DNA of 64,000 bases, taken from NCBI RefSeq assembly GCF_003323715.1, contig NZ_QOIN01000057.1:1-64000 (forward strand), written 5' to 3'. Numbering within the stretch: position 1 is the first letter of the stretch; every line of letters starts with the position of its first letter. The notes below the pieces were generated by a model. That model was not told where the DNA came from, searched no databases, and saw only the letters and a program-made list of their open reading frames with translations. A program made the translations under genes and the position numbers. The DNA is from Streptomyces diacarni (GTDB lineage: Bacteria; Actinomycetota; Actinomycetes; Streptomycetales; Streptomycetaceae). Shown one piece after another: positions 1 through 64,000 of this stretch.

Positions 1-371
1 GGTCGGGGTATCAACATATCTGGCGTTGACTTTTGGCACGCTGTTGAGTTCTCAAGGAACGGACGCTTCCTTCAAAACCGTCTCACGGGTTTCTCCGGAC
101 GTTTGCCCTTTCGGTGTCTCCGACTCTATCAGATCCGTTTCCCGGCCCGTTTCCGGTGCCGTTCTTCCGAATCGGATTCCCCTGTCGGCGGGGCGCCTTC
201 CGGCTGGTCTCTACTTTAGAGCCTTTTCCCTCCGGCTCCAAATTGAGCCGGCCGCAGAAGAAATTCGGCATGCCGAAGAAACCCCTGCGAAGGGAAGAGC
301 GTGCTCTCGAAGTGGTACCCGCCGGAGTGGCGAAGAGAGTCGCCGCGAAACCAGGACGGCTTTGCGGCAAC
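1..371 (-). other. rRNA operon leader region (16S gene lies outside the window)
   Basis: Read on the minus strand, bases about 70 down to 1 contain a TTGAGAACTCAACAGCGTGC-type stretch followed by AGTCAACGCCAGATATGTTGATACCCCG. This is the boxA-like antitermination and processing region that precedes 16S rRNA in Streptomyces. The matching promoter lies at 379-407. No rRNA gene is inside the window, so the operon must read leftward past base 1. No protein gene in 1-561 looks real. The assignment rests on remembered Streptomyces rrn leader sequence, not on a search. Confidence 0.62.
213..241 (-). promoter_or_regulatory. second candidate rrn promoter, TTGGAG-N17-TAAAGT
   Basis: TTGGAG (236-241) and TAAAGT (213-218) on the minus strand are 17 bases apart inside the rRNA leader. 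Streptomyces rRNA operons typically have several tandem promoters, which fits. A further TAGAGT hexamer at 123-128 has no convincing -35 box. Confidence 0.4.
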
Positions 372-378
372 CCGATGA

Positions 379-407
379 ACCTTACGGAGCACTGGTCGTA
401 CTGTCAA
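379..407 (-). promoter_or_regulatory. rrn-type promoter, TTGACA-N17-TAAGGT
   Basis: On the minus strand a perfect TTGACA (402-407) is separated by exactly 17 bases from TAAGGT (379-384). This is the best HrdB-type vegetative promoter in the window. It points into the rRNA leader, with a predicted start near 372. Confidence 0.75.
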
Positions 408-561
408 CCAGGGCCGGTGCCCCCTCAACTCCCGTGGAGGCGACCCCGGCTTGGCCACCGTGGCCGGCCACTCGTGGCTGGTCGCGTCCGTCCGCCGAGC
501 CCGCCGCCTCCGTCCACCGTGGCACCGGTCGACGTCCTTCCGACGGGGCCGGTCGAGGCCG

Positions 562-1098
562 TCAGTCGAGGTCGGTGAGTCGGCCGCTCGCGTCGTGCTG
601 GGCGTGCTCGACGCGGCGCAGGAGGCGGGTGAGCATGTCGCCGAGTTGGGTGCGCTCCGTCGTGGAGAGGTCCTGGAGGAGGTCCTCTTCGAAGACCGAG
701 GCCTTGCGCATGACCTCCAGCCACTTCTCCCGGCCGGTGTCGGTGAGTCCGATGATGACGCGGACGCGGTTGTCGGGGTCGCGCTCGCGGGTGACGAGGT
801 CCTGGCCGAACATGCGGTCGATGCGGTGGGTCATGGCGGCCGGGGTGAGACCGAGGCGCTTGGCGATGGTGCCGGGCCACAGTTGATATGGGCTGCCGGC
901 CATGACGAGCTCCTTGAGCACCTCCCACTCGGGGCTGCTGAGTCCAAGGGTGGCGAGCTGGCGGCCGTAGGCGACGTTCATGCGGCGGTCCAGCCGGCTC
1001 AGCGCGTTGACCACCTTCTCCACCTGGGGGTCAAGGTCGCGGTACTCGCGTTGGTAGATCGCGATCTGCTCGTCGAGGGTCGGTTGTCGGTCCGGCAT
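562..1098 (-). CDS. MarR-family transcriptional regulator
   Basis: A 178-residue winged-helix repressor of the MarR family. The recognition helix region (LTPAAMTHRIDRM) and the basic wing (RERDPDNRVR ... LTDTGR) are clear around residues 60-105, flanked by the usual dimerisation helices. The reading frame stays open upstream to 1209, but the ATG at 1098 gives the normal MarR length and leaves a divergent promoter region shared with the MFS gene at 1230. There is no clear Shine-Dalgarno site; GACACT sits 6 nt before the ATG, so it may be leaderless. By analogy with marR-transporter pairs it probably represses itself and the exporter. The ligand is unknown. Confidence 0.88.
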   Translation of the reverse strand: MPDRQPTLDEQIAIYQREYRDLDPQVEKVVNALSRLDRRMNVAYGRQLATLGLSSPEWEVLKELVMAGSPYQLWPGTIAKRLGLTPAAMTHRIDRMFGQDLVTRERDPDNRVRVIIGLTDTGREKWLEVMRKASVFEEDLLQDLSTTERTQLGDMLTRLLRRVEHAQHDASGRLTDLD

Positions 1099-1159
1099 GT
1101 GGCCAGTGTCCCATGGCAACTCGTTCGCCCTAAACGGTTGCCCTGTGTATTCTTTAGTG

Positions 1160-1176
1160 TCGAACTTTAGCTTCGA
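1160..1176. promoter_or_regulatory. candidate MarR operator
   Basis: A TCGAA-N7-TTCGA inverted repeat lies between the divergent MarR and MFS genes, 62 bases upstream of the MarR start and 54 upstream of the MFS start. The surrounding AT-rich TTCTTTAGTG tract suits a promoter overlapped by a repressor. Position and symmetry are visible; binding is inferred. Confidence 0.4.
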
Positions 1177-1229
1177 ACTCTGCGGGCTCGGCACCCGTCC
1201 TCCCCCCATCCCCTTCTCTATCTAGGCAG

Positions 1230-2711
1230 GTGAGTGTGACCACGGCGATGGCCGCCGCGCTGCGGCGGATCCAGCTCGGTAACGCGCTGGCAGCTTTCGG
1301 CAACGGCTTCACGGTGCCATTCCTCTTCGTGTACGTCGCGCGGGTGCGCGATCTCGGTGACGGCACCGCGGGTGCGGTGCTCGCCGCGTTCGCCGCGGCC
1401 GCGCTGATCGTGCTGCCCTTCACGGGCCGCGTGATCGACCGGAGCGGACCTCTCGTGATGGTCGTCATCGGGGCGGTCTCGGCCGCCCTCGGTGCCCTGG
1501 GATTCGGGTTGTCGACCACCGCGCCCGCCGTACTGGCCGCCTCGGCCGTGATGGGCGCGGGCATCGCCGTACTCCAGCCGGCGCTCGCGACGATGATCGT
1601 CTGGTGCTCGACACCGGGTACGCGGTCGCGGGCCTTCGCCACCCAGTTCTTCCTCAACAACCTCGGGCTGGGCGTCGGCGGGCTGCTCGGCGGCATGCTC
1701 GTGAACGAGCACGTCCCGGCGAGCTTCACCCTGCTGTTCTCCATCGAGGCGACGATGTTCCTCGTCCTGCTCGCCGTCCTGGTGACGGTCAGGGTGGCTC
1801 GGCCCGCCGAGGCGGCAGCCGGCTCCGGCGCGGGTGCCGCGTCCGGTGCCGGTTCCGGTGCCGCGCGGGGCTCCGGGTGGGGCGTGCTCCTGCGGGACCG
1901 TCCGATGGTGCTGCTCGGCGTCCTGGGGTTCGTGATCTTCTTCGCGTGCTACGGCCAGTTCGAGTCGGGGCTGTCCGCGTACGCCGTCGAGGTCACCCAC
2001 ATCTCCACCGCGACGCTGGGGACGGCGTTGGCGGCGAACACGGCGATGATCGTGCTCGCGCAGTTCGTCGTCCTGCGGCTGGTGGACGGGCGCAGGCGCA
2101 GCCGGGTGGTCGCTCTGGTGGGCGCCATCTGGACCGTCGCGTGGTTGGCCGCGGGGGCGTCCGGGCTCGTGCACGGGGCGCAGGCCGTGGCGACCGCGCT
2201 CCTCATCGGTACGTACGCCCTGTTCGGCGTCGGCGAGACGATGCTCTCGCCGACGGTCGCCCCGATGGTTGCCGACCTGGCGCCCGCTCGGCTCGTGGGC
2301 CAGTACAACTCGGCTTTCGCCCTGGTCAAGCAGCTCGCTCTCGCCGTCGGACCCGCCGTGGGCGGGGCGATCGCCGCGGCCGGCGCCTGGTCGACGTACA
2401 TCGTCATGCTGGTGCTGTGCTGCCTCGGCGTCGTCGGGCTCGCCTTCCTGCTGGGCCGGAGGCTGCCCGAGCGGGTCGACCGGCCGGGGTCGGTCGTCGT
2501 CGCGCGCGGCGGCTCTCCCTCCGGCAGCGGCGAGGAGGTGCCGGAGGGTGCGGTCGCGACGTCGGCACAAGGCGCCCTGCCGCCCGAGACCGCGGTGCTG
2601 TCGGGCAGTGGCGTGCTGTCCGAGAGTGCCGTGCTGTCAACGGACGCGGCGGCGCCCGGCGGTGCGGTGTCGTCCGGCGGTGCGGGTGGGCGGGTGCCCA
2701 GCGCCGTGTGA
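1230..2711 (+). CDS. MFS transporter, probable drug exporter
   Basis: A 493-residue major facilitator superfamily protein with about 12 hydrophobic segments over residues 10-410. A motif-A-like loop (GRVIDRSGPLVM) follows the second helix. The last ~75 residues are a hydrophilic Ser/Gly/Val/Ala-rich cytoplasmic tail. The start used is GTG 1230; a second GTG at 1236 is possible. It is divergent from the MarR regulator at 562-1098, which suggests a regulated efflux pump. It faces the phosphatase gene at 2813 across tandem hairpins. The substrate cannot be told from sequence. Confidence 0.85.
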   Translation: MSVTTAMAAALRRIQLGNALAAFGNGFTVPFLFVYVARVRDLGDGTAGAVLAAFAAAALIVLPFTGRVIDRSGPLVMVVIGAVSAALGALGFGLSTTAPAVLAASAVMGAGIAVLQPALATMIVWCSTPGTRSRAFATQFFLNNLGLGVGGLLGGMLVNEHVPASFTLLFSIEATMFLVLLAVLVTVRVARPAEAAAGSGAGAASGAGSGAARGSGWGVLLRDRPMVLLGVLGFVIFFACYGQFESGLSAYAVEVTHISTATLGTALAANTAMIVLAQFVVLRLVDGRRRSRVVALVGAIWTVAWLAAGASGLVHGAQAVATALLIGTYALFGVGETMLSPTVAPMVADLAPARLVGQYNSAFALVKQLALAVGPAVGGAIAAAGAWSTYIVMLVLCCLGVVGLAFLLGRRLPERVDRPGSVVVARGGSPSGSGEEVPEGAVATSAQGALPPETAVLSGSGVLSESAVLSTDAAAPGGAVSSGGAGGRVPSAV

Positions 2712-2718
2712 CCGTGCT

Positions 2719-2796
2719 CCGGGCGGCTGTCCGCCCGGCCGCCGCGCCCCCTGCCCAGCCAGGTGGCCCCGCCCCTTCCCCGACCGGAGGGGCGGG
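2719..2796. terminator. tandem hairpins between convergent genes
   Basis: Stem 2719-2726/2731-2738 (CCGGGCGG, loop CTGT) and stem 2768-2775/2789-2796 (CCCGCCCC with a 13-nt loop) fill the gap between the convergent MFS and phosphatase genes. Neither has a T-tract, as is common in actinobacteria. Confidence 0.5.
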
Positions 2797-2812
2797 ACTC
2801 GTTCCGGTCCTG

Positions 2813-5029
2813 TCAGGTGCTCGGGAGAGCGAACTCGCACCACACCGACTTGCCGCCCCCGGGCGTTCTGCGGCATCCCCACGAGGACGCGATCGTCGCG
2901 ACGATCGAGATGCCCCGCCCCGACTCGTCACCCGGTTCGGCGCGCCGGCGCCGGGGCAGGTGATCGTCGCCGTCGGTGACCTCGACGATCAGACGGCGGT
3001 CCGTACGGCGGAGCCGCAGCCGCATCGGCGGGGTGCCGTGCTGGAGGGAGTTGGCGACGAGTTCGCTGGCGGCCAGCACGCCCAGGTCGCGGAGCTCCAC
3101 CGGAAAACGCCAGGAGGCCAGCACGCCGGAGGCGAAGGCGCGGGCGCGGGGGGCGGCCTCCGTGCCGCCGAGCAGGTCGAGCGCCGCGTTGTGGAACAGC
3201 TCGGCGTCCGTGCCGGTGCGCTCGGGGTGCTGGCAGACGAGGACGGCCACGTCGTCGTCGTGGTCCTCGGTGATGCCCAGGGCGCGCAGCAGACGGTCGC
3301 AGACGATGTCGGGCGACCCGGTCGCGCCGGCGAACGCGGCTTCCAGCGCTGCCACGCCCTCGTCGATGTCGGCGTCCCGGCGTTCGATCAGACCGTCGGT
3401 GTAGAGAACGGCGGCCGCGCCCGGCGGCAGCGGCACGCTGCCCGAGGTGTGCAGCCAGCCACCGGTCCCCAGGGGCGGCCCCGTGTGGTCGGTGGCGCGT
3501 CGGACGGTGCCGTCCGGATCGCGTACGAGGACGGGCACATGGCCGGCGGACGCGTAGCTGAGGTGGCCCTCGCTGGGGTCGTGGACCGCGTAGACGCAGG
3601 TGGCGATCTGGGTGGCGTCGATCTCGGCGGCGAGGTCGTCGAGGAGTTGCAGCACCTCGTGCGGCGGCAGATCCAACCGCGCGTAGGCCCGCACAGCCGT
3701 ACGGAGCTGGCCCATCACGGCGGCGGCCCTGACACCGCGCCCCATGACGTCCCCGATGACGAGCGCGGTGCGACCGGCGCCCAACGTGATCACGTCGTAC
3801 CAGTCACCTCCGACGGCGGCGTCCGTGCCGCCCGGCTGGTACGTGGCCGCCACCCGCAGGTCGTCGGGCTGTTCGAGTTCTTGGGGCAGCAGGCTCCGCT
3901 GGAGGGTGACGGCGGCTTCCCGCTGCCGGCGCTCGCTGGCGCGCAGGCGTTCGACGGCCTCGACCTGGTCGGTCACCTCGGCGGCGAAGATCAGCACCCC
4001 GCTGTCGTCCGAGGTCGTGATGGGTGTGCAGGTGAACGTGTAGTAGTGACCCGTACGGCGCCTGGATTCCTGGCGCGTGGCTCCCTTGGCGCCACCTGCC
4101 GCGGCTCCCTTGGGACCGGTCGGGCCTCCCTTGGACCCGCCGGAGCATCCCGCCGGAACGCCGGACGTCGTCCCCGTCTGACGCTGCTGGACCCTGCGGG
4201 ACTTGACCGTACGGGGCGTGCCGCTGCGCCGTACCTGGTCCATCAGGGGGAGCAGTCCGAGCTCGACCAGTTCGGGCAGCGCCTCGCGCGCCGCTGCCCC
4301 GGTGGGGCGCGGGCCGAAGACCCGGGTATACGCGTCGTTGACGAACGCGATGCGGTGCTCCGGTCCGTGGACGATCGCGGCCAACGCGGGGACCTGGCCC
4401 AGCAGGTCGTGCACGGGCAGCGTGTCGATGCCGCCGCGCTGCCGTGGCGGCCGAGTGCCGCCCCTGGCCTTCGGCGCCCCCGTGTCCCCCCTCGCAGAGA
4501 GCGGGTCCGTCTCGGAGCGGGGACGGCCGCGGGCGCCGGGGACGGTGGGGGTCTCCGCCGCACGCGTGTCCGGGGCCGGCTGCCGGCCCGGTCCCGTGGG
4601 CGTTTCGGCGCTCCCTTGCGCACGCGTACGCGTGCTCACGTCCGCACGGGCGTCGCCGCCCGCTGTCGTGTCCCGGGGATACGGCTCCGTGTCCGCCGGC
4701 GGCGATTGCGTGGCCACATGGGCGCCCGCGTACCCGCCCGAGCGCACGTCCGCGTGGAGGCCCGGTTCCGAGTCGCTGCGGGATCCTCGCGCACCGCCCT
4801 CGTCTCCGCCCGTCCCTTCAGCCTCCGCGCCCGTCCCTCCGGACGCATCGGAGCCTCCGTCTCCGTGGCCCTCGTCTCCGTGGCTCTCCCGGTCGCCCTC
4901 GCTGTCGCTCTCGGAACGGTCGGCGTGCGCGGGGCCGGACGACTGCGCTCGCGCCTTTATCGCCGCCTGGGCGGCGGCGGTCCGCCGCTGTGTGCCGGGC
5001 AGTCGGGCGCTCCAGCGCGTGAAGTTCAC
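2813..5029 (-). CDS. PAS-SpoIIE phosphatase-HATPase signalling protein
   Basis: A 738-residue cytoplasmic regulator. Residues 1-215 are charged and low-complexity. A PAS domain follows (IVHGPEHRIAFVNDAYTRVFG), then a PP2C/SpoIIE phosphatase with GGDWYD, GDVMGRG and YTDGLIERR metal-site motifs. The C-terminus is an RsbW-like HATPase (SELVANSLQH N-box, VEVTDGDD G1, SGRGIS G2). It can therefore in principle both dephosphorylate and phosphorylate STAS anti-anti-sigma proteins, one of which is at 49357. The GTG at 5029 is chosen because GAGGA lies 10 nt upstream; the frame is open to 5107. The ndh gene lies 201 bp upstream on the same strand. Confidence 0.88.
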   Translation of the reverse strand: MNFTRWSARLPGTQRRTAAAQAAIKARAQSSGPAHADRSESDSEGDRESHGDEGHGDGGSDASGGTGAEAEGTGGDEGGARGSRSDSEPGLHADVRSGGYAGAHVATQSPPADTEPYPRDTTAGGDARADVSTRTRAQGSAETPTGPGRQPAPDTRAAETPTVPGARGRPRSETDPLSARGDTGAPKARGGTRPPRQRGGIDTLPVHDLLGQVPALAAIVHGPEHRIAFVNDAYTRVFGPRPTGAAAREALPELVELGLLPLMDQVRRSGTPRTVKSRRVQQRQTGTTSGVPAGCSGGSKGGPTGPKGAAAGGAKGATRQESRRRTGHYYTFTCTPITTSDDSGVLIFAAEVTDQVEAVERLRASERRQREAAVTLQRSLLPQELEQPDDLRVAATYQPGGTDAAVGGDWYDVITLGAGRTALVIGDVMGRGVRAAAVMGQLRTAVRAYARLDLPPHEVLQLLDDLAAEIDATQIATCVYAVHDPSEGHLSYASAGHVPVLVRDPDGTVRRATDHTGPPLGTGGWLHTSGSVPLPPGAAAVLYTDGLIERRDADIDEGVAALEAAFAGATGSPDIVCDRLLRALGITEDHDDDVAVLVCQHPERTGTDAELFHNAALDLLGGTEAAPRARAFASGVLASWRFPVELRDLGVLAASELVANSLQHGTPPMRLRLRRTDRRLIVEVTDGDDHLPRRRRAEPGDESGRGISIVATIASSWGCRRTPGGGKSVWCEFALPST

Positions 5030-5230
5030 GTCGTCCGATTCCTCATGTGGTTCGCGGTGTTCGCTCGGGGGCCGCTCAGGGATCACTCTTCGCAGACGCG
5101 GGCCCACCCATGGTCACACGTCCAGTGTGGCGCACCGCGCCGACATTCGTCAGACGCCGCTGTGCGGCGGCCACTTGCGACGCGGCGACCCCGGTGCTTT
5201 TCGGTGCTGCCGGTGCTGCTCCGGCAAGGG

Positions 5231-6949
5231 TCAGTCCTTGTCGGGCCGCCGTACGGTGCCTGCCGCCATCTCGAACTCGGCGCGCGGGTGCTCCAGGGAG
5301 CCCAACGAGACGATCTCCCGTTTGAACAGCCCGGAGAGCACCCATTCGGCCAGCACGCGGGCCTTTCTGTTGAAGGTCGGCACGCGGCTGAGGTGGTACG
5401 CGCGGTGCATGAACCAGGCAGGGTAGCCCTTGAACTTCCGTCCGTACACGTGCGCGACGCCCTTGTGCAGTCCGAGGGAGGCGACCGAGCCGGCGTACGC
5501 GTGCCGGTACTCAGTGGGCTCCGCCCCTTCGAGCACAGCGGCGACGTTGTCCGCGAGGCAGCGTGCCTGGCGCACGGCGTGCTGGGCGTTGGGCGCGCAG
5601 AGGGGTGGTCCGGCACCGTCTCCCGCGGCGCGTGGAGCGCCTGCCACACCGCTGAGGGCCGCTCTGCTGACGGTGTCGTCGTGCGCCCTGTCACCGGTCT
5701 CGTCGGGCGCCTCATTTGCGGCGCCCTTGTGCGCCGCCCTTCTGGCCTCGTCCATCGCCGTCAGGTCGGGTACGGCTGCCGCGTCGCCTGCCGCCCAGGC
5801 GTGCTCCGTGCCGGTGACGCGGAGAGTCGTCTCGCACCTGAGTCTGCCGCGGGAGGTGAGGGGCAGGCCTGTACGCGCCAGGAGGGGATGCGGTTTGACG
5901 CCCGCCGTCCACACGAGAGTGCGCGTGGGGTGACGGGATCCGTCGCTGAGAGCGGCGACACGCCCCTCGCAGGAGTCGAGGCGCGTGCCGAGACGGACGT
6001 CGATGTTGCGGGCGCGCAGCTCGCGCAGCGCGTATCCGCCCATCTCCTCGCCCACCTCCGGCAGGATGCGGTCGCTGGCCTCCACCAGGAGGAAGCGCAG
6101 GTCGTCGGGGTCGATGTTGTGGTAGTAGCGGCAGGCGTAGCGGGCCATGTCCTCCAGCTCCGCCAGCGCCTCCACCCCCGCGTAACCGCCGCCGACGAAG
6201 ACGAAGGTGAGGGCCGCGTCGCGGACGTCCGGGTCGCGGGTGGAGGAGGCGATGTCGAGCTGTTCGAGCACGTGGTTGCGCAGCCCGATGGCCTCCTCGA
6301 CGGTCTTGAACCCGACGCCGTGCTCGGCCAGCCCCGGCACCGGGAGAGTCCGGGAGACCGAGCCGGGTGCCAGCACCAGTTCGGTGTAGGGGAGTTCGAG
6401 GGTGGACGGCTCGTGCCCGAGACCCGGGCCTGCCTGTGCGGCACGCGCGGCATCGGCCTCCGCGGTGGCGAGGGTGGTGATGTGCGCGACCCGGCGCTCG
6501 TGGTCGATGCTGCGCGCCTCACCGACGATGACCTGACAGCGCGGCAGAACGCGGCGCAGGGGGACGACGACATGACGCGGCGAGATCGAACCGGCGGCGG
6601 CCTCCGGCAGGAACGGCTGGTACGTCATGTAGGGGTCGGGATCGAGGATCGTGATCGTGATTCCCGAGGCGGACGGCAGCGGAAACGGGGACAGGCGCGG
6701 GGACGGGGGGTGGGGCAGCGGGTGGGACCGGGAGGGGGGCTGTGACGGAGACGCAGCAGGCAGCGTCGGATCAAGAGTGGGGGCAGAGGCAGAGGCAGGG
6801 GTAGGGCGCGGCGCCTCGCTGAGCCGCTGCTTCAGCTTCCGCTGAAGGCGCAGCGCCGTGTACATGCCGACGTAACCTCCGCCGACGACGAGGATGCGTG
6901 TGGGGTCCGCAGAGTCCTTCGTGGCCTTCGTCACTCGACCATGACGCAC
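5231..6949 (-). CDS. ndh: type II NADH dehydrogenase with low-complexity insertions
   Basis: A 572-residue FAD/NADH-binding membrane-associated quinone reductase. Visible motifs are the FAD loop GGGYVGMY near residue 25, the NADH loop FVGGGYAGVEA, and WAAGDAAAVPD for FAD. It is longer than the usual 400-460 residues because of two disordered insertions: a Pro/Ser/Ala block at about residues 45-90, splitting the first Rossmann unit before ITILDPD, and an Ala/Gly-rich block near residues 395-450. The GTG start at 6949 has AGGGACTGAG upstream; GTG 6934 is an alternative. The gene is divergent from the AtrA-like regulator, as remembered for S. coelicolor SCO4119/SCO4118. Confidence 0.88.
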   Translation of the reverse strand: MRHGRVTKATKDSADPTRILVVGGGYVGMYTALRLQRKLKQRLSEAPRPTPASASAPTLDPTLPAASPSQPPSRSHPLPHPPSPRLSPFPLPSASGITITILDPDPYMTYQPFLPEAAAGSISPRHVVVPLRRVLPRCQVIVGEARSIDHERRVAHITTLATAEADAARAAQAGPGLGHEPSTLELPYTELVLAPGSVSRTLPVPGLAEHGVGFKTVEEAIGLRNHVLEQLDIASSTRDPDVRDAALTFVFVGGGYAGVEALAELEDMARYACRYYHNIDPDDLRFLLVEASDRILPEVGEEMGGYALRELRARNIDVRLGTRLDSCEGRVAALSDGSRHPTRTLVWTAGVKPHPLLARTGLPLTSRGRLRCETTLRVTGTEHAWAAGDAAAVPDLTAMDEARRAAHKGAANEAPDETGDRAHDDTVSRAALSGVAGAPRAAGDGAGPPLCAPNAQHAVRQARCLADNVAAVLEGAEPTEYRHAYAGSVASLGLHKGVAHVYGRKFKGYPAWFMHRAYHLSRVPTFNRKARVLAEWVLSGLFKREIVSLGSLEHPRAEFEMAAGTVRRPDKD

Positions 6950-7277
6950 CCTCAGTCCCTCGTTTGTCCACAGGTCACACGATTCGTATGACTGCTGTGC
7001 GCCGGGCGCTCACCGGTGTCCCGATCTCTTGCGGATTTTCGTTCACGCAGGTCACCGGGGAAGAAGAGGGGGCGCGTGGGCCGGTGGCCGGCGCGGAAAA
7101 GCGGTCGTGGCCGGGGAAGGCGAAAGGCCGCGCGGCAACGCCCTCTTCTCTCACGACCTGGGCTCAACTATGTTCGTATCCCAGAGCGGGTGCGACGTGT
7201 GGACCAATGTGTCGCAGCCCGTCCCCGCGAACGCGGGGGTCTCCGGGGGGAGACAGGGATTTACCGGGGGAACGAAT
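6950..7277. promoter_or_regulatory. 328-bp divergent intergenic region, ndh/atrA
   Basis: Non-coding spacer holding the promoters of both divergent genes. It carries one exact DnaA-box-like TTGTCCACA at 6964-6972, and a TATGTT hexamer at 7169-7174 that may be a -10 box for the rightward gene. I see no clear -35 box and no Rex-type operator. Confidence 0.4.
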
Positions 7278-8129
7278 ATGCACATTCAGGGTATGCACGG
7301 GTCTCATGCCACCGCGGCGGCCGTTTCCGCCGTGCCGGAGGGCCCGATCAGCACCAACGCCGCCGCCGCGAGCCCCTCAGGCGTCGCCCAGGCGGCCGCC
7401 GCCACTCCACGCACGGCCCCGCTGCGCGTGGACGCCCAGCGCAACCTCGAGCACGTGCTGCGCGCGGCCCGCGAGGTCTTCGGAGAGCTGGGTTACGGCG
7501 CACCGATGGAGGACGTCGCCCGTCGAGCCAGGGTCGGGGTGGGGACGGTATACCGCCGTTTCCCCAGCAAGGACGTCCTGGTGAGGCGGATCGCCGAGGA
7601 GGAGACGGCCCGGCTGACGGAACAGGCGCGGTCGGCGCTGGGGCAGGAGGACGAGCCCTGGTCGGCGCTCTCCCGTTTCCTGCGCACCTCCGTCGCCTCC
7701 GGTGCCGGACGGCTGCTGCCGCCACGGATACTGCGCGCGGACGGCTGGGCGACGGACAGCGCACCTCGCGTACCGGCACAGCGCCCGCCGGCCCAGGCCG
7801 AGTTCGCCGGGGACGCGCGACTGGACGGAAGCACACCGCCGGATCTGCGGCTGGTGGAGCGCACCGCGCCCACCGTCGTGGCACAGGAGGTGGGTTACGA
7901 GGGGCTGGAGGAGGATCCGGGCGCGGTCGAGCTTCTCCAGGTCGTCGGCCAGTTGGTCGAGCGAGCCCGGGAGGCCGGCGAACTCCGGCCGGACGTGACG
8001 GTGGGCGACGTTCTGCTGGTGATAGCGACGGCCGCGCCCTCGCTGCCTGACGCCGCCCATCAGGCAGCGGCCTCCACCCGGCTCCTCGACATCCTGCTCG
8101 AAGGGCTGCGCTCGCGCGCCACGCACTGA
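7278..8129 (+). CDS. atrA: TetR-family regulator, AtrA-like
   Basis: A 283-residue TetR/AcrR DNA-binding protein. The Ala/Pro/Thr-rich first ~50 residues precede a classical TetR helix-turn-helix (FGELGYGAPMEDVARRARV, then GTVYRRFPSKDVL) at about residues 65-105. The rest is the helical ligand-binding and dimer domain. The sequence, the MHIQ start and the ndh neighbour match my memory of AtrA (SCO4118), an activator of actinorhodin and other antibiotic pathways and of GlcNAc uptake genes. The ATG at 7278 has GGGGG 7 nt upstream; the frame is open to 7029. Hairpins follow at 8165-8208. Confidence 0.88.
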   Translation: MHIQGMHGSHATAAAVSAVPEGPISTNAAAASPSGVAQAAAATPRTAPLRVDAQRNLEHVLRAAREVFGELGYGAPMEDVARRARVGVGTVYRRFPSKDVLVRRIAEEETARLTEQARSALGQEDEPWSALSRFLRTSVASGAGRLLPPRILRADGWATDSAPRVPAQRPPAQAEFAGDARLDGSTPPDLRLVERTAPTVVAQEVGYEGLEEDPGAVELLQVVGQLVERAREAGELRPDVTVGDVLLVIATAAPSLPDAAHQAAASTRLLDILLEGLRSRATH

Positions 8130-8190
8130 GCGGTACCGAGGGGGCCGTGCTGAACGGCTCTTCCCGAGGGGCGCCTTCGGCGGCGTGCTT

Positions 8191-8208
8191 CCCAAGGGGC
8201 GCCTTGGG
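8191..8208 (+). terminator. hairpin after atrA
   Basis: CCCAAGG-GGCG-CCTTGGG forms a 7-bp stem. A near-copy with a bulge (CCCGAGG...CCTTCGG) lies just upstream at 8163-8180, giving tandem hairpins 35-80 nt after the stop. The rest of the 314-bp gap 8130-8443 holds nothing recognisable. Confidence 0.45.
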
Positions 8209-8443
8209 TGGGTTGGCGTGCTCGCTCGGAACCTCATGCGGGCGCTGCTCTTGCCGAGTGCACGTGGGAGGCACGGTGTGAGCGAGCGCTTTGCCGGGTC
8301 GGTGCCTCGCGGCCGGTCGTCGAGCACACGTGCGAGGGGCCACCGGGCGGGGTGATTCGTCAGCTTGTCGGCTTCCCCATCGGCACCGCTGTGCCACGCT
8401 GACGCGATGTTCCGCAGGCAGGGTGTGCACGGAAGTCACGGCT

Positions 8444-10567
8444 ATGGCTGGTGACGAGCAGCGGGAGCCGGAGGGACCCGAGGAGCCGGAGGCACCGGGA
8501 AAGCTGGAAGCGTCGGGGGAGCCGGAAGCGTCGGAGGAACCGCGTGCGTCCGGGGAGCCGGAAGCGTCCCGGGAGTCGCCTGCGTCCGGGGAGCCGGAAG
8601 CGTCGGCGGTGACGGGAGCGTCGGGGGGCTCGGAGCAGGAGACGGAGACGGGCTCCCGCTCAGATCCCGACCCGCAGGTCCCGCCGCAGCAGTCGGCTTC
8701 GCCTCAGGTCCCCGAACAGCGTGGACGCCACGACGCGGACAGAGCCGGTCGACCGCGCAGCCCCCACCGTACGGAGCGAACCAACGCCCCCGACGGGCCG
8801 CCCGGCGCGGGGAAGGGCACGGCACTGACCGGACGCCGCGGCGCGGACAAGGCCGCGGCGCCGAGCGGGCCACGCGGCGTGGACCAGAAACCCGGGGCCC
8901 CGCGTGGGGTCCACGGGGCGGGCAGCGGCGGGACGCTCGGTGGGGCGTCGGACGCGGAGCTGCTGTCGCGGATGCGGAAGGGGGACGACGGGGCGTACGA
9001 GGAGCTGTACCGGCGGCACGCCGAGCCCGTGCGGCGCTACGCCCGCACGTGCTGCCGGGACGCGGACACCGCGGAGGACCTGACCGGTGAGGTCTTCGCG
9101 CGCACCCTGCAGGCGGTCCGCGGCGGCAAGGGGCCCAGAACCGCGGTGCGCGCGTACCTGCTCACGTCCGTACGGCACGTCGCCGCGGCGTGGACGCGGA
9201 CGCGGCGGCGGGAGCGGCTGGTGGACGACTTCGCGGTGTTCGTGCAGTCGGCGGCCGCCGCCTCGGCGGCGCGGGACGTGGACACGCTGGATCTGGGCGC
9301 CGACGTGCAGGCCATGCACAAGGCGGAGCAGACGCTGGTGGTGCGCGCGTTCGAAAGCCTGTCGGAGCACGACCGGATGCTGCTGTGGCACACGGCGGTC
9401 GAGGGCGGCAGGCCGCAGGACGTGGCGGTGCTGCTGGGCACGTCGCGCGGCGCGGTGGCGACGGCGGCGCACCGGGCGCGGGAGCACCTCAAGCAGGCGT
9501 ATCTGCAGGCGCACGTCAGTCAGGCGCTGACGCAGGGCGGGGAGTGTGCGCGGTACGCGGACCGGCTGGGCGCGTACGCGCGCGGTGGGCTGCGGATGCG
9601 GGCCGAGCGGGGGCTCGCCCGGCACCTGGAGGAGTGTCCGGCCTGCAGCCAGGCGGCTTCGGAGGTGAAGGACCTCAACGAGCACATCAGGCTGGTGCTG
9701 CCGGTCGCGCTCGTCGGCTGGTTCGGTACGGCCGGCGGGGCGAAGGCGTTCGCCGCGCTGCTCGGTGGTGGTGCGGCGGCGGGAGGGGCCGCGGCCGGTG
9801 GCGCGGCGTCGGGTGGTGCGGCGTCGGAGGGACTCGGGGCGCCGGCGAAGGTCGGCATCGGTCTGGGCGTGGCCGCGGCGGCGGGTGCGGTGCTCGCCTA
9901 TGCGTTGACCGGCGGGGACGAGCCGGTCGAGAAGCCGCGGGCTCGTCCCTCGCCGCCGCACGCGGCGCCGGACCAGCCGCCTCGGAAGCCCGGTCCCGCG
10001 CCGCCCGAATCCCGCCCGGAGCCACGGGAGCCGACGGGGCGGCCACCGGCTCCCGGGCCGGATCCCGTACGGGCCGTGCCCCGGCGCCCGGCCCCGGAGG
10101 CGGCTCCCGTACGGCGTCCGGCCCCGCGACCGTCCCCGCCTGAGCCGGAGCCCCCGCGGAGCCCGGACCCCGAGCCGCCTACGCCCCCGCCTCCGTCTTC
10201 TCCCCCGGCCCGGCCCTCTCCTCCTGCGCCGGAGCCGGCTGAACGGCACCTCATCCGCGTCACGGACCGCGGCGTCGTCCTCGAGTCCACGACGGGGGAG
10301 CGGACGGTGCGGCTGGTGGTGGAGCGTCAGCCCGTCGGAGGGGCGCCTGACTCGGCGGCGAGTTGGTCGCACAGCTTGTCGAGACGGGCCGCCGCCTCGG
10401 CGAGGGTGAGGGGCGCACCGGCGGCCTCGGGCCCGTCGTCGAAGGCACCGTCGCGGCCGTCGTCGGAAGCGCCGTCGGAGTCGGGGACGGACGTGCCGTC
10501 GGGATCGGCGTCGGACGTGCCGTCGGGGTCGGCGCCGGAAGCGTCGGCGGCCGCACCGGCGGAGTAG
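8444..10567 (+). CDS. ECF-like sigma factor fused to zinc-finger, membrane and Pro-rich domains
   Basis: A 707-residue protein. Residues 1-165 are acidic with imperfect SGEPEAS repeats. Sigma region 2 follows (DAELLSRMRKGDDGAYEELY ... DTAEDLTGEVF), then region 4 (SLSEHDRMLLWH ... DVAVLLGTSRGAVATAAHR). A zf-HC2/anti-sigma-like module comes next (HLEECPAC, near residue 400), then a Gly/Ala-rich membrane segment, ~120 residues of Pro-rich linker, and a short C-terminal domain (VTDRGVVLESTTGERTVRL). Sigma and anti-sigma functions may be on one chain. The last 241 nt overlap the SARP gene on the other strand. ATG 8444 has GGAAG 8 nt upstream. Confidence 0.8.
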   Translation: MAGDEQREPEGPEEPEAPGKLEASGEPEASEEPRASGEPEASRESPASGEPEASAVTGASGGSEQETETGSRSDPDPQVPPQQSASPQVPEQRGRHDADRAGRPRSPHRTERTNAPDGPPGAGKGTALTGRRGADKAAAPSGPRGVDQKPGAPRGVHGAGSGGTLGGASDAELLSRMRKGDDGAYEELYRRHAEPVRRYARTCCRDADTAEDLTGEVFARTLQAVRGGKGPRTAVRAYLLTSVRHVAAAWTRTRRRERLVDDFAVFVQSAAAASAARDVDTLDLGADVQAMHKAEQTLVVRAFESLSEHDRMLLWHTAVEGGRPQDVAVLLGTSRGAVATAAHRAREHLKQAYLQAHVSQALTQGGECARYADRLGAYARGGLRMRAERGLARHLEECPACSQAASEVKDLNEHIRLVLPVALVGWFGTAGGAKAFAALLGGGAAAGGAAAGGAASGGAASEGLGAPAKVGIGLGVAAAAGAVLAYALTGGDEPVEKPRARPSPPHAAPDQPPRKPGPAPPESRPEPREPTGRPPAPGPDPVRAVPRRPAPEAAPVRRPAPRPSPPEPEPPRSPDPEPPTPPPPSSPPARPSPPAPEPAERHLIRVTDRGVVLESTTGERTVRLVVERQPVGGAPDSAASWSHSLSRRAAASARVRGAPAASGPSSKAPSRPSSEAPSESGTDVPSGSASDVPSGSAPEASAAAPAE

Positions 10568-13500
10568 GCGCGGATGGTGCCGTCGAGGCGCAGTTCGGGG
10601 ACGCTCGCGGGCAGGTCCCCACGCGTCGCGCCGGCCGCGTCGGCAAGCTGGACGGCGAGGGCGGACCGACCGGCCCGGAGCAGAATGAAGCCGGCGGTCA
10701 GCAGGGCGTTGCCGGTGACCGTCTCGGGGACGGCCACCGCCAGTCCGGCGTGGAGGGCGGCGTTGATCTTGCGGAGGGCTTCGGGGATCAGCTCGTCGCC
10801 CTCGCACGCTGTGATGCGGGCGTCGAGTACGCGGAGCGGAACCTCGAAGACGGCGGGCAGGCTCCCGACGGAGGCGTATTTCTCGGCTTGCCGGTACAGC
10901 TCGCGGGCGCGTGCGATGTCGTCTTCCTCCACGGCGGCCATGGCGCGGACGAAGACGGCGAGGGTCGGTGCGTCGCGGACGCCGAGGCGGTCGCCGTCTT
11001 CCAGGGCGCGCTGGGCGAGCTGGTCGGCCTGCTTCGTGTCGCCCTGGCGGTACCAGATGTCGGCGATGCGCACGAGGAGTACCGGCATCTCGGTGAGGGC
11101 GCCGAGCTGCTGCGCGTAGCGCATGGCCGTCTCGCACTCGGCGCGGGCGTCCTCGTAGCAGCCCTCCTGAATGGCGATCTCGGCGCGCAGGCCGCACAGC
11201 TGGCTGAGCAGCCAGCGGTCGCCGGTGCTTTCGGCGAGGGCGCTGATCTCTGGGAGGTCTTCCTTCAGGCGCGGGAGGCCGCCGGGGGTGTCGAGGCGGA
11301 TGTGGGCGCGGAAGAGCAGCGCGACGGCGAGTTCCCAGGGGCCGCTGTAGCGGCGGCAGTTCGCGACGAGCTCACGCATGAGGGGTGCGACGCCCTGGCC
11401 GCCTTCCAGGAGGAAGCCTGCGAAGGGCCAGAGCATTCCGGGGAAGCGTGCGGAGGCCGGGCCGGGCTCGCGGAAGGTGGCGACCAGCTGCGCCGCGACG
11501 GCGCGGTGATACGGCTCTGTGACCAGTTCCTGGGTGCGGTGTTCCGACAGCAGGAAGTAGTCGAGGAGCTGGAGTTCGCGGACCAGCAGCTCCTCGTTCT
11601 CGTCCTCGCCATCGTCCTCGTCCCGCCTCTCGTCCTCCCGCTTCCCGTCATCCCGCCTCTCGGCGCCCCGCCTCTCGGCGCCCCGTCGCTCGGGCGAGGT
11701 CGGCAGCAGGGTGAGGGCGGCCTCGACCCAGCGGGCTCCCTCGTCACGGAAGTTGCGCAGCCACCAGAACCAGCCGGCCGCGCGGACGAGTGCCACGACG
11801 GTCTCGTGGTCGCGCTGGTACAGGGAGCGGTGGAGAGCCGCGCGGATGTTGTCGAGGTCGGCTTCGACGCGGGGCAGCCAGGAGAGCTGTTCGGCCGAGC
11901 GGATGCGGGGTTCGGCGGCGGTGGCGAAGCGGAGGATCTGGGCGGTGTGCCGGGCCTCGGCCTCGTCGCGCTCCTCGGGGTGTTCGGCGGCGCGTTCGCG
12001 GGCGTAGTCGTGGATCGTCTCCAGCATGCGGTAGCGCACGCCGGTGCCGGTCAGGGCGGGGGGCTGGTCGGCGACGAGGATCGACTTGTCGACCAGGGCG
12101 GAGAGCAGGTCGAGTACGTCGTCCGGGTGAATGTGCCCACTCGGTGGCGGGCCGGGCGCCGGCGGCGACTCGTCCGCGCACACGTGTTCGGCGGCGGAGA
12201 GGGTGCAGCCGCCCGCGAAGACGGACAGCCGGCGGACGGTGGTGCGCTCGCGCTCGTCCAGCAGGTCCCAGGACCAGTCCACGACGGCCCGCAGCGTCTG
12301 CTGGCGGGGCAGCACGGTACGGCTGCCGCTGGTCAGCAAGCGGAAGCGGTCGTCGAGACGGTCCGCGATCTGACGCGGAGTGAGCGAGCGGAGCCGTGCG
12401 GCCGCCAGTTCGATCGCGAGGGGCAGGCCGTCGAGCCTGCGGCAGATCTCCGCCACGGCCTCCGCGTCCTCACTCGGACGGAAACCGGGACGCGCCGCGG
12501 CGGCACGGTCCGCGAAGAGGCGGTGTGCGGGCGCGGGCGGCAGCGGCTCGACCGGACGCACGGCCTCCCCCGGCACACCGAGGGGTTCGCGGCTGGTGGC
12601 CAGCACGGTCAGCCCGGGGCAGTGGGCGAGAAGCGTCTCGGCGAGCGTCGCGGCGGCGTGAACGACGTGTTCGCAGTTGTCGAGCACCAGCAGCGGGGTG
12701 CGGTGCTGCAAGTGCTCGACCAGCAGCGCCGTCGCGTCCTGCTGACCATTGAGCGCACGGGCGCCCTCCGTGGCGGCGGTGGACAGCGCGGTCACCCGGC
12801 GGCCGAGCGCGCTGAGGACGGCACCCGGCACGGCGGTGGGATGGTCGAGCGGCGCCAACTCCACGAACCACGTGCCGTCGGGGTGCGGAGTCGGATCGGC
12901 CGCCCCCGTCGTGGCGGCCACCTGCTCGGCGAGCCGCGTCTTGCCGGAGCCGCCGGGGCCGGTCAGCGTCACCAGCCGGGAGGCCGCGAGGTCGGCGCTG
13001 AGGGTGGCGATGTCCGTCTCGCGGCCGACGAAGCTGGTCAGCCGTGCCCGGAGGTTGCCCGGTGGGCGCGCCGGGCCCCGCCCCTCGGGGAGGGGTGTTT
13101 GTCCCTCCACGGTGGGCGTGTGCCCCTCCGGGATGGGCGCCTGCCCCTCCGAGGTGGGCGTCGGTCTCCCGCCGCCCGGTGTCGGCTTCGCGCCATCCGC
13201 CGTCGGTGTGCGTCTCGCGCCGCGCGTGGGGGCGGGCTCGGCCTCACTCTCCGGCGGGGGCGGGTGTGCGTCACGGCCCGGAGGTGGCGGGAGCGGGTGC
13301 GCGTGGTCGCCCTCGGGGGCCGCCCGGTCCCCCGGTGCCGCCCGGTCCCCCGGTGCCGGCACCGGTGTGCGGGTCTCACCGGTCCGCGCCGTCCGGACGG
13401 ACCGGCCCGTGCCGGAAGTGCCCTCGTCGGAGACAGGGCCAGGGCCAGGGCCAGGGCCAGGGCCAGGGACGGGGACGGGGCCGGGGACGGGAACAGGGGC

Positions 13501-14277
13501 AGGCGTGGACGACGTGTCCGTGCCCGACGGGGTGCTCGCCCGGAGGAGTTCCGCGTGGAGTGCACGCAACTCCGCTCCCGGGTCGGCGCCGAGGCGGGAC
13601 GCTATCCCTCTACGTACGGATTCGTAACCGGCCAGCGCCTCCGCCGTGCGGCCGCTCTCGTGCAAGGCTCTGAGGTGGAGGACCTGGAGCGGTTCGTCGA
13701 GTGGGTGTTCCGGTGCCAGCTGGCGGAGTTCGGGCAGGACACGCGCGGCGTGGCCCAGGGCGAGATCGGCGGCGAGGCGCCGTTGGAGCGCCGCGTGCCG
13801 CAGGGCCTCCATGCGGGCGGCGACGGCGACGCGGTCGGGCAGGTCGGCCAGCGCGGGGCCGCGCCACAGAGCGAGAGCTTCGCGGAGTATCCGCGCGGCC
13901 CGCTCCGCGTCGCCCTCCTCCAGTGCGCGCTCCCCCTCGGTGGCGAGGCGTTCGAAGCGGAGGAGATCGACCTCGTCGCGCTCGGGGTCGAGTCGCAGCC
14001 GGTACCCGCCGGTGAGCGATTCGACGGCGTCCCTCCCCAGGGCCCGGCGCAACCTTCCCACCAGCGCCTGCAGCGCGGCCGGCGCGTCCTCCGGCAGGGC
14101 GTCGGGGTACGCGTCGGCCCACACGTCGTCGATGAGCGCCTGGGGTGAGGCGGGTGCGCGGCTGTGGGCGCGCAGCGCGAGGGCGGCGAGCAGCGCGCGC
14201 AGGCGCTGCCCGCCGAGCGGGACGGGACGCCCGGCGTCGTCGCGGGCCTCGCTCGCCCCCAGGATCAGATAGCGCAC
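10327..14277 (-). CDS. SARP/AfsR-like regulator (OmpR wHTH-BTAD-NB-ARC-TPR)
   Basis: A 1316-residue regulator of the large SARP class. It comprises a winged-helix domain (residues 1-95), BTAD helices (100-245), a long Pro/Gly/Glu linker (250-405) built on short tandem repeats, an STAND ATPase (Walker A GPGGSGKT near 436, Walker B LLVLDNCEH) and a TPR-like helical tail (790-1230). Such proteins activate secondary-metabolite genes by binding direct repeats and are gated by ATP. The GTG start at 14277 has AGGGA about 10 nt upstream. The C-terminus ends in degenerate DPDGTSD repeats and overlaps the sigma gene by 241 nt. The neighbour at 14377 is a possible target. Confidence 0.88.
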   Translation of the reverse strand: MRYLILGASEARDDAGRPVPLGGQRLRALLAALALRAHSRAPASPQALIDDVWADAYPDALPEDAPAALQALVGRLRRALGRDAVESLTGGYRLRLDPERDEVDLLRFERLATEGERALEEGDAERAARILREALALWRGPALADLPDRVAVAARMEALRHAALQRRLAADLALGHAARVLPELRQLAPEHPLDEPLQVLHLRALHESGRTAEALAGYESVRRGIASRLGADPGAELRALHAELLRASTPSGTDTSSTPAPVPVPGPVPVPGPGPGPGPGPVSDEGTSGTGRSVRTARTGETRTPVPAPGDRAAPGDRAAPEGDHAHPLPPPPGRDAHPPPPESEAEPAPTRGARRTPTADGAKPTPGGGRPTPTSEGQAPIPEGHTPTVEGQTPLPEGRGPARPPGNLRARLTSFVGRETDIATLSADLAASRLVTLTGPGGSGKTRLAEQVAATTGAADPTPHPDGTWFVELAPLDHPTAVPGAVLSALGRRVTALSTAATEGARALNGQQDATALLVEHLQHRTPLLVLDNCEHVVHAAATLAETLLAHCPGLTVLATSREPLGVPGEAVRPVEPLPPAPAHRLFADRAAAARPGFRPSEDAEAVAEICRRLDGLPLAIELAAARLRSLTPRQIADRLDDRFRLLTSGSRTVLPRQQTLRAVVDWSWDLLDERERTTVRRLSVFAGGCTLSAAEHVCADESPPAPGPPPSGHIHPDDVLDLLSALVDKSILVADQPPALTGTGVRYRMLETIHDYARERAAEHPEERDEAEARHTAQILRFATAAEPRIRSAEQLSWLPRVEADLDNIRAALHRSLYQRDHETVVALVRAAGWFWWLRNFRDEGARWVEAALTLLPTSPERRGAERRGAERRDDGKREDERRDEDDGEDENEELLVRELQLLDYFLLSEHRTQELVTEPYHRAVAAQLVATFREPGPASARFPGMLWPFAGFLLEGGQGVAPLMRELVANCRRYSGPWELAVALLFRAHIRLDTPGGLPRLKEDLPEISALAESTGDRWLLSQLCGLRAEIAIQEGCYEDARAECETAMRYAQQLGALTEMPVLLVRIADIWYRQGDTKQADQLAQRALEDGDRLGVRDAPTLAVFVRAMAAVEEDDIARARELYRQAEKYASVGSLPAVFEVPLRVLDARITACEGDELIPEALRKINAALHAGLAVAVPETVTGNALLTAGFILLRAGRSALAVQLADAAGATRGDLPASVPELRLDGTIRAYSAGAAADASGADPDGTSDADPDGTSVPDSDGASDDGRDGAFDDGPEAAGAPLTLAEAAARLDKLCDQLAAESGAPPTG
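13435..13506. repeat. hexanucleotide tandem repeat in the SARP linker
   Basis: Five exact AGGGCC units (13435-13464) run into degenerate GGGGAC/GGGGCC units up to about 13506. On the coding (minus) strand they encode Gly-Pro and Val-Pro dipeptides. Six-base units keep the frame, so the linker length can vary without loss of the gene. Confidence 0.85.
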
Positions 14278-14376
14278 ATGCCTATTGTCCCTGTCGGTGC
14301 CGTCATGTCCGCGTCCTTTTTTCGGTTGGTGTGAAAGGGGGCGGAGCGGGGGTGGAGCGGGGCGGAGGCCCGTCCG

Positions 14377-16749
14377 TCACCTGGGCGTGGGCGGCAGGCT
14401 GCGTTCGTGGCGGGCGTCGGGGTGGACGCCCGCCGCCGCGGCGCGGTGGCGGGGTGCCGCGGCGCCGGTCCAGCAGGTGCCGCGGCGGGCGAGCAGGCGG
14501 CTCAGCCACAGTTCCATGGCGGCCAGGTCGGCGATGCCCTCCGCGGGGAGCGGTTCGCCTCGGGCCACCCGTTGGACGGCCTGCCGTACGACGCGGGCCT
14601 CGACCAGCCCGGCCTCGGCGAGCAGCGGTGCCTGGAACAGTTCGAGCAGCCGCTCGGAAGCGAGGCGTATGCCCGCGCGGAGGGCCGCGTGGTGCGTGGC
14701 CTGCGTGGGGGCGCCCCAGCCGGGCGGAACATCGTGGACGCCCGCCCCGGCGAGTGCGGCGCGCAGGACGGACGCGCGCGCTCCGGGGCGTACGCGCAGC
14801 GCGTCGGGGAGCTCCCGGGCGGCGCGCACGACCTGGTTGTCGAAGTAGGGGGCGTGCAGCCGCTGGTTGCGGATCTCGGCGGCCTGTTCGAGGACGCGGT
14901 GGTCGGCGGCGGACCGGGCGAGGGCGGCGCGGGCCCGTCGCTCCCCGGGCCTCTCCACGGTCGGGCGCGCCTGGGCCGCTGACTCCAGGCGCAGGGAGAC
15001 CTCCGCGAGCGCCTCCCCCGTCAGCCAGCGGGCCGCCGGTCCCGGGCGGCACCAGGTGAGCGCGGCCACCGAGGCGTCCACGGCGCTCTCCCCGCCGTCC
15101 GGATAGGGCTCGAACGCGGACGCCGTGAACCCGCCGTCCCGCAGCAGTGCCGCCGTCTGCTCCACCCCTTCCCTGTAGGGCGTACGGGCCAGCCTGCGCG
15201 CTGCCCGGTAGACGGTGACGGGCACCAGCAGCGAACGCCCCGCCACCTGGCCCTCTCCCCGTTGCCCCTCCGCGCGGGCCAGCGCGGCGACAGGGCGGAC
15301 GAGGTGGCGGCGGCGCCGGTCCAGCAGCAGGTCGGCCAGGCGGGCGGGGTGCGCGTCGAGGACCTGCCGGGCCCCGGCGCCGACGAAGTGGTCCGCGCTG
15401 CCCGACGTGAGACGGCTGCGGTGGCGTTCGGCCGCGACGAGAGAGGGTCCCGGCTCGTCCGTGAGCGGACCTGCGGTCAGGTCCGCGTACGGCAGCGTCT
15501 CCTCGCCGCCGGTGACCACGAGGTGGCGCAGCCGCGGGTTCTGGGCGATGGCGTGCGCCCGCTCCAGTTCGGCGGTGTGGTCCCCGGCGTCCGCGGGGTC
15601 GTGGGGGCGTCGGTCGCGGGGGCCGCGGTGTGCGGTGCCCGTTCCCGTGGTGAGGTCGTTGAAGGTGACGGCCAGCAGCCGCTCGCCCGCGCCCGCCGCA
15701 CCGGAACCGAAGACCGTGCCGGGGGTGCCGGGCAGGCCGGCGGCGAGCAGCGCGAGGGTGCCGGAGGCGGGCCCGCCGGACAGGTCGGCGCCGACGCCGG
15801 GCGCGGGTCCGCCGCGCGCCCGCTGCCGGTCGGCCGGGCCCATGCCGGGGACGGGGCCCGGATCCCGTACGTCGGTGTCGTGTTCGGACGCGTGGCGGGG
15901 CGCGGTCAGGCGGGCGCGGACAGCGTTCACCAGCGCGTCCCTGACGCCCGCGACGGCCGCCTCCGGGTCGACGGGCGGCGCGCCGACGACCAGGGACGTG
16001 GACGATTCGTACCCGGCGATCTCCCGGCTGCCGCCGTCCCGCACGATCAGCGCGTGCCCCGGCGGCACCCGGCTGACCCCCCGGTAGGGGGTGCCGTCGC
16101 CCAGCGCCTCGGGGGCGTCGGGGCAGGCGAGCAGCGCGGCGAGGTGACCGAAGTCGAGCTCCGCCTCGACCAGGTCGGCGAGCGGCAGCGCGGCCGTCGC
16201 GTACGCGGTACCGCCCGCCCACGGTGTGTGGAAAACGGGCCGCACACCGGCCAGGTCGGCGGCGACGGTGAGCCGGCGCCCGACGCAGGCGACGGCCGTG
16301 TAGCTGCCGGGCCACGCGGTCAGGTGACGAAACGCTCCGCCTCGCGCGGCGATCAGTCCGAGGCGCAGTTCGTCGTCGCTGGCGCCGCAGCAGCCGAACA
16401 CCGCGAGCCGGCTGCCCGGCTGGGCCTCCACCACCCGGATCTCGTCGGGCCGCCAGTCCCCGACCGCCCACAGCGGGTCCGGGTCACCCCACACCACCTG
16501 CGCACCGACGGGCTGCAGGATGCCGTCACCGCCGTCGGGCACGTGCGCGGTGTGCGGGGCGTGACCGTAGCGGCCGAAGGAGTCGTACGGGTCGTAGGCG
16601 TCGTACGCGCCGCGGGAGTCGTACGGGCCGTGGTCGTACGGGCCGCTCGAACCGGTGGACGCGCGGGTCCCGTTCGTGGTGGCCCGGGAGCCGCCGCGAC
16701 GGCCCTGAGGCGCTGCCGCGGCGCTGCTCCACCCCACCAACCAGCGCAT
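14377..16749 (-). CDS. asparagine-synthase-like protein with altered PP-loop
   Basis: A 790-residue protein with the two-domain plan of class B asparagine synthetase and lasso-peptide cyclases. An N-terminal glutaminase-like region (GAFRHLTAWPGSYTAVA, then VAADLAGVRPVFH) is followed by an ATP-pyrophosphatase-like region. The N-terminal nucleophile Cys-2 is absent (it starts MRWLVGW), so no glutaminase is expected. The PP-loop reads LSGGPASG instead of SGGxDSS. Residues 35-60 are a Tyr/Asp/Gly-rich repeat. It resembles asparagine synthase-related proteins found as single genes in streptomycetes. Neither lasso RRE nor B2 protease is nearby. It lies just upstream of the SARP gene on the same strand (99 bp). 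Confidence 0.75.
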   Translation of the reverse strand: MRWLVGWSSAAAAPQGRRGGSRATTNGTRASTGSSGPYDHGPYDSRGAYDAYDPYDSFGRYGHAPHTAHVPDGGDGILQPVGAQVVWGDPDPLWAVGDWRPDEIRVVEAQPGSRLAVFGCCGASDDELRLGLIAARGGAFRHLTAWPGSYTAVACVGRRLTVAADLAGVRPVFHTPWAGGTAYATAALPLADLVEAELDFGHLAALLACPDAPEALGDGTPYRGVSRVPPGHALIVRDGGSREIAGYESSTSLVVGAPPVDPEAAVAGVRDALVNAVRARLTAPRHASEHDTDVRDPGPVPGMGPADRQRARGGPAPGVGADLSGGPASGTLALLAAGLPGTPGTVFGSGAAGAGERLLAVTFNDLTTGTGTAHRGPRDRRPHDPADAGDHTAELERAHAIAQNPRLRHLVVTGGEETLPYADLTAGPLTDEPGPSLVAAERHRSRLTSGSADHFVGAGARQVLDAHPARLADLLLDRRRRHLVRPVAALARAEGQRGEGQVAGRSLLVPVTVYRAARRLARTPYREGVEQTAALLRDGGFTASAFEPYPDGGESAVDASVAALTWCRPGPAARWLTGEALAEVSLRLESAAQARPTVERPGERRARAALARSAADHRVLEQAAEIRNQRLHAPYFDNQVVRAARELPDALRVRPGARASVLRAALAGAGVHDVPPGWGAPTQATHHAALRAGIRLASERLLELFQAPLLAEAGLVEARVVRQAVQRVARGEPLPAEGIADLAAMELWLSRLLARRGTCWTGAAAPRHRAAAAGVHPDARHERSLPPTPR

Positions 16750-16868
16750 CGCCGCCTGCCTTCACGTCACTTGCCGGCACTCCCGCCGGCGTCCGCCGCC
16801 CCGTGCGGCCCCTGGGGGGACGGGTGTGCGTCGCCCTGAGACCGCTGCCGTTGCGGCTATGGTGCCAC

Positions 16869-16902
16869 GTAAGTGGCGCACGGGAGGCGTGTAAGGGGCG
16901 CA
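16869..16902. promoter_or_regulatory. 12-bp direct repeats 22 bp apart upstream of the Asn-synthase-like gene
   Basis: GTAAGTGGCGCA (16869-16880) and GTAAGGGGCGCA (16891-16902) differ at one base and are offset by 22 bp. On the minus strand they lie 120-153 bp upstream of the start at 16749. SARP proteins bind direct repeats spaced by 11 or 22 bp, and a SARP gene is the next gene but one. The link is inference. Confidence 0.4.
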
Positions 16903-17775
16903 TACCTCAGTGGAGTACGCGGCTTTTCTTCCGTCCTCCCGCGCCCCCGTGCCGGCCCGCTGATCGGACTCCGCGCGCGCATATTCCTCTGGCGTCGGCC
17001 TCCGGCACCGCACACGCGACCGATGTCATTCGGCCAAATCTGCCCGTACGACCGACCACGACGGCCGCCGCCTTGACGCCCCGCGGCGCACTCGCGACGC
17101 AACACCGGACGGGCGGCGCACGGATGGCGGCGGGAGGGGCGGGTGCCGCCGGTGGTCACGCGCGACAGGCGTGCACGCCGAGCGCGCGGCACCGTCGCGT
17201 ACGCCGGGCACGGAGGCACAGGGGCACACGCATGTGGACCCCCGCTGAGCAGGCGACCGTCCCGGCAGGGAGCCGGAAGAAACTGCGCGGCTGTCCGAGC
17301 GGACGATGCGCCTGTCCGAGCAGTCGTTGCGCCTGTCCGAGCGGTGGAAGGGCGCTCCGCACCGCGGGCGAGAGGGCGAACGCAGCGGTCCAGAGGGCGA
17401 GCGCAGAGAGAGAAAGCCGGCACCGAGGCCGGACGGGGGGCGAGTCGGCCGGGCCGGAAGGCACATGCGCGCCTTCCGGCCCGGACCGCCGCCCGCGGGG
17501 AATGGGACGGCGGTGTTCCCCCAGCCCACTGATCCTGTGCAGCGGGCCGACCCACGCGGCTCCCATGGAACCGCTGACCTCGCAGGCAGGGCAGGCGCAT
17601 GGGCGGGCGCACGGCCACACGGCCGGTGCACGGGAAACGGCGCCACGAAACCACCCGGACCGGCGGTGGGCGCGTACGATTCCGGCCGCTCGACCGGGGG
17701 CACGCTGAGGGTGGCACGTGACCCCTGCACGTACACGCGTACGGAGAGAGATCCCGCCATCCCCCCTGACACCCC
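16903..17775. other. gene-free stretch (part of a 1.15-kb gap)
   Basis: From 16750 to 17899 no reading frame has recognisable homology or a good start. Long open frames exist on both strands but are Arg/Pro/Ala-rich shadows of high GC. The only structured elements I see are the direct repeats at 16869-16902, the CTGTCCGAGC triplet at 17291-17342 and the promoter at 17776-17804. A small RNA or a short peptide gene cannot be excluded. Confidence 0.4.
17291..17342. repeat. three CTGTCCGAGC copies at 21-bp spacing
   Basis: The 10-mer CTGTCCGAGC recurs exactly at 17291, 17312 and 17333, two helical turns apart, inside the gene-free gap. The bases between copies are partly conserved (TGCGC before copies 2 and 3). 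It could be an operator array or a decayed tandem repeat. Confidence 0.6.
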
Positions 17776-17804
17776 TTAACGGTGGGCATGCAGCGAACTA
17801 CGCT
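17776..17804 (+). promoter_or_regulatory. candidate promoter TTAACG-N17-TACGCT
   Basis: TTAACG (17776-17781) and TACGCT (17799-17804) are 17 bases apart, about 95 bp upstream of the ATG at 17900. The -10 box fits TANNNT; the -35 box is weak. Confidence 0.45.
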
Positions 17805-17899
17805 GTGTTGGCAGTGCTTTCCGCGCCGCGCAGTGCGCAGTGACGGGAGGGGGCCCCGCGTCAGCCGCGGGGCGGTCGTCGGTGTGGTCAGGGGTGCGC

Positions 17900-19447
17900 A
17901 TGTCCAGGGAGTCACGCGGGCCGAATGAGAAACTCGGCACCGTCCTCGCCCTCGCAGGGATCAGCAACGCCGGACTCGCCCGACGGGTCAACGACCTCGG
18001 CGCCCAACGGGGCCTCACGCTCCGGTACGACAAGACGTCGGTGGCCCGCTGGGTATCGAAGGGGATGGTGCCGCAAGGAGCGGCGCCCCACTTGATCGCC
18101 GCTGCCATCGGCAGCAAGCTCGGCCGTCCGGTGCCGCTGCACGAGATCGGCCTCGCGGACGCCGACCCGACCCCGGAGGTCGGCCTCGCCTTCCCGCGCG
18201 ACGTGGGGGCCGCCGTCAAGTCGGCCACCGATCTCTACCGGCTCGACCTGGCCGGCCGGCGCGGTGGCGGCAGCATCTGGCAGTCCCTCGCCGGATCGTT
18301 CGCGGTCAGCGCTTACGCCACCCCCGCCTCGCGCTGGCTCATAACCCCGGCCGACAGTTCGGTCGCCCGCCATATCGAACTGCTCGAGGGGGTGGCCCCG
18401 TCCGCTGCCGACGGGTCCAGAACGGAGGTCACCAGAACGGACGCGGCGAACGGCGCCCTCACCGCGGTCGACTCGGGGCCGGGAAACGGACACGGGTCAG
18501 GCGCCGACCAGGAGGGCGCCACTGCGCCGCTGCGCGTCGGACACACCGACGTCTCCAAGCTGCGCGAGGCCGCGGACGAGGCCCGCCGGTGGGACTCCAA
18601 GTACGGCGGCGGGGACTGGCGTTCGTCCATGGTCCCCGAGTGCCTGCGGGTGGACGCCGCGCCCCTGCTGCTGGGCGCCTACACCGACGAGGTCGGACGC
18701 TCCCTCTTCGGTGCCACCGCCGAACTGACCCGACTGGCCGGCTGGATGGCCTTCGACACCGGCCAGCAGGAGGCGGCCCAGCGCTACTACATCCAGGCGC
18801 TGCGGCTCGCCCGTGCCGCCGCCGACGTCCCGTTGGGCGGCTACGTACTCGCCTCCATGTCGCTCCAGGCCACCTACCGCGGCTTCGCCGACGAGGGCGT
18901 CGACCTCGCCCAGGCCGCTCTGGAGCGCAACCGCGGGCTGGCGACGGCCCGCACAATGAGCTTCTTCCAACTCGTCGAGGCACGCGCCCACGCCAAGGCC
19001 AACGACGCACAGGCGTGCGCCGCCGCGCTGGCCGCGGCCGAGAGCTGGCTGGAGCGCTCCAGGGAAGGCGACCCGGACCCCTCCTGGCTGGACTTCTACT
19101 CCTACGACCGCCTCGCGGCGGACGCCGCCGAGTGCTACCGCGACCTGAAGGCACCGCGCCAGGTGCGCCGCTTCACGGAGAAGGCGCTGTCGCAGCCGAA
19201 GGAGGAGTTCGTGCGCTCGCACGGGCTGCGCCTGGTCGTCTCGGCGGTCGCGGAGCTCGAGTCCGGCAACCTCGACGCCGCCTGCGCGGCCGGTACGCGC
19301 GCCGTGGAGGTCGCCGGGCGCATCTCCTCCGCCCGTACGACGGAGTACGTGCGCGACCTGCTGCACCGCCTGGAGCCGTACGGGGACGAGCCGCGCGTCG
19401 CCGAACTGCGCGAGAGGGCCCGGCCGCTGCTGATGGCCCCTGCGTGA
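17900..19447 (+). CDS. HTH/TPR regulator, sporulation-associated protein family
   Basis: A 515-residue cytoplasmic regulator. Residues 10-75 form a XRE-like helix-turn-helix ([19 protein letters not shown] ... [11 protein letters not shown]). Residues 215-510 form repeated helix pairs resembling TPRs ([34 protein letters not shown]). I recall this family as 'sporulation associated protein' (SCO4114-like), related in plan to the NsdA-type negative regulators of differentiation. Residues 150-205 are a variable low-complexity insertion. ATG 17900 has AGGGG 5 nt upstream; the frame is open to 17840. No partner gene is co-transcribed; the next gene is 272 bp on. Confidence 0.8.
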
Positions 19448-19503
19448 TCGCGGCCATCAGCTCCGTTGAGTGAGCGACGCAGTCGCACGAGCGCCGCCCG
19501 CCC

Positions 19504-19610
19504 TGCTCGGCAGGCCGCCATGCTCGGTCACGGCCTTGCTCGGCCACCGCCTTGCTCGGTCACGGCCTTGCTCGGTCACGGCCTTGCTCGGTCGGCCGCC
19601 TGCTCGACGG
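19504..19610. repeat. 16-bp tandem repeat array
   Basis: The unit TGCTCGGTCACGGCCT occurs exactly at 19521, 19553 and 19569, with variant copies at 19504, 19537, 19585 and 19601. All sit head to tail between the regulator stop (19447) and the lhgO start. The unit is not a multiple of three, so it is not coding repeat. There are no spacers, so it is not a CRISPR. Confidence 0.85.
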
Positions 19611-19719
19611 GTGCGCGCGCTGCGGAGCGCGGGGCGGCCGGGGGCCGGAGAGGAACCGGGAGGGATCTCTTGATCGTCGGGGTGACGGGTGCCGCAGCGA
19701 GCTGTCAGGTGTGGGGTTC

Positions 19720-21003
19720 ATGATGGTGGGCGTGACCTCGACGTCCAGAAGACTCGACCGCTCAGCCGTCGGCAAGGGCGCCGGCCGGCTCGACTGCGAC
19801 GTGCTGGTGATCGGCGCCGGCGTCGTCGGGCTGTCCACCGCCTACGCCCTCACCCGCCGAGCGCCCGGAACCCGGGTCACCGTCCTGGAGAAGGAACCGG
19901 GCCCGGCCCGGCACCAGACGGGGCGGAACAGCGGGGTGATCCACAGCGGCATCTACTACCCGCCCGGCTCGCTCAAGGCGCGGTTCGCGCTGCGGGGCGC
20001 TGCCGAGATGGTCAAGTTCTGCGCGGAGCACGGGATTCCGCACGAGGTCACCGGCAAGCTGATCGTCGCCACCGAACACGAGGAACTCCCCCGGCTGCAC
20101 GCCCTCATCCAGCGCGGCCGCCAGCACGGCATCCCCGTCAGGGAACTCGGCCCGGCCCAGATTTCCGCACACGAGCCCCATGTGCGGGGCTTGGCCGCCA
20201 TCCACGTCGGCACGACGGGTGTGTGCGACTACCTGGCCGTCACCCGGCATCTCGCCCGCCTGGTGCGCGACGCGGACGCCGAAGTGCGGTACGGCGCCGC
20301 CGGACAGGTCACGGTGATCGACCGCCGCCCGGGCCGCGGCGTCGCCGTACGGACCGCGGACGGGACAGTGCTGCGGGCACGCGCACTCGTCAACTGCGCC
20401 GGACTCCACTGCGACAGCATCGCCCGCCTCGCCGGAGACACCCCGCACGCCAGGATCTTCCCCTTCCGCGGCGAGTACGCCGAGCTGGTCCACGAGCGCG
20501 AACACCTGGTGCGCGGTCTCGTCTACCCGGTGCCCGACCCGGCCTTCCCCTTCCTCGGCGTCCACCTCACCCGAGGAGTGCACGGTGGCGTGCACGTCGG
20601 CCCGAACGCCGTGCCCGCGCTCGCCCGCGAGGGCTACACATGGTCCGCCGTACGCCCCGCCGAGCTGGCCGGACTGGCCGCACACCCCGGTGCCTGGCGG
20701 ATAGCCCGCCGCCACTGGCGCTACGGCGCCGGCGAGATCCGCCGCTCCCTCTCCCGGCCCTCCTTCACCGCCGCCGTGCGGCGCATGCTGCCCGACGTGA
20801 CGGAGGCCGACCTGCGCCCCGCGCCCGCCGGAGTACGGGCCCAAGCCGTGCTGCGGGACGGCAGCCTCGTCGACGACTTCCTCTTCGCGGAGGGCCCGCA
20901 CACCGTCCACGTCCTCAACGCCCCCTCGCCGGCCGCGACGGCCTCCCTCCCGATCGGCAGAGAGATCGCCCGCCGGGCGTCGGCGGTACTGGCCGACGCC
21001 TGA
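19720..21003 (+). CDS. lhgO: L-2-hydroxyglutarate oxidase
   Basis: A 427-residue FAD-dependent oxidoreductase of the DAO family that oxidises L-2-hydroxyglutarate to 2-oxoglutarate, feeding electrons to the quinone pool in characterised LhgO enzymes. The dinucleotide-binding motif VIGAGVVGLSTAYAL is near residue 25. The family signature RHQTGRNSGVIHSGIYY follows, then GxFRGEY-type (PFRGEYAEL) and a C-terminal NAPSPAATASLPIG FAD contact. The start is uncertain: ATG 19720, ATG 19723 or GTG 19732, none with a strong Shine-Dalgarno site. It stands alone, with a tandem repeat upstream and a large hairpin downstream. Confidence 0.88.
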   Translation: MMVGVTSTSRRLDRSAVGKGAGRLDCDVLVIGAGVVGLSTAYALTRRAPGTRVTVLEKEPGPARHQTGRNSGVIHSGIYYPPGSLKARFALRGAAEMVKFCAEHGIPHEVTGKLIVATEHEELPRLHALIQRGRQHGIPVRELGPAQISAHEPHVRGLAAIHVGTTGVCDYLAVTRHLARLVRDADAEVRYGAAGQVTVIDRRPGRGVAVRTADGTVLRARALVNCAGLHCDSIARLAGDTPHARIFPFRGEYAELVHEREHLVRGLVYPVPDPAFPFLGVHLTRGVHGGVHVGPNAVPALAREGYTWSAVRPAELAGLAAHPGAWRIARRHWRYGAGEIRRSLSRPSFTAAVRRMLPDVTEADLRPAPAGVRAQAVLRDGSLVDDFLFAEGPHTVHVLNAPSPAATASLPIGREIARRASAVLADA

Positions 21004-21082
21004 TCCCCGCCCGGTCACCGACAGTCCGCCGTCGACCACACACCGGACAGGCCCGTCACCGGCCGCCGCCTCCGGTGACCCT

Positions 21083-21123
21083 TTTCGCAACCGTCACCGG
21101 TTTGACCGGTGACGGTTGCGAAA
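21083..21123. terminator. perfect 19-bp stem hairpin between lhgO and trmB
   Basis: Arms 21083-21101 and 21105-21123 are perfectly complementary with a 3-base TTG loop. There is no T-tract on either side. It lies 80 bp after lhgO and 68 bp before the trmB start, so it is probably an I-shaped terminator for lhgO. An operator role is possible. Confidence 0.6.
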
Positions 21124-21190
21124 GAGGCCCTCCCCTCCCGGTCGACGGGCGACGCCGCCGCGGTACAGCTGCACGTAAAATCGAAGCATC

Positions 21191-22120
21191 GTGTCCGAAA
21201 GCAAAAACTTCTCTCCGAACGACGGCCTCGCCCGCGAGGATCTCGCCCGCCGGGACCTCGACCACGAGGCCGCCCCTGCCGATACCACCCCCACCGATGC
21301 CACCCACGGCGCCCACGACGGATCCGACGGATCCCAGGGCTCTCAGGGCTCTGACAGCTCCCACGCGGAGCGTGAGCCCCGGCCCATGGCCCGGATGTTC
21401 CCGCCCGGCGCCGGGCCCTCACCCGACCCCGCCGGGTCGCACCACGAGCGTCGTATCCGCAGCTTCCAGCCCCGCCGCAGCCGCGTCACCAAGGGCCAGC
21501 GGACCGCGTTGGAGCAGCTCTGGCCCCGATGGGGCTTCGACGTGGACGGGATGCGCCAGCTCGACCTCGGCAAACTCTTCGGCGACCCCGACCTGCCCAT
21601 CGTCTTGGAGATCGGCTTCGGCATGGGCGAGGCCACGACCGAGATGGCCGCCGCCGACCCGGCCACGGGCATCCTCGCCGTCGACGTCCACACACCCGGC
21701 CAGGGCAACCTGCTCCGCCTCGCCGACGAGCAGGGCCTGGACAACGTGCGGGTCGGCAACGGCGACGCCATCATCCTGCTCCGCGAGATGCTCGCCCAGG
21801 ACTCGCTCTCCGGCCTGCGGATCTACTTCCCCGACCCGTGGCCGAAGGCCCGCCACCACAAGCGGCGACTGGTGCAGCCCGAGTTCCTCGACCTGGCCGC
21901 AGGGCCGCTGCGTCCTGGCGCCCTCGTGCACTGCGCCACGGACTGGGAGGAGTACGCCGAGCAGATGCTGGACGTCCTGTCCGCGCATCCCGAGTACGAG
22001 AACACCCGGCCCGACGGCGGCTACGCGCCCCGCCCCGCACACCGCCCGCTGACCCGTTTCGAGGGGCAGGGCCTGACCAAGGGGCACGCGGTGCGCGACC
22101 TGGTGTTCCGACGCCGCTGA
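21191..22120 (+). CDS. trmB: tRNA (guanine46-N7)-methyltransferase
   Basis: A 309-residue SAM-dependent enzyme that methylates G46 in the tRNA variable loop. The SAM-binding motif EIGFGMGEAT, the acidic AVDVHTPG strand end and the family signature YFPDPWPKARHHKRR are all present. The first ~85 residues are an Asp/Ser/Gly-rich extension (GSDGSQGSQGSDSS) not found in short TrmB proteins. GTG 21191 lies 9 nt after a TAAAAT hexamer (21176-21181) and has no Shine-Dalgarno site, so it is nearly leaderless. Confidence 0.92.
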   Translation: MSESKNFSPNDGLAREDLARRDLDHEAAPADTTPTDATHGAHDGSDGSQGSQGSDSSHAEREPRPMARMFPPGAGPSPDPAGSHHERRIRSFQPRRSRVTKGQRTALEQLWPRWGFDVDGMRQLDLGKLFGDPDLPIVLEIGFGMGEATTEMAAADPATGILAVDVHTPGQGNLLRLADEQGLDNVRVGNGDAIILLREMLAQDSLSGLRIYFPDPWPKARHHKRRLVQPEFLDLAAGPLRPGALVHCATDWEEYAEQMLDVLSAHPEYENTRPDGGYAPRPAHRPLTRFEGQGLTKGHAVRDLVFRRR

Positions 22121-22226
22121 GCAGGCCGCCACGGCCCGCGGGGGACTGTCCGCGCCGTCCCGCGCACCCGGGCCGCCGTTGCTGCGTCGTTGCCGCAGGG
22201 CCGCAGCACATGTCACCCAAACTGGT

Positions 22227-22238
22227 TACTGTCGATGC
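22227..22238 (+). promoter_or_regulatory. -10 box TACTGT 6 nt before the PrsW GTG (leaderless)
   Basis: TACTGT (22227-22232) is followed by six bases and GTG 22239, with no Shine-Dalgarno site. This favours GTG 22239 over the ATG at 22284. Confidence 0.55.
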
Positions 22239-23681
22239 GTGCATGACGAGGCAGCCGGCGCTCCAGGCGCGCCGCCGAATCCGATGACGTCCGGGCAGCC
22301 CGCGGGCCCGCCCGCGCCCGTCCCCTCGGCGCGCCCTGCCCAGCCGCAGGACGCCCCGGCGGGACAGCCCCACGCCGCCGCCCAGGGGCCGCCGGCCCCG
22401 TACGCCCCCCACGTCGGGACCGGGTCCGGACTCGGACTCCCGTACTCCGCCGTGCCGACACACCCGGTGCCGTCCTGGTGGCAACGACACCGCAGGACGC
22501 TACGCGCCACCGCGCTGATCGTGCTGCTGACGCTGTGCGGCCTGATGATCCTCGCGCTGGTACGGGAACAGACGGGGACGACGGGCCTGCTCGTCGGGTT
22601 CGGACTCGCCCTCTTCCCCGTCCCACTGCTGCTGGCCGCGTTCCGCTGGCTGAGCGCACCGCTGCCCGCGCCGTGGCGCACCCACCTGTTCGCCTTCGCC
22701 TGGGGGGCCTGCGCGGCGACACTGGTCGCCATCCTGGCCAACGGCTTCGCCACCGACTGGCTGGCCTCTTCCGTCGTCGTCGACTCGCCGCACGAGGCCG
22801 ACACCCTCGGCGCCACCGTGATCGCGCCGGTCGTCGAAGAGACCACCAAGGCGGCGGCCGTCCTGCTGCTCTTCCTCTTCCGCCGTCGTCACCTCGACAG
22901 CGTCGTGTCCGGCATAGCGGCGGCGGGCATCACAGCGGCCGGTTTCGCCTTCACCGAGAACATCCTCTATCTCGGTACCGCGTTCGACCAGGACGCCGCA
23001 CTGGGCCCCGACGGCCTGGCCGGTTCGGCGACCGCCGGCACGTTCCTCATCCGCATCATCTTCGCGCCGTTCGCCCACCCGCTGTTCACGGCGATGACCG
23101 GCATAGCCTTCGGCATGGTCGCGGCCCTGCCACGGCGGCGCCGCGTCCTGCGTACGGTGCTGCCGCTGCTGGGCTGGTGCACTGCAGTGCTGCTGCACGC
23201 GATATGGAACGGCTCGGCGTCCTTCGCCAACTACACGTTCCTGGCCGTGTACGGCCTTTTCATGCTCCCGGTGTTCGGCGCCCTGACATGGCTGGCCGTC
23301 TGGTCACGCCTGCACGAGCTGCGGATCGTCCGCGAGACGCTGCCCGCGTACGCGGCGGCGGGCTGGTTCAGCGAGCCGGAGCCCTGGTCGCTCTCGTCCA
23401 TGCGGGCCCGCTCGATGGCCCGCGCGATGGCCCGCCGCAGCCACGGCCCCGCCGCGGCCCGCACCCTGGCCACCTACCAGCACGACGCCACCTCACTCGC
23501 CCTCCTCCGCTCCCGCGCCACCAACGGCGCCACGGCCCCCGACTTCGCCGCCCGCGAGCACCAACTCCTCCACTCCCTCCGCGCCAACCACCCCCTGTCC
23601 GGCCCCCCCACCACCAGCGCCGCCCTAGCCCTGAGCCGCCCGTACCCCGCCGCGACGTGGCCGGGGTATCCGGTGCGCTGA
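22239..23681 (+). CDS. PrsW-family intramembrane metalloprotease
   Basis: A 480-residue polytopic membrane protein. Residues 1-75 are Pro/Ala/Gly-rich and cytoplasmic. About eight hydrophobic segments follow over residues 85-390. The PrsW signature motifs are visible: VVEETTKAA (EExxK), FAFTENILYL (FxxxEN), HPLFTAMTGIAFG and LHAIWNG. Family members such as B. subtilis PrsW cleave anti-sigma factors. Its substrate here is unknown, but the window holds several ECF systems. The C-terminal ~90 residues are a cytoplasmic helical and Pro-rich tail. It faces the aldo/keto reductase gene across 67 bp. Confidence 0.88.
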   Translation: MHDEAAGAPGAPPNPMTSGQPAGPPAPVPSARPAQPQDAPAGQPHAAAQGPPAPYAPHVGTGSGLGLPYSAVPTHPVPSWWQRHRRTLRATALIVLLTLCGLMILALVREQTGTTGLLVGFGLALFPVPLLLAAFRWLSAPLPAPWRTHLFAFAWGACAATLVAILANGFATDWLASSVVVDSPHEADTLGATVIAPVVEETTKAAAVLLLFLFRRRHLDSVVSGIAAAGITAAGFAFTENILYLGTAFDQDAALGPDGLAGSATAGTFLIRIIFAPFAHPLFTAMTGIAFGMVAALPRRRRVLRTVLPLLGWCTAVLLHAIWNGSASFANYTFLAVYGLFMLPVFGALTWLAVWSRLHELRIVRETLPAYAAAGWFSEPEPWSLSSMRARSMARAMARRSHGPAAARTLATYQHDATSLALLRSRATNGATAPDFAAREHQLLHSLRANHPLSGPPTTSAALALSRPYPAATWPGYPVR

Positions 23682-23748
23682 GCGACCGCGGATCGTTCCC
23701 GAGAAGGAGCGAGCCCGGAGGGAGGCGGCGGTTGAACGGGGGACGGGG

Positions 23749-24702
23749 TTACGAGGAGGCGTCCGTCAGGAGGCGGACCTCGTCGTGGGTGAGTTGGAGG
23801 TCGGCGACGGCCATGAGGGCCGGGAGTTGGTCGACGGTGCGGGCGCTGGCGATGGGGGAGGTGACGGTGGGCTGGGCCAGGAGCCAGGCGAGGGCGACGG
23901 TGGCCTCGGGGGCCTGGTGGGCGCCCGCGACCGTGGAGAGGGCCGCCAGGACGCGTTGGCCGCGCTCGGTGGCCAGGAGCTTGGCCGCCTGGCCTGACCG
24001 TGCGCCCTCGGGCGGCTGTTCGCCGGGCTGGTACTTGCCGGTGAGGAAGCCGGCGGCCAGCGCGTAGTACGGGAGCACGGCCAGGGACTCGCGCCGGGCG
24101 AGGGTTTCGAGCTCTCCCTCGTACGTGTCGCGGGAGACCAGGTTGTAGTGCGGCTGGAGTGCGACGTACCGGGCGGTTCCTTCGCGGTCGCTGAAGGCGA
24201 GGGAGGCGGCCAGGCGTTCGGGGGAGATGTTCGAGGCCGCGATCTCGCGGACCTTGCCGGCCTTGACCAGGTCGTCCAGCGCCTGGAGGATCTCGGAGAC
24301 CTCGACCGACTCGTCGTCGAAGTGCGTGTAGTACAGGTCGATGCGGTCGGTCTGCAGGCGGCGCAGCGAGTCCTCACAGGCGGCCTTGATGTTCTGCGGG
24401 TCCAGTCCCATGCGGTCGGGGTGCCGGGCGACCTTGGTGGCGACGACGACGTCGTCGCGGACCGCGGGGCCGCGCGCCGCGAGCCACTGGCCGATCACCG
24501 TCTCGGACTCGCCGCCCGAGTTGCCCTCCACCCAGGCGGAGTACCCGTCGGCCGTGTCGATGTGGTTGCCGCCGCCTTCGGTGTAGGCGTCCAGCACGGC
24601 GAAGGACGTGTCCGTGTCCGCGGTCCAGCCGAAGACGTTGCCGCCGAGTGCGAGCGGCGCGACGGACAGCTGACCGATCTTCTTGCCGGCGTTCATCTGC
24701 AT
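23749..24702 (-). CDS. aldo/keto reductase
   Basis: A 317-residue NADPH-dependent oxidoreductase with a TIM-barrel fold. The catalytic tetrad residues are visible: Asp and Tyr in HIDTADGYSAW, Lys in VVVATKV and His in DLYYTHFDDES. The NADPH-binding C-terminal region includes SPIASARTVDQL. It resembles the YajO/IolS-type cytoplasmic reductases of unknown substrate. It lies 154 bp downstream of the M23 gene on the same strand, separated by hairpins, so it is probably not co-regulated. Confidence 0.9.
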   Translation of the reverse strand: MQMNAGKKIGQLSVAPLALGGNVFGWTADTDTSFAVLDAYTEGGGNHIDTADGYSAWVEGNSGGESETVIGQWLAARGPAVRDDVVVATKVARHPDRMGLDPQNIKAACEDSLRRLQTDRIDLYYTHFDDESVEVSEILQALDDLVKAGKVREIAASNISPERLAASLAFSDREGTARYVALQPHYNLVSRDTYEGELETLARRESLAVLPYYALAAGFLTGKYQPGEQPPEGARSGQAAKLLATERGQRVLAALSTVAGAHQAPEATVALAWLLAQPTVTSPIASARTVDQLPALMAVADLQLTHDEVRLLTDASS

Positions 24703-24769
24703 GCCGCGACCGTAGCGCGCCGTCTCCCTCCGGTGCGGGTACAGCGCGCGAGACTTCCCCCGCGCGGCT

Positions 24770-24803
24770 GTGGGGGGCGACAGTTCCGTCAGGCGCCCCC
24801 CAC
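24770..24803 (-). terminator. 10-bp stem hairpin after the M23 gene
   Basis: GTGGGGGGCG (24770-24779) pairs perfectly with 24794-24803 across a 14-nt loop. A second hairpin (GCCCCGC/GCGGGGC) lies at about 24816-24838, nearer the M23 stop. Both would end the leftward M23 transcript before the reductase gene. Confidence 0.5.
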
Positions 24804-24856
24804 GTGCTCGCGGGGAGCCCCGCGGGCGCGTGCGGGGCCCCGTCGTCAGAGGCGGG

Positions 24857-26242
24857 TCAGACGTTGACGCCCTTGTCGCGCAGCCACGTCAGCGGGTCCA
24901 CCGGGGCGTCGCCGTCCGGGCGGACCTCGACGTGCAGGTGCGGCCCCGAGGAGTTGCCGGTGGAGCCGACGCGTCCGATGACGTCGCCGGTGCTCACCTT
25001 GTCGCCTGCCGACTTGGTCATGGACGAGAGGTGGCAGAACCACAGTTCCGTGCCGTCGTCCGGTTCGAGGACGACGCGGTAGCCGTACGAGCCGGCCCAG
25101 CCGGCCTCCTTGACGGTGCCGGTGTGGATCGCCTTGACGGGCGTGCCGTTGGGGGCGGCGAAGTCCTGGCCTGTGTGGTCGTTCTGCCATCTGCCGCCGG
25201 ACTGGCCGAAGCCGGCACTCAGCTGGTAGGAGGCGACCGGCGCGACATAGCTGCGGGCGAGCTTGGCCCGGCGTTCGGCCGCCGCCTTGGCCTTCGCCTC
25301 GGCGGCCTTCGCCTCCGCGGCCGCGCGCCGGCGTTCGTCGTGGGCCTCGGCTCGCGCGCGCTCCTCGGCGGCGGCCCGCTTCGCGGCCTGCTCCGCGGCG
25401 GCGCTCGCGGCCTGGCGTGCCGCGTCCTCGCGGGCTTGTGCGTCCGTCGCGGAGTGGTGCCGCTCGGCCTGCGCGAGGATGCGGGCCCGGAGTGCCTCGC
25501 CGGCGCCGCCGCCCGTGTCGGCCGCGTCGGCCGCGTCGGCTCCGTGTGCCGCCTGGGCGCCGTCCGTTCGCTGGGCACCGTCTGTGCCGTCCGCGTCGTC
25601 GGAGACGAACGCTCCGAGGCCGGGGATGTCCTCGGCGTCGGGCAGGTGGCCGGTCAGGTCCCGCGCGGTGTCGGCGGCGGCGCCGAGGTCGGGTACGGAT
25701 ATGGAGCCGGGGTCCTTGTCGTGTGCCGTGGCCATGCCGCCCGCGCCCACGGCGGCGATCATGCCGACGCCGAGAACGGCCCCGCCGCGCGCCACACCGC
25801 CGGTCCGCTGCCGGGCGACCCGGTGCTTGCCGCGCAGTGAGCGGGTGGCCTCCTCGGTGGGGTTCCACTCCTCGGTGCGGATCCCCTCGTCCTGCGGGCC
25901 GATCCCGTCGGAGGACTCGCCCGCGCCGGCCTTGGACTCGCCGTAGGGATGCTCAGTGCCGTGCGGTTGCGCAGCGCCGTGCGGGCCCGGAGCGCCGTGC
26001 GGATACGGAGCACCGTACGGATACGGAGCACCATGCGGATGCGCGCCGCCGTACGGGAGCGGGCCCCCGTACGGCTGAGGACCGCCGTTCGGCTGCGGGC
26101 CGCCGTACGGCTGCGGGCCACCGTACGGCTGCGGGCCGCCGTGAGGGGCCGGCGCGGGGGTGGGAACGGGGGAGCCGACGGTGCCGGGCTGCGGGCCGTA
26201 CCCGACGGCCTCGGGGGCAGGGCCCTGGGATGTGGACGCCAC
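24857..26242 (-). CDS. M23-family cell-wall endopeptidase, membrane anchored
   Basis: A 461-residue protein. Residues 1-80 are a Gly/Pro/Tyr/His-rich tail with GGPQPYGGPQP repeats. A single membrane helix lies near residues 148-170, then an Ala/Arg/Glu coiled coil at about 240-335, then a LytM/M23 zinc peptidase domain at about 345-461. Zinc ligands are visible in HTGQDF and HLH (GPHLHVEV). It should cut peptidoglycan cross-bridges outside the membrane. Expression is predicted to be set by the c-di-AMP riboswitch in its 5' leader. The GTG start at 26242 has GGAG 10 nt upstream. Confidence 0.9.
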   Translation of the reverse strand: MASTSQGPAPEAVGYGPQPGTVGSPVPTPAPAPHGGPQPYGGPQPYGGPQPNGGPQPYGGPLPYGGAHPHGAPYPYGAPYPHGAPGPHGAAQPHGTEHPYGESKAGAGESSDGIGPQDEGIRTEEWNPTEEATRSLRGKHRVARQRTGGVARGGAVLGVGMIAAVGAGGMATAHDKDPGSISVPDLGAAADTARDLTGHLPDAEDIPGLGAFVSDDADGTDGAQRTDGAQAAHGADAADAADTGGGAGEALRARILAQAERHHSATDAQAREDAARQAASAAAEQAAKRAAAEERARAEAHDERRRAAAEAKAAEAKAKAAAERRAKLARSYVAPVASYQLSAGFGQSGGRWQNDHTGQDFAAPNGTPVKAIHTGTVKEAGWAGSYGYRVVLEPDDGTELWFCHLSSMTKSAGDKVSTGDVIGRVGSTGNSSGPHLHVEVRPDGDAPVDPLTWLRDKGVNV

Positions 26243-26261
26243 GGTGGGCGCTCTCCTTTCC

Positions 26262-26450
26262 TTCCTTCTCGCCTACCGGGTTAGCTGACGGGTTCGGAGC
26301 AGGAAGGTCTCCTACGGGCGTCCCGTGCGGGGCGCCCGATTCACCCCGTCCTTCCCGACATGCTGACGAGAAGGGGTGGTTCCCCGGTTCCCGCGGGGCC
26401 TGGCCGGTGAGTTGGGCCGGCTGGTGCCCCGTGTGCGGGATTCGGCGTCG
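26262..26450 (-). ncRNA. cyclic-di-AMP (ydaO/yuaA) riboswitch
   Basis: The minus-strand leader of the M23 gene contains the ydaO signature blocks in order: GGGAACCGGGGAACCACC (about 26391-26374), GGGGTGAATC (26347-26338), a GC hairpin (26336-26315), CCGAACCCGTCAGCTAAC (26297-26280) and GGTAGGCGAGAAGGAAG ending at 26261. These match the actinobacterial class found before rpf and NlpC/M23 peptidase genes. In characterised cases c-di-AMP binding turns expression off. No covariance search was run. The aptamer ends about 20 nt before the start codon. Confidence 0.88.
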
Positions 26451-26569
26451 GCGTACGGTGCCGTCTTCCGTGACGACAGTGACGACCGTGCCGCGTTATC
26501 GGACGGTAATAGAACAGCACCCGTGTTTCCAAGCCGTTCCCCACAATTGCCGCTCCCCGTGGGGCGGGA

Positions 26570-27931
26570 TTACGTGCTCCGTCGGGTCTCGTGGGCGACA
26601 GCCAGCAGCGCCATGTCGTCGACCGCCTCGCCGCCCGTGTGGTCGGCGACGTCGATGAGGATGGTTTCCAGCAGTTCCTCGGGGTCGGCGAAGTAGCTGC
26701 GGGACAGCCGTCCGGCGGGGTCGTAGAACACGCCGTCGGCGTTGCGGGCCTCGGACAGGCCGTCGGTGTAGAGGAGGAGTTGGCTGCCCGGCGGGAAGGG
26801 CACCTCGTCGATCTCGTCGGGCCACACGCCCAGCTCCGTCATGCCGAGCGGGAGCGCGGGTTCGTCCGGTTCCAGGAGCGTCGTGCGGCCCTGGTGGAGC
26901 AGGACGGGGCCGGGGTGGCCGCGGTTGACGAGGCGCAGTACGGGGCCGGATGCGGCGTTCTGCGGGGCTGTTCCCTGCGGCGTGCCGGAGTCGCCCGGAG
27001 GGGGCGGGTGGGTGGGGATCTCCACGAGTACCGCGGTGGTGAAGCCCTCGAACCGCGCGGTGCCCAGTTGCCGGCGTCCTTCCCGCTGGAGGGCGCGGTC
27101 GAGGCGGGCCGCGACGTCGGCGAGTGTCTCTTCCCGTTCGGCCGCCTCGCGGAAGGCGCCCACCACGATGACGACGGCCTCGACCGCGCCGAGCCCTTTG
27201 CCGCGTACGTCGCCGAGGAGCAGCCGTACGCCGTACGGGGTCTCCTCGACGGCGTAGAAGTCGCCACCGATGCGGGCGTCCGTCTGTGCGGCGCGGTAGC
27301 GGGTGGCGAACACCAGACCGCCCGTACGGGTGGGCGGCGTGGGCAGGACCGCGAGCTGTACGGCCTCGGCGACGACACGGGCGGAGGCCAACTGCTCGCC
27401 GCTGCGACGCAGCACGTAGTTGACGCCCACGGCGAGCGCGGAGACGGTCGCGATGGTGATGGAACGGGCCTCGGGTTCGATGTCGGGGCCTACCTCGTCG
27501 TGCAGCCAGGTCAGCAGGACGACGGTGCCGGAGGAGGCGACACCGGCGACGACGGTGGCGCGGAACGACAGCAGGGCGGCCGCGGCCAGTGGCGTGGCGG
27601 CGAAAGGTGCCGAGATGGTCACGTTCGGCGGCGTGGCCAGTTCCAGGACGAGTCCCAGGGCGAACAGCGCGGCCGGGAGCAGCCGCGCCAGGCGCCGCAG
27701 CCGCCCCACGCCGCCCTGGTACCCGTCCGCCGGTGCCGCCGCCGCGCTCTCGTCCTCCCAGCTCCGTCTCCGGCCCGTTCCTCGACTCGTCCGTCCGCCT
27801 GTCCGTCTCTCCTGCACGCTCTCAATCTGGCCCGCCTGCGGGCGCCGGGCCACTCGGGCGTGGTCGGGTCGGGTGACTGGGGATGACTGTCCGCGCGCGG
27901 CGTCCGGGAGCGGTAGCACGGGCCCGGCCAT
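26570..27931 (-). CDS. membrane-anchored SpoIIE-type PP2C phosphatase
   Basis: A 453-residue protein. An Arg-rich N-terminus is followed by about four hydrophobic segments at residues 75-170 (LLPAALFALGLVLELA; AAALLSFRATVVAGVASSGTVVLL). A SpoIIE domain occupies residues 215-453 with GGDFYAVEE, LGDVRGKG, LLLYTDGLSEAR and DDMALLAV metal-site motifs. It should dephosphorylate STAS anti-anti-sigma proteins; its input domain is membrane-embedded. The start is uncertain: ATG 27931 or GTG 27817, neither with a convincing Shine-Dalgarno site. There is no sigma or STAS gene next to it. Confidence 0.85.
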   Translation of the reverse strand: MAGPVLPLPDAARGQSSPVTRPDHARVARRPQAGQIESVQERRTGGRTSRGTGRRRSWEDESAAAAPADGYQGGVGRLRRLARLLPAALFALGLVLELATPPNVTISAPFAATPLAAAALLSFRATVVAGVASSGTVVLLTWLHDEVGPDIEPEARSITIATVSALAVGVNYVLRRSGEQLASARVVAEAVQLAVLPTPPTRTGGLVFATRYRAAQTDARIGGDFYAVEETPYGVRLLLGDVRGKGLGAVEAVVIVVGAFREAAEREETLADVAARLDRALQREGRRQLGTARFEGFTTAVLVEIPTHPPPPGDSGTPQGTAPQNAASGPVLRLVNRGHPGPVLLHQGRTTLLEPDEPALPLGMTELGVWPDEIDEVPFPPGSQLLLYTDGLSEARNADGVFYDPAGRLSRSYFADPEELLETILIDVADHTGGEAVDDMALLAVAHETRRST

Positions 27932-28006
27932 GCCGCACCCGTGCGTACGGCGAACGGGCGTCCCGCGCGGCCCTTCGACACCGGGGCCCCGGGCGGCGGG
28001 GGCAAG

Positions 28007-28053
28007 GACGGACGGCGCCCGGCACCCTCCCGTGGAGCCGGGCGCCGTCCGTC
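28007..28053 (-). terminator. 17-bp stem hairpin after the DUF4232 gene
   Basis: Arms 28007-28023 and 28037-28053 pair perfectly across a 13-nt loop, in the 291-bp space between the DUF4232 stop and the phosphatase start. There is no T-tract. The rest of that space shows nothing recognisable. Confidence 0.55.
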
Positions 28054-28222
28054 GGTACGGGGCGGTCCTTCGGTTCCCGCCGGCCCTCGAACGCGGCAGC
28101 GTCCCGTGGTCAGGGGGACGCTACAGCGTTCGGGGGCCGGCCGACGGCCGCCCCGTCGCGGCGGGCCTCCGCACGGAGAGCCCGTCACGGACAGCCGCGC
28201 CGGTCACCCCCGTGCGCGTGGT

Positions 28223-29074
28223 TCAGCCGCCGGTGCCCGGGGCCAGGGGTCCGATCTTCGGGACGGACGCCGTCCCGCTCTTGGTGACCTCGCCGCCCGA
28301 CCACGGTGCGGTGAGCGAAGCGTGCTCGTCGGGCGGGGTGACCTTCGCCGCGGACGGTTTCACCGTCGGGACGTCGGTCATCTCGGGGTTGGAGTAGGAG
28401 AGCGGCGCCCACGCGCTCTTCCCGGGCGCCAGTGTGACCGTCCGCACCTGGCCGCCGGTCCGGTTCGGGTCGATGGAGACCTCCTCGCCCGCGCTGTTGA
28501 CGAACGCCAGACCGGGGAAGCCGCGCACGGTGCAGGTGGCGTCCGACTTGTTCGTGAACACGAGGGAGTAGTTCTCCTGACCCGCGCCCGGGTGGTTCGG
28601 ACCGAACGAGGCCCGCAGGTCACCGGTGGCGCAGCGGGAGCCGGAGCCCGCGTGTGTTCCGCCGGCGTTCGAGTCGCCGCCTGACGTACCCGCCGAAGAG
28701 GGACCGGACGAGTCGGACGATCCCCCCGATCCGGAACCGGACCCGTCGGAGCCGCCCTTCGCAGCGCCGTCCGTGTCGCCCTTGCCGCCGTTGTCCTGGT
28801 CGCCGCCCTTGCCGTCGCCTCCGGTGTCCTTGTCGGAGTCGCCCCCGGCGGGCGCTGCCTCGCCGCTGACCTTCTTCGGTGCCCCGTCCCCCGCGTCCTT
28901 GTCACCGTCACCGCACCCGACCAGCAGTGCCCCCGCGGCCAGCACCGCCGTCGCTCCGGCCGCGACACGGGCCACCCGGCGCCGGGGGCGGTGTCCGGCG
29001 CCTCCAAAAACGGGTGCGGGACCCGTCGTCTCGTGCACGACCCGCTCGCCTGTCACGTGTTGGCGCTGTGTCAT
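28223..29074 (-). CDS. DUF4232 lipoprotein
   Basis: A 283-residue secreted lipoprotein. An Arg-rich stretch (RPRRRVARV) leads into a hydrophobic segment and the lipobox LLVGC near residue 54. Then come ~85 residues of Gly/Ser/Asp linker and a C-terminal DUF4232 beta-domain (CATGDLRASFGPNHPGAG ... LVFTNKSDATCTVRGFPGL) with its two conserved Cys. This domain is common on actinobacterial surface proteins; its function is unknown. The ATG at 29074 has GGGAG 11 nt upstream; GTG 29086 is possible. It follows the kinase gene on the same strand (257 bp). Confidence 0.85.
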   Translation of the reverse strand: MTQRQHVTGERVVHETTGPAPVFGGAGHRPRRRVARVAAGATAVLAAGALLVGCGDGDKDAGDGAPKKVSGEAAPAGGDSDKDTGGDGKGGDQDNGGKGDTDGAAKGGSDGSGSGSGGSSDSSGPSSAGTSGGDSNAGGTHAGSGSRCATGDLRASFGPNHPGAGQENYSLVFTNKSDATCTVRGFPGLAFVNSAGEEVSIDPNRTGGQVRTVTLAPGKSAWAPLSYSNPEMTDVPTVKPSAAKVTPPDEHASLTAPWSGGEVTKSGTASVPKIGPLAPGTGG

Positions 29075-29204
29075 GGCTGCCGTCACTCCCTGGTCACGCG
29101 TCTCGCGGTCGTTCGGCCGCCCGGGATGCCGTTCGTGTGTCCCTCACCAGCGTGCACCCCGGGCTCTTGCGCCGTACACACCGTTCGATGGCCGGCACCC
29201 CGAG

Positions 29205-29233
29205 AAAGTTCACGGTTTCGGGAAACTTTTTTT
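29205..29233 (+). terminator. terminator-like hairpin with T7 tract
   Basis: AAAGTT (29205-29210) and AACTTT (29224-29229) bracket a 13-nt loop and are followed by a run of seven T on the plus strand. Seven T in a row is rare in this genome. Both flanking genes are on the minus strand, so it would end an antisense transcript, or it may be an AT-rich promoter part for the lipoprotein gene. Confidence 0.35.
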
Positions 29234-29331
29234 GGCCGCGGGTCCGCGGACCGGAATCGAGTGCGAACAACACGGACACACGTGGGCATTTCCCGCCGAC
29301 ATTTCCGGCCGACGATTCCGGCCGACCGCCT

Positions 29332-31623
29332 TCAGCCCTCCGACGGGCCGCTCACCTCCAGACTGCCCAGCACCTTGTCCGTCCTGGCCACGCAGTCTTC
29401 GTCGCAGCGGATCTGCACGTACACCGGGGGCTTCCCCTTGTGCCGGGGCGTCAGGCTGATCTCCTCCAGCGATATCCCCGAGGAGGCGCAGGAGGACCAG
29501 GTACGGATGCGTCCCTGCCAGTTCTCGCCCTTGTACGCACGGCTCGCCGCGTCCTGGCAGGCGGTGCGGTGGCTGATCGCCCCGACCTTGTCCGCCAACG
29601 TGTCACCGGACTTCCCGGCGTCGGCACGGGCGCTGTTCGCCCGCTCGTCGCCGTTCGCGCCGTCGGTGCCGGCTCCCTTGCCGTCGCTGTTCCCGCTGTT
29701 CCCGCTGTCCTTGCTGTTCTTGCTGTCGCCGCCGAGACCGACGAAGACCCCGCTCGTCTTCGAGGTGAGGTCCTTCCAGCCCTTCACGTCCTCCGCGACG
29801 AGCATCCCGGGAGCCTGGTCGGCCGGCAGGCCGATCGACGACGGGCGCCACCCGTCACGTGTCACCTCGCCCGCCCACTCCGCCGGTATTTTCAGACTGA
29901 TACGTCCGCTGGCGTCGTGTACGAGCATCTCGTCCGGCTTCTTCGGCTCGTCCGGCTTCAGCTTCACCACCGCCACTCCCGCGCCGGCCAGCGCCGCGAC
30001 GGCGACGGTGAGGACGAGGACCGTACGCCCCCGGCGCCGACGAGCGGTGGGAGGCGAGGCCGGGGGCGGCGCCGCACCCGACGGTGGGACGGCGGCCGAC
30101 GAGGGCTCTTGGGCGGTCGCCGGGTGCGCCTCGGCGACCGTGGAGGCCTCCGAATCCGCCTCCGTCACGGGGGAGATGTATCCCACACGGGAGCCACGCC
30201 CGCCCGGGGACGCCCCGGCCGCGACCGCCCCGGACGGGACCGCGTCCGACCGCACCGCGTCCGACGGGACCGCGTCCGACGGGTTCGCAGCCGACGAGGA
30301 CGCGGGAACCGACGGGGAGGCAGCGGTCGGCGCGGGGGCGGCAGCCGACGGAGAGGCGGCCCAGCTCGGAGGGTCGGAACGAGCGGACGAGGCCGGATCC
30401 GCCGAGGACACGGGGCTCGCGGAGTTCACGGAACTCGCGGGGTTCGCGGAGTTCACGGAGTTCGCGGGAGAGGCCGAGCCGCCCGGAGAGTCCGCCGATG
30501 ACACGGAATCGGCCGAGGAGTCGGGATCGGTCGAGGAGGAGGCGGGAGACTGGGAGGAGGCGGGAGACGCGGAGGAGACGGGCGCCGTCGGAGGCTCTGA
30601 GGCGGCCTCTCGCGCCGCGCGGGACGCGGGCGCGCCCATCGGCCACTCGGCGGCCGTCGAAGCCTCCTCAGGTGCCTCCAGGCGCCCCTGAGCGCCTTCG
30701 GCGCCACCGCCCGTGCCGGCCGCGCCGGCCGCGACGGCCACACCGGCCGCCGCGACAGCACCGCCCGCAGCACCCGCAGGGCCCGCAGGGCCGGCGCGGC
30801 CCGTGTCCGGGTCCTCGGACAGGTGCCGGACGCTCTCCGCCAGCCGGTCCAGCTCGTGCGCGAAGGCGCCCGCGGTGGGCCAGCGGCGGTCGCGGTCGGG
30901 CTCCAGGGCGCGTCCGACGACCTCTTCCAGCTCCGGCGGCAGCCCCGGCCGCACCCGGCCCAGCGGCGGTACCCGGCCCGGCGCTCCGGGCACGGTCCCG
31001 GTCACCAGGTGGTGGAGGAGGGCGCCCAGGCTGTAGACGTCGGCACGGGCGTCGATGCCGTCGAACGGTTCCGCCTGCTCGGGCGCCATGTAGCCGGCCG
31101 ACCCGGCGACCACCGTCAGGCCCGAGGCCTGCGCGAGGTTCTTCGCCAGGCCCAGGTCGGCGACCAGCACCCGCTCGCTGCCCCGCGCGCCGCCGCTCGC
31201 CAGAAGGACGTTCGACGGCTTGATGTCGCGGTGCGCGACCCCCGCCTCGTGCAGCGCCCGCACGCCGCGGGACGCCTCGGCGGTGAGCCACAGCGCCTCG
31301 GACACCGGCAGCGGGCCTCCCGCCAGTCTGTCGGCGACCGTGCCGCGGTCCGCGTACTCCATGACGAAATAGGGGCGTTCGTCGTCCAGCTCGCCGACGT
31401 CGAAGACCTGGACGACACCGCCCGAGGAGGCCTTGCGCAGCAGTCGCGCCTCGGCGAGGAAACGGTCGCGGATGTCCATACGGCAGGCCCAGTTCTCGGC
31501 CATCACCTTGACTGCGACGGGAGCCTCCAGCCGATCGTCGTGCGCGAGCCAGACGACGGCGAAGGCTCCGGATCCGAGGGGCTTCTCGACCCGGTAGCGG
31601 CCGAACTGATCAGGTGAGGGCAT
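29332..31623 (-). CDS. transmembrane Ser/Thr protein kinase (PknB-like)
   Basis: A 763-residue eukaryotic-type kinase. The kinase domain spans residues 1-260 with glycine loop LGSGAFAVVW, VAVKVM lysine, HRDIKPSN catalytic loop, DLGLA metal site and YMAPEQ. A ~310-residue Ser/Ala/Asp/Gly-rich juxtamembrane linker follows. One membrane helix (RTVLVLTVAVAALAGAGVAVV) lies near residue 550, then a ~165-residue extracellular domain with four Cys and no PASTA repeats. The ATG at 31623 is only 18 bp from the divergent sigma-factor start. The downstream DUF4232 lipoprotein could be a partner or just a neighbour. Confidence 0.9.
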   Translation of the reverse strand: MPSPDQFGRYRVEKPLGSGAFAVVWLAHDDRLEAPVAVKVMAENWACRMDIRDRFLAEARLLRKASSGGVVQVFDVGELDDERPYFVMEYADRGTVADRLAGGPLPVSEALWLTAEASRGVRALHEAGVAHRDIKPSNVLLASGGARGSERVLVADLGLAKNLAQASGLTVVAGSAGYMAPEQAEPFDGIDARADVYSLGALLHHLVTGTVPGAPGRVPPLGRVRPGLPPELEEVVGRALEPDRDRRWPTAGAFAHELDRLAESVRHLSEDPDTGRAGPAGPAGAAGGAVAAAGVAVAAGAAGTGGGAEGAQGRLEAPEEASTAAEWPMGAPASRAAREAASEPPTAPVSSASPASSQSPASSSTDPDSSADSVSSADSPGGSASPANSVNSANPASSVNSASPVSSADPASSARSDPPSWAASPSAAAPAPTAASPSVPASSSAANPSDAVPSDAVRSDAVPSGAVAAGASPGGRGSRVGYISPVTEADSEASTVAEAHPATAQEPSSAAVPPSGAAPPPASPPTARRRRGRTVLVLTVAVAALAGAGVAVVKLKPDEPKKPDEMLVHDASGRISLKIPAEWAGEVTRDGWRPSSIGLPADQAPGMLVAEDVKGWKDLTSKTSGVFVGLGGDSKNSKDSGNSGNSDGKGAGTDGANGDERANSARADAGKSGDTLADKVGAISHRTACQDAASRAYKGENWQGRIRTWSSCASSGISLEEISLTPRHKGKPPVYVQIRCDEDCVARTDKVLGSLEVSGPSEG

Positions 31624-31629
31624 GCCCCT

Positions 31630-31641
31630 TATGATGCCTGG
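31630..31641 (+). promoter_or_regulatory. -10 box TATGAT 6 nt before the sigma-factor ATG
   Basis: TATGAT (31630-31635), six bases, then ATG 31642. There is no Shine-Dalgarno site. This is canonical leaderless spacing, with the -35 region falling inside the first codons of the divergent kinase gene. Confidence 0.55.
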
Positions 31642-32343
31642 ATGTGTCCCCCGGCTTCCGCAGACGCCGCGAACCAGCCCTTCGGCCCGGCCGAACCGGC
31701 CACTCCGGCCGCCCCGGCAACACCAGCCGGCACGGGCGTCCCCCCAGGCGCCGCACCTCACGATAACGAAACCTTCGACCCCCAATCCCCCGACACCGAG
31801 ACCCTCGCGCTGTTCGCGGCGCAGGGCGACAGCGCGTCCCTCGACGCGCTGCTCCGCGCGATCCGTCCCGACATCGTGCGCCGCTGTGGCCGCTTCCTCC
31901 TCTACCGCGAGGACGCCGAGGAGGCCGCACAGGACGCGCTGCTGCAGGTCGCACGGAACATCCACCGCTTCGAGGGCCGCAGCCGCTTCAGCACCTGGCT
32001 GCACACCGTGGTGGCGAACTGTTCCCGGCAGAAGTACCGCGAGCTGAAACGGCGCGCGGCCGAGCAGCCCACGCCCCCCGACGAGGCGAGTGCACCCGAG
32101 CGCCGTCCCGACCCCCGCACGACGAGTGTGATCGCGGGCTCCAAGGTGGACGTGCTCGAAGCGCTCGAACGCCTGGAGCAGGAGAGCCCCCACCTGGTGG
32201 CGCCCCTGGTCTACCGCGATCTGTGCCAGATGGACTACGCCGAGATCGTCGACCGTCTCGGCATCCCTCTGGGCACCGTCAAGTCCCGTCTCCACCATGC
32301 CCGCCGGCACATCCGTCCCTGGCTCACCTCCCAGGAGTGGTGA
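31642..32343 (+). CDS. ECF-type RNA polymerase sigma factor
   Basis: A 233-residue sigma-70 family protein. After a ~50-residue Pro/Ala tail, region 2 runs from TLALFAAQGDSASLDALLR through YREDAEEAAQDALLQV and FSTWLHTVVANCSRQKYRE. Region 4 includes LVYRDLCQMDYAEIVDRLG and LGTVKSRLHHARRHIRPWL. No anti-sigma gene adjoins it; the divergent Ser/Thr kinase may be its input. The start at 31642 is supported by the leaderless -10 box; later starts would trim only the disordered tail. Confidence 0.88.
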   Translation: MCPPASADAANQPFGPAEPATPAAPATPAGTGVPPGAAPHDNETFDPQSPDTETLALFAAQGDSASLDALLRAIRPDIVRRCGRFLLYREDAEEAAQDALLQVARNIHRFEGRSRFSTWLHTVVANCSRQKYRELKRRAAEQPTPPDEASAPERRPDPRTTSVIAGSKVDVLEALERLEQESPHLVAPLVYRDLCQMDYAEIVDRLGIPLGTVKSRLHHARRHIRPWLTSQEW

Positions 32344-32454
32344 CCGTTCCCGCGGTCCGGGCCCCGCGGCCCGGACCGCGCCGTTGTGCCCCCTCGCGCC
32401 GTTGTGCCCCCCCCTCGCGCCATCACGCCCTCTCGCGCCGTCATGTTCCGCTGT

Positions 32455-32520
32455 GACGTGGAGCGCACAGTCCGCTATGACGTGGAGCGGACGGACGGTG
32501 ACGTGGAGTGGACGGACGGT
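32455..32520. repeat. 21-bp tandem repeat upstream of the ECF41 sigma gene
   Basis: GACGTGGAGCGGACGGACGGT (32479-32499) is followed directly by a copy with one mismatch (32500-32520), and a degenerate copy begins at 32455. Just upstream, TCGCGCCGTTGTGCCCC-type units also repeat (32385-32450). The 227-bp gap is otherwise featureless. Confidence 0.75.
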
Positions 32521-32570
32521 GACGGGGGCTGGTGCGCGGGCCGCGGAGTACGGCGTGGTCGACTGAGGCC

Positions 32571-33629
32571 ATGACGGATGCGGCGGTGGCGCGGTTCGAG
32601 GCACACAGGGGGCGGCTGTTCGGGATCGCCTACCGGATGCTGGGTTCGGCGACCGACGCCGAGGACGTCCTGCAGGAGGCCTACCTGCGCTGGCAGCGCG
32701 CCGACCAGGAGGCCGTCGCGGCGCCCGGCGCGTGGCTGGCCACCGTCGTCACCCGGCTCTGTCTGAACGAGTTGGCGTCCGCCCGCGTGCGCCGTGAACA
32801 GTACGTGGGCCAGTGGCTGCCGGAGCCCGTGCTGACGGGGGCCGCGATCGTCTCGGAGCGCGGGACTGCGGTCTGGGGCGGGGCCGGGGCGGCCCCGCTC
32901 GGGCCGCTGGAGACGGCCGAGCAGCGCGACTCCGTCTCACTGGCCCTGCTCGTCCTGCTGGAGCGGCTGACCCCGCCCGAGCGTGCCGTGTTCGTACTCC
33001 GCGAGGCCTTCGGCTATCCGCATCGGGAGATCGCCGAGGTGCTGGGCGTCTCCGAGGCGAACTCCCGTCAGCTGTACCGGCGGGCGAAGCGCGCCGTCCA
33101 CGGGACGACTCAGACGGTTTCAGCAGCGCCCGAGGGCGCAACGGCGCAGACCGGTTCAGCAGCGCCCGAGGGCTCAGCACCGCCAGGCGGCTCAGCAGCG
33201 CCCGACATGCCGTACCGGAGCGGCTGGAGCGGGCTGGTCGAGACGTTCGTGGCCGCGGCGCGCGAGGGCGATCTGAGGCGGCTGGAGCGGCTGCTGGCCG
33301 AGGACGTGGTCTCGTACGCGGACGGCGGCGGCAAGGTCAACACCGCGCGGCGCCCCATCAGCGGCCGGGCCCGGGTCGCCCGGTACCTGGCCGGGGGCCT
33401 GGAGCGGTTCGCGGCCGGGGTCGCGCTGGTGCCGTGCGAGGTCAACGGCGGGCCCGCGCTGCTCGGTCTGGCGGCGGGGCGTCTGTTGGGCGTGCTGTCG
33501 CTGGACGTCGTGGAGGGCCGGATCACGACCCTGCGGATCATCGCGAACCCGGACAAGGTGCGGTACGCGGCACAGCAGCTCGCCTCGCGGGGCGAAACCG
33601 TCCGTAAAGGCGCGCGGAGCGACGTGTGA
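32571..33629 (+). CDS. sigJ: ECF41-group sigma factor with SnoaL-like C-terminal domain (SigJ-like)
   Basis: A 352-residue sigma factor. Regions 2 and 4 occupy residues 1-190 (IAYRMLGSATDAEDVLQEAYLRW; FGYPHREIAEVLGVSEANSRQLYRR). A C-terminal SnoaL_2-like domain serves as a built-in regulator. All three ECF41 hallmarks are present: WLPEP between regions, DGGGK in the SnoaL domain and the C-terminal NPDK. Members of this group lack a separate anti-sigma factor and usually sit beside one carboxymuconolactone-decarboxylase, oxidoreductase or epimerase gene. Here the neighbour at 33766 is an epimerase-like oxidoreductase. Residues 195-225 hold degenerate SAAPEG repeats. ATG 32571 has GAGG close upstream. 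Confidence 0.9.
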   Translation: MTDAAVARFEAHRGRLFGIAYRMLGSATDAEDVLQEAYLRWQRADQEAVAAPGAWLATVVTRLCLNELASARVRREQYVGQWLPEPVLTGAAIVSERGTAVWGGAGAAPLGPLETAEQRDSVSLALLVLLERLTPPERAVFVLREAFGYPHREIAEVLGVSEANSRQLYRRAKRAVHGTTQTVSAAPEGATAQTGSAAPEGSAPPGGSAAPDMPYRSGWSGLVETFVAAAREGDLRRLERLLAEDVVSYADGGGKVNTARRPISGRARVARYLAGGLERFAAGVALVPCEVNGGPALLGLAAGRLLGVLSLDVVEGRITTLRIIANPDKVRYAAQQLASRGETVRKGARSDV

Positions 33630-33669
33630 GCCGTTCGCCGGGCCCGTTGTCGCCGTTCGCGGGGGCCGG

Positions 33670-33696
33670 TGTCACGTTCCGCGCCGCTGTCCGGTC
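33670..33696 (+). promoter_or_regulatory. candidate ECF41-dependent promoter
   Basis: TGTCACG (33670-33676), 16 bases, then GGTC (33693-33696) lies between sigJ and the oxidoreductase. As I recall, the published ECF41 target is TGTCACA-N16-CGTC, so each half differs at one base. Confidence 0.45.
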
Positions 33697-33765
33697 CTCC
33701 AATGTGGGCCCCCTCACCGCCAGGGCGGACCCTCACGGCACCCGCACCGACCCGGAGGCACCCCG

Positions 33766-34632
33766 ATGACACCCGCGCCCTCTCCGCCCTCCCCCTCCCC
33801 TTCGCCCTCGCACGACAACGCCCGCCGTCCCGCCGGGCCCGTCCTCGTGACCGGCGGCACCGGCACCCTCGGCCGTCCGCTCGTCGACCGGCTGCTGGCC
33901 GACGGCGTACCCGTCCGCGTGATGAGCAGGAGGCCGCGCCGGGAGGGCGACGAGCGGCCCTGCGAGTGGGCCGTGTGCGACCTGACCAAGGACGTCGGCC
34001 TGGCGGAGGCCGTCTCGGGCGTGCGCGCCGTCGTGCACTGCGCCACCGACCCGTGGCGCGAGGCGCGGGTGCTCTCGCGCCTCGCGGAGGCGGCTCGGCA
34101 GGCGGACGTCGCACACCTGGTCTACATCTCCATCGTCGGCGTCGACCGGATCCCGTTCCCGTACTACAAGGGGAAGTACGCCGCCGAGCGGCTGTTGGAG
34201 ACGTCGGGCCTGCCGTGGACGATCCTGCGGGCCACCCAGTTCCACGACCTGGTCACGACGCTGACCACCGTCCAGCGGCGCATGCCCGTCGTCGTGGCGC
34301 CGTCGGGCTTCCGGTTCCAGCCGGTGGACGTCACCGAGGTCGCCGGGCGGCTCGCCGAACTCGTTGGGCGGGAGCCGGCCGGGCGGGTGCCGGACATGGG
34401 CGGGCCGCGGGTGCTCGACGCCCGCGAGGCGGCCGCACAGGTGCTGCGGGCCACCGGCCGGTCCCGCCGCGTCGTCGGTCTGCCGCTGCCGGGCCGCACC
34501 GCCCGCGCGTTCCGCCGGGGCGGCAACCTGGCCCCGGACCACGCCACGGGAGCGGGCACCTTCGAGGAGTTCCTGGCCAACCGCTACGGCCACCCGGGCC
34601 CCCACGATCCCCCGGAATCCCACGGTCGCTGA
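33766..34632 (+). CDS. NAD(P)-binding epimerase-like oxidoreductase (atypical SDR, NmrA type)
   Basis: A 288-residue Rossmann-fold protein. After a Pro/Ser-rich start, the dinucleotide loop VLVTGGTGTLGRPLVDRLL is at residues 27-45. YYKGKYAAERLLETSGLPWTIL is the usual NmrA-type helix and strand in the middle. It probably reduces or binds a small molecule with NAD(P)H in the cytoplasm. Its place directly after the ECF41 sigma gene fits the oxidoreductase/epimerase target class of that group. ATG 33766 has GGAGG 6 nt upstream. Confidence 0.85.
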   Translation: MTPAPSPPSPSPSPSHDNARRPAGPVLVTGGTGTLGRPLVDRLLADGVPVRVMSRRPRREGDERPCEWAVCDLTKDVGLAEAVSGVRAVVHCATDPWREARVLSRLAEAARQADVAHLVYISIVGVDRIPFPYYKGKYAAERLLETSGLPWTILRATQFHDLVTTLTTVQRRMPVVVAPSGFRFQPVDVTEVAGRLAELVGREPAGRVPDMGGPRVLDAREAAAQVLRATGRSRRVVGLPLPGRTARAFRRGGNLAPDHATGAGTFEEFLANRYGHPGPHDPPESHGR

Positions 34633-34701
34633 GGCCTCTGCCGCCGCCTTGCGGCGCACCCTCAGGATCGGCTCGCCCCTCCCCCGTGAGAGCGTGACGG
34701 C

Positions 34702-35535
34702 ATGCCCTACGCGACCGCGGCCGACGGCGCCGCGCTCCACTACGAGGTCCACGGCGCCGGCGGCCCGCCGCTGCTGCTGTTGAGCGGGCAGTCCAACGAC
34801 CTCGGGTGGTGGGATCCGGTACGGGCCGACTTCGCCGCCGCGTTCACCACCCTGGTCTGGGACTACCGGGGCACGGGTCGCAGCGACCGGCCCGACACCG
34901 ACTCCTACAGCACGCCCGGATTCGCCCGGGACGCGCTGGCCGTCCTCGACCACGCGGGCGTGCAACGGGCGCACGTGTACGGCACGTCGATGGGCGGCCG
35001 GGTCGCCCAGTGGCTGGCGGCCGACCACCCTTCCCGCGTCGACCGGCTCGTCCTGGGCTGCACCTCTCCGGGCGCCCCGCACGGCGTCGAGCGGGGTCCT
35101 GAGGTGCGGCGTGCCCTCGTGCAGCCGGACGCGCGGGCGGCCCGCGAGGCGCTGCTCGCCTTGATGTACACCCCCGGCTACACCGCCCGGCACCCGGGCC
35201 CGTTCGCCACGTTGGGCGACCCCTCGATGCCCGGGCACGCACGCCGGCGCCATCTGCGGGCGAGCGCCGGGCACGACGCGTGGGAGGCGCTGACCCGCAT
35301 CGCGGCGCCCACCCTGGTCGTGCACGGCACGGACGACCGTTTCAACCCAACGGCCAACGCCCCGCTGCTGGCGGGCCGGATCCCGGGCGCCGTACTCCGG
35401 CTGATTCCGGGCGCCCGGCACGCCTACTTCGAGGAGTTCGCCCACCAGGCGACGCCCCTGGTGACCGGGTTCCTGCGCGACGGCGAGGCCGGCATGCCGC
35501 CGGAGGGACCGCCGGCGGGGGCCGGGCGCACGTGA
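34702..35535 (+). CDS. alpha/beta-hydrolase
   Basis: A 277-residue hydrolase of the 3-oxoadipate enol-lactonase/epoxide-hydrolase-like group. The nucleophile Ser is in the elbow GTSMGGRVAQ, the acid is in VHGTDDRF and the His is in PGARHAYFEEF. The oxyanion region is LLLSGQSNDLGWW. It is cytoplasmic, with no signal peptide. It lies 69 bp after the oxidoreductase and could be in its transcript. The substrate is unknown. ATG 34702 has no strong Shine-Dalgarno site. Confidence 0.88.
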   Translation: MPYATAADGAALHYEVHGAGGPPLLLLSGQSNDLGWWDPVRADFAAAFTTLVWDYRGTGRSDRPDTDSYSTPGFARDALAVLDHAGVQRAHVYGTSMGGRVAQWLAADHPSRVDRLVLGCTSPGAPHGVERGPEVRRALVQPDARAAREALLALMYTPGYTARHPGPFATLGDPSMPGHARRRHLRASAGHDAWEALTRIAAPTLVVHGTDDRFNPTANAPLLAGRIPGAVLRLIPGARHAYFEEFAHQATPLVTGFLRDGEAGMPPEGPPAGAGRT

Positions 35536-35604
35536 GCGGCCCGCTGGTTCTTACGGGCCGGTGACACAGGAGCGGTGCGGCGCCGTCTGACGGCCTCGCG
35601 GGCC

Positions 35605-35617
35605 TAGCGTGGTGCGT
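35605..35617 (+). promoter_or_regulatory. -10 box TAGCGT 7 nt before the epimerase ATG
   Basis: TAGCGT (35605-35610), seven bases, ATG 35618, no Shine-Dalgarno site. This favours ATG 35618 over the GTG at 35609. Confidence 0.5.
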
Positions 35618-36742
35618 ATGCGCGTTCTTGTCACCGGCGGGGCCGGTTTCATCGGTTCACACATCGTCGACGCCCTGACGGAGGCGGGTCACGAAGCGGT
35701 CGTGCTCGACGCCCTGTTGCCGTCGGCGCACGAGGAGGGCGGTGCGCTGCCTTCCAGCACCGCGCCGGACGTGCGGTGCCTCGTCGGCGACGTCCGCGAC
35801 CCCGACACCGTCGCCGGCGCGCTGCGCGGCGTGGACGCGGTGTGCCACCAGGCCGCCATGGTGGGGCTCGGCAAGGACTTCTCCGACGCGCCCGCGTACG
35901 TCAGTTGCAACGACCACGGCACCGCTGTGCTGTTGTCCGGCATGGAGGCGGCCGGGGTGCGCTCGTTCGTGCTCGCCGGTTCGATGGTCGTCTACGGGGA
36001 GGGCCGTTACGTCTGCGACGAGCACGCGCAGGTGCGGCCAGGGCCGCGTGCGGTGTCCGCTCTGCGCGCGGGGCGGTTCGAGCCGCCGTGCCCCGAGTGC
36101 GGGGCGGCGCTGCGGCCGGGGCTCGTGGGGGAGGACGCGCCCACGGACCCGCGCAACACCTACGCCACCACCAAGCTGGCGCAGGAGCACCTGGCCGCGG
36201 CGTGGGCGCGGGCCGCCGGGGGCCGCGCCGTCTCGCTGCGCTACCACAACGTCTACGGGCCGGGGATGCCGCGTGACACCCCGTACGCGGGGGTCGCCTC
36301 GTTCTTCCGCTCCGCTCTCGCGCGCGGCGAGGCGCCGACCGTGTACGAGGACGGGGCGCAGCGCCGGGACTTCGTGCACGTGCACGACGTGGCGGCGGCC
36401 AACGTCGCGGCCCTTGCCGCCGTCTCGGACGCGCGGGCGGGTACGGACACCGGCGCCGCGGGAGCGGGCGAGGACGGTGCCGGCGGCGGCGCGGCGTTCG
36501 CCGCCTACAACGTGGGCAGCGACGAGCCGCACACCATCGGCGAGATGGCCGCGGCGCTGGCCGACGCCTACGGCGGGCCCGATCCCGTCGTCACGGGCGA
36601 GTTCCGCCTCGGTGACGTGCGGCACATCACCGCCTCGTCGCAGCGTGCCGCCCGTGAGCTGGGCTGGCGCGCGCGGATCGGGTTCGCCGAGGGCATGAAG
36701 GAGTTCGCGACGGCCCAGATGCGCGCTTCGTCGGGCAGTTGA
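35618..36742 (+). CDS. NAD-dependent sugar-nucleotide epimerase/dehydratase
   Basis: A 374-residue extended-SDR enzyme. The NAD loop VLVTGGAGFIGSHIV is at the N-terminus. The catalytic Ser is in LAGSMVVYGEG and the Tyr-Lys pair in YATTKLAQEHL. RYHNVYGPGM and RRDFVHVHDVAAANVAAL are standard substrate-side motifs. An insertion between Ser and Tyr carries CDEH and CPECG, a possible zinc site. I recall a similar insertion in proteins annotated as dTDP-L-rhamnose 4-epimerase, but the substrate is not certain. Residues 275-295 are a Gly/Ala tract. It is the first gene of the envelope locus. Confidence 0.85.
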   Translation: MRVLVTGGAGFIGSHIVDALTEAGHEAVVLDALLPSAHEEGGALPSSTAPDVRCLVGDVRDPDTVAGALRGVDAVCHQAAMVGLGKDFSDAPAYVSCNDHGTAVLLSGMEAAGVRSFVLAGSMVVYGEGRYVCDEHAQVRPGPRAVSALRAGRFEPPCPECGAALRPGLVGEDAPTDPRNTYATTKLAQEHLAAAWARAAGGRAVSLRYHNVYGPGMPRDTPYAGVASFFRSALARGEAPTVYEDGAQRRDFVHVHDVAAANVAALAAVSDARAGTDTGAAGAGEDGAGGGAAFAAYNVGSDEPHTIGEMAAALADAYGGPDPVVTGEFRLGDVRHITASSQRAARELGWRARIGFAEGMKEFATAQMRASSGS

Positions 36743-36764
36743 GCCACGAGGGGTCCGCCGCCGG

Positions 36765-37886
36765 TCAGCCGACCTGGGTGACCGGGATCGTCAGCTCGAA
36801 GCAGCAGCCGCCGGTGACGTTGCGGACCGCCGCCGAGCCGTGGTGGGCCTCGACGATGCCCCGCACGATGGCGAGCCCGAGCCCCGCGCCCGGCGGCGTG
36901 CGGGCGTGGGTGCCCCGCCAGCCGGTGTCGAAGACGCGGGGCAGGTCCTCCTCGGGGATGCCGCCGCAGCCGTCCGTCACCGAGAGGACGACCGCCTCGT
37001 CCGTACCGCGGGCGTGCACCGCCACCGTGCCGTCAGCCGGGGTGCGGCGGATGGCGTTGACGAGCAGATTGCCCAGGACCCTGGTCATCTCGCCCGGGTC
37101 CACCTCGACGGGGACGGCGGCCACCGCGTCCCCCACGAGCCGGACCCCGCTCTTGCGGGCGAGCGGGTCGGCGCCCGCCAGCGCCTCCTCGACGAGTGCG
37201 TCCACGGCCACCTGGTGGGTCGTCAGCGACAGCGCGCCCGCGTGGATGCGGGACAGCTCGAACAGGTCGCCGACCATGGAGTTGAGCCGCTCGACCTCGG
37301 CACGGATCTGCCGCAGGCAGCGCCCGGTGTCCTCCACCATGCCGTCCTCCAGCGCCTCGGACATGGCGCGCAGACCCGCGAGCGGTGTCCGCAGGTCGTG
37401 CGAGATCCAGGCGACCAACTCGCGCCGTGAGCTCTCCAGAGCGCGCTCGCGGTCGCGGGAGGCGGCCAGTTTCTCGCTGGTGGCGGCGAGTTCGCGGGTG
37501 AGCGCCGCGAGCTCGGCCGGATCGTCGTCGGCGCCCTCGCGGGGCGTGGGGAAGCGGCCGCCGTCGCCGAAGGAGCGGGCCGCCGCGGTGAGCGCGTTGC
37601 TGCGCGCGACGACCCAGCGGCCGAGCAGCAGCGCGGTCGCCAGCGAGACGACGGCCGCCATGGCGACGACGGTCGTGATGACGAACAGGTCGTGGCGGGA
37701 GAGGAACATGGCCCAGGCGACGGCGAGCGTTCCGGAGAACATGGCGACCACGGTGACCGTGGAGACGACCGTCAGCGAGACGATCAGCGAACGGTGCCGC
37801 AGCGCGCGCAGCGCCAGCGCGCCGAGCACCCCCGCGGCGGCGGCGCCGAGGAAGGCGAACAGGGCGATCAGCAGCATGTCGTGCAC
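36765..37886 (-). CDS. sensor histidine kinase
   Basis: A 373-residue membrane kinase. Hydrophobic segments at about residues 3-28, 35-60 and 70-95 are joined by very short loops, so there is almost no extracellular sensor. A HAMP-like linker follows, then the dimerisation motif WISHDLRTPLAGLRAM with the phospho-accepting His, the N-box LLVNAIRR, the G1 box VTDGCGGI and the G2 box GLGLAIVRG. It is translated after the response regulator in the same operon (6-bp gap), and so phosphorylates it. Confidence 0.92.
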   Translation of the reverse strand: MHDMLLIALFAFLGAAAAGVLGALALRALRHRSLIVSLTVVSTVTVVAMFSGTLAVAWAMFLSRHDLFVITTVVAMAAVVSLATALLLGRWVVARSNALTAAARSFGDGGRFPTPREGADDDPAELAALTRELAATSEKLAASRDRERALESSRRELVAWISHDLRTPLAGLRAMSEALEDGMVEDTGRCLRQIRAEVERLNSMVGDLFELSRIHAGALSLTTHQVAVDALVEEALAGADPLARKSGVRLVGDAVAAVPVEVDPGEMTRVLGNLLVNAIRRTPADGTVAVHARGTDEAVVLSVTDGCGGIPEEDLPRVFDTGWRGTHARTPPGAGLGLAIVRGIVEAHHGSAAVRNVTGGCCFELTIPVTQVG

Positions 37887-37892
37887 GTCGTC

Positions 37893-38798
37893 TCAGCCCT
37901 CCCGGGCTCCGGCGGGGCCCGCGTCCTGGGAGGCCTGACGGGACGCCGCGTCCTGGGGGGCTGGTCCGGTGGCCGCGTCTCCGGTGGCCTGGCGGGCATC
38001 CGTAGCCGGGTGGTCGCCGGAGGCGAGGCGGTAGCCCACGCCCCACACCGTCTGGATGAGCCGGGGGCGGGCCGGATCGTCCTCGATCTTGGCGCGCAGG
38101 CGGCGGACGTGGACGGTGACGGTCGACAGGTCGCCGAAGTCCCAGCCCCACACCTCGCGCATCAGCTCCTCGCGGGTGAAGGCGCGGGCCGGATGCCGCA
38201 GCAGGTGCGCGAGCAGGTCGAACTCCCGTACGGTCAGGTTGAGCTCGGTGTCGCCCTTGGCGGCCAGCCGAGCGCGCGGATCGACGGTCAGCTCCGCGAC
38301 CCGCACAGGTGCCTCGGCGCGCGCGGACTCCACGGCCGCAGCGGCCTGACCGGTGTCCCCCGCCTGACCGGTGACCCCCGCCTGACCGGCGCGCGCCGGC
38401 TCTCCCGCGCCGCCGCCCGCGCCCCTGCTGCGCCGCAGCACCGACTCGACGCGCAGCACCAGTTCGCGGGGGCTGAAGGGCTTGGTCACGTAGTCGTCCG
38501 CACCCACCTCCAGGCCGAGGACGCGGTCGTTCTCGTCGCCGAGCGCGGTCAGCATGATGACGGGCACCGGACCCTTCTCCCGCAGCCGGCGGCAGACCTC
38601 CAGGCCGTCCATCCCGGGCAGCATCAGGTCGAGCACGACGAGATCGGGGCGGCGCGCCGCGGCCCTCTCCAGCGCCTCGGGGCCGGTCTCGGCACGGTCG
38701 ACGGTGTGACCGGCCCGATCGAGGTACCCGGCGACGACCTCGGCGACGGTCGGGTCGTCGTCGACCACCAGGACGTGGCCGGAAGGTGGTGTCTGCAT
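37893..38798 (-). CDS. OmpR/PhoB-family response regulator
   Basis: A 301-residue regulator. The receiver domain (residues 5-120) has VVDDDP, phospho-acceptor LVVLDLMLPGMDG, MLTAL and KPF. A Gly/Ala/Thr linker with AGVTGQAGDTGQA repeats follows, then a winged-helix DNA-binding domain (165-270; LNLTVREFDLLAHLLRH, STVTVHVRRLRAKIE, VWGVGYRL). The tail repeats ATGDAATG-type units. The ATG at 38798 gives a standard N-terminus. It is divergent from the GT2 gene at 38923 with 124 bp between, so it may regulate that operon. Confidence 0.93.
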   Translation of the reverse strand: MQTPPSGHVLVVDDDPTVAEVVAGYLDRAGHTVDRAETGPEALERAAARRPDLVVLDLMLPGMDGLEVCRRLREKGPVPVIMLTALGDENDRVLGLEVGADDYVTKPFSPRELVLRVESVLRRSRGAGGGAGEPARAGQAGVTGQAGDTGQAAAAVESARAEAPVRVAELTVDPRARLAAKGDTELNLTVREFDLLAHLLRHPARAFTREELMREVWGWDFGDLSTVTVHVRRLRAKIEDDPARPRLIQTVWGVGYRLASGDHPATDARQATGDAATGPAPQDAASRQASQDAGPAGAREG

Positions 38799-38909
38799 GT
38801 GCTCAGGGTGGCACCGCAGGGGCGGACGTAGCAGGCGGGCGGTTGACGGAGACGGGCGATGTCCGTGTTTCGTAAGGACACGAAGCCCGGAATGTCGCTT
38901 TCTGCTCCG

Positions 38910-38922
38910 TAGGGTGTCCCGC
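38910..38922 (+). promoter_or_regulatory. -10 box TAGGGT 7 nt before the GT2 GTG
   Basis: TAGGGT (38910-38915), seven bases, GTG 38923. The AGGG inside the box is also a weak Shine-Dalgarno candidate at 8 nt, so leadered translation is not excluded. Confidence 0.45.
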
Positions 38923-39858
38923 GTGACCGATCCCCAGCCGGACGCCGCCCCGCCCCCGGGGACGACGTCCGGGCCCACGTCCGTGTCCGCCCTCGAAACC
39001 GGGTCCGCACCCGGACCGAACCACCCGGAGGAGGCCGTGCCCGTGCCCGCCGTCGATGTCGTCCTTCCCTGTCTCGACGAGGAACAGGCCGTGCCCTGGG
39101 TGCTGGAGCGGATCCCGTCCGGCTGGCGGGCGATCGTCGTCGACAACGGCTCCACGGACGGTTCGGCGGCCGTCGCACGGCAGCGGGGCGCCACGGTCGT
39201 CAGGGAGGAGCGGCGCGGCTTCGGAGCCGCCTGCCACGCGGGGCTGACGGCGGCCGAGGCGGACATCGTCTGTTTCTGCGACTGCGACGCCTCCCTCGAC
39301 CCCTCCCTCCTGGAGCCGTTCGTGGCGGCCGTGCGCGAGGGGCGCAGCGATCTCGTCCTGGGGCGCAGACGCCCGCAGACGCGCGGCGCGTGGCCCGCGC
39401 ACGCCCGCGCGGGCAACCTGGCGCTCTCCCGCATGCTGCGCAGCCGGACCGGACTGCGCCTGCACGATCTGGGGCCGATGCGCGCCGCCCGCCGCGCGGA
39501 CCTGCTGGCCCTCGGTCTGACCGACCGGCGCAGCGGCTACCCGCTCCAGATGGTCGTCAGGGCCGCCGACGCCGGGTGGCGGGTAGAGGAACGGGACGTG
39601 CCCTACCGGCCTCGCGCCGGCAAGTCGAAGGTCACCGGCACCTGGCGGGGCACCTGGCACGCCGTACGCGACATGCGCGCCGTCCTCAACGCACCACCCG
39701 AACCACCCGCACCATCCGCGCCGGCGGCCCCGACGAGTCCGTCCCGGTCGACGAGCCCGTCCGGGTCGACGAGTCCGTCCGGGTCGACGAGCCCGGGCAC
39801 GCCGACGGGTCCTGGCCCGTCGCGCCCGCCGTTCACCACCGAGGGGGCCGCCCGATGA
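38923..39858 (+). CDS. family 2 glycosyltransferase
   Basis: A 311-residue GT-A fold transferase without membrane helices. Residues 1-45 are Pro/Thr/Ser-rich. The catalytic domain runs VDVVLPCLDEE, VDNGSTDGSA, GFGAACHAGL, a DCDASLD metal-binding motif and GRRRPQTRG. The C-terminal 50 residues are Ser/Thr/Pro repeats (STSPSG) from an 18-bp DNA repeat. The stop overlaps the DUF2064 start (ATGA), so the two are translationally coupled. It resembles the polyprenol-phosphate or TIGR04283-type transferases found beside DUF2064 proteins. The acceptor is unknown. Confidence 0.85.
   Translation: MTDPQPDAAPPPGTTSGPTSVSALETGSAPGPNHPEEAVPVPAVDVVLPCLDEEQAVPWVLERIPSGWRAIVVDNGSTDGSAAVARQRGATVVREERRGFGAACHAGLTAAEADIVCFCDCDASLDPSLLEPFVAAVREGRSDLVLGRRRPQTRGAWPAHARAGNLALSRMLRSRTGLRLHDLGPMRAARRADLLALGLTDRRSGYPLQMVVRAADAGWRVEERDVPYRPRAGKSKVTGTWRGTWHAVRDMRAVLNAPPEPPAPSAPAAPTSPSRSTSPSGSTSPSGSTSPGTPTGPGPSRPPFTTEGAAR
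39732..39798. repeat. 18-bp tandem repeat in the GT2 tail
   Basis: GACGAGTCCGTCCGGGTC-type units at 39732, 39750 and 39768 (one or two mismatches) plus a partial copy. Eighteen bases keep the frame and encode STSPSG hexapeptides. Confidence 0.8.
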
Positions 39859-40628
39859 CCGATGCGCACGCGCAGCCGCCCCGCGAGGGGGAGACCACGC
39901 TGCTCGTCATCGCCAAGGAGCCGGTGCCGGGACGCGTCAAGACACGTCTGTGCCCGCCGTGCACCCCCCAGCAGGCGGCCGGGCTCGCGCAGGCCGCGCT
40001 GCACGACACGTTGGCGGCGGTCGCGGCGATGCCCGCCAGGCGCCGCGTTCTCGTCCTGTCCGGGCGGCCCGGTGAGTGGCTGCCGTCCGGCTTCGACGTC
40101 GTGCCCCAGTGCGCGGGCGGGCTGGACGAGCGGCTGGCCGCCGCGTTCGACGGCGTTGGCGAGGGGCCCGCGCTGCTGGTCGGCATGGACACCCCCCAGC
40201 TGACACCCGCGCTGCTGGCGCCCGTCCTGGGGCCCGACGGCTGGCAGGAGTGCGACGCGTGGTTCGGCCCGGCGGCCGACGGCGGCTTCTGGGCACTGGG
40301 CCTGGCCCGTCCGGAGCCCGCGCTCCTGCGGGGCGTGCCCATGTCCACCCCGGTGACCGGACAGGCGCAGCTCGACCGGCTGACGGACGCGGGCCTGCGA
40401 GTCCGTCACCTCCCTTCACTGCGCGACGTGGACACGGCGCAGGACGCCGTGCAGGTGGCGACTCAGGCCCCGGAGGGCCGGTTCGCCGCCGCCGTCGCCA
40501 GGATCGGTCCCCTCGTCCCCCGGCAGGCGGGCGCGCAGGAGGCCGGACAGGGTGCCGGACAGGAGTCCTCGTCGGCGTCCGCAGGGTCCCAGGAAACCTC
40601 CCCCTCCCCCGGAACGGCCACCCGATGA
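39855..40628 (+). CDS. DUF2064 (TIGR04282-type) glycosyltransferase-like protein
   Basis: A 257-residue GT-A-like protein. The family signature LLVIAKEPVPGRVKTRL is at residues 16-32, with VGMDTPQL and FGPAADGGFWALGL later in the fold. The last ~40 residues are Gln/Gly/Ser-rich. The family is often paired with a GT2 gene, as here. Database names call TIGR04282 'arsenosugar biosynthesis glycosyltransferase', but most members have no proven function. ATGA overlaps join it to both neighbours, making one operon. Confidence 0.85.
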   Translation: MTDAHAQPPREGETTLLVIAKEPVPGRVKTRLCPPCTPQQAAGLAQAALHDTLAAVAAMPARRRVLVLSGRPGEWLPSGFDVVPQCAGGLDERLAAAFDGVGEGPALLVGMDTPQLTPALLAPVLGPDGWQECDAWFGPAADGGFWALGLARPEPALLRGVPMSTPVTGQAQLDRLTDAGLRVRHLPSLRDVDTAQDAVQVATQAPEGRFAAAVARIGPLVPRQAGAQEAGQGAGQESSSASAGSQETSPSPGTATR

Positions 40629-41401
40629 CGGCGCCCACCGACACGACCCGGCAGCAGACCCCGACACCCCGCCGGCCGCCGCACCAGCCGACCGCGTCCG
40701 ACCAGCCCTCCGATCCCGCCACGGGTGCCCCGGAGTCCGCCGCTGCCTGCGGCATCCGCCCCTGCTGGAGCGCCGATCCCTACACCGACGCGCTGCGCAG
40801 CGGACACGGGCCGCTCTTCCTGCGGCGGTCCGACGGCTGGCTGCTCCCTTTGGACGTCGAGCGCTGGTGCGCGAGCGCGGACGCCGCCGACATGTCGGTG
40901 CTGCGGCTGTGCGAGGGCTCCGTGCTGGATGTCGGCTGCGGTCCGGGGCGGCTGGTGGCGGCGCTGTCCGAGTTGGGCAGCAGGGCGCTGGGTATCGACG
41001 TCAGCCAGGAGGCGGTCACCCGCACGGTCGGCCTGGGCGCCACCGCGCTGTGCCGTTCCGTCTTCGAGGCCCTCCCCGGGGAGGGCCGCTGGGGCAGCGT
41101 CCTGCTGCTGGACGGCAACATCGGCATCGGTGGCCGTCCCGGCGCGCTGCTGGAGCGGTGCGGCGAACTGCTCGCGCCCGAGGGACTGCTGCTGGCCGAG
41201 GCCGCTCCCGTGGACGTGGACGAGCGGGTGGAGGTACGCATCGACGACGGGAGGGGCGCCGGCGAGCCTGTCGGGCAGTCCTTCCCCTGGGCGCGGGTGG
41301 GCGCGCCGGCGCTCCTGCGGTACGCCGCGCACGCCGGGTGGTCCCGGGCCGCTCAGTGGGAGTCCGGCGAACGGTCGTTCCTCGCCCTGCGGCGCTCCTG
41401 A
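40625..41401 (+). CDS. SAM-dependent methyltransferase
   Basis: A 258-residue class I methyltransferase. Residues 1-45 are Pro/Thr-rich. The SAM loop VLDVGCGPGRLVAAL and the acidic strand end ALGIDVSQEAV are clear, followed by LLLDGNIGIGGRP and LLAEAAPVDVDERV. It starts within the ATGA overlap with the DUF2064 gene and is the last gene of the rightward operon. Its 3' end overlaps the convergent membrane-protein gene by 49 bp. It probably methylates the product of the two upstream transferases. Confidence 0.85.
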   Translation: MTAPTDTTRQQTPTPRRPPHQPTASDQPSDPATGAPESAAACGIRPCWSADPYTDALRSGHGPLFLRRSDGWLLPLDVERWCASADAADMSVLRLCEGSVLDVGCGPGRLVAALSELGSRALGIDVSQEAVTRTVGLGATALCRSVFEALPGEGRWGSVLLLDGNIGIGGRPGALLERCGELLAPEGLLLAEAAPVDVDERVEVRIDDGRGAGEPVGQSFPWARVGAPALLRYAAHAGWSRAAQWESGERSFLALRRS

Positions 41402-42111
41402 ACCGCCTTGCCGGCGGTCCGCACGGCCAGCCACAGTGCGGAGACGGCGAAGAGCCCGACGGTGAGCCACAGCCAGTGGAGTGCGTAGTGGGTGGTGCCC
41501 TCCGGCCGTCCGGTGGTTTTCGCGTACCGGTCGGGCGGCCCCCAGATCAGTGGCAGCCACACCAGAAGCAGCAGCAGCGACAACAGGGCCGGGACGCGCA
41601 GGTGGTTGACGTACCGGCCGGCGAGCCGGGGCAGCCGGTCGGCGAACGAGTACAGCGGCAGCAGCACCAGGTCGTGCAGCAGAGCCGCGCCGACGAACCA
41701 GACGGCGACGCCCAGCCAGTCGTCGGTCGGCAGCCGTGTCCCCGCGTAACCGGCGAGCACGAACGACGCCAGCAGCAGGACGCTCTGCAACGGGCTGCCG
41801 AGGCGACGGCGCAGCCGTCCGGCGCCCCGCGCGGGCCCGGCCTCCATCCGCCCCCCGGCGGCGGGGCCCGACGGCTTTCCACGGCCCCGCCCCTGACGCC
41901 TCTGAGAGTCGTCACCGGTTGAGGGGGTGACGCCGCCGGACGAGGTGCCCTCCGCCGGTGCCGACGGACCGCCGATCGGTGGCGGCGTACCGCCGGTCGG
42001 TGGCGGCGTACCGCCGGTCGGTGGCGGCGTACCGCCGGTCGGTGGCGGGCTGCTGCCGTCGACCGGTTCGTCCTCGGGTCCGCTCTGGGACTCGCTAGGC
42101 GGTTCGCTCAT
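41353..42111 (-). CDS. small polytopic membrane protein with TPPPTGG repeats
   Basis: A 252-residue protein I do not recognise. Residues 1-85 are hydrophilic, with four TPPPTGG heptads near residues 20-50. Four hydrophobic helices follow (SVLLLASFVLAGYAG; VAVWFVGAALLHDLVLLPLYS; ALLSLLLLLVWLPLIWG; LWLTVGLFAVSALWLAV). The ATG at 42111 overlaps the stop of the molybdo-oxidoreductase gene (ATGA), so it is translated with it and may be a subunit or membrane partner. A conserved His-Asp pair (LLHDLVLLPLYS) lies at the end of the second helix. Confidence 0.75.
   Translation of the reverse strand: MSEPPSESQSGPEDEPVDGSSPPPTGGTPPPTGGTPPPTGGTPPPIGGPSAPAEGTSSGGVTPSTGDDSQRRQGRGRGKPSGPAAGGRMEAGPARGAGRLRRRLGSPLQSVLLLASFVLAGYAGTRLPTDDWLGVAVWFVGAALLHDLVLLPLYSFADRLPRLAGRYVNHLRVPALLSLLLLLVWLPLIWGPPDRYAKTTGRPEGTTHYALHWLWLTVGLFAVSALWLAVRTAGKAVQERRRARNDRSPDSH
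41978..42050. repeat. 21-bp tandem repeat encoding TPPPTGG
   Basis: Three identical 21-bp units at 41978, 41999 and 42020, plus partial copies on both sides, encode Thr-Pro-Pro-Pro-Thr-Gly-Gly in the membrane-protein gene (minus strand). Identical DNA copies imply recent expansion. Confidence 0.85.
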
Positions 42112-43484
42112 CGGTCGGCTCCGAAGGACAACTGGGACACCCACTTGGTGTTGTGCACGCCCGGGGCGGCCGGAACGATGACACGGGCCGGATAACCGTG
42201 GTCCAGCGAGAGCTCCTCACCACCCACCCGGAGCGCCAGCAGGGAGCGCGGATCGCGCACCTGGTTGTCGCGCAGTGCGGCCTGCCGGAACGCGCCGGAG
42301 CGCTGCAGGGAGGAGACGAACACGCCAGGGAGCCCCTCCCTCGGGTCGTACCCGGCCAGCTCCGCGAGGTCGCGCAGGCGTACGCCGCTCCAGTGCTGGT
42401 CGGAGGTGGACCAGCCCTCCACGCAGGCGATGGGCAGGGCCGCGGTGTGCTGCGGCATGGCGAGCAACTGGGCGCGCGAGTAACGCCGTTTGCGCCCGTC
42501 CGCGCCCTCGACGGTCAGCCGCCAGCCGTCGCCGGTCTCCTCCGCGGTGACACCGACCGCGCCGGCCGTCTTGTTGATCTGAAAGGCGTTGGCCCCGCTT
42601 CCGGGTTCCGTACCGCCGTGCGGCGCCAGCAGAGCCGTACGGCGGAGGGGACCGTCGAGGTTCTGGCCGACCGTCACCCCCAGCAGCAGCACGGAGCCGC
42701 CGCCCACCACACCGAGCGCACCGCGCCGCGAGAGGGTGGGCCCGGCAGGCTCGGGGGCGACCAGCCCGGTCTCCCTGTCGGGCTCACGCACGGCCGCCGC
42801 GGGACGCCTCCTGCGGCCGGAGGCCAGGTCGTCCGGTGCTCCCGCCCGCAGCACCCGTACGGCCTTGGGCAGCCGCAGGGCGACGTGCACCGCGAAGGCG
42901 GCGGCGAACACCCACGCCCCGTAGAAGTGCAGCGGGTAGAACGAGCCGGGGAAGAGGTAGTCGAGCTGGACGTTCAGCAGCCCGGTCACGAACTCGAACA
43001 GCACGCCGCCGACGAGCAGCAGCAGCGAGACCCGTTCCAGCGCGTGCGCGGCCGAACGGGCCGGCGGCAGGGTGAACAGTTTCGGGACGACCGACCACAG
43101 CTTCGCCAACAGCACCGGCACCAGCACCACACCGACGGTGACGTGCAGGCCCTGGGTGAGCCGGTAGAGCCAGTGCGGATCGGTGGGCCAGGCGAACAGG
43201 TAGAAGCCGAGCAGGCCCCGCTCGGGCGTCTGGTCGTTGGCGGGGGCCAGATCCGGGTTGTAGGCGGCGTAGGAGAGCAGCCCCGTGACGAACACCACGG
43301 TGATGCCCACCAGCAGGACGACGCCGAGCAGCGCCGTGAGCCACGGGCCGCGCAGCGGGCTGCGCCAGAAGCCGGCGTCCGAGGGGAGCCGCGGTGCCGT
43401 GCGGCCTCCCCTCGGCGGCGAGGAGCCGCGCGGAGGAGGCCGCTCGTCCGGCGGTGGGCCGGCAGCGATGCTGTGATCACCCAT
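42108..43484 (-). CDS. cytochrome-b-like membrane domain fused to sulfite-oxidase-type molybdopterin domain
   Basis: A 458-residue fusion. Four membrane helices at residues 45-210 contain His residues suited to haem b (QGLHVTVGVV; YPLHFYGAWVFAAAFAVHVAL). A fifth hydrophobic segment preceded by SRRGALG follows. Residues 300-458 form an oxidoreductase molybdopterin domain with the Mo-ligand Cys in PIACVEGWS, GVRLRDLAELAG and LDHGYPARVIVP. It should pass electrons between a molybdenum site outside the membrane and the quinone pool. The ATG at 43484 is 6 nt after TACGGT (leaderless). It is divergent from the gene at 43597. Confidence 0.88.
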   Translation of the reverse strand: MGDHSIAAGPPPDERPPPRGSSPPRGGRTAPRLPSDAGFWRSPLRGPWLTALLGVVLLVGITVVFVTGLLSYAAYNPDLAPANDQTPERGLLGFYLFAWPTDPHWLYRLTQGLHVTVGVVLVPVLLAKLWSVVPKLFTLPPARSAAHALERVSLLLLVGGVLFEFVTGLLNVQLDYLFPGSFYPLHFYGAWVFAAAFAVHVALRLPKAVRVLRAGAPDDLASGRRRRPAAAVREPDRETGLVAPEPAGPTLSRRGALGVVGGGSVLLLGVTVGQNLDGPLRRTALLAPHGGTEPGSGANAFQINKTAGAVGVTAEETGDGWRLTVEGADGRKRRYSRAQLLAMPQHTAALPIACVEGWSTSDQHWSGVRLRDLAELAGYDPREGLPGVFVSSLQRSGAFRQAALRDNQVRDPRSLLALRVGGEELSLDHGYPARVIVPAAPGVHNTKWVSQLSFGADR

Positions 43485-43496
43485 GCGGCGACCGTA
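43485..43496 (-). promoter_or_regulatory. -10 box TACGGT 6 nt before the molybdo-oxidoreductase ATG
   Basis: On the minus strand TACGGT (43491-43496), six bases, ATG 43484, no Shine-Dalgarno site. Confidence 0.5.
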
Positions 43497-43584
43497 TGCG
43501 CCGGTGCGGTCCCGTGGGGGCGGGGAAGGCATGACGAAACGCTGACGTCCTCGCCCGATGACCCGCATGCGCCCCCGGGCGGCC

Positions 43585-43596
43585 TAACGTGCACCT
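43585..43596 (+). promoter_or_regulatory. -10 box TAACGT 6 nt before the GT-C-like GTG
   Basis: TAACGT (43585-43590), six bases, GTG 43597, no Shine-Dalgarno site. Two leaderless promoters back to back share the 112-bp divergent gap. Confidence 0.55.
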
Positions 43597-45294
43597 GTGG
43601 CACCAGAACCCTTCTCCGCACGCCCCCACGGCCCCGGCCACCGGCCGGACGGCCGCGCACCCCGCCAGCGCGAAGGACACGCGGGCGCGCCCCCGCAACC
43701 GCCCGCCCCCTCTGCCCCGGACACTCCCCCGTCCCCGGACGCTCCCTCGGACCCGGACGCTCCCTCGGACCTGCACGCCCCCGCGCAAACGACCGCCCCT
43801 TCACCATCGTCCGCAGACCGGTCGGCCGCCGGCGGACGCGGGCCCAGTGAGGCATCGGACGGGCGAAAGACGCGGCGCCGCGGCCCGGTGCTCGACCTGC
43901 TGGCCGTACTGGCCGCGGTCGCGCTGGTCTCCACTGCCGTCGTCATCGGATCGGCCATCGAACGCGAGCACGGCACCCTGCGGGTGCACTGGCCGCCCTT
44001 CTACGCCGAACTCGACCCCCACGTCGGCCCGGGCACCCCCTTCGCCCTGCTGATCGCCGCGGCCGTCGTGGTGCACGGGCGGACGGTGGCGGCACGGCTG
44101 CCGTGGCGGTGGCTGCCCCCGGCGGCGTGGGGTGCCTCCATGGCGTGGATCTGGTCGCTCGCCCTGGTGGACGGCTGGCACAGAGGGGTGGAGAACCAGC
44201 TCACCTCCGCCTACGAGTACCTCCAGGAGATCGACCGCTTCGACGACGTGGGCGCGGCGCTGCGCACGTTCACCGACCACATCCTGCTGCACTCTGCCGA
44301 CAACTGGGTGCCGCACGTGGCGGGCCACCCGCCCGGCGCCGTCCTCACCTTCGTCGGGCTGGACCGCCTTGGCCTGGGAGGCGGCCCCTGGGCGTCGGCC
44401 TTCGTCATCACCGTCGGGGCGTCAGCCGCCGCGGCCCTCCTGGTGGCCCTGCGCGCGCTGACGGACGAGGAACACGCCCGCAGGGCGGCCCCGTTCCTGG
44501 TGCTGGCACCCACCGCCGTGTGGGTCGGTGTGTCGGCGGACGGCTACTTCACCGCCGTCGCCGCGTGGGCGCTCGCCCTGCTCGCGCTGGCAGCCACCCG
44601 CACGGTCCGCGTGCCCTGGGCCGCCGCTCTGGGCTCCGGGCTCCTTTTCGGCCTCCTGTGCTACCTGTCCTACGGGCTCACCCTGTGCGCCCTGCTCGGC
44701 CTCACCGTCCTCGTGCTGGCACGCACGCTGCGGCCCCTGCCCTACGTGCTGGCCGGTGTCGCCGTGGTCGCCGCCGCGTTCACTCTGGCCGGTTTCAACT
44801 GGTGGGAGGCCTACCACCTGCTGACCGAGCGCTACTACCAGGGCGCGGCGGGCATCCGCCCCTACAGCTACTGGGTGTGGGGAAACCTGGCCTGCGCGGT
44901 CACCGTCGCCGGGCCCGCGGCGCTCGCGGGCGTACGACGCGCACTGGTGCGTGGAGCCGCCACGGGGCGGGAAACGATCGGTCGCCTGAGGGCGCGGCGA
45001 GCCGGCCGCCCCGAGAGCCCGGACCCGGCCGACGTCCGGCAACGGCCCGACGTCCGGCAACGGCCCGACGGCCGAAGCCGGCTCGTCGCACTCGTGCTGG
45101 CGGCCGCGCTCACCGTCGTCGTCGCCGACCTGTCCGGCATGAGCAAGGCCGAGACGGAGCGCATCTGGCTGCCCTTCCTCACCTGGCTGCTGCCCGCCGC
45201 GGCTCTCCTGCCGCGGGCGGGAGCCCGCTGGTGGCTCGCCGCACAGGCGGCCGTGGCCCTGCTCGTCAACCACGTGCTGCTGACGGGTTGGTGA
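43597..45294 (+). CDS. polytopic membrane protein, possible GT-C glycosyltransferase
   Basis: A 565-residue integral membrane protein. Residues 1-95 are a Pro/Ala/Asp cytoplasmic tail with SDPDAPSD repeats. About 10-11 hydrophobic helices follow. A loop with HVAGHPPGAV, a late loop NWWEAYHLLTERYYQG and the motif TERIWLPFLTW are typical of actinobacterial GT-C-like proteins annotated only as integral membrane proteins. A polyprenol-phosphate sugar donor would fit, and the GT2 nearby could make it. The GTG start is leaderless. Confidence 0.75.
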   Translation: MAPEPFSARPHGPGHRPDGRAPRQREGHAGAPPQPPAPSAPDTPPSPDAPSDPDAPSDLHAPAQTTAPSPSSADRSAAGGRGPSEASDGRKTRRRGPVLDLLAVLAAVALVSTAVVIGSAIEREHGTLRVHWPPFYAELDPHVGPGTPFALLIAAAVVVHGRTVAARLPWRWLPPAAWGASMAWIWSLALVDGWHRGVENQLTSAYEYLQEIDRFDDVGAALRTFTDHILLHSADNWVPHVAGHPPGAVLTFVGLDRLGLGGGPWASAFVITVGASAAAALLVALRALTDEEHARRAAPFLVLAPTAVWVGVSADGYFTAVAAWALALLALAATRTVRVPWAAALGSGLLFGLLCYLSYGLTLCALLGLTVLVLARTLRPLPYVLAGVAVVAAAFTLAGFNWWEAYHLLTERYYQGAAGIRPYSYWVWGNLACAVTVAGPAALAGVRRALVRGAATGRETIGRLRARRAGRPESPDPADVRQRPDVRQRPDGRSRLVALVLAAALTVVVADLSGMSKAETERIWLPFLTWLLPAAALLPRAGARWWLAAQAAVALLVNHVLLTGW

Positions 45295-45424
45295 GGGCCC
45301 GAGAAGCTCTGCGGGGCGTGAGCGGCGCCCGTTGTCGTACCCGGCACCTAGGCTGAGAGCCGATCGCTTCAGGAGGGGTGTCCGTGCGCCGCCGTGCCCG
45401 GACAGGAGTCGAGGAGAGCCGTCC

Positions 45425-47701
<2,277 letters not shown>

Positions 47702-47724
47702 GCGGCCGTGCGCAGTCGCCGGCC

Positions 47725-48579
47725 TCACCAGGAGGGGCGCGCGGTCACCCCGCCGTCGAGCACGAGATCGTGCCCGTTGATCCAGCGGGCGGCCGCCGAG
47801 GCGAGGAAGACGCAGGCGTCGCCCACCTCCTCGGCCGTGCCGAGGCGCCCGTCAGGTGCGGCCTCGCGCCACCTCCGCACCCCTTCGGGCCACTGCTCCT
47901 CGATGCCCTCGCGCCACACCAGGCCCGGCGAGACGGTGTTCACCCGCACTCCGAGCGGGCCGTACTCCTGGGCCGCGGCCCGCGCGTGGGCGACGATCGC
48001 GGCCTTGGAGGCGGCGTAGTGCGCGTGGCCCGGCGCGGGCTGGGCCGCCTCGATGGAGGCGATGTGGGTGACGGAGCCGCCGCCTGCGTCCGCCAGCAGC
48101 GGTGCGGCGGCCTGGGTGCAGCCGAAGACGCTGAGCAGGTTCGGCTCGAGCACCGCGCGCCACTCCCGCTCGGACATCCCGCACAGGTGAGTGACCGGCT
48201 GGGTGCCGGCGTTGTTGACGACGGCGCCGAGCCCCGCGTCGCGCCGCCACTCCGCCGCCTGCCCGACGACCGCGCGGCAGCCCGCCTCGGTGGACAGGTC
48301 TCCGTGGATGGCGCGGGCGACGCCGCCCGCCGCCTCGATGGACGCCACCGTCCGGCGGGCGCCTGCCTCGTCACCGCGGTAGTGCACGGCGACGGCCGCG
48401 CCCGCGGCGGCGAAGCGGTGCGCGATCCCGCGCCCGATGCCCCCGGAAGCACCGGTCACCAGAACGGTCCGCGGCCCGGATGCCGGGTCGGCCCGGCGTC
48501 CGGAGGCCGGGTCGGTCCCCGGCCCGGATACCGGGTCGGTCCGCGGCCCGGTCGTCGCCGCCTCGTCCCGCCGCGTCAT
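47725..48579 (-). CDS. short-chain dehydrogenase/reductase
   Basis: A 284-residue classical SDR. The first ~40 residues are degenerate TDPASG repeats. Then come the cofactor loop VLVTGASGGIGRGIA, NNAGTQP, catalytic Ser (HIASIEAA) and YAASKAAI. The C-terminus FLASAAARWINGHDLVLDGG matches FabG-like enzymes. It probably reduces a ketone with NAD(P)H. It is translationally coupled to DUF985 by an ATGA overlap and is 23 bp from the convergent UvrA-like gene. The substrate is unknown. Confidence 0.9.
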   Translation of the reverse strand: MTRRDEAATTGPRTDPVSGPGTDPASGRRADPASGPRTVLVTGASGGIGRGIAHRFAAAGAAVAVHYRGDEAGARRTVASIEAAGGVARAIHGDLSTEAGCRAVVGQAAEWRRDAGLGAVVNNAGTQPVTHLCGMSEREWRAVLEPNLLSVFGCTQAAAPLLADAGGGSVTHIASIEAAQPAPGHAHYAASKAAIVAHARAAAQEYGPLGVRVNTVSPGLVWREGIEEQWPEGVRRWREAAPDGRLGTAEEVGDACVFLASAAARWINGHDLVLDGGVTARPSW

Positions 48580-49088
48580 CGGCCCAGCCTCCGGATGGCC
48601 CCGGCATGTTCCGGGTACCGCAGGGCGAGCGCTTCCGCGTCCCCGTGTTCGTATCCCGCGTCCGTGTAGCCGGGCGCCATGGTGCAGCCGAAGAGACTCC
48701 AGGCGCCGCCCGCCGCGACCTGCGCGCCCATCCACGTCCCGGCCGCCACGGTGAGCTGCACGTGGTGTCCTGCGCCGAGCACGTCGGGGCCGAGCACGGG
48801 GCTGCGCGCCGTGCCGTCGGGTGCGAGGAGGAGCAGTTCGAGGGGGTCGCCGAGGTAGTGGTGCCAGATCTCGTCGTCGGGCAGCCGGTGCAGGGCGCAG
48901 TAGTCGTCCTGCGCGGCGGTCAGCAGCATCACGATCGCCGACCCCTCGGGCCGCCCGTCGCCGCGCCGCGGTCCTGCCCACAGTCGGCGGAACCGGCCGC
49001 CTTCGCGGGGCAGCGGCTCCAGTCCGAAGTGTGCGGCCAGCGCCTCGGCCTCTCGCGCGTCCCGCGCCTGTTCCCGTCCCTGTCGCAT
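48576..49088 (-). CDS. DUF985 cupin protein
   Basis: A 170-residue cupin_5 (DUF985) protein. Visible family motifs are SAIVMLLTAAQ, HRLPDDEIWHHYLGDPLELLLLAPDG and GAWSLFGCTMAPGY, which build the small beta-barrel. The role is unknown; homologues bind no assigned metal. It is the first gene of a two-gene operon with the SDR at 47725. Upstream is a 268-bp gap shared with the divergent STAS gene. Confidence 0.88.
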   Translation of the reverse strand: MRQGREQARDAREAEALAAHFGLEPLPREGGRFRRLWAGPRRGDGRPEGSAIVMLLTAAQDDYCALHRLPDDEIWHHYLGDPLELLLLAPDGTARSPVLGPDVLGAGHHVQLTVAAGTWMGAQVAAGGAWSLFGCTMAPGYTDAGYEHGDAEALALRYPEHAGAIRRLGR

Positions 49089-49356
49089 CCCTCATGCACT
49101 GCCCCTTCCGCGTGCGGGACATGCGCGGGGCGCAGGAGGCGCGGGAGGGCCCAGGGAAAACCGCCGACCCCCATGTCACTCGTAAGGGTGAGATCAAGGC
49201 ACTGAAGGGTTCGATATCCGCACTCACGCCCCAACCCCCACGAGGCGTGCCTAGAGTGCACTCGTTCGGCCCCGGACCCCGGCCGAACGAGGGAATCGCC
49301 GAGGAAATCGCCGTCGTGTCGCACCACCGTGCCACCCGCAGCGGAAGGGGTCATTC

Positions 49357-49716
49357 ATGGTCGCCGTCCCCCGCCCCGACGCCCCGGAGCCCACCCGGTT
49401 CCGGATCGTACGCGCGAGGGGCGAGCTGGACATCGCCACGCTGCCCGAGCTGGAGACCGACCTGGTGCGGGCGTTCGGGCCCCCGGGGCCGCCCCGCGTC
49501 GTGCTGGACATGCGGAAGGTGACGTTCCTGGACTGCTCCGTGGTCCGCGTCCTGATGCGGGCCCGCGGAAGGGCGCTGTCCCGGGACGGCTCGCTCGTGC
49601 TGGTGTGCGCGCACGTGCCGGTCGGCAGGCTGCTGCGCCAGTTGGAGCTGGAGCACCGGCTGCCCGCCTACGCCTCGGTGGACGACGCCTGCTGCGGCGC
49701 ACAAGTCAGCCGGTAA
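49357..49716 (+). CDS. STAS-domain anti-anti-sigma factor
   Basis: A 119-residue SpoIIAA/RsbV-like protein. The beta-strand RIVRARGELDIATLPEL and the phosphorylation loop VTFLDCSVVRVLMRARG (Asp-Cys-Ser) are diagnostic. Phosphorylation of that Ser by an RsbW-type kinase and removal by SpoIIE phosphatases would control release of a sigma factor. Both activities are encoded elsewhere in the window (2813-5029, 26570-27931), but pairing is only a guess. ATG 49357 has AAGGGG 6 nt upstream. Confidence 0.88.
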   Translation: MVAVPRPDAPEPTRFRIVRARGELDIATLPELETDLVRAFGPPGPPRVVLDMRKVTFLDCSVVRVLMRARGRALSRDGSLVLVCAHVPVGRLLRQLELEHRLPAYASVDDACCGAQVSR

Positions 49717-49925
49717 CCGGGCAGCCGCGGACATCCCGCGGTCGCGACCACAACGACCACAACGACCAATACTTTTCTTGCCGCCGAAGGGCAGACACCG
49801 CCGTGGCGGGCGGGCAGCATGTGGGCTTCCCCCGCCGCCGCCGGTCCGGACGTCCCCCTCAGCACCGGGCCGGCGGCGGGTCACCCCCGTCCCTGCGGAC
49901 TGCCCCGGAAAGGCGGTGTCCCCGC

Positions 49926-50909
49926 GTGCGCACGCGCGCCCTGCTCTCCCCCCTGGCAGCCGCGGTGGTCGTGCTGCTCGTACCGCCGCTGATCACGACC
50001 GGCAGCGGCACCTCGGGCGGCACGAACATCCCCGGTCTGCGCTTCATGGTGCCCAACACCCCCGGCGGCGGCTACGACATCACGGCCCGTACCGCGGCCA
50101 AGAACGCCGAGGACGCCGGGCTCAACCACAACATCGAGGTGTTCAATCTGCCCGGCGCAGGCGGCACCGTGGGCCTGTCCCGCCTGGTGAACGAGCGCGG
50201 CAACGGCAAGCTGGCCATGTCCATGGGCCTCGGCGTCGTCGGAGCCGTCCACACCAACCACGCGCCCTCCACGCTGGCCGACGCGACGCCGATCGCGCGG
50301 CTGACGGAGGAGCCGGACATCGTGGTCGTCCCGAAGAAGTCCAAGTACAAGACGTTCGACCAGCTGCTGGCCGACTGGAAGAAGGATCCGGGCGCTCTTC
50401 CCGTGGGCGGCGGCTCCTCCGCGGGCGGCCCGGACCATCTGGCGCCGATGCTGATGGCCCGCGCCGCCGGCATCGACCCGAAATCCGTGAACTACGTGCC
50501 GTTCGACGGCGGTGGCGAGCTGCTGGCCTCCGTCCTCGGCGGCAAGGTGAAGTTCGGTGTCTCGGGACTCGGCGAGTACCGGGACCAGATCGAGTCGGGC
50601 GAACTGCGGCTGCTCGCCGTCACCGGCCCCGAGCGGGTCAGGGGCTTCGACGCGCCCACCCTCAAGGAGTCCGGTCTCGACGTGGAGTTCACCAACTGGC
50701 GCGGCTTGATGGCCCCGCCCGGCCTGTCCGAAGCACAGCGCGACAAGCTGATCCGCTTCGTGCGCGAACTGCGCCACTCGAAGGAGTGGAAGGAGTCGCT
50801 GCGCACCAACGGCTGGGACGACGCCTGGCTGCCCGGTGAGAAGTACGGCCGCTTCCTCAAGAGCGAGGACGAGCGCGTCGACACGGTACTGAAGGAGCTG
50901 GGCCGGTGA
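49926..50909 (+). CDS. tctC: tripartite tricarboxylate transporter substrate-binding protein (TctC/Bug)
   Basis: A 327-residue periplasmic-type binding protein. A short signal or anchor (LLSPLAAAVVVLLVPPLITTG) has no lipobox. The Bug-family fold includes PNTPGGGYDITAR, NLPGAGGTVGLSRLV, VGGGSSAGGPDHL and APPGLSEAQRDKL. It captures a carboxylate, often a citrate-like one, and passes it to TctAB. GTG 49926 is upstream-linked to AAAGGCGGTG. It is the first gene of tctCBA, with a GTGA overlap to tctB. Confidence 0.9.
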   Translation: MRTRALLSPLAAAVVVLLVPPLITTGSGTSGGTNIPGLRFMVPNTPGGGYDITARTAAKNAEDAGLNHNIEVFNLPGAGGTVGLSRLVNERGNGKLAMSMGLGVVGAVHTNHAPSTLADATPIARLTEEPDIVVVPKKSKYKTFDQLLADWKKDPGALPVGGGSSAGGPDHLAPMLMARAAGIDPKSVNYVPFDGGGELLASVLGGKVKFGVSGLGEYRDQIESGELRLLAVTGPERVRGFDAPTLKESGLDVEFTNWRGLMAPPGLSEAQRDKLIRFVRELRHSKEWKESLRTNGWDDAWLPGEKYGRFLKSEDERVDTVLKELGR

Positions 50910-51469
50910 GCACGCCCGAGACCCCACCCCCCGCGGACGCTTCCGCCGCGCCCCCTCCCCCCGCCGAACGGCCCACGGGGCTGCGCGCCTACTCCGAGCT
51001 CGGCGTCTGCGCCCTGCTGCTGGCCGTCGGCGTGCTCGTGCTGGTGGACGCGGTCACGATGGAGACCGTCGCCTCCGTACGCGGGCCCGTCGGCCCTCGC
51101 ACCGTCCCGCTGATCGTCGGGATCGCGCTGCTGGTCGTCGCCGTGCTGCTCGCGGTGGACGTGCTGCGCGGCGGGCGCGGCGAGGCCGAGGGCGGCGAGG
51201 ACGTGGATCTGAGCGAACCCGGCGACTGGCGGACGGTGGCCCTGCTCGCGGGCGTCTTCCTCGCGTTCGCCGCCCTGATCGACCCGCTCGGCTTCCCCCT
51301 GTCCGGGGCACTGCTGTTCTGGGGGTCGGCGTACGCGCTGGGCAGCCGCACCCACACGCTCACCCGCGACCCCCTGATCGCGGCCGGCCTCTCGGTGGCC
51401 ACCTACGTCGTCTTCCACACGCTCCTCGGCGTGCAACTGCCGGGCGGACCGCTGATGGGAGTGGTGTAA
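50906..51469 (+). CDS. tctB: tripartite tricarboxylate transporter small membrane subunit (TctB)
   Basis: A 187-residue membrane protein. About four helices (ELGVCALLLAVGVLVLVDAV; VPLIVGIALLVVAVLLAVDVL; TVALLAGVFLAFAALIDPLGFPLSGALLFWGSA; and a last one near residue 160, YVVFHTLLGVQLPGG) are typical of TctB. It works with TctA in sodium-linked uptake. The start overlaps the tctC stop. Confidence 0.9.
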   Translation: MSTPETPPPADASAAPPPPAERPTGLRAYSELGVCALLLAVGVLVLVDAVTMETVASVRGPVGPRTVPLIVGIALLVVAVLLAVDVLRGGRGEAEGGEDVDLSEPGDWRTVALLAGVFLAFAALIDPLGFPLSGALLFWGSAYALGSRTHTLTRDPLIAAGLSVATYVVFHTLLGVQLPGGPLMGVV

Positions 51470-51472
51470 CCG

Positions 51473-53014
51473 ATGGATGTCATGCTCTCGGCGAGCTCGG
51501 CGAGCTCCCTGATCGACGGTTTCGGTACCGCGCTCACCCCGCTCAACCTGCTGTGGGCCGCCACCGGCGTCCTGTTGGGCACCGCCATCGGCGTCCTGCC
51601 CGGCATCGGGCCCGCCATGGCCGTCGCCCTGCTGCTGCCCGTCACCTACGGGCTCGATCCGACAGCCGCCTTCATCATGTTCGCCGGCATCTACTACGGC
51701 GGCATGTTCGGCGGCTCGACCACGTCGATCCTGCTCAACACCCCAGGCGAGAGCGCCGCCGTGATCGCCGCCATCGAAGGCAATCCGATGGCCAAATCGG
51801 GGCGCGGCTCCCAGGCGCTGGCGGCGGCGGCCGTCGGCCACTTCGCGGGCGGCATGATCGGTACGACCCTGCTGGTCGTCCTCGCGCCGACCGTCGCGGA
51901 CCTGGCCGTGGACATCGGCGCCCCCGACTACTTCGCCATCATGGTGCTGGCCTTCATCGCCGTCACCTCCGTCCTCGGCTCCTCCCGCGTGCGCGGCTTC
52001 GCCTCCCTGCTGATCGGACTGACCATCGGACTGGTCGGCCTCGACCAGATGACGGGCCAGCAGCGGCTGACGTTCGGCAGCCTCCAACTCTCCGACGGCA
52101 TCGACGTGGTGATCGTCGCCGTCGGCCTCTTCGCCATCGGAGAGGCCCTGTGGGTGGCAGCCCACCTGCGGCGCGGCGGACAAGGCGCCATCCCCGTCGG
52201 CCGCCCGTGGCTGGGCCGCCACGAGCTGCGGCGCACCTGGAAGCCGTGGCTGCGCGGGCCCGTCATCGGCTTCCCCTTCGGCGCCATCCCGGCAGGCGGC
52301 GCGGAGATCCCCACGTTCCTCTCCTACATCACCGAGAAGCGCCTCTCGAAGAACAAGCAGGAGTTCGGCAAGGGCGCCATCGAGGGCGTCGCCGGACCCG
52401 AGTCGGCGGCCTCCGCCTCGGCCGCGGGCACGCTGGTCTCCATGCTGACACTCGGCCTGCCCACCACGGCCGTCGCGGCCGTGATGCTCGCCGCCTTCCA
52501 GCAGTACGGCATCCAGCCGGGACCGCTGCTGTTCGAACGCGAACCCGAGCTGGTGTGGGGCCTGATCGCCTCGCTGTTCGTCGGCATGGTGATGCTGCTC
52601 GTCCTCAACCTGCCGCTCGCCCCCGTCTGGTCGAAGCTCCTGCGCGTCCCGCGGCCCTACCTGTACGCGGGCATCCTCTTCTTCGCAGCCGTCGGCGCCT
52701 ACGCGGTGGGCGGTGAGGCGATCGACCTCGTCATCCTGCTGATCATCGGCCTCATCGGACTCATGATGCGCCGCTACGGGCTGCCCGTCCTGCCCGCCAT
52801 CATCGGCGTCATCCTCGGCCCCAACGCCGAGCAACAGCTGCGCAGGGCGCTGCAGATCAGCGACGGCAGCGTCACGGGGCTGGTCAACACGCCCTTCGCG
52901 GTGACCGTCTACGCGATCATCGTCGTCCTCCTCGCCTGGCCGTGGCTGAAACGGCTGCTGCCGAGTGCGCGCCGGAGCGAGGGGCGGCGCGAACGCGTGG
53001 AGGACGGCGGCTGA
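51473..53014 (+). CDS. tctA: tripartite tricarboxylate transporter large membrane subunit (TctA)
   Basis: A 513-residue polytopic protein with about 11-12 helices. The TctA hallmarks [36 protein letters not shown] and [19 protein letters not shown] are clear. ATG 51473 is 3 bp after tctB, so all three subunits are co-translated. No catabolic gene or the usual two-component sensor is adjacent, so the substrate cannot be named. A terminator follows at 53123. Confidence 0.93.
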
Positions 53015-53035
53015 ACCAGGCGCGCTGCCGCGCCG

Positions 53036-53104
53036 CTCCCCCCTCCCCTCCCCTCCCCTCCCCTCCGCTCCTCTCCTCTTCCCTTCTCTCCTCCCCCTCT
53101 CCCG
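53036..53104. repeat. 69-nt polypyrimidine tract with CCCCT repeats
   Basis: From 53036 to 53104 the plus strand is C or T except for one G at about 53067. It begins with five CCCCT-like units. The minus strand therefore has four or more GGGG runs one base apart, a strong G-quadruplex or H-DNA candidate, just after tctA. Confidence 0.85.
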
Positions 53105-53122
53105 CCGCAAGGGACTCCCCCC

Positions 53123-53160
53123 GGGCGCGGGCCTCCGAAACCGGAGGTCCGCGCCCTTCT
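53123..53160 (+). terminator. tct operon terminator
   Basis: A 15-bp stem (53123-53137 with 53142-53156, one G-T pair) with an AAAC loop, followed by TTCT, 109 bp after tctA. Confidence 0.75.
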
Positions 53161-53179
53161 GTCGTCCGGCCCGCCACCC

Positions 53180-53260
53180 TGTGGAATTGGTTTGGTAAAG
53201 TAACTATTAACGCTTTCTTGACTACCTCTTTGCCTGATCATGTGCAAGAGGCCGGACGCC
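53180..53260 (+). promoter_or_regulatory. AT-rich promoter region of the antiporter gene
   Basis: Bases 53184-53246 are unusually AT-rich for this genome (GGTAAAGTAACTATTAACG). They include TTGACT at 53218-53223 and an imperfect inverted repeat CCTCTTTGC/GCAAGAGG (53225-53233/53244-53251) around TGATCA. No clean -10 box is seen at 17 bases. Confidence 0.4.
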
Positions 53261-53338
53261 AGGAGGAGCCATCAGCTTGCCGACGCCCGACCATCCCGCA
53301 GTTGCCCGCACGCCCCTCATCTCCCCGGGGGACTGAGC

Positions 53339-54604
53339 ATGGGCCACGCCGACACCCTGCTCGCCATGGGCGGCGCCTTCGTCGCCGCCGCTGTCCTCGC
53401 CCGCCTCGGCAACCGCATCGGACTGCCGACGATCCCCCTGTTCATCCTCGCCGGGATCCTTCTCGGCCCCCACACCCCCGGCTACGTCCTGGTCGACGAC
53501 CCGCACGAGCTGGAAATGCTCTCCACCCTCGGGCTCGTCCTGCTGCTCTTCTACCTCGGGCTCGAGTTCCACGTGGGAGACCTCAAAGCAGGCGGCCGCA
53601 AAATGGCGCTCGCCGGCGGCATCTACCTCGTCCTGAACGTCGGCGCCGGCCTCGGCTTCGGCTTCGCCCTCGGCTGGGGCACCTCCGAGGCGCTGGTACT
53701 CGCCGGAGTGCTGGGCATCTCCTCCTCGGCCATCGTCACCAAGACGCTGGTCGACCTCGGCCGCCTCGGCAATGCCGAGACCAAACCCATCCTGGGCATC
53801 ATCGTCGTCGACGACATCTTCCTCGCCCTCTACCTGGCGGCGCTCCAGCCCGTGCTCACCGGTGCCGACGAGGCGGGCACGGCGCTGCTCCAGATCGCCA
53901 AGGCGTTCGCCTTCCTCCTGGTACTCGGGCTCGCGGCCCGCTTCGGCAACCGCGTGATCAACAGGCTGTTCGCCACCCGGGACAACGAACTCCTCGTCAT
54001 CTCCTTCCTCGGCGCAGCCGTGCTGGTCGCGGGTGTCGCGGAGGAGTTCGGCGTCGCCGACGCCATCGGCGCCTTCATGGTCGGCCTCATGCTCGGCAAC
54101 ACCGCCTCGGGCGACCGCATCCGCGAACTCGTCCACCCGCTGAGAGACGCCTTCGGCGCCATCTTCTTCTTCGGCTTCGGCCTGTCCATCGACCCCGGCG
54201 ACCTGCCCACGGTCCTCGTGCCCGTCCTCCTGGCAGTGGCCCTGACCCTGGCGATGAACGTCCTCTCGGGCGTGTGCACCGCCCGCATCTACGCGTTCGG
54301 AGCACGGCCGGCGGCCAACGTCGCCACCACGCTGCTGGCCCGTGGCGAGTTCTCCCTCATCCTCGCGGCCATGGCCGCGGCCGCCGGCCTCGACGACCGC
54401 CTCGCCCCCTTCATCGCCGGGTACGTCCTCATCCTGGCCGTACTCTCCCCCCTGCTCACCGGCCAGACCTCACGCATCCCGGCAAGTCCCTCCACCACGA
54501 AGGAGCCCCCCTCCGACACCGCCCCGACCTCCGCGGCCTCCCAGGAGTCCTCGGGGAACGGGACCGCTTCGGACCGGCCGTCCTACGCGGAACCCCCCGC
54601 CTGA
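53339..54604 (+). CDS. CPA2-family monovalent cation:proton antiporter
   Basis: A 421-residue Kef/KhtU-like membrane protein with about 11-12 helices. Family motifs are GLPTIPLFILAGILLGP, LLLFYLGLEF, GISSSAIVTKTL, and the ion-site region IIVVDDIFLALYL. There is no C-terminal TrkA-N domain; the last 45 residues are a Ser/Thr/Pro tail. It would exchange K+ or Na+ for protons. The ATG at 53339 has GGGGGA 6 nt upstream. It ends at a 36-bp palindrome shared with the DedA gene. Confidence 0.9.
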   Translation: MGHADTLLAMGGAFVAAAVLARLGNRIGLPTIPLFILAGILLGPHTPGYVLVDDPHELEMLSTLGLVLLLFYLGLEFHVGDLKAGGRKMALAGGIYLVLNVGAGLGFGFALGWGTSEALVLAGVLGISSSAIVTKTLVDLGRLGNAETKPILGIIVVDDIFLALYLAALQPVLTGADEAGTALLQIAKAFAFLLVLGLAARFGNRVINRLFATRDNELLVISFLGAAVLVAGVAEEFGVADAIGAFMVGLMLGNTASGDRIRELVHPLRDAFGAIFFFGFGLSIDPGDLPTVLVPVLLAVALTLAMNVLSGVCTARIYAFGARPAANVATTLLARGEFSLILAAMAAAAGLDDRLAPFIAGYVLILAVLSPLLTGQTSRIPASPSTTKEPPSDTAPTSAASQESSGNGTASDRPSYAEPPA

Positions 54605-54630
54605 CCGGCACGCGCGACGCCCACAGCGCA

Positions 54631-54666
54631 CGGGCCCCGGCACCGCGATCGCGGTGCCGGGGCCCG
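54631..54666. terminator. 36-bp perfect palindrome, bidirectional terminator
   Basis: Bases 54631-54648 and 54649-54666 are exact inverted copies. The hairpin lies between convergent antiporter and DedA genes and is followed by ACTTTGCTC on the plus strand. Confidence 0.75.
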
Positions 54667-54790
54667 GTACTTTGCTCGCACCACACGAACCGCTGTGGCC
54701 CGAGGCGACAGCGGCAGGCCGGCTCGAAACCCCTGGCGACAGGCGACGGGCCGGCCCGGAACCCTCCAACGGCAGACCGGCCCGGACCTT

Positions 54791-56089
54791 CTAGCGACGG
54801 GCGTGGCGGCCGCGGCCCGGACGGTTCTGCGAACCCGACGGGTCCTCCGACGGCGCCGACGGATCCCGGGGCGGTCCCGACGGGTCCTGAGGCGGCGCGG
54901 AGGGGCCGTGCGGTCCGCCGTCCCCGCCGTACGGGTCACCGGCGGCGGGGGCCTGGGGTGTGCCGCCCCGCCCGTACGGGTCCTGCGGCGCCGCGCCGTC
55001 GTGCGGGCCCGGGTACACCGGGGCACCGTCGCCGTAGGGCGCGCCGATTTCGTCGTTGGGGCCCTGACGGTGTCCCTGCTGCCCGTAGGAACCAGGCGCT
55101 CCGGGAGCCCCCGGGGCGCCAGGGCTGCCGGGCGCGCCGTACCCCGGGCCGGGACCGTAGGCCCCCGGCGGGTTGCCCGCGCCCGGACCGTAAGGCTGCT
55201 GAGGCCGGCCAGGACCGTGACCGTAGGGAGCGTTCGGGTCCTGGGGCCCGGCCCCAGGACGACCCGCCCCGTAACCCGGCTGGGCAGCGCCCGGCTCCGG
55301 CGCGTACGCACCGTGCGCGTTGTGGTTGCCGGGGTGCTGAGCGGGGCCGGGACCGTAGCCCGGACCAGGGTGGCCGTGACCGTGGCCGTGGTCACCGGTG
55401 GGCGCGCCCGGCGTCTGGGGGTGCGCCTCGTCGGGCGCGGGCGCGGCGGAGGACGCGTCGTTCCTCGCGGAGCCCTTACCGCGGTTGCGCAGGTACTCGA
55501 TCACGATCGGGACGACCGACAGCAGCACGATGCCGACGAGGATCAGCTCGATGTGCTCGTGGACGAAGTCGATCTGGCCGAGCGCGGCGCCCAGCAGGGT
55601 CACGCCGGCTCCCCACAGGGTGCCGCCGATGACGTTGAAGAGGACGAACGACCCGTACCGCATCCCGCTCACGCCCGCGATGATCGGCGTGAACGTGCGG
55701 ACGACCGGCACGAAACGAGCCAGCACCAGCGACTTGGGGCCGTGCTTCTCGAAGAACTCGTGGGCCTTCTCGACGTTCTCCTGCTTGAACAGCCGGGAAT
55801 CCGGCCGCCTGAACAGCGCGGGGCCGACCTTTTTCCCGAACAGATAGCCCGCCTGGTCACCGAGCACCGCGGCCAGCACGATCAGCAGGCACATCAGCCA
55901 CAGCGGCATGTCCAGCTGGTCGGTCACGATCAGGAGGCCCGTGGTGAACAGCAGCGAGTCGCCGGGCAGGAAGAAGCCGATGAGCAGGCCCGACTCCGCG
56001 AAGACGATCGCCAGGATCCCGACCGGGCCGAACGTGTTGATCAGGAAGTCCGGATCCAGCCAGCTGGGTCCTAGGGCGAGGTTGGTCAC
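54791..56089 (-). CDS. DedA-family membrane protein with disordered tail
   Basis: A 432-residue protein. Residues 1-205 are a DedA/SNARE-associated domain, with IVFAESGLLIGFFLPGDSLL, GYLFGKKVGPALF, FARFVPVVRTFTP-like LVLARFVPVVRTFTPI and GGTLWGAGVTLLG. DedA proteins act in phospholipid or undecaprenyl-phosphate transport and envelope homeostasis. The C-terminal ~220 residues are Gly/Pro/Tyr/His/Gln-rich with no fold, similar in composition to the N-terminal tail of the M23 protein at 24857. GTG 56089 has AGGAG 6 nt upstream. Confidence 0.9.
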   Translation of the reverse strand: MTNLALGPSWLDPDFLINTFGPVGILAIVFAESGLLIGFFLPGDSLLFTTGLLIVTDQLDMPLWLMCLLIVLAAVLGDQAGYLFGKKVGPALFRRPDSRLFKQENVEKAHEFFEKHGPKSLVLARFVPVVRTFTPIIAGVSGMRYGSFVLFNVIGGTLWGAGVTLLGAALGQIDFVHEHIELILVGIVLLSVVPIVIEYLRNRGKGSARNDASSAAPAPDEAHPQTPGAPTGDHGHGHGHPGPGYGPGPAQHPGNHNAHGAYAPEPGAAQPGYGAGRPGAGPQDPNAPYGHGPGRPQQPYGPGAGNPPGAYGPGPGYGAPGSPGAPGAPGAPGSYGQQGHRQGPNDEIGAPYGDGAPVYPGPHDGAAPQDPYGRGGTPQAPAAGDPYGGDGGPHGPSAPPQDPSGPPRDPSAPSEDPSGSQNRPGRGRHARR

Positions 56090-56702
56090 GGAGGGCTCCT
56101 GATCAGGGGCGCGAGTTGGGGGCACCTCCCGGCCGGGGGCTGGGGGAGGGCGACGCGGACAGCACACGGGCCGTATCGGACGCTACACGCTACCAACGCG
56201 CCCCCCTCACCCACCGTTCCCGACCACTCGATGCGCGAGCGCGCGCTCACCCGATACGCGAGCGCGCGCTCACTCAGTGCATGAGCGCGCGGCACGCGAG
56301 CGCCCGGAGCGCATGTGCCCGGTCGGCGGGTACCCGGAGCGCAGGTACGCGGGAGCGCGAGCACCCAGCCCGCAGACACCCGGTCTGCGGGTACACGGGC
56401 CGCACGCACGCAGCCGACCCGCCGGCCCGCGGGCACCCGGCCCGCGGGCGCCCGGAGCAGGAGTGCGTACGGGGCGCTTTCCCCATGTGCCCCCGGGCCT
56501 CGAAAGCCGGAGCGTGCCCCAGGCGCCCCAGCGGTGTTCCCCCACGCGGCGGGCCCACACGCCGCGTGCCCGTACGGGCGTTCCCTCCGGGCCCGGCGCC
56601 CGCTAGCTTCCCTCTCACCGAGTCCGCGCGTCCGTATGCCGGACGCCCCACGGACATGGAGCACCACACGCCGAACAGCCGTTCCCCGAAAGGACCACGA
56701 CT
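56090..56702. other. 613-bp gene-free divergent region with GC-rich inverted repeats
   Basis: No gene between dedA and the M28 peptidase is supported. The space holds two 22-bp copies (56229-56250, 56252-56273, one mismatch), each with the palindrome GAGCGCGCGCTC. Further arrays of CCCGCGGGC-type palindromes run to about 56455. The promoters must lie here, but I cannot pick them out. Confidence 0.55.
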
Positions 56703-58346
56703 GTGTCCGTACCGCTCCGTTCCCGCTCGTCCCTCGGCCTCTTCCGCAAGAGATGCGCCAGTAACACGGTCGCCGCCGTCGCGGCGGCAGCCCTCGCGAC
56801 CCCGCTCCTCCTCGCCTCCACCCCGGCGGGTGCCACCCCGCACCAGCCCCCGCGTCCCCATTCCCGTCCGCATCCGCACTCGGACGCGGCGAAGGAGGGC
56901 GACAAGCTCGCCAGGAAGCTGGTGCACCGCACCGGTGCGAAGGGGGCGCGCCGGCACCTGACGGCCCTCAGCGCGCTCGCGAGGGTCAGCGACGGCAACT
57001 GGGGCGCCGGTTCCCGGGGGCACGACCGTTCGGCCGCGTACGCGGGCGCCCTGCTGAAGGCGGCCGGCTACAAGGTGGCGTTCCAGGAGTTCGAGTTCAC
57101 GTTCCGCGAGACCCTCGCCGAGAAACTGACGGTGCTCGGACCCGCGCAGCACGATGTCCCGCTCACGCTGATGACGTACACGAAGAGCACGCCGGAAGGG
57201 GGCGTGGAGGCGCCCGTGGCGGCGGTACCCGTGGACGCGGACGGCTCCAGCGGTTGCGACGCGGCCGACTACGCGCAGGGCACGTTCGAGGGGCGGATCG
57301 CGCTGATCCAGCGCGGCTCGTGCTCGTTCGCGCAGAAGCAGGCGGTGGCCGCGGAGGCCGGAGCGGTCGGTGCCGTCATCTACAACAACGAGGACGGCGC
57401 GCTCAACGGAACCCTCGGCAGCCCCGACGACGCCCGCATCCCGACCGGCGGCATCACCCGGGCCGACGGTGAGGCGCTGGCACGGCAGGCAGGGAAGGGC
57501 GGGGTCACCGTCAATCTGGAGGTGCGCGAGTTCCAGGAGCAGCGCACGACGCACAACGTCCTCGCGGAGACCCGGGGCGGTGACGCGGACCATACGGTGA
57601 TGCTCGGCGCCCACCTGGATTCCGTGCCCGAGGGGCCCGGCATCAACGACAACGGGTCGGGCTCCGCGGGTGTCCTGGAGGCGGCGCTGCAACTGGCGAG
57701 GGCCGATCACAGGGGCAGGCACGCCAACAAGGTGCGTTTCGCGCTGTGGAGCGCCGAGGAGCTGGGCCTGCTCGGCGCTGAGCACTACGTGGAGCAGCTT
57801 CCGGAGGGTGAGCGCGAAGAAATCGCGCTCTATCTGAACTTCGACATGATCGCGAGCCCGAACTACGGGGTGTTCGCCTACGACGGCGACGACTCGGACG
57901 AGACCGGTTCGGGTCCGGGGCCGAAGGGGTCGGCGACGCTGGAGAGGGACTTGGTGGACTTCCTCGCCACCCGCGGACTCCCGACGCGCGGCACCGACTT
58001 CGACGGCCGCTCCGACTACGGTCCCTTCATCGCGGCGGGCATTCCGTCGGGCGGCACGTTCACCGGTGCGGAGGGTGTGAAGACCGCGGAGGAGCAGAAG
58101 CTGTGGGGCGGTACGGCGGGTGACGCCTACGACGGCTGCTACCACCAGGCCTGCGACACCCTCGACAACATCGACATGCGCGCGTTCGACGCCAACGTGA
58201 AGGCGATCGCCAACGCCGTCGGCCACTACGCCTGGGATACCAGCGGGCTGCCCGGCGGCACCGGCCGGCCGGCCGACGCGCGGACGACCGCCGCCCCGAC
58301 CGGGCCGGCGTACGGCCCCTACAAGGGGGCACGCCTGTTCCGCTAG
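56703..58346 (+). CDS. secreted M28 aminopeptidase with PA domain
   Basis: A 547-residue secreted zinc peptidase. A signal peptide spans residues 1-40 (Arg/Lys then AAVAAAALATPLLLASTPAGA, cut near ATP). A PA domain lies at residues 190-250 (IALIQRGSCSFAQKQAVAAEAG). The catalytic M28 domain carries zinc ligands in LGAHLDSV, GINDNGSGSAGVLE, WSAEELGLLG, LNFDMIAS and YHQACDTLDNI. It resembles the S. griseus aminopeptidase family and would trim peptides outside the cell. GTG 56703 has AAAGGA 8 nt upstream. A hairpin built from DnaA-box-like arms follows. Confidence 0.93.
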   Translation: MSVPLRSRSSLGLFRKRCASNTVAAVAAAALATPLLLASTPAGATPHQPPRPHSRPHPHSDAAKEGDKLARKLVHRTGAKGARRHLTALSALARVSDGNWGAGSRGHDRSAAYAGALLKAAGYKVAFQEFEFTFRETLAEKLTVLGPAQHDVPLTLMTYTKSTPEGGVEAPVAAVPVDADGSSGCDAADYAQGTFEGRIALIQRGSCSFAQKQAVAAEAGAVGAVIYNNEDGALNGTLGSPDDARIPTGGITRADGEALARQAGKGGVTVNLEVREFQEQRTTHNVLAETRGGDADHTVMLGAHLDSVPEGPGINDNGSGSAGVLEAALQLARADHRGRHANKVRFALWSAEELGLLGAEHYVEQLPEGEREEIALYLNFDMIASPNYGVFAYDGDDSDETGSGPGPKGSATLERDLVDFLATRGLPTRGTDFDGRSDYGPFIAAGIPSGGTFTGAEGVKTAEEQKLWGGTAGDAYDGCYHQACDTLDNIDMRAFDANVKAIANAVGHYAWDTSGLPGGTGRPADARTTAAPTGPAYGPYKGARLFR

Positions 58347-58395
58347 TCGCCACAAGGGACGTCTGGTCGCGCCGGGAGACGCCGCACGGCCTCGG

Positions 58396-58436
58396 CGGCG
58401 TTTCGTTGTCCACAGGCTGTGGACAACGAAACGCCG
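58396..58436. terminator. 20-bp stem hairpin containing two inverted DnaA-box sequences
   Basis: Arms 58396-58415 and 58417-58436 are exact inverted copies around one G. Each arm includes a perfect Streptomyces-type DnaA box (TTGTCCACA at 58406-58414, its complement at 58418-58426). It lies 50 bp after the M28 stop. Terminator function is likely; DnaA binding is possible. Confidence 0.6.
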
Positions 58437-58585
58437 TGACGGCCCCTCCACCCGACGGTGGTGCGGGCCCGCCACCACCGTCCTCGTCCGGCCACTCACG
58501 CCCTGCCCGCTTTCCCCCCGCTTTACGGGTAGATCGTCCGGATTGCGCCACGGTCGCGAGGCTGCGCCCGGTACCGGTGGCCCGG

Positions 58586-58597
58586 TAGGCTTTCCGT
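58586..58597 (+). promoter_or_regulatory. -10 box TAGGCT 6 nt before a GTG start
   Basis: TAGGCT (58586-58591), six bases, GTG 58598, no Shine-Dalgarno site. Confidence 0.55.
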
Positions 58598-58894
58598 GTG
58601 ATCTTCAAGCGAATCGGAAACGGGCGGCCGTACCCCGACCACGGCCGGGAAAGCACCCGTCAGTGGGCGGATGTGGCCCCGCGACCGGTGCGCCTTGACC
58701 AGCTCGTCACCACCAAGGGCCAGCTCGACCTGGAGACGCTTCTCGCCGAGGACTCGACGTTCTACGGCGACCTGTTCGCCCACGTCGTCAAGTGGCAAGG
58801 GGACCTCTACCTGGAGGACGGGCTGCACCGCGCCGTCCGCGCGGCCCTCCAGCAACGCCAGGTGCTGCACGCGCGCGTACTCGAACTCGACTGA
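58598..58894 (+). CDS. VapB-like small protein
   Basis: A 98-residue protein conserved in actinobacteria, which I recall being annotated as a VapB-family antitoxin. It has a short N-terminus (MIFKRIGNGRPYPDHG), then a ribbon-helix-helix-like or compact alpha/beta region (VRLDQLVTTKGQLDLETLL; DGLHRAVRAALQQRQVLHARVLEL). No PIN-domain toxin lies beside it; the next gene is a LytR_C protein. The antitoxin role is therefore doubtful. The start is leaderless. Confidence 0.75.
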   Translation: MIFKRIGNGRPYPDHGRESTRQWADVAPRPVRLDQLVTTKGQLDLETLLAEDSTFYGDLFAHVVKWQGDLYLEDGLHRAVRAALQQRQVLHARVLELD

Positions 58895-58985
58895 GCACCG
58901 CCCTGCTGCGTACGCATGTCCGGGCGGAGAGGTGTCCGTATCCCCCGTTCGGGTGCGTGTCCTGACGAGTCGTTGATCATCTAGT

Positions 58986-58999
58986 AGGCAGTACTGCCT
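58986..58999. promoter_or_regulatory. 14-bp perfect palindrome over the LytR_C promoter
   Basis: AGGCAGTACTGCCT is a perfect palindrome covering the predicted -35 region (TAGGCA, 58985-58990) and the start of the 17-base spacer before TACCCT (59008-59013). It looks like a repressor operator. Confidence 0.5.
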
Positions 59000-59007
59000 T
59001 TGGCCAT

Positions 59008-59019
59008 TACCCTGCGCAC
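59008..59019 (+). promoter_or_regulatory. -10 box TACCCT 6 nt before the LytR_C ATG
   Basis: TAGGCA-N17-TACCCT, six bases, ATG 59020, no Shine-Dalgarno site. The transcript is predicted to be leaderless. Confidence 0.55.
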
Positions 59020-59685
59020 ATGAGCATGCTCACTCCTCCGGGCCTGGGCGGGAAGTACCGCATCAGGGGCGACCGTTACCCGCGGATGCGCAGGCCACGG
59101 CGGAGGGGGAGAGTTCTCGCGGTCGCGCTGTCGGGAGCGGCGGCCCTGGCCGTGCTGGGATGGGGCACACTCCAGCTCGTCGACATCTTCTCCGCCGACG
59201 CGCCCACCAAGGCCGCCGACGCCGGCAACGCCAAGGCCGCCGACTGCGCCTCCCCGGCCGCAGCCGTCCGGCCCGGCGCCCGCGGCAGCGCGCACCTGCC
59301 GAAGCCCGGTGACGTCACCGTCAACGTCCTGAACGCCACCTCACGTACGGGCCTGGCCAGGGACACCGCCGACGAGCTGGAGAAGCGCGGCTTCACCGTC
59401 GGCAAGGTGGCCAACGCACCCGCGGAGCTCGCCAAGGAGATCAAGGGAACGGGTGTTCTCATCGGCGCCCCGGGCGCGGAGAACACGGCGCGTCTGAAAA
59501 CCCTCGCCACCCAGCTGAAGGGCGAGGAGATCCGCTACGACGAGCGGGACGGCGACGCGCTCGACCTCGTCCTCGGTGAGAAGTTCACCGAGCTGACCGA
59601 GGAGAAGGCCGCCACGGCCGCTCTCGCCGGACCAGCGGCACCCCGACCGTCCGCCTCCACGCCGCACGACCCCACCACCTGCTGA
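59020..59685 (+). CDS. membrane-anchored LytR_C-domain protein
   Basis: A 221-residue protein. A basic N-terminus is followed by one membrane helix at residues 32-52 (VLAVALSGAAALAVLGWGTL). An extracellular LytR C-terminal domain lies at about residues 95-190 (VTVNVLNATSRTGLARDTADELEKRGF; GTGVLIGAPGAENTARLKTLA). The domain accompanies LytR-CpsA-Psr ligases, but here it is free of the catalytic LCP domain. The start and -35 region overlap a perfect palindrome, suggesting repression. Confidence 0.88.
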   Translation: MSMLTPPGLGGKYRIRGDRYPRMRRPRRRGRVLAVALSGAAALAVLGWGTLQLVDIFSADAPTKAADAGNAKAADCASPAAAVRPGARGSAHLPKPGDVTVNVLNATSRTGLARDTADELEKRGFTVGKVANAPAELAKEIKGTGVLIGAPGAENTARLKTLATQLKGEEIRYDERDGDALDLVLGEKFTELTEEKAATAALAGPAAPRPSASTPHDPTTC

Positions 59686-59757
59686 GCCGGAAACCGCCGT
59701 ACGGGCGATACCGGGGGACAGATGGGGTGGGACGGCCTGTGGGAGCGCGCGGAGGCG

Positions 59758-60393
59758 CTAGCTCACCGTTCCGTACATCCGGTCGCCCGCGTCGCCGAGC
59801 CCCGGCACGATGAAGCCCTGTTCGTTGAGGCGCTCGTCCACCGAGGCGGTCACCACGGTGACCGGCGTCCCCGCGAGCTCGCGCTCCATGACGGCCACGC
59901 CCTCCGGGGCCGCCAGCAGGCAGAGCGCCGTCACGTCGTCGGCGCCGCGCCGGATCAGCTCCTGGATCGCGGCCACCAGCGTGCCGCCCGTCGCGAGCAT
60001 GGGGTCGAGGACGTAGACCTGGCGCCCGGAGAGGTCGTCGGGCATGCGGTTCGCGTACGTGGAGGCCTGGAGGGTCTCCTCGTCGCGGATCATCCCGAGG
60101 AAGCCGACCTCGGCGGTCGGCAGCAGCCTGACCATCCCCTCCAGCATTCCGAGCCCCGCACGGATGATCGGCACCACCAGGGGGCGCGGACGGGAGAGCT
60201 GCACGCCGGTCGTCCGGGTCACCGGCGTGGTGATTCCGACCTCCTCGACGCGCACGTCGCGGGTCGCCTCGTACGCGAGCAGGGTCACCAGCTCGTCCGC
60301 CAGCCGGCGAAAGGTGGGCGAGTCGGTGCGCGCGTCGCGCAGGGTGGAGAGCTTGTGCGCGACAAGGGGATGGTCGACGACGTGGGTCCGCAT
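59758..60393 (-). CDS. upp: uracil phosphoribosyltransferase
   Basis: A 211-residue salvage enzyme that makes UMP from uracil and PRPP. The PRPP loop [12 protein letters not shown], the N-terminal [16 protein letters not shown] and the uracil-binding C-terminus [17 protein letters not shown] are diagnostic. The length is as expected. The ATG at 60393 follows TACTGT by six bases with no Shine-Dalgarno site, so it is leaderless. Confidence 0.97.
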
Positions 60394-60405
60394 GCTTCGA
60401 CAGTA
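60394..60405 (-). promoter_or_regulatory. -10 box TACTGT 6 nt before upp
   Basis: Minus strand: TACTGT (60400-60405), six bases, ATG 60393; leaderless promoter. Confidence 0.5.
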
Positions 60406-60566
60406 TCCGAGGCCCCGCCCACCCGGCCCCGCCGGGACCCCTGCCGGTCTCATCGCCTGCCGCACCGCGAACGAGAGCCGGGGCGCACGGACGAACGAGA
60501 GCGGGGGCGCACGGGCGTACCACCGGCGCACCGGGGAAGGTGGCCAGGTACACCGGAGGTGTGCGT

Positions 60567-60890
60567 ATGACACAGGCAGAAGCCGAGGCGTCGGATGCCC
60601 AGGCGTCGAGTGCCCAGGCGCCGAAAGCGGCGTCGAAGCCCGTCCGGCAGCCACGGCGGCGGGCCGGGGAACCGGACCGCCAGGACCGCCGTACCGACCG
60701 TGCGGAACAGCCGGACAGGGACAGGGCGGACCGGAAAGCCCCCACGGACACGGAGCGGCTGCGCCGTCGTGCCCGCTTTCTCCGAGAGCTGAACGAGGCG
60801 AAGGAACTGCGCGAACGCGTCCACCCGCGCCGTTCGCGCGCCGCCCGAAGGCGCCGGCAGGCACTGCGGATGCGCACGTTCCGCTGGTGA
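60567..60890 (+). CDS. small basic hypothetical protein
   Basis: A 107-residue protein I do not recognise. The N-terminus is Ala/Ser/Glu-rich with DAQASSAQA repeats. The rest is dominated by Arg, Asp and Pro, with a helical basic C-terminus ([23 protein letters not shown] ... [14 protein letters not shown]). ATG 60567 has a strong GGAGG 7 nt upstream, the main reason to accept it. It is divergent from upp. Nucleic-acid binding is possible from charge alone. Confidence 0.65.
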
Positions 60891-61176
60891 GCCCGGCGCC
60901 TGTCCACTGGTGAGCCGGACGCGCACCCCGCCGGGGAGCGCCCAAGCGGCCCGAGCCGGAACGCGCTCCGTGGACAGCTCTGCGTCGCGAGTTGTCACAG
61001 TGAGTCGTCGCAGGCGGGGGCGCGGATGAACGTTCGGGCAACAGTCGGGCAAACAGCACGGCGACGCACTGTCGAAGACCCTTCGCACAGCCCGGGTTTC
61101 TGCCACGATGCCCGATGGGGCGGGGCACGGTCCTCGTCAGCACTCGGGCACCTCTTGAATCAGTGGGAGAGTCACG

Positions 61177-61728
61177 GTGTATTTCGCCGCGCTGCTCGCG
61201 CGCACCGAAGACGGGTGGGAAGCGAGCGACACAGAGCTTGACGATGTGGAGACCCTGGCCGACCTGGCCGACCTGGCCCGGGAGGCCACGACGGACGACG
61301 AGACAGTGCTGGTCTGCATCGAGCAGGAGGGGGAATGGTTCGGCGTCGTCCGCGTGGACGGTGAGGACGACCCGCGCGTCTACGTGTCCGACGCCGCGGC
61401 GGCGATGCGCAGTTCGTACGGCGAAATACTGCTGTCGGACGAGCTGCTGGGCCGCCAGCCGGAAGACCCCTCCGCGCTCGACCAACTCGTGGACCTGGAC
61501 GGCACGGAAGAAGGGGAGCCGGAAGGCGCCGAGAACGACGACGAAGAGGCCGAGCGCACCGCCGCCGCCGACGCGGAAACCGCACCCGCCGGACCGCTGG
61601 GCGACCCGGACGTCCTCTCCGACCTGGGCATGGGCGGCAAGGCGCTGCTCTCACTCGTCCCCGAGGACGCGCTGGCCGAGGTCGCAGAGGCCCTGGGCTG
61701 TACGGACGTGCTGGAGTCCGTGCGCTGA
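61177..61728 (+). CDS. tRNA adenosine deaminase-associated protein
   Basis: A 183-residue acidic protein of the family named for its place next to tadA (TIGR03941-like). The start [18 protein letters not shown] and the region [18 protein letters not shown] are conserved; residues 105-140 are Glu/Asp/Ala-rich. It ends [10 protein letters not shown], 150 bp before tadA. The function is unknown. The 286-bp gap upstream (60891-61176) shows no other gene. GTG 61177 has GGGAGAG upstream. Confidence 0.85.
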
Positions 61729-61878
61729 CCGCGTCGGGCCCGGGCCCGACGCGGGGGCCGGCCGGGCCCGGGCCGACACACCGGACAGCCGTCGCCGGCC
61801 CGGCCCGGATGCGTGTCTGGTCCCGGGCCGGGCCGGTCCGCGGTGCCGGGGGCACGTCCCGGGCGCGACACTGGACCC

Positions 61879-62463
61879 ATGACCCCCGCACACGACGAGG
61901 CCGAGCGGCCGGCGGTCACGGCCTCCTCCCCTCCGTCCTCCCCTGACCCGGTGCGCGACCGCTGGCGCGAGCCCATGAGACTGGCGCTGACGGAAGCCGA
62001 ACGGGCACCGGGAACGGGGGACGTACCGGTCGGCGCCGTCGTCCTCGGGCCGGACGGTGCCGTACTCGGCACAGGGCACAACGCCCGTGAGGCGGACGGC
62101 GATCCGACCGCGCACGCGGAGGTCCTCGCCCTGCGCGCGGCGGCCGGAAAGCGGGGCGACAGCTGGCGCCTGACGGACTGCACACTGGTCGTCACCCTGG
62201 AGCCCTGCACGATGTGCGCAGGGGCGGCCGTGCTCTCCCGGGTGGCGCGCGTCGTCTACGGCGCTCCCGACACGAAGGCGGGCGCCGCCGGCTCCCTCTG
62301 GGACGCCCTGCGCGATCGCCGCCTCAACCACCGGCCGGAGGTCGTGAACGGGGTACTGGCCGAGGAGTGCGCCACCCTCCTCACCACCTTCTTCCGCACC
62401 GCACCCCCCACACCCCCCGCGGGCCCTCCAACCGATTTCGACCCAGGGCCCTCAGTGGGCTAG
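61879..62463 (+). CDS. tadA: tRNA-specific adenosine deaminase
   Basis: A 194-residue zinc deaminase that converts A34 to inosine in tRNA-Arg(ACG). The active-site motifs TAHAEVLAL (His and Glu) and LEPCTMCAGA (two Cys) are intact. Residues 1-25 and the Pro-rich last 15 are extensions. The stop lies only 10 bp before tRNA-Ser. GACACT sits six bases before ATG 61879, a weak leaderless -10 candidate. Confidence 0.95.
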   Translation: MTPAHDEAERPAVTASSPPSSPDPVRDRWREPMRLALTEAERAPGTGDVPVGAVVLGPDGAVLGTGHNAREADGDPTAHAEVLALRAAAGKRGDSWRLTDCTLVVTLEPCTMCAGAAVLSRVARVVYGAPDTKAGAAGSLWDALRDRRLNHRPEVVNGVLAEECATLLTTFFRTAPPTPPAGPPTDFDPGPSVG

Positions 62464-62473
62464 AGTTCCTCTC

Positions 62474-62560
62474 GGTAGCGTGTCCGAGCGGCCGAAGGAG
62501 CTCGCCTCGAAAGCGAGTGAGGGGGCAACTCCTCCGTGGGTTCAAATCCCACCGCTACCG
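62474..62560 (+). tRNA. tRNA-Ser(CGA)
   Basis: An 87-nt class II tRNA. Acceptor arms GGTAGCG (62474-62480) and CGCTACC (62553-62559) pair, with discriminator G. The anticodon stem CTCGC/GCGAG encloses CTCGAAA, so the anticodon is CGA (codon UCG). A long variable arm (AGGGGG ... CTCCTCC) and a GTGGG-TTCAAAT-CCCAC T-arm are visible. CCA is not encoded. Confidence 0.96.
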
Positions 62561-62578
62561 CTTGTGAGCAGGATGAAC

Positions 62579-62610
62579 GAGGGCCCCGACCGGTGACGGT
62601 CGGGGCCCTC
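62579..62610 (+). terminator. terminator after tRNA-Ser
   Basis: A 14-bp perfect stem (62579-62592/62597-62610) with loop GTGA, followed by GTCGCTTTCTCC. Confidence 0.8.
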
Positions 62611-62644
62611 GTCGCTTTCTCCCGGCGGCGACCGACGCCGCGGG

Positions 62645-63031
62645 TCACGCCGTCGAGGACGCGAAGTCCCGGCACTCTGGGCATTCGCGGACGACGGGGT
62701 GGGAACAGTCCAGCACGTGATCGAGGAAGGTCGCGGTCCGTTCGAGTCGGGCGCGTTGCCGGTCGATCACGTCGCGTTGCTGCGCGATGAGGTGTCTGCG
62801 GTCTTCTCGCCGGCCGTTCAGCAACTGGGCGATCACGTTCAGCGGCAGGCCGGCTTGCCGGCATTTGACTGCGATCGAGAGCGCGTCCAGCAGCTCCGGG
62901 TCGTAGCGTCGGGCATCGCCCGCGGTCCGATGCGGGGTGATCAGCCCTTCGGCCTCCCAGTGCCGGAGGAGGTGCGTGGAGACCCCGAGACGTGCGGCCG
63001 CCTCGCCGATTCGCAGTAGCTGAGTGCGCAT
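62645..63031 (-). CDS. MerR-family regulator with C-terminal Cys cluster
   Basis: A 128-residue activator. The MerR helix-turn-helix is residues 6-40 (LRIGEAAARLGVSTHLLRHW, then GLITPHRT). A dimerisation coiled coil follows, then a short tail with C-x8-C-x2-C (CSHPVVRECPEC), a possible metal or redox site. It is divergent from the metallo-beta-lactamase-fold gene, whose promoter has the 19-base spacer that MerR proteins act on. ATG 63031 has AAGGA 10 nt upstream. Confidence 0.9.
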   Translation of the reverse strand: MRTQLLRIGEAAARLGVSTHLLRHWEAEGLITPHRTAGDARRYDPELLDALSIAVKCRQAGLPLNVIAQLLNGRREDRRHLIAQQRDVIDRQRARLERTATFLDHVLDCSHPVVRECPECRDFASSTA

Positions 63032-63044
63032 GGACCCATCGTCC

Positions 63045-63075
63045 TTGACTTCGTGTCGACGCGAACTTCTACCGT
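63045..63075 (+). promoter_or_regulatory. MerR-type promoter TTGACT-N19-TACCGT with dyad
   Basis: TTGACT (63045-63050) and TACCGT (63070-63075) are 19 bases apart. The dyad TTCGTGTCGACGCGAA (63050-63065, one mismatched pair) sits in the spacer. GTG 63083 begins 7 nt after the -10 box. Confidence 0.75.
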
Positions 63076-63082
63076 CCACCGC

Positions 63083-63952
63083 GTGCGAATCCACGAACTC
63101 AACTGCGGAACCCTCGACGTCCCCGGTGGGGAAGCCGTCTTCGGGGTGCCCCACTTCGTCTGCAGATGCCTCCTGATCGAGCTGGAGGACCGGCTCGTCG
63201 CCGTCGACACCGGGATCGGGCGCGGAGATATCGAGTCCCCCGAGCTTCGCCTGGGGAAGGACTGGATCGCTCAGGTCGGTCCGGCTCTCGATCCCGATGA
63301 AACGCTGATCGCCCATGTCGTCTCGCTGGGTTTCGATCCGGGGGACGTCTCCGACGTGATCTTGACTCATCACCACCGCGACCACGTCGGCGGGCTCTCC
63401 GACTTCCCCTCGGCCCGGGTTCACACCACGAGCGCCTGCCGCTCCGCCGTCGAGGAAGGAGAGGGTCGTGTCATCCCCGCGCAGTGGGCGCACGGCGTGG
63501 TGTGGGCTCCGGCGCCCGTGCCCGCGGCCGACTGGCGGGGACAGGCCTCCTGGAGACTCGACGGTCTCCCGGCCTCGATCCGTCTGGTCGCGCTGTCCGG
63601 CCACTCCCCGGGACATGCCGGGGTACTCGTCGACGACGCCTTCAGGGGCCGGGAGCTCCTGCACATCGGCGACGCGGTCCACCATCACGCGCAGCTCACC
63701 TGCACGGCGCCGCCCGCGGTCGAAGCATTCGCCGCCGCCACACAGCACGACGAAACCGCCAGGCTCCACACGCAGCGGCTGCTGGCCGAGCTCGCCGGTG
63801 AGGGGACGGTGCGTCTGGTCAATTCGCACGACCCCGATCCAGACTCCGGCGCCGGCCCTGGGACCGGCCCCGGCCCAGATCGCGATGCCGTACCCGTCAG
63901 CCAGTCCCGGAAACCACTCACCGCCCGGCACGTCGGTGCGGACCAGCACTGA
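63083..63952 (+). CDS. metallo-beta-lactamase-fold hydrolase
   Basis: A 289-residue MBL-fold enzyme. The metal-binding motif THHHRDHVGG, the Asp in VDTGIG, the later His in LSGHSPGHAGVL and Asp in LHIGDAVHHHA are all present. The family includes lactonases and glyoxalase II-like thioesterases; the substrate is not evident. The last ~40 residues are Asp/Pro/Gly-rich. GTG 63083 is chosen over GTG 63053 because the latter lies inside the promoter spacer. It is induced, by inference, by the divergent MerR protein. Confidence 0.9.
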   Translation: MRIHELNCGTLDVPGGEAVFGVPHFVCRCLLIELEDRLVAVDTGIGRGDIESPELRLGKDWIAQVGPALDPDETLIAHVVSLGFDPGDVSDVILTHHHRDHVGGLSDFPSARVHTTSACRSAVEEGEGRVIPAQWAHGVVWAPAPVPAADWRGQASWRLDGLPASIRLVALSGHSPGHAGVLVDDAFRGRELLHIGDAVHHHAQLTCTAPPAVEAFAAATQHDETARLHTQRLLAELAGEGTVRLVNSHDPDPDSGAGPGTGPGPDRDAVPVSQSRKPLTARHVGADQH

Positions 63953-64000
63953 TCCAGGTGATGCAGCGCCACCTGCCCCAGCGCGGCCTCAATCGCCGCC

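Follow-up and report, generated by a model that had tools for sequence, protein, structure and literature searches.

The window analysed here (64,000 nucleotides of Streptomyces diacarni, contig NZ_QOIN01000057.1) holds on its minus strand a gene for an M23 peptidase, with a GTG start codon at 26242, and ahead of it a leader in which a putative promoter, a two-stem hairpin (P0), a c-di-AMP (ydaO-class) aptamer and a Shine-Dalgarno sequence follow one another (Table 1). Directly upstream on the same strand is a SpoIIE-type phosphatase gene (26570-27931), and a SpoIIE-type coding sequence seemingly precedes the M23 leader in several relatives too.

Table 1. Features of the M23 locus, in window coordinates (aa, residues of the M23 protein; SD, Shine-Dalgarno)
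Feature	Position	Strand	Basis or remark
Putative promoter, TTGGAA (26532-26527), 15 nt, TATTAC (26511-26506)	26506..26532	-	Conserved upstream of orthologs
P0, two-stem hairpin between promoter and aptamer	26451..26501	-	RNAalifold, 56 distinct sequences
c-di-AMP (ydaO) aptamer including pseudoknot strand	26260..26447	-	RF00379; 5' end corrected via orthologs
P6 hairpin, loop with pseudoknot strand CCUUCCU (26307-26301)	26296..26315	-	Rfam alignment
3' pseudoknot strand AGGAAGG	26260..26266	-	7 bp with 26307-26301, -9.5 kcal/mol as isolated duplex
Shine-Dalgarno GAAAGGAG	26253..26260	-	10 nt before GTG; anti-SD duplex -13.4 kcal/mol
Possible start-codon hairpin H2, GCGCC (26251-26247) [CACCGU] GGCGU (26240-26236)	26236..26251	-	-7.2 kcal/mol
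M23 peptidase, 461 aa, predicted type II membrane protein	24857..26242	-	PF01551 at aa 355-450, E 3e-29
N-terminal P/G/Y/H-rich segment, aa 17-105	25928..26194	-	18-nt tandem repeats, Tandem Repeats Finder
Transmembrane segment, aa 155-173	25724..25780	-	Peak of the hydropathy profile; highly conserved among orthologs
M23 catalytic domain, aa 355-450, with H356, D360, H404, H435, H437	24893..25180	-	Pfam, homologs, alignment

The first-pass annotation had named an M23 endopeptidase as the controlled gene, and the PF01551 match bears this out; the zinc ligands (H356, D360, H404 and HLH 435-437) are intact, at positions homologous to those of solved M23 enzymes. From its N terminus the protein runs through a conserved MAS start, the repeat segment, a conserved EEWNPTEEATRSLRGKHRV, the transmembrane helix and an Ala-rich region to the M23 domain. 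The long disordered tail that had also been described exists as a long low-complexity segment, but it lies at the N terminus (residues 17-105), before the transmembrane helix, and in the predicted topology is probably cytoplasmic. It is specific to the lineage, being unconserved and mostly missing in aligned orthologs (343-436 aa).

Covariance models were searched on both strands of the window (cmscan). RF00379 (c-di-AMP, ydaO) matched the minus strand at 26415-26256 with 70.9 bits (E 2e-14) against a gathering score of 38 bits, and the first-pass assignment to the ydaO class thus held; minus-strand sequence contains all four conserved blocks that it quoted, in the same order. The only other Rfam matches in the window, on either strand, were the Streptomyces sRNA Scr4115 (17448-17557 minus, 80.3 bits) and one tRNA. 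The core blocks GGGAACC, GGGGUGAAUC, CCGAACCCGUCAGCUAACC and GGC are all present in the aptamer. In relatives CGCCGAATCCC opens the aptamer and P1, and comparison with orthologs places the window copy at 26447-26437. Next comes the P2 loop, enlarged by about 40 nt and closing with GCGGGAACCGGGG; the alignment made by Rfam begins inside this enlargement, and P1 and P2 are seated too far in as a result. Its 5' boundary at 26415 was dropped for 26447, and the first-pass span of 26262-26450 proved nearer the true extent of the aptamer than the Rfam match. The P1 strands, CGCC (26447-26444) and GGCG (26273-26270), are fully complementary. On its sequence, the window element is a genuine c-di-AMP-class riboswitch, ordinary in kind and on a known type of target.

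Matches to RF00379 were found somewhere in 120 of 121 Streptomyces genomes, usually in 3-8 copies. The 7.66-Mb genome that contains the window has three, the others standing before a smaller second M23 protein (L001) and before a protein with LysM and SLT transglycosylase domains (L003). It also encodes one diadenylate cyclase domain (DisA_N/DAC), so c-di-AMP is expected to exist there. In published work, six to seven Streptomyces wall hydrolases have ydaO leaders and rpfA behaves as OFF (PMC10117811, PMC11481543, PMC8079986); in Corynebacterium glutamicum, nlpC carries the same riboswitch class, also in the OFF direction, with repression at the level of translation (PMC9960051). The first-pass statement that the class controls actinobacterial wall hydrolases agrees with these four reports.

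Only 27 nt separate the end of P1 (26270) from the GTG, and they hold both the 3' pseudoknot strand and the Shine-Dalgarno sequence: 5' to 3' after P1 come AGGAAGG, GAAAGGAG, AGCGCCCACC and GTG GCG, the pseudoknot strand and the Shine-Dalgarno sharing one base. There is no room for a terminator between aptamer and Shine-Dalgarno, and neither a terminator-like element nor an intrinsic terminator was found in 26150-26620. Leaders for comparison came from genomes that share their genus, order or class with the window genome, and from actinobacterial genomes chosen by name. Under one scoring rule, the P6 loops of 99 non-redundant leaders paired better with their own tails than with swapped tails (15.6 versus 13.05, sd 0.26, z 9.8); the preference was also seen in 159 leaders (15.57 versus 12.90, z 12.9) and in the 41 that passed the strictest redundancy cut (z 6.4). 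The paired sequences vary, being CCUUCCU:AGGAAGG in Streptomyces M23 leaders, CUCAC:GUGAG and UCUCC:GGAGA in other Streptomyces hydrolase leaders and GUCGU:ACGAC in Nocardioides. In 70% of the 99 leaders the Shine-Dalgarno shares bases with the pseudoknot strand, and in a further 27% the two are at most 8 nt apart; the distance from P1 to the start codon has a median of 25 nt and is at most 45 nt in 98% of leaders. The pseudoknot itself is among the established features of the class; the leader set adds its position near the ribosome site. This shared geometry of pseudoknot, Shine-Dalgarno and start codon favours occlusion of the ribosome site.

The c-di-AMP riboswitch of this locus probably acts on a membrane-anchored M23 endopeptidase, mainly as a translational OFF switch. 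At high c-di-AMP, P1 would close and the P6 loop would pair with AGGAAGG just past it; the resulting pseudoknot, set against the Shine-Dalgarno, would keep 30S subunits off. At low c-di-AMP the tract would open and the strong Shine-Dalgarno would come into use. We infer ligand binding by this copy, the OFF direction, the translational level, the role of the start hairpin and the physiological purpose. The first-pass annotation likewise expected the hydrolase to be off at high c-di-AMP; the coupling of wall opening to osmotic and K+ state that it proposed is a conjecture. Docking onto the ribosome site has already been proposed for the ydaO class: a review groups it with riboswitches of that kind (PMC10907184), and a translational model for S. 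coelicolor is quoted in PMC8079986. The leader geometry agrees with both and with C. glutamicum nlpC (PMC9960051), in contrast to the termination described for rpfA (PMC10117811). Besides the rpfA report, which makes transcriptional control possible, three points count against the OFF switch as drawn. With an overlap of one base only in the window, occlusion of the Shine-Dalgarno would be largely steric; plain secondary-structure prediction of the ligand-free state does not cleanly free the Shine-Dalgarno; and the switch has disappeared more than once from this locus in relatives (see below).

The same riboswitch could instead act on transcription, binding of c-di-AMP stopping RNA polymerase early by non-canonical termination as for rpfA. 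Premature termination of S. coelicolor rpfA with c-di-AMP in vitro is described in PMC10117811 and PMC9960051, and the rpfA transcript rises 5-fold in an S. venezuelae disA mutant (PMC10117811). The empty terminator search, the short distance from P1 to the start codon throughout the leader set and C. glutamicum transcript levels that do not respond to c-di-AMP (PMC9960051) all speak against such a mechanism, and we regard it as unlikely. An ON switch is a far weaker candidate. It would have the 3' strand of P1, GGCG (26273-26270), pair otherwise with CGCC (26250-26247) after the Shine-Dalgarno and loop the site out until ligand frees it; the two segments are indeed complementary and conserved in Streptomyces M23 leaders. 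In other actinobacteria, however, the arm after the Shine-Dalgarno (CCAC/GUGG, CCAAC/GUUGG) matches the start codon rather than P1. This antiswitch was rejected, its complementarity being lost where the arm differs; moreover, class members studied to date are described as OFF.

It is similarly hard to credit that the aptamer has decayed or become ligand-blind. Its Rfam score is below the 95-105 bits of many orthologs, it carries the large P2 and internal insertions, and the same locus is clearly decayed in leaders L387, L388 and L389. Yet the core blocks, the full P1, P6 and the pseudoknot pairing are all intact in the window, and much of the score gap arises because Rfam mis-seats the 5' end on the enlarged P2; a similar enlargement occurs in the intact orthologs L036, L037, L040 and L042.

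A further conserved motif surrounds the start codon. Among 56 distinct Streptomyces M23 leaders, CGCC at -7 to -4 is kept in 55-56 and GTGGCG in all 56, while positions -9, -8, -3 and -2 vary; the Ala codon 2 is always GCG there, although the gene prefers GCC overall (46 GCC, 28 GCG). Unrelated targets and families show comparable complements, for example GCCAC[CTCC]GTGGC (L122) and GCCAAC[CGC]GTTGGC (L177). Of 31 leaders with GCG as codon 2, 26 had such a complement, whereas its frequency at 179 matched pseudo-starts was 38% (Fisher p 1.7e-6); a gene-level background comparison comprised just 102 crudely called genes. When arms were exchanged between leaders whose second codon encodes Ala, no covariation was seen (z 0.0). 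A start-codon hairpin is plausible from the sequence pattern, but with enrichment set against that null swap result we did not accept it as a proven helix and treat it as hypothetical; it may serve as a second brake. A two-gate arrangement, in which the Shine-Dalgarno pseudoknot is joined by a conserved start-codon hairpin that constrains codon 2 at its synonymous third position, is a tentative and rather doubtful extension. Strong inverted repeats of another type than GCC/GGC span the start codon in four c-di-AMP leaders (L116, L141, L181 and L183), examples from this group being GGACAA[CGG]TTGTCC and GGACAT[CAACACAAT]ATGTCC.

Upstream of the aptamer, TTGGAA...TCTATTA(A/C)CGTTCGATAACGC is nearly invariant before Streptomyces M23 orthologs, including those that have no riboswitch, and transcription presumably starts at this putative promoter; a search with the sigma-70 consensus gave no match at 26506-26532. 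A TAACG-N5-TAACG direct repeat, present in most orthologs and degenerate in the window (26532-26493), is a possible response-regulator binding site. P0 consists of an inner stem (GUCGUC 26477-26472 / GACGGC 26465-26460) and an outer stem (ACGGU/ACCGU). One inner pair was seen as TA, TG, CG, GT and GC, while most others scarcely vary, and pairs were formed in 98.1% of cells versus at most 97.8% in shuffles, a small excess. P0 is retained even in leaders without a riboswitch.

Orthologs of the M23 protein were found in 81 genomes, and those without a nearby Rfam match were inspected; the closest protein relative (L035) is absent from riboswitch scoring since its contig ends before the leader. 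Nine genomes (leaders L376-L384, with proteins L390-L398), which form one clade with full support and count as one observation, have an intact promoter and P0 but no aptamer: directly after P0 come a short spacer, the Shine-Dalgarno GAGGAG and the gene, and the AGGAAGG tract has gone too. Codon 2 reads GCC in each of these genomes; with TGCC as the usual upstream arm, the putative start hairpin has lost its outer pair as well. In L387, and in the separate clade of L388 and L389, the CCGAACCCGUCAGCUAACC core has degenerated and a search with Rfam gave no match at E 0.1 to 0.5, while the promoter, P0, tail-pseudoknot strand, Shine-Dalgarno and start region are retained; judged by these remnants, they are apparently riboswitches in the process of loss. 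L385 and L386 also have no aptamer, and the start-codon complement is kept in L385 but not in L386, and presence of the motif thus does not follow that of the riboswitch in any simple way. In a tree of 45 proteins, the labelled rows can be explained by no fewer than two losses; the proteins of L385, L386 and L387 are unlabelled in it, and the count may be higher. Genomes that lack the switch at the M23 locus still have riboswitches elsewhere. Repeated loss shows that c-di-AMP control is not essential to the M23 gene.

New here are the corrected aptamer boundary, the argument from leader comparison in favour of ribosome-site occlusion and the recurrent disappearance of the switch from this locus, together with finer details, namely the conserved 5' hairpin and the CGCC...GUGGCG complement around the start codon. 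In the accessible literature, experiments on actinobacteria apparently cover only rpfA (Streptomyces) and nlpC (C. glutamicum), which conflict on the level of control. For the question of translation versus transcription, the varied pseudoknot pairs in the leader collection offer concrete compensatory mutants. Natural strains in which the aptamer has been lost, but not the promoter, the 5' hairpin or the gene, provide existing controls for testing how much c-di-AMP control of wall hydrolases contributes under osmotic stress.

Compared with the RF00379 class, the window element is alike in its covariance match, conserved blocks, loop-tail pseudoknot and position in the 5' leader of a wall hydrolase, and it differs in the enlarged P2, the extra conserved 5' hairpin, the lack of a terminator and the placing of the pseudoknot against the ribosome site. 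The leaders of rpfA and the other five to six hydrolases of S. coelicolor and S. venezuelae belong to the same class, serve the same category of gene and likewise occur several per genome; rpfA is reported to be controlled at transcription, and the target in the window is instead a membrane-anchored M23 enzyme. Translational control is reported for C. glutamicum nlpC, whose authors propose CTCC-GGAG pairing of the aptamer with the ribosome site (PMC9960051); the target there is an NlpC/P60 protein and the pairing was proposed from one sequence, whereas the present comparison supports it across 99 leaders with different pairs. The protein shares the HxxxD...HxH zinc-ligand pattern and catalytic-domain homology with LytM and lysostaphin (PDB chains), from which it differs by its cytoplasmic N terminus, as predicted, its single transmembrane helix and its Ala-rich coiled region.
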